From Phycisphaerales bacterium UBA1845 (GTDB lineage: Bacteria > Planctomycetota > Phycisphaerae > UBA1845), in contig DDIR01000073.1 in assembly GCA_002338715.1 (NCBI GenBank), positions 98,278 to 109,996 on the forward strand: a stretch of 11,719 bases of DNA, in the 5' to 3' direction. Under the pieces are notes generated by a model. The model was not told where the DNA came from, did not search any database, and worked only from the letters and a program-made list of their open reading frames with translations. Positions 1 through 11,719 of this stretch are shown here, one piece after another (the stretch's first letter is position 1; each line of letters opens with the position of its first letter). The translations under genes were made by a program, and so were the position numbers.

Positions 1-3000
1 GGAGCCAATCCGCGCAACCAAGCCGCCCAGATGAACAAGCAACTCGCCAATATGCAGGCGGCGATGAATAAGCAAATGAAGGAACTGGCAAAGCAGAACG
101 ACGCCGGCGGCGGTGAGAGCGACGGCAAGGATGAGCGTCGCCGCGGAAAAGAAGGTGAGGACGAAGAGGACGAGGATGGCGAAAAGGGGACGACGCCGGG
201 GGGAATCAGCGTGTTCCCGTATCCGGCGCTGAATGCGATCATCATCAAAGCCCCGACCGAGCTTTATCCGGCCATCGAGGAGTTGGTCGCGACGATCGAT
301 CGCAAGGGCGATTCCGACAGCGGTTACAAGTTTTTCAAGATCACCAACCAGCTCGCGTCAGATGTCGAAACGCAGCTCAAGCAGATTTTCGGTTTGGACC
401 AACAACAGCAATCGCGCCGCCCGAACACCCGTCAGCCGCGTGGTCGCAATCAAAACAACAACAATGCAGCCGCGGCGGCTGCGGCTGACCAGATGCGCGA
501 AGCGATGGCCCTTTCAGCCTTGGTTGGGGCTGACGGCGGGATGATCAGTTCGACCGAGACGATCACCATCGCCAGCAACGACGTGACCAACACGATCATG
601 GTTCGGGCCCCGAAGCGCATTCTTGAGGTGGCTGAGGAGATCATCCAGAAGATCGAAGAGCAAGCCCCCGAGCACATCGAGACGAGGGAATATCGATTGG
701 CCCATGCCGATGCCGAATCGGTGGTGACGTTGCTCGATCAACTCTACGATTCCGGAAGCGGTAACCTCAGCGAATATCACCCCGACAACGTCGAAGCGAT
801 TTTCAAAGCCGACGTGGCCAACAACACCGTGTATGTTCGCGCCAAGGTCAGTGCGTTCGAAAAGATTGACGAGGCGATCGCCAAGCTCGACGTCAAGCAG
901 GACATCGGCAACCTGCTGACCATCGACGTTCTCAACGGTGATGCGGAAGCAATCGCCGCGACACTCGAAGCGATCTATGGCGTCGGAAAGGGCAAGGGAC
1001 GTTCCAAGAGCGCCAATGCCCAGATCGAATTCATCGCCGATTCAGCCAGCAGCAAGATCTTCGTCCGCGCTCCCGAAAGTCTCCACGCCGAAATTCAAGG
1101 GCGGGTGGCTGAGATCGATGTGCCGCAGACCGGACTTGATATCAAAGTGTTCAAACTCAAGTACGCCAACGCCCCGCAGGTGCTGAATCAGATGAACACC
1201 ATGGTGAACAAGTTGCTCCAGCAGCTTCGAGCCACCAAGGCGAACATCAAGCTCGATCCGTTCAGTGCGGAAGCCGACCAGCGTTCGAATTCGCTGGTGG
1301 TCATGGGCGGACCGATTACGTTTGCGTTCGTGTCGCGCGTGCTGGCTGAGATCGACGTGGAAGCCGCGGCGCCGATGGAGATTCAGACGAAGGTCATCGC
1401 GCTCAACGATTCGGATTCCCGCGAAATCGCGGCGACGATCAATCGACTCTACGGCGGTCCCCAGCCCGACGGTTTGGATCCGCCCAGAGCCGAGGCGAAC
1501 GTGTCCACGAACACCGTGATCGTTCGAGGGACAGCCGGCCAACTTGATAAGATCGATGCGGAAGTCATCAAGAAGCTCGATGAGTTCGCCAGCGGTCCTT
1601 CCGCACCGGTGAAGAAAATTTATCAGATCAAGGAAGCCCGTGCGTCCAACGTTGCCGACGTCATCAACAGGTCGCTCCGAGGAGGCGGTCGCGGGTCGAA
1701 TAACAACATCAGCGTCGTTCCCGACGATGAACAAAACGTGTTGGTTATTTACTGCACGCAGAAAGATTACGATGAGTTGGTGCCGCTGATCGAGGAACTC
1801 GACAAGAAGCCTGACACGCAGTCCGAAGTCGTCGTTCGGGTGTATCAGATTGAATACGTTGAACCCAACTCAGCCGTCCGGGCGATTCAAGACACGTTCA
1901 AGGTTCCGCGCGGCGCGAAACCTCAGGACGAAGTCAAGGTCAACTATGTTTCGGGGACAAGCAGCCTGGTCGTCAGCGCAACACCAGAGAATCATTTGAA
2001 GGTGGCTGAGCTGATCACCAACGTGGACACCGAATCACCGGTGCAGCGCACCACCCACGTCATCGGGCTTAAAGACGCCAACGCCGAAGAACTCGCAGGC
2101 AAATTGTCTCAGATCATGGAGCGAACGCGTCGCCGTCGCCGCGACGATCAGGGGTTTGCGATCGTGGCTGATCCGGGAACGAACTCGCTTCTGGTCTTTG
2201 CCAACGAGTCCGAATTGGCGGACATCAAGGGATTGATCGAAACGCTCGACGTTCCGCAGCAGTTTGAACAGCAGGTCAAGTCGTTCAACCTCGAGTTTGC
2301 CGACGCGGGTTCGACGACGCAGGCGCTGACGCAATTGTTCGGTCAGGGGCGATCCAATCGTCGGGCCAGTCCTCGCGATCAGATCAAAGTCGTCCCCGCA
2401 TGGGGATCGAATGCGGTGGTGGTCGCTGGTTCTCCGCAGCACATCCAGGAGATCGAAGCATTCCTGAAGGATTATGATCAAAAAGGCACCGGGTCGCGCG
2501 ACGTCAAGGTTGTGCAAATCAAATATGCCAACGCCAGCGAGGTGGCGCGGGCACTTCAGGACATCTTCGTCAATCGCGGCCGCAACGTTCGCGGTCAGGA
2601 AACGATCAGCGTCACCGCGCCTTCCGGTTCGGATGCGATTCTGATCAAAGCCAGCGATGACGAGTTTGCGGAAATCACAAAAGTGATCGAGCAGCTTGAT
2701 GTGCTGCCGGATGACACCGATCGTTCGGTGCGCACGTTCACGCTTGAATACACCAATGCCGACGAGATGCAGACGATTATCGAAGACTACCTGCGCAAGC
2801 CGGGCAACGGCGGTGGTCGTCGCGGCCGCGGGGGTGGCGAAGAACTGCTTGGCAACATTCGTGTCAGCATCGTGAGTTCAAACAATTCGCTGGTGGTGAC
2901 GGGTGATGAAGACGGTTTGGCGCGGGTGGCATCGTTGATTGAAAAGATCGACGTCGAAACCGAAGCCGAGTCGGGCCCGCAGATCATCAAGCTCGAACGG

Positions 3001-3618
3001 GCGATCGCCAGCGAAGTCGAACCGACGCTGTCGCAGATTTTTGTCGAGGGCGCCAACCGCAACAGCGGGCGAAATCGGAATCGCGGCGGCGGTTCAACGA
3101 TGACGCCGGTGATCGTCGCCAACGACGTGACCAACTCGCTGATCGTGCGGGCCAACCCGGGCGACTTTGCCCAGATTGAACGTCTCGCGCACGAACTCGA
3201 CTCGGAAGAAGCCGAGGGCGAACGCGTCAAGTTGATCCAGCTTTCGTCGGCGTTTCGGGCGGATGACATCGCTTCAACCCTCGAGGCAACACTGGCAGCG
3301 GCGATGCAGCCGCGTGGTCAGGCTGGTGGTGGCAGTCGTCGGGGTGGACGCGGTGGACGAAACAGCGGGAGTTTGTCGGTTGAACCGATCTCGTCGAGCA
3401 ACTCGCTGCTGATCGCGGGTGACCCCAAGGAATTGGAGTTGGCTGAGGTGATCGTTGCTCAGATTCAGCAGCAGGGGCCGGCTGGCGGAAGGAAGACGTT
3501 GATTCTGACACCGGACAAAATGGATCCTGAAGATTTTAAGCGTGTCATTGAAGGCATGATCGAGCAGAATAACTCACAAGGTTCAAGGCGTTCGTCGCGG
3601 CGTGGGCGGCGGCGGTAA
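1..3618 (+). CDS. Poreless tandem secretin N-module protein, 5' partial
   Basis: The reading frame is open from base 1 to TAA at 3616-3618 (1205 residues visible). There is no stop before the first ATG at 31, so the true start probably lies upstream. Visible residues 1-68 are a charged, partly coiled-coil-like linker. Residues 69-100 are the second half of a module. Complete modules of 72-117 residues then start near 109, 226, 303, 379, 459, 537, 610, 682, 757, 833, 907, 990 and 1073. Each follows one plan: a strand (YRLAHADAE type), a helix, a variable loop, the strand motif D-x-x-(T/S)-N-(S/T)-(L/I)-x-V, and a second helix ending in LD. This is the secretin N / NolW-like fold known from GspD and PilQ. 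A half module starts at 1165 and the protein ends GSRRSSRRGRRR. No secretin core (VPxLGD, GGLI) is present. Loops carry Asn/Ala, Arg/Gly and RGG-like inserts. It is probably periplasmic, as a scaffold or partner of the downstream secretin. The fold is well supported; the role is inferred. Confidence 0.85.
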   Translation, partial: GANPRNQAAQMNKQLANMQAAMNKQMKELAKQNDAGGGESDGKDERRRGKEGEDEEDEDGEKGTTPGGISVFPYPALNAIIIKAPTELYPAIEELVATIDRKGDSDSGYKFFKITNQLASDVETQLKQIFGLDQQQQSRRPNTRQPRGRNQNNNNAAAAAAADQMREAMALSALVGADGGMISSTETITIASNDVTNTIMVRAPKRILEVAEEIIQKIEEQAPEHIETREYRLAHADAESVVTLLDQLYDSGSGNLSEYHPDNVEAIFKADVANNTVYVRAKVSAFEKIDEAIAKLDVKQDIGNLLTIDVLNGDAEAIAATLEAIYGVGKGKGRSKSANAQIEFIADSASSKIFVRAPESLHAEIQGRVAEIDVPQTGLDIKVFKLKYANAPQVLNQMNTMVNKLLQQLRATKANIKLDPFSAEADQRSNSLVVMGGPITFAFVSRVLAEIDVEAAAPMEIQTKVIALNDSDSREIAATINRLYGGPQPDGLDPPRAEANVSTNTVIVRGTAGQLDKIDAEVIKKLDEFASGPSAPVKKIYQIKEARASNVADVINRSLRGGGRGSNNNISVVPDDEQNVLVIYCTQKDYDELVPLIEELDKKPDTQSEVVVRVYQIEYVEPNSAVRAIQDTFKVPRGAKPQDEVKVNYVSGTSSLVVSATPENHLKVAELITNVDTESPVQRTTHVIGLKDANAEELAGKLSQIMERTRRRRRDDQGFAIVADPGTNSLLVFANESELADIKGLIETLDVPQQFEQQVKSFNLEFADAGSTTQALTQLFGQGRSNRRASPRDQIKVVPAWGSNAVVVAGSPQHIQEIEAFLKDYDQKGTGSRDVKVVQIKYANASEVARALQDIFVNRGRNVRGQETISVTAPSGSDAILIKASDDEFAEITKVIEQLDVLPDDTDRSVRTFTLEYTNADEMQTIIEDYLRKPGNGGGRRGRGGGEELLGNIRVSIVSSNNSLVVTGDEDGLARVASLIEKIDVETEAESGPQIIKLERAIASEVEPTLSQIFVEGANRNSGRNRNRGGGSTMTPVIVANDVTNSLIVRANPGDFAQIERLAHELDSEEAEGERVKLIQLSSAFRADDIASTLEATLAAAMQPRGQAGGGSRRGGRGGRNSGSLSVEPISSSNSLLIAGDPKELELAEVIVAQIQQQGPAGGRKTLILTPDKMDPEDFKRVIEGMIEQNNSQGSRRSSRRGRRR

Positions 3619-3787
3619 GTTTTTGCCAGATATTCGGATAACTGTCGCGCGCCCGCGAGGGACTTCGGTTGTAATGCAACCTGAGTCTGCGACGATGGTT
3701 TGAAATCACAAGTCAACACCGGATGTGACTTGGCGACATGGAGGTTGCCGAAGCGCGTGCGGTGCGGATTCATAAAGGGTTGAAACG

Positions 3788-6700
3788 ATGTTGAAGCGAT
3801 CGATATTGGGATGGGTCCTGGCTGGTGCGGTGCTGTTGCCGCAACCGTTGTTCGCCCAAAGGGCAGACGACGATGCCGACGGCAGACGCCAACCGGCTGG
3901 ACGACGCAATGCCGGCGACAACAGGGCTGAAGACAACAGGGCTGATGCCGACGGTGTACGCGACAACAACAGCAATGCCGACGGAGGCAGCGAGCGCGCA
4001 TCGAAAGAGCCCATGGATCTCAATCTCAGCGGCGCGGAGATCAAAGTTGAGGTTGTCGGCGACAACGTCGTTATCTACGGGCTTGAAGACGACCTGGATA
4101 TTGTCGAAGAGTTGATGAATCGACTCGACGGCGAATATCAGCCGCAGGGTTATCGCGTTCTCAAGTTGCAAAGCAAGAACGCGCAGAACATCGCCAGCGT
4201 CGTACAGCAAGCCGCAACAAAACTGCGTGGTCCATCGCCACGTCCCGATGAAGAAATCGCGGTTCAAACCATCGCGAACAACATCCTGCTGGTGACCGGT
4301 CCGGAATCATCCCTCGATCAAATTGAAACGTTGGTCAAGTTGCTGGATGAGCAGGATTCCGGTCTGCCCGACTTTGATTCGGAAACGTACGAACTCAAGC
4401 ATATCAAGGCAATTGAAGCCGCTCCGAAGTTGGAGGAACTGGTCAATGCCTTGCGTCAGAAGCAAGGCGAGGACCCGGCCAGCAAAATCACGATCACACC
4501 ATTGGACGCGAGCAATTCGCTGTTTGTGATCGCGCCGAAGACGGAGCATGAAAAGATTCGCGAGTTGATCAACCGTCTCGACGTCGAACCGATGAAGGGG
4601 TTTGGCGATTTGACGCTGGTCCACTTCCCGCTGCTCAACAGCAAAGCCACGGGCATGGTCGATGTGCTCGATAGTTTGCTCAAGACGGCTGACACGTCCG
4701 ACGCGGTGAAAGAGACGATTCGTCGCCTGCGGATGATCAAAGCCTCTCCCGACGGCACGCAGGTCGAATTGCCGGTGCTCGATCTCGAACGCCAGATCAA
4801 ACTGATCGCCGACGAAGAGTCGCAGGCGATCATCTGCGCGACGGCTGAGGAAAACATCGAACCGCTGGGTGAACTCATCCGGCTGCTCGACAGCGTTCCG
4901 CTGGCTGAAGAGCAGAACCTCCGCGTGTATCCACTCGCCCATGCTGATGCAGCCGGGGTGAAGGAACTGCTCGACGAAATGTTTGATGCGGGCAAGGACC
5001 TTCCCAAACCGGCGCCGGGCAGCGAGACGACCGAAGCCGTCCCGACCAATGCCATTGGCCGATCGCTGGTTTACAACGTTGCGATTTCAGCCGACGCCCG
5101 CACGAACACGCTGGTGGTTGCCGGCCGCACTGAACAGCTTGTGCTTGTGGATGGTTTGATTCAGAAGCTCGACGTGCCCATGTCGGAGATCAAGTACCCG
5201 ATCCGCCTCATCACGATGACGAACACCGACGCGACGCGCATCGGCAAGATCGTCGAGGACCTGTGGGAGAAGCGTATCGAGAACATGGAGAAGCTCGAGC
5301 TCGGCGAGTCGGCGCTGGCGAAGGAAAAGATTTTCCTGTCGACCGACATCCGCTCGAATTCGCTGATCCTTTCGGCAACTGCCGAGAATTTTGAAGAGAT
5401 CAAGAAGATCGTCGAAACACTCGACGGCGCGCCCGAGCGCTTCAGCGATCAGATTCGCATCATCAACTGCACGGTCGCGTCAGCCGGCGATTTGAAAAGT
5501 AAAATCGACGAGTTATGGCAACGAAAAGCCGAGCTTCGCGGGGAGGCTGACATCCCGCAGGACTCGCCGGTGGTCGTCGCCGACCAGCGCAGTAACGCAC
5601 TGGTGATCGCGTCGGGTCCCGATGACTTCGAAGAAATCAAGCGCTTGGTCGAGCAGTTGGAATCTCAGCCGCTCGCACCCATCGCCGAGATTCGCACGAT
5701 CGAGCTGGCCAACAACGACGCGACGCAAATCGGCGACATGCTCAAGGAACTGTTCGAAGAGCGCCTGCAGCAGCGATTGGCTGAGGGGCAGAATGAAAAC
5801 CCGTCGGATCGCGTGGCGATTGTCACGGAACCGGTGACGAACACGATTTTGGTGGCGTCGTCGAAGGACAACTTCGATGAGATGGAGCGGCTGATCAAGG
5901 CGCTCGACGTCGAACTCGATCCGGAAGGCGTGATCCGCGTATTTCCGCTCGAAAACGCGCAAGCCGAGAACGTGTCGGAAAAGATCAACGAATTGTTTGA
6001 AGAAGGTTTGTACCTCGGCGCGGTGGGGGCGGAGAACGACATCATCGAGCAGCGTCAGAAGGTGTCGCTGGTGGCCGACTCGCGTTCCAACGCGGTGATC
6101 GCCAGTGCGTCGAAGACCAACCTGAGCATCATCGAAAAGCTCATCTCGCAGATGGACACCGATCGTGCCCCGCTGGTCAATGCCGACACGCGCATCTTCC
6201 AACTCAAGAACGCCGACCCCGTCAAGGTCGGCAGCATGATGGACACGCTCTTTGAAGGGATGGAAGCGAATTCCGACGGCGATTTCAAAGCGCCGACGAT
6301 CGTACCCGACGCGATGAGCAACACGCTGATCATGACCGGGTCGCGCGACGCGATCAAACGCTCGACCGAAATGCTCGAATCGCTCGACGTGCCCGTGTCG
6401 GCGAAGTCGGCGATCAAGGTTTATCCGTTGCACGAAGCGTCAGCCGTCAAGCTCACCAGCAAGATTGAAAACATCTTTGAAGGGCGCCAGGAAGGTGCCG
6501 ATGGCGAACGCACGCCCGTGTTTGTGATGGCCGACGAAGCCACCAACAGCATCGTGTGCAGCGCTTCGCCCGAAGATCACAGCACGCTTGAGCATCTGCT
6601 CTCTTTGCTCGACGTTCGCTCATCCATCAGCCGACAGGTGCAGGTCTTCCCGCTAAGGCAGGCCAAAGCTGAACCGACGGCAACGTCGCTGGAAGCGCTG

Positions 6701-9013
6701 TTTGAATCGCAGGGGCAAGACAACCAAGGACGGGCTGACGTGATTGCCATCGAACCCGACCCGCGGACAAATTCGCTGGTCGTGTGGGCGTCGAGTTCGG
6801 AAATGGACAACATCGCCGACGTCATCAAGAAGATGGACACGTCCGTGCCCGGTCCCGAAATGATGCTTCGCGTCATTACGTTGAAGCGGGCCTATGCGAC
6901 CGAGTTGGCGGAGGTGTTGGCCAACACGATTTATGGCGGTGAACAGTCGGGTGGTCGTGGCGACGATGAAAAAGCGGTCATTTTGAAGTTCGTGGATACG
7001 CTGCCCGACGGTCAGAAGAAACTGCGCACGCTGATGCGACAGGATATCACCATTGAACCGGACGAACGGACGAATTCGCTGTTTGTTCTCGCACCAGCGG
7101 CCAGCATGGACATGCTCGAAAGCATGATCCAGTCGATCGATCGCATTGATCCGATCCTTAGCGAAATCCGGATGTTCCCGCTGGCCAATGCCGACGCCGA
7201 GGAAGTCGTGGATGTCTTGACGACATTGTTCGAACAAGACACTTCAAACGAAGGTCCGGAGACCCGCCTGGAAGTCGGTGGAGCCGCGACGACGGCTTCG
7301 ACTGCTGGAACGGACGCACGGTCGCCCGGTCAGCGATTGAAGTTTACGGCCAACCGTCGCACGAACTCGGTTATCGCTGCCGGTGCGGAAGCCGACTTGA
7401 ACATGGTCGAAGATCTGATTCGTCAGCTGGACGGTCAGGATGTCGACGAACGCATTCGCCACGTCTACGAAGCCAAGTATGTGCCCGCGACGGATATCGT
7501 CACTGCCCTGAAGGAATACTTCGACGCGGAGAACGAACTGCTGGGTGATCTCGATGACGAGACGGCTGTCCTGCGTCGCGCCGAGCGTCATGTGACGGTC
7601 GTTGCGGATGAAGACAGCAACACGGTGCTGCTCGGTGTGAGCCCGCGTTACTATCAGCGGACCATGGAAATGTTGTATTCAGTCGATAGGCCTCCTCCCC
7701 AGGTGGTCATCGAAGTGTTGATCGCGGAAGTCGCGCTCGACGACTCGCTCGAGTTCGGTATGGAGTTCGCCCTTCAGGATCTCTCGTTCAGCAAGAACGC
7801 GACGGTCGACGCCAATGGTATCGTCAAAGGCCGCAACTTTGACTTTGTCGGTGGAACGGATGTCGGCGCGGGCGGTGCGAGCGGTTCGTTTGGCGGATTT
7901 ACATTCGCGATCACAGGGGCGGACTTCAACTTCCTGCTTCGTGCATTGCAGTCCGACGGCAGCCTGGAAGTGCTCAGCGCGCCGACGATCGTTGTCTCGA
8001 ACAATCAGGAAGGCAACATCACCATCGGTGACCAGGTGCCGTTCCTGCGTGGTTCGCAGGTGACTGATAACGGCCAGGTCAATTCGCAGGTCGATTACGA
8101 AGACGTCGGTATCATTGTGGACGTGACCCCGCACATCAATCCGGACGGTTACGTCAACATGGAAATCCATCCGGAGATTTCGTCGCTGAACTCAGGCAGC
8201 AATGTGCAGATTTCAGAGGGTCTCAGCGCACCGACCTTTACGAACCGCTCGGCTGAGACGACCGTCACCGTCAAAGATGGCGAGACGATCGTCATCGGCG
8301 GTCTGATCCAGACGCAGGAAGACGAGCGCGAAACGAAAGTGCCGGTGCTCGGCGATCTGCCGGGGGTTGGCAATCTTTTCCGCGCGACCACGAGTCAGCG
8401 TCGCCGGACGGAGCTGCTGATTCTCCTGACGGTCAACGTGGTGCGTAATGAACTGGATGCAGCCGAGCAGTCGCGACGTCTTCGCGATCAGAGCGGGTTT
8501 ATGCCCAAGCGCATCACCCGCAACAAGCTGATGCAGGGCCTGCGCATTCTGCCCGATGACGAAACGCTTCAGGATGTCCCGCCGTATCGCGAGATTGAGT
8601 CGCCCGATACGTTGCAGCCGCTCGATCCGCCGATGCAGCCGATCAGTCAGCCGCGTCCCAATACCTACGGTCCGACGCGTCCGATGAAACCGAAAGACAT
8701 CAATCAGAAGACGGCGGCTGGTGTCTATGGACCACCGCGTCCCGGGATGACGGCATCGATGGTGTCACGCCCGGCGACGTACATGCCGGTGACTTCGGTC
8801 GAGTCGGTTCAGCACACGGGTTATCAGCATTCGGTGAGTGCACATCAATCGGTAAATGCTCAGCCCGTCGCCCCCGCAATGCAGGCGATGACGCCTGTTC
8901 CGGCCGCTCGTCAGGCGTCAGTTGCGCCGCGTCCGCAGCCAACGGCGATGCCAGCCGCCAACCGTTCAAATTCAAATGAACCGCTCGTTCTGGAAATGGT
9001 GGAGGTGCAGTAG
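3788..9013 (+). CDS. Giant secretin with 14 tandem N modules (GspD/PilQ superfamily)
   Basis: A 1741-residue outer-membrane secretin; T2SS GspD is usually about 650-700. The ATG at 3788 has AAAGGG at 3774-3779 and gives a signal peptide (MLKRS, hydrophobic core, LFA|Q, cleavage after 23). Residues 24-75 are an Asp/Arg/Asn-rich linker. Residues 76-119 are the second half of an N module. Complete modules start near 120, 198, 273, 377, 470, 554, 633, 713, 799, 873, 949, 1024, 1125 and 1221, most with a TN(S/T)L-type strand. The secretin core spans about 1306-1552: VVIEVLIAEV, the gate motif VPFLRG (1417), GGLI (1504), VPVLGDLPGVGNLF (1518) and a final LLILLTVNVV strand. The last 189 residues are Pro/Gln-rich with two YGPxRP motifs (1627, 1647) and may serve for pilotin or surface contacts. 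Secretins form multimeric rings whose N modules stack in the periplasm. The family assignment is firm; the cargo (export, uptake or pilus) is unknown. Confidence 0.95.
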   Translation: MLKRSILGWVLAGAVLLPQPLFAQRADDDADGRRQPAGRRNAGDNRAEDNRADADGVRDNNSNADGGSERASKEPMDLNLSGAEIKVEVVGDNVVIYGLEDDLDIVEELMNRLDGEYQPQGYRVLKLQSKNAQNIASVVQQAATKLRGPSPRPDEEIAVQTIANNILLVTGPESSLDQIETLVKLLDEQDSGLPDFDSETYELKHIKAIEAAPKLEELVNALRQKQGEDPASKITITPLDASNSLFVIAPKTEHEKIRELINRLDVEPMKGFGDLTLVHFPLLNSKATGMVDVLDSLLKTADTSDAVKETIRRLRMIKASPDGTQVELPVLDLERQIKLIADEESQAIICATAEENIEPLGELIRLLDSVPLAEEQNLRVYPLAHADAAGVKELLDEMFDAGKDLPKPAPGSETTEAVPTNAIGRSLVYNVAISADARTNTLVVAGRTEQLVLVDGLIQKLDVPMSEIKYPIRLITMTNTDATRIGKIVEDLWEKRIENMEKLELGESALAKEKIFLSTDIRSNSLILSATAENFEEIKKIVETLDGAPERFSDQIRIINCTVASAGDLKSKIDELWQRKAELRGEADIPQDSPVVVADQRSNALVIASGPDDFEEIKRLVEQLESQPLAPIAEIRTIELANNDATQIGDMLKELFEERLQQRLAEGQNENPSDRVAIVTEPVTNTILVASSKDNFDEMERLIKALDVELDPEGVIRVFPLENAQAENVSEKINELFEEGLYLGAVGAENDIIEQRQKVSLVADSRSNAVIASASKTNLSIIEKLISQMDTDRAPLVNADTRIFQLKNADPVKVGSMMDTLFEGMEANSDGDFKAPTIVPDAMSNTLIMTGSRDAIKRSTEMLESLDVPVSAKSAIKVYPLHEASAVKLTSKIENIFEGRQEGADGERTPVFVMADEATNSIVCSASPEDHSTLEHLLSLLDVRSSISRQVQVFPLRQAKAEPTATSLEALFESQGQDNQGRADVIAIEPDPRTNSLVVWASSSEMDNIADVIKKMDTSVPGPEMMLRVITLKRAYATELAEVLANTIYGGEQSGGRGDDEKAVILKFVDTLPDGQKKLRTLMRQDITIEPDERTNSLFVLAPAASMDMLESMIQSIDRIDPILSEIRMFPLANADAEEVVDVLTTLFEQDTSNEGPETRLEVGGAATTASTAGTDARSPGQRLKFTANRRTNSVIAAGAEADLNMVEDLIRQLDGQDVDERIRHVYEAKYVPATDIVTALKEYFDAENELLGDLDDETAVLRRAERHVTVVADEDSNTVLLGVSPRYYQRTMEMLYSVDRPPPQVVIEVLIAEVALDDSLEFGMEFALQDLSFSKNATVDANGIVKGRNFDFVGGTDVGAGGASGSFGGFTFAITGADFNFLLRALQSDGSLEVLSAPTIVVSNNQEGNITIGDQVPFLRGSQVTDNGQVNSQVDYEDVGIIVDVTPHINPDGYVNMEIHPEISSLNSGSNVQISEGLSAPTFTNRSAETTVTVKDGETIVIGGLIQTQEDERETKVPVLGDLPGVGNLFRATTSQRRRTELLILLTVNVVRNELDAAEQSRRLRDQSGFMPKRITRNKLMQGLRILPDDETLQDVPPYREIESPDTLQPLDPPMQPISQPRPNTYGPTRPMKPKDINQKTAAGVYGPPRPGMTASMVSRPATYMPVTSVESVQHTGYQHSVSAHQSVNAQPVAPAMQAMTPVPAARQASVAPRPQPTAMPAANRSNSNEPLVLEMVEVQ
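9001..9007 (+). promoter_or_regulatory. Shine-Dalgarno inside the end of the secretin gene
   Basis: GGAGGTG lies in the last codons of the secretin gene. GGAGG is 9 bases before TTG 9015 and 15 bases before ATG 9021, both in frame with the downstream lipoprotein. This supports a start just after the secretin stop (9011-9013) rather than the in-frame ATGs at 8922 or 8976. It also suggests translational coupling of the two genes. Confidence 0.55.
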
Positions 9014-9020
9014 TTTGTCC

Positions 9021-9536
9021 ATGTTGCGTTTCGTTGCGAGTGCGTGCGTGGGAATGTGCGCGATTTTGAGCGGTTGCAATGACCCGGCTTGGTCATTTGA
9101 TCAATCGGGCTCGCATGCGCGCGGGTCGGATATTTACAAGGTCGTTTGCTTTTATCCGCCGAACATGTGGCGCAGTTTCGATGAAGCCGGCGATCGCAAC
9201 ATCGAGGGCTTCACCTTTATTCTCTATCTGATTTCATCCACTTCCGAACGCGGCGCGCTGGCGGACGGTACAATCGATGTACAGATATTTACGGTCGATA
9301 CCGTCGATGGCGTTCAGTCAAGCCGCGTATTGGCATACGAGTGGAGTTGCCCCACGACTGAACTTCCGGAACGCAATCCGACCAAACTCGGTCACGGGTA
9401 TCAACCATCGGTCGACTGGGATACGCTTGATCTGTTCAACCGGGACATCGAAGTGCTTGTGCGCTACGTGGCTCCGGATGGGTCGATCGTCCCCAGTCGA
9501 ACGGCGTCGCTCAAAGTCCCGCCCCGTAAATTGTAA
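9021..9536 (+). CDS. Small putative lipoprotein following the secretin gene
   Basis: From ATG 9021 this gives 171 residues. It begins MLRFVASACVGMCAILSGC, a short lipoprotein signal peptide with lipobox L-S-G-C, so Cys19 would be the lipidated first mature residue. TTG 9015 is an alternative start better spaced from GGAGG at 9001-9005 and would add two residues. ATG 8976 would give a longer n-region and is less likely. The mature part has alternating hydrophobic stretches suggesting a single mostly beta domain (GFTFILYLIS, TIDVQIFTVD, DIEVLVRYVAPDGS, TASLKVPP). I do not recognise a family. It follows the secretin stop by 7 bases, so it is very probably in the same transcript. Secretins often need a small lipoprotein pilotin or accessory, so that role is plausible from position only. 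The CDS is fairly certain; the function is unknown. Confidence 0.8.
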   Translation: MLRFVASACVGMCAILSGCNDPAWSFDQSGSHARGSDIYKVVCFYPPNMWRSFDEAGDRNIEGFTFILYLISSTSERGALADGTIDVQIFTVDTVDGVQSSRVLAYEWSCPTTELPERNPTKLGHGYQPSVDWDTLDLFNRDIEVLVRYVAPDGSIVPSRTASLKVPPRKL

Positions 9537-9540
9537 TACA

Positions 9541-9552
9541 CAATGATCATTG
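9541..9552. repeat. Perfect 12-base palindrome
   Basis: CAATGATCATTG equals its own reverse complement and starts 4 bases after the lipoprotein stop. It could be a dimeric protein site or part of the 3' end structure. It may also be chance, as it is short and AT-rich and has no other supporting signal. Confidence 0.35.
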
Positions 9553-9557
9553 AAATG

Positions 9558-9634
9558 TGTGCCACTGCTCTGTGAGCAGTGCATGCGCGCGGTTGGTTTG
9601 GGATCCACCGCACTGCTCACAGAGCAGTGGCACA
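9558..9634. repeat. REP/BIME-like nested inverted repeat
   Basis: Two 25-base arms (9558-9582 and 9610-9634) are perfect reverse complements around a 27-base centre. Each arm is itself a hairpin: CACTGCTC, three bases, GAGCAGTG (9563-9581 and 9611-9629), so the octamer or its complement occurs four times. This is the arrangement of paired, inverted repetitive extragenic palindromes, and the place (between convergent genes) is typical. Read on the minus strand, the right unit is preceded by GTAG one base before TGTGCCACTG. A GTAG-type tetranucleotide is the foot recognised by REP-associated transposases in the best-studied cases; the left unit lacks it. It may also act as a 3' end stabiliser for the secretin transcript. 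The symmetry is seen directly; the REP label is an inference from form and place. Confidence 0.75.
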
Positions 9635-9657
9635 TCTACGACGCTTACCCACCGCGC

Positions 9658-9690
9658 AAAGAAAAAGCTTCCCGCATTGACGGGAAGCTT
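9658..9690 (-). terminator. Intrinsic terminator of erpA
   Basis: Read on the minus strand, the 10-base perfect stem AAGCTTCCCG / CGGGAAGCTT has a 6-base loop (TCAATG) and is followed by TTTCTTT. The first base of the hairpin is 33 bases past the erpA stop. On the plus strand the hairpin is followed only by a loosely T-rich stretch, so action for the convergent secretin transcript would be weak. Confidence 0.88.
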
Positions 9691-9722
9691 GTTGATTCGT
9701 TCGTTTGTTGACCGCGTTTTCG

Positions 9723-10088
9723 TTACGGTGAGAAGCTGCTGCCGCAACCGCAGGTGCTGGTGGCGTTGGGGTTGCTGAACACGAACCCTCGGCCCATCAT
9801 CTCGTCGCGGAAATCGATCGCGACACCGTTGAGGTACAGATAGCTGCGCGGGTCGCAGACAATCTTGATGCCTTCCTGTTCGAAGACTTCGTCCTCGGAA
9901 CTGCTTTGATCGGTCAGGTCGAGCGTGTAGTTGAAGCCGCTGCATCCACCACCCTTGACGCCGACGCGAAGGAACAATTCCTCGACCGGTTTGTCGTTCT
10001 CGGTGTGCTCGGTTTTAAGGCGTTCCAGTTGCTGCGTCACGATCGTGTTGACTTCTTTTGCGGCGGCTGCACTCAGTGAGATACCCAT
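9723..10088 (-). CDS. erpA: A-type iron-sulphur cluster carrier ErpA/IscA/HesB
   Basis: A 121-residue cytoplasmic protein that binds [2Fe-2S] or [4Fe-4S] clusters and delivers them to apoproteins. The three conserved cysteines of the family are present: Cys49 in GGGCSGFNY, and Cys113 and Cys115 in STCGCGSSFS near the C-terminus. These two motifs match the ErpA subgroup more closely than IscA (TSGCSGMAY, ECGCGESF), hence the symbol; function as the general A-type carrier is certain, the subgroup less so. Length is normal for the family (about 107-120). An extra Cys78 is not a family ligand. ATG at 10088-10086 is preceded by AAGG with about 8 bases spacing. No isc, suf or nif gene is adjacent, so the gene appears to stand alone with its own promoter and terminator, which is common for erpA. 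It is convergent to the secretin operon and probably unrelated to it. Confidence 0.96.
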   Translation of the reverse strand: MGISLSAAAAKEVNTIVTQQLERLKTEHTENDKPVEELFLRVGVKGGGCSGFNYTLDLTDQSSSEDEVFEQEGIKIVCDPRSYLYLNGVAIDFRDEMMGRGFVFSNPNATSTCGCGSSFSP

Positions 10089-10163
10089 ATTCTCTACCTT
10101 TCAATTCCCTTGGATGAACATCTCGGACGCCCTAGGCGATAAGCGCTCAACGTCCGTCAGTGG

Positions 10164-10192
10164 ATACTAGTCGTGACCGCCCAAGTCTTCAA
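10164..10192 (-). promoter_or_regulatory. Candidate erpA promoter
   Basis: On the minus strand TTGAAG (10192-10187), a 17-base spacer and TAGTAT (10169-10164) each match the housekeeping consensus at four of six positions with ideal spacing. Transcription would start near 10156, giving a leader of about 68 bases before the erpA ATG. No start mapping is available, and sigma-factor preferences in this organism are not known. Confidence 0.4.
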
Positions 10193-10211
10193 CGCAGATG
10201 CAAGCGGTCAC
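10173..10211. promoter_or_regulatory. 8-base inverted repeat overlapping the erpA promoter
   Basis: GTGACCGC (10173-10180) and GCGGTCAC (10204-10211) are perfect inverted copies 23 bases apart. One arm lies in the spacer between the proposed -10 and -35 elements and the other just upstream of the -35. That is a plausible place for a dimeric regulator or a looped operator. It does not match an IscR site that I can recognise. No regulator is identified. Confidence 0.35.
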
Positions 10212-10270
10212 TGTCGATTCTGAGTTATTCTCATCGGCCAGCAAGTCGTTGAACCGATTGGTCAGGTGTC

Positions 10271-10304
10271 CAAAAAATCAGGCCCGGCGGGGTGGGCCGG
10301 GCCT
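10271..10304 (-). terminator. Strong minus-strand intrinsic terminator
   Basis: On the minus strand a perfect 9-base GC-rich stem, AGGCCCGGC / GCCGGGCCT, with a 7-base loop is followed by GATTTTTTG. It lies upstream of the erpA promoter, so it must end a different minus-strand transcript that begins beyond 10304, in a stretch with no convincing protein gene. It also insulates erpA from read-through. Confidence 0.8.
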
Positions 10305-10634
10305 TGGGGGGTTACCGATCCATGGGGGATGGACCAGTAAGTGGGTCAAGATGAAGTTGAAGCCCGCAGTACCCCGGTATTCGGGTCGCGATCGCTTCGA
10401 TTAATAACGTTCCAGCCAACTCCTCGGTTTTTCCGAGCACATCAAGACGCAGTTGTTTGGGTTCCCGTCGTTTGGCCGATTAGAAACCTGTCATGCAAAC
10501 CAACCTGATACGCCAGCAAACGCCCATTATCGCCATTTCGACCACTGATACCAGCTTCGACGCATGATTGAAATCAAATTGGCGAGGGTTCTTGCGGGTC
10601 CCGCTCTTTTGCAACTCGGATAAGCCCTGACTAC
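10271..10634 (-). ncRNA. Candidate unrecognised RNA, about 360 bases
   Basis: A TTGACA-17-CAGAAT promoter (10669-10641) points at this stretch and the strong terminator at 10304-10271 closes it. Minus-strand frames inside have only very short open stretches (for example an 18-residue MAIMGVCW frame), so a protein product is unlikely. Small hairpins occur inside, such as CTCGG-TTTTT-CCGAG at 10423-10437. I do not see the conserved cores of RNase P RNA, tmRNA or SRP RNA, nor a tRNA T-arm. A small regulatory RNA, a long leader of something lost, or a chance promoter remain possible. Boundaries are only estimates from the flanking signals. Confidence 0.35.
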
Positions 10635-10640
10635 GGACCG

Positions 10641-10669
10641 ATTCTGGTCAGTCGAGCCGGCAATGTCAA
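10641..10669 (-). promoter_or_regulatory. Candidate minus-strand promoter
   Basis: A perfect -35 hexamer TTGACA (minus strand, 10669-10664) is followed after 17 bases by CAGAAT (10646-10641), which matches the -10 consensus at four of six positions. The predicted start is near 10634. It faces the terminator at 10304-10271, and no CDS lies between them. Confidence 0.4.
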
Positions 10670-10991
10670 GTCGCATTTAACCCCACAGAGGCTTGGGGGG
10701 TCGATAAATCCATGGTCCAATTGCAAATCCAGCCCAGGACAGCCAGCAGGCTTTGCCATGGCCAGCCAACCCATCGTTCCCCGTTGACGGCTTTGCAGTG
10801 TGTCTGAAATTCACGACTTATTTGGGGGCCAACGGCTCGAATTCCCAAATCAATTGTTGTTGGGTTCCCGCCGATGAATTACTATTACTCATAGTAGTAG
10901 CCCGGTTGGCCCATGGCGATCCAATATGCGGTTCGGTGGGGTATGCTTATTGAGATGCCCTGGTAGAGATTCGCCGGCGCTTCGGGCTGCT
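10670..10991. other. Non-coding stretch without a recognised gene
   Basis: No convincing coding frame on either strand. A 60-codon minus-strand frame (10848-10666) has no clear ribosome site or recognisable domain. A hairpin with an 8-base stem including one G-T pair and loop TACTC lies at 10878-10898. An 11-base word TTGGGTTCCCG at 10860-10870 is repeated at 10457-10467. I see no tRNA, attachment site or insertion sequence here. Confidence 0.5.
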
Positions 10992-11000
10992 TGTTATGAT
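10992..11000 (+). promoter_or_regulatory. Candidate extended -10 promoter of the STN gene
   Basis: TGTTATGAT fits an extended -10 element (TGnTATAAT with one mismatch). No good -35 is present; TTCGCC at 10970-10975 is too far away at 19 bases. The predicted start near 11007 leaves a leader of about 28 bases before ATG 11035, which contains the ribosome site GGGAG at 11023-11027. Confidence 0.4.
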
Positions 11001-11034
11001 CCATCCAGACAGACCTTCCTTTGGGAGAATTGGC

Positions 11035-11064
11035 ATGCGTCGATCAATCATGCGTCGATCAATG
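11035..11064 (+). repeat. Tandem 15-base duplication at a start codon
   Basis: ATGCGTCGATCAATC is followed at once by ATGCGTCGATCAATG; the copies differ only at the last base. The protein therefore begins MRRSI-MRRSM, with two equivalent start codons and two basic n-regions in the signal peptide. GGGAG at 11023-11027 is 7 bases from the first ATG, which favours that one. Confidence 0.9.
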
Positions 11065-11719
11065 ATGACAGTTGCGATATTGCTGGCTGGTTCCATGCAG
11101 GTCAGCGCTCAAACTGCAACCTCCAAGTCCGGTCAATCCAAAGACAATCAAGCCAAGGGAGGAAGCAAAGCCACCACGACGAATCGATACACGGCTGATC
11201 GCCCGCTGATGCCTGGTTCGCGCCGCAACATGGACGGATCACGGGCGGTGTCACGGCGTGTCGCTCCGGCAGTAGCAACGCTCAACAAGCGCGTTGAATC
11301 GGTCGAGTGGGACGATGCGCCGCTGGAGTCGGTGATCGAATGGTTGCGTGAGCAGGGTCCAAAAACAAACGTGATCGTTGTCTGGCGGGCGCTCGAAGCG
11401 CAGGGCATTGATGCGGATACGCCGGTGACGCTGAAGTTTCGTGATGCAAGGGTCGGTCAAGTTCTCGATGAAGCGCTCAACCAGGTAGCCGACGGCGCTG
11501 AACTTCGTTTTCGCGGTTCGGGCAATACCATCAAGATTTCCACCCGCAGCGACCTCAATAAGAAGTTATACGTTCGTGCCTATGACGTGAGTGATCTGAT
11601 CTTCGAAGTGCCTGATTTCAAAGGTCCGCGCGTGGATGTCACCGGCGGTGGCGGAGGCGGCGGATCGGGCGGTTCCGGAGGAGGCGCGGGTGGCGGCTTT
11701 GGTGGTGGTGGAGGCGCCG
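11035..11719 (+). CDS. Exported STN-domain, glycine-rich protein, 3' partial
   Basis: Open for 228 codons to the window end with no stop. A signal peptide with a duplicated basic n-region (MRRSIMRRSMM) and a hydrophobic core ends VSA|Q, with cleavage after residue 25. Residues 26-80 are a polar Lys/Ser/Thr/Arg-rich linker. Residues 86-170 (KRVESVEWDDAPLESVIEWL ... VTLKFRD ... VLDEALN ... NTIKIST) fit the STN domain, the short N-terminal domain of secretins and TonB receptors: beta-helix, VTLkf strand, helix LdeaLn, and a closing I-K-I strand. Next comes LYVRAYDVSDLIFEVPDF, then from 204 an almost pure Gly tract broken by Ser, Ala and Phe. This order (signal peptide, STN, YDVSDLI, Gly-rich) resembles planctomycete secretin-related proteins as I recall them, but whether a secretin core follows cannot be seen. 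It has its own candidate promoter and ribosome site. The STN assignment is good; the role is inferred. Confidence 0.88.
   Translation, partial: MRRSIMRRSMMTVAILLAGSMQVSAQTATSKSGQSKDNQAKGGSKATTTNRYTADRPLMPGSRRNMDGSRAVSRRVAPAVATLNKRVESVEWDDAPLESVIEWLREQGPKTNVIVVWRALEAQGIDADTPVTLKFRDARVGQVLDEALNQVADGAELRFRGSGNTIKISTRSDLNKKLYVRAYDVSDLIFEVPDFKGPRVDVTGGGGGGGSGGSGGGAGGGFGGGGGA

Follow-up and report, generated by a model that had tools for sequence, protein, structure and literature searches.

A secretin gene of a Phycisphaerae planctomycete as the probable outer part of a two-chain giant secretin of type II secretion

The window, i.e. the whole stretch of 11,719 nucleotides analyzed here, probably encodes the outer part of a giant secretin that belongs to the type II secretion system (T2SS) of a Phycisphaerae planctomycete and consists of two protein chains. 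In this reading, to which we assign a probability of roughly 0.7, half modules at the chain ends join the two proteins end to end into an assembly with one N0 domain and 39-42 N1 modules, and the 14-module secretin of the window is about a third of this assembly of approximately 40 modules. The reading builds on the module counts, on the lack of N0 in the secretin, on the complementary half modules and on relatives in which a single chain holds these parts in the same order. The N-only giant encoded upstream should sit at the inner membrane, since it carries N0, and the secretin with its core would be located at the outer membrane. The half module of the giant and the half module of the secretin would complete one N1 module and thereby connect the chains, the modules would form rings stacked on one axis, and the resulting tube would span the wide periplasm. 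The function of the assembly is most likely that of the outer-membrane channel of type II secretion, with a periplasmic part that is extended approximately tenfold and divided between two chains. The relevant features of the window are:

1..3618, + strand: N-only giant, C-terminal 1205 aa with 14 full N1 modules and no core (Pfam, module profile, relatives)
3487..3567, + strand: C-terminal half module of the giant, corresponding to the first half of N1 (strand 1, helix 1; half-profile test)
3568..3615, + strand: Ser/Arg-rich tail ending in RRGRRR, after the half module (sequence itself; similar tails in relatives)
3788..9013, + strand: open reading frame of the secretin, 1741 aa, GspD type
3788..3856, + strand: putative signal peptide, cut after LFA and before Q (by eye)
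directly after the putative signal peptide, + strand: charged, low-complexity linker (sequence itself)
4034..4135, + strand: N-terminal half module of the secretin, corresponding to the second half of N1 (strands 2-3, helix 2; module profile, half-profile test)
4151..7687, + strand: whole span of the 14 full N1 modules of the secretin (module profile)
4151-4351, 4382-4588, 4625-4894, 4916-5176, 5201-5425, + strand: N1 modules 1-5 (module profile)
5450-5665, 5687-5914, 5933-6163, 6185-6391, 6413-6616, + strand: N1 modules 6-10 (module profile)
6632-6841, 6866-7144, 7163-7432, 7460-7687, + strand: N1 modules 11-14 (module profile)
7943..8446, + strand: secretin core, PF00263 (Pfam)
9021..9536, + strand: lipoprotein with Gly-Cys lipobox, directly behind the secretin (alignment)

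The first-pass annotation, made from the letters of the window, had described a secretin with a normal core, preceded by 14 full N modules and one half module, and had suggested a Pfam profile search as a check. This search gave 13 Secretin_N stretches and, at residues 1386-1553, a single Secretin core with 175.3 bits at a curated cut-off of 27.5 bits for PF00263. The NCBIfam model TIGR02517 (GspD) gave 633.6 bits at a cut-off of 351.35; this score sums eight stretches of the secretin and is therefore raised by the repeats. The module profile built in this analysis detected 14 full N1 modules (worst iE 8.3e-11), separated by short linkers, and a weak match of residues 83-116 to the second half of an N1 module (profile positions 37-72 of 72, E 0.043). 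The core and the number of modules were thus described correctly, and the protein is a true secretin. The view of this single chain as the whole unit did not hold, as the chain would be part of a two-gene assembly with 39-42 modules. Five further secretin matches, with frames of 436-775 aa, are present in the genome G000.

A second row of 14 full N1 modules, which had been overlooked, lies in the coreless frame that fills positions 1-3618 of the window. In the window genome the gene of this giant is broken by an N-run of 111 bases (L007 8168-8278) that ends just before the window, and 1573 aa of the same protein type are encoded beyond it, upstream of the window. Ungapped giants of relatives have a length of 2804 (L011), 2807 (L012), 2812 (L013) and 2787 aa (L014); those of L016 and L017 comprise 2994 and 3018 aa and the giant of L015 (2926 aa) stops early. 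In all seven relative loci (L011-L017) the giant directly precedes the secretin. In the L011 giant, 24 N1 modules pass the strict threshold and up to three more are weak (3 of at most 27). It has no core, and its head is an N0 domain according to a profile comparison with ordinary GspD. The giants and fused relatives contain a second stretch resembling a signal peptide in their middle (around residues 1400-1440 of the L011 giant), which is possibly an older joint. The record of L014, a close relative of the window, is titled Alphaproteobacteria and is probably a mislabelled bin. A search of viral contigs with the giant head gave no match.

The ends of the two chains carry different halves of the same domain. 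At the C terminus of the giant, strand 1 and helix 1 of an N1 module (first half) are followed by a basic tail, and the secretin begins, after signal peptide and linker, with the second half (strands 2-3, helix 2). A hard sequence pattern for the giant tails caught only 17 of 35 and was replaced by a test with half profiles, derived from complete modules of the window genome and of L011-L017, with the chain ends left out. The sets contain near-duplicates, i.e. loci that occur under more than one P, L or G handle, although three duplicate giants had been taken out. A score above 3 bits was reached by 30 of 33 giant tails with the first half and by four of 33 with the second half, and by none of 165 shuffled tails with the first half. 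The opposite was found for the secretin heads, 126 of 131 of which exceeded 3 bits with the second half and one of 131 with the first half; with the second half, this value was passed by three of 655 shuffled heads, 627 of which returned a score. Five of the 131 heads stayed below 3 bits, and the three of 33 tails that do not favor the first half are P0328 and P0036 (both strand-helix by eye) and P0301 (looks frame-shifted). The giants P0023 and L015 (two of 35) were excluded, their tails being too short. Since the first half is found on the giant tails and the second half on the secretin heads, the halves of the two proteins are complementary. If these halves indeed pair, they would form a naturally split domain by which two giant proteins are linked at their ends.

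The arrangement of the modules in space is a separate question, and here a different geometry has to be considered. It is possible, though rather unlikely, that the modules are not coaxial rings and that the chain folds back on itself or serves as a flexible tether, which would allow the outer-membrane pore and the inner-membrane base to separate in a wide, invaginated periplasm; such a geometry is compatible with two chains. A stacked tube of 40 rings would be very long. If one ring adds about 2.5-4 nm, 40 rings would give 100 nm or more, and a tube of about this number of rings is thus expected to exceed 100 nm, a length that, to our knowledge, is beyond any known periplasm width for this class. 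The structure models leave room for either arrangement. In a monomer model of secretin residues 942-1610 (mean pLDDT 69, pTM 0.42), four strand-helix-strand-strand-helix modules and the core were predicted, and this model matches GspD structures only domain by domain (rmsd 9-19 Å). A monomer model of the joint of a one-chain relative (pTM 0.37) consists of two half modules around a disordered insert, and the fits of all three joint modules have rmsd values of about 7-16 Å in most rows. The orientation of the modules, stacked or folded back, is predicted with low confidence in both models. However, the N1 pattern is kept and the linkers within the secretin are short, and in one model the interrupted module, once rebuilt, and its neighbor align to the arrangement in PulD (residues 124-258; 3.2 Å over 135 residues), which speaks against a folded-back or tether-like chain.

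The location of the N0 domain bears on the question whether the secretin is complete on its own. An N0 head profile was made from 43 heads of giants and one-chain relatives. It matched 36 of 38 giants, 188 of 197 one-chain relatives and none of 134 split secretins, in a count that includes near-duplicates and retains partial or broken-looking N-only rows (P0023, P0262, P0301, P0302, P0311, P0314, L015). The N0 domain that single-chain GspD proteins carry at the N terminus of the secretin's own chain was accordingly found in none of the split secretins. The profile matches residues 262-349 of an ordinary GspD of 922 aa (E 1.3e-11), a region that contains the GspD N0 domain of this protein according to Pfam (269-338; 43.1 bits, cut-off 27). 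Pfam did not recognize N0 in any of four heads searched. A match of one head to phosphopantetheine adenylyltransferase (E 0.0036, sequence match) was judged to be due to chance. It is conceivable that the secretin acts alone with 14 rings and that the N-only giant forms a scaffold or plug of its own in the periplasm and is encoded next to it by chance. The giant is indeed encoded by a separate gene, the secretin alone passes the GspD cut-off, and other systems possess ring proteins that lack a secretin core. However, the secretin lacks N0 and starts with half a module, and relatives hold both parts in one chain and in the same order, so that we consider a lone secretin improbable.

These one-chain relatives keep the order of parts seen in the pair of giant and secretin. 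The giant head, searched against 392 genomes of the phylum, matched in four. Two of these matches are weak or short, and the search is therefore a poor census, but it yielded a one-chain frame of 4624 aa with N0, 45 modules (strict) and core. Three protein searches resulted in 329 distinct proteins, two of the lists being the best 120 of 163 and the best 120 of 555. Among these proteins, which were chosen by similarity and hence do not represent a census, 179 listed proteins with core and more than 2500 aa possess 24-50 modules (median 43, strict count), and 119 shorter listed secretins possess 11-18 (median 14, strict count). The longest one-chain case is G425 with 61 N1 modules in 6165 aa; there is no N in this stretch and no repeated 40-mer in the frame. 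Next to these, the N-only protein P0325 (5501 aa) has 58 strict modules and ends in a half module and a basic tail. The N module is repeated about 40 to 60 times; some lineages keep the chain undivided, and others split it within a module.

The fused genes also reveal what lies at the joint. In seven close one-chain relatives (G497, G393, G421, G436, P0027, P0028, P0029), the match to the giant end and the match to the secretin start are 69-187 residues apart and flank one module, although the repeats allow other alignment registers and the best giant match of G497 is in a register other than the one reaching the joint. The insert at this site contains a hydrophobic stretch that ends in A-x-A-Q (A-x-G-Q in G393 and G421) and looks like a signal peptide within the interrupted module. 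A hydrophobic 12-mer over the threshold was found in 20 of 21 real inserts compared to 24 percent of composition shuffles, which are a weak control; 21 of 22 proteins were readable by the insert pattern and P0045 was left out. An alignment of 19 inserts shows an invariant Q, and each of the two flanking A is conserved to at least 90 percent. With a strict signal-peptide rule, which demands a core without charged residue, Q, N, H or P, the junction segment was recognized in four of 17 close one-chain relatives (six of 98 loops), and 61 of 873 loops fitted the rule in 180 other one-chain relatives. The segment is visible in nearly all proteins only by the looser hydrophobicity test and the alignment. 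Similar stretches are present in long inserts elsewhere in many one-chain proteins. The insert resembling a signal peptide might be either a relic of gene fusion or a cutting site.

An internal translation start as a general explanation of the fused genes was ruled out, since no in-frame start codon between the half module and the hydrophobic segment is present in three of seven loci (G436, G492, G431). Such a start codon exists in the other four (G497, G393, G421, G487), none of which has a ribosome-binding-like sequence before it, and an internal start might account for these four. A more far-reaching scenario is possible but doubtful. According to it, the giant secretins of this order would always be two mature chains that share the split module. 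In the case of a fused gene, the internal signal peptide (A-x-A or A-x-G before the invariant Q) would be cut after export, and the polyprotein would supply equal inner and outer parts of a tube of approximately 40 rings, 100 nm or longer. The tube would have grown by gene fusion, and degenerate internal signal peptides would mark old joints.

A quick tree of 141 secretin cores, calculated without bootstrap, contains an order clade of 55 rows (SH-aLRT 100), which is composed of 40 split and 15 fused rows. The tree groups 36 split rows together (SH-aLRT 94). The split and fused states need three changes on this tree, one of which is G463. G463 was labelled as split because of a contig end inside the gene, so that two real changes remain and the division, be it by fission or reversed by fusion, was made or undone at least twice. 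The joint was read inside the module loop in split pairs and in one fused group. The known one-chain relatives and the N-run inside the giant gene of the window genome might suggest that a one-chain gene only seems split in the window, owing to an assembly error or a frameshift. This can practically be dismissed, since this N-run is more than 3 kb away from the split, contigs without N-runs (L011-L014, L016, L017) are split as well, the secretin starts with a putative signal peptide, and the 36 split rows stand together on the tree.

GspD has about three N1 modules, and well-studied secretins in general possess a handful of N modules. Like GspD (TIGR02517; 5wq7, 5zdh, 6hcg), the proposed two-chain secretin has a secretin core and modules of the N1 type, carries N0 at its inner end and is encoded in a gsp operon. 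It differs in having 39-42 N1 modules instead of about three, in carrying N0 and the inner modules on a second chain, and in that the chains meet inside a module. An extended periplasmic part has reportedly been described by Mahajan et al. in 2020 for type II secretins of Planctomycetales, which would resemble the present case in the long periplasmic part, in the T2SS and in the planctomycete host. In Thermus thermophilus, PilQ has six N rings in a complex of 350 Å length and is called unusual (PMC5745081), so that the statement of the first-pass annotation, that the N modules far outnumber those of well-studied secretins, is well founded. PilQ shares with the two-chain secretin a row of N modules longer than usual and a wide periplasm (PMC5745081), but it is one chain with six N rings and serves the type IV pilus and DNA uptake. 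Planctomycetes can have a greatly enlarged periplasm, and the word secretin is absent from the excerpted text of the paper describing this (PMC5394234). No giant or split secretins were found in the titles and abstracts of the secretin and planctomycete literature among the matches listed. If the halves pair, the two-chain assembly would directly predict the way in which type II secretion passes through the very wide planctomycete periplasm. Two thirds of the machine are overlooked when its genes are read one at a time.

Long secretins are common in the class studied and are also present in another class of the phylum. In a census that covers five classes of one phylum, and in which frames may be cut by contig ends, a secretin frame of at least 1200 aa occurs in at least 51 of 150 genomes of the study class and one of at least 3000 aa in at least 33 of 150 (hand count, among the matches listed). 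Among the matches listed for three other classes, no frame reached 1200 aa, the longest ones having 951 aa (75 genomes), 1139 aa (17 genomes) and 1007 aa (three genomes). In a fourth other class, at least 31 of 198 genomes have a frame of at least 2000 aa, two of them of more than 3000 aa, again among the matches listed. The first-pass annotation had called for a census; long secretins proved to be ordinary within this class.

In the surrounding operon, GspG (profile) as well as T2SSF and T2SSK_1st (Pfam; GspF and GspK) were detected over cut-off. Matches below cut-off were obtained for the GspF equivalog, a GspH-like gene, two further pseudopilin-like genes and a PilM- or GspL-like gene, and a GspE-like ATPase was recognized by eye only. 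These gsp-type neighbors identify the locus as a type II secretion system operon. The lipoprotein encoded at 9021-9536 follows the secretin in all eight aligned loci, and its Gly-Cys is kept in eight of eight aligned sequences (window, L011-L017). A Pfam search with this protein gave no match over cut-off, and it is a candidate pilotin or accessory protein.

The GspM-like gene of the window genome has no family match, and T2SSM_b is just below cut-off in L016. This neighbor is long (L007 1837-3432, L016 2027-3844), has a proline-rich linker in the window genome and shows a PKD-like match just below cut-off in L016 and over cut-off in L015; judged by eye, its C-terminal part could stand in for GspC. 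At the other end of the window, positions 10996-11718 encode the start of a protein that is cut by the contig end and has a weak STN match (17.8 bits, below cut-off), and a 347-aa frame at the corresponding place in L012 (17297-18340) gave no Pfam match over cut-off. The secretion operon is adjoined by a gene for an iron-sulphur cluster assembly protein (PF01521) at 9723-10088 on the minus strand of the window.
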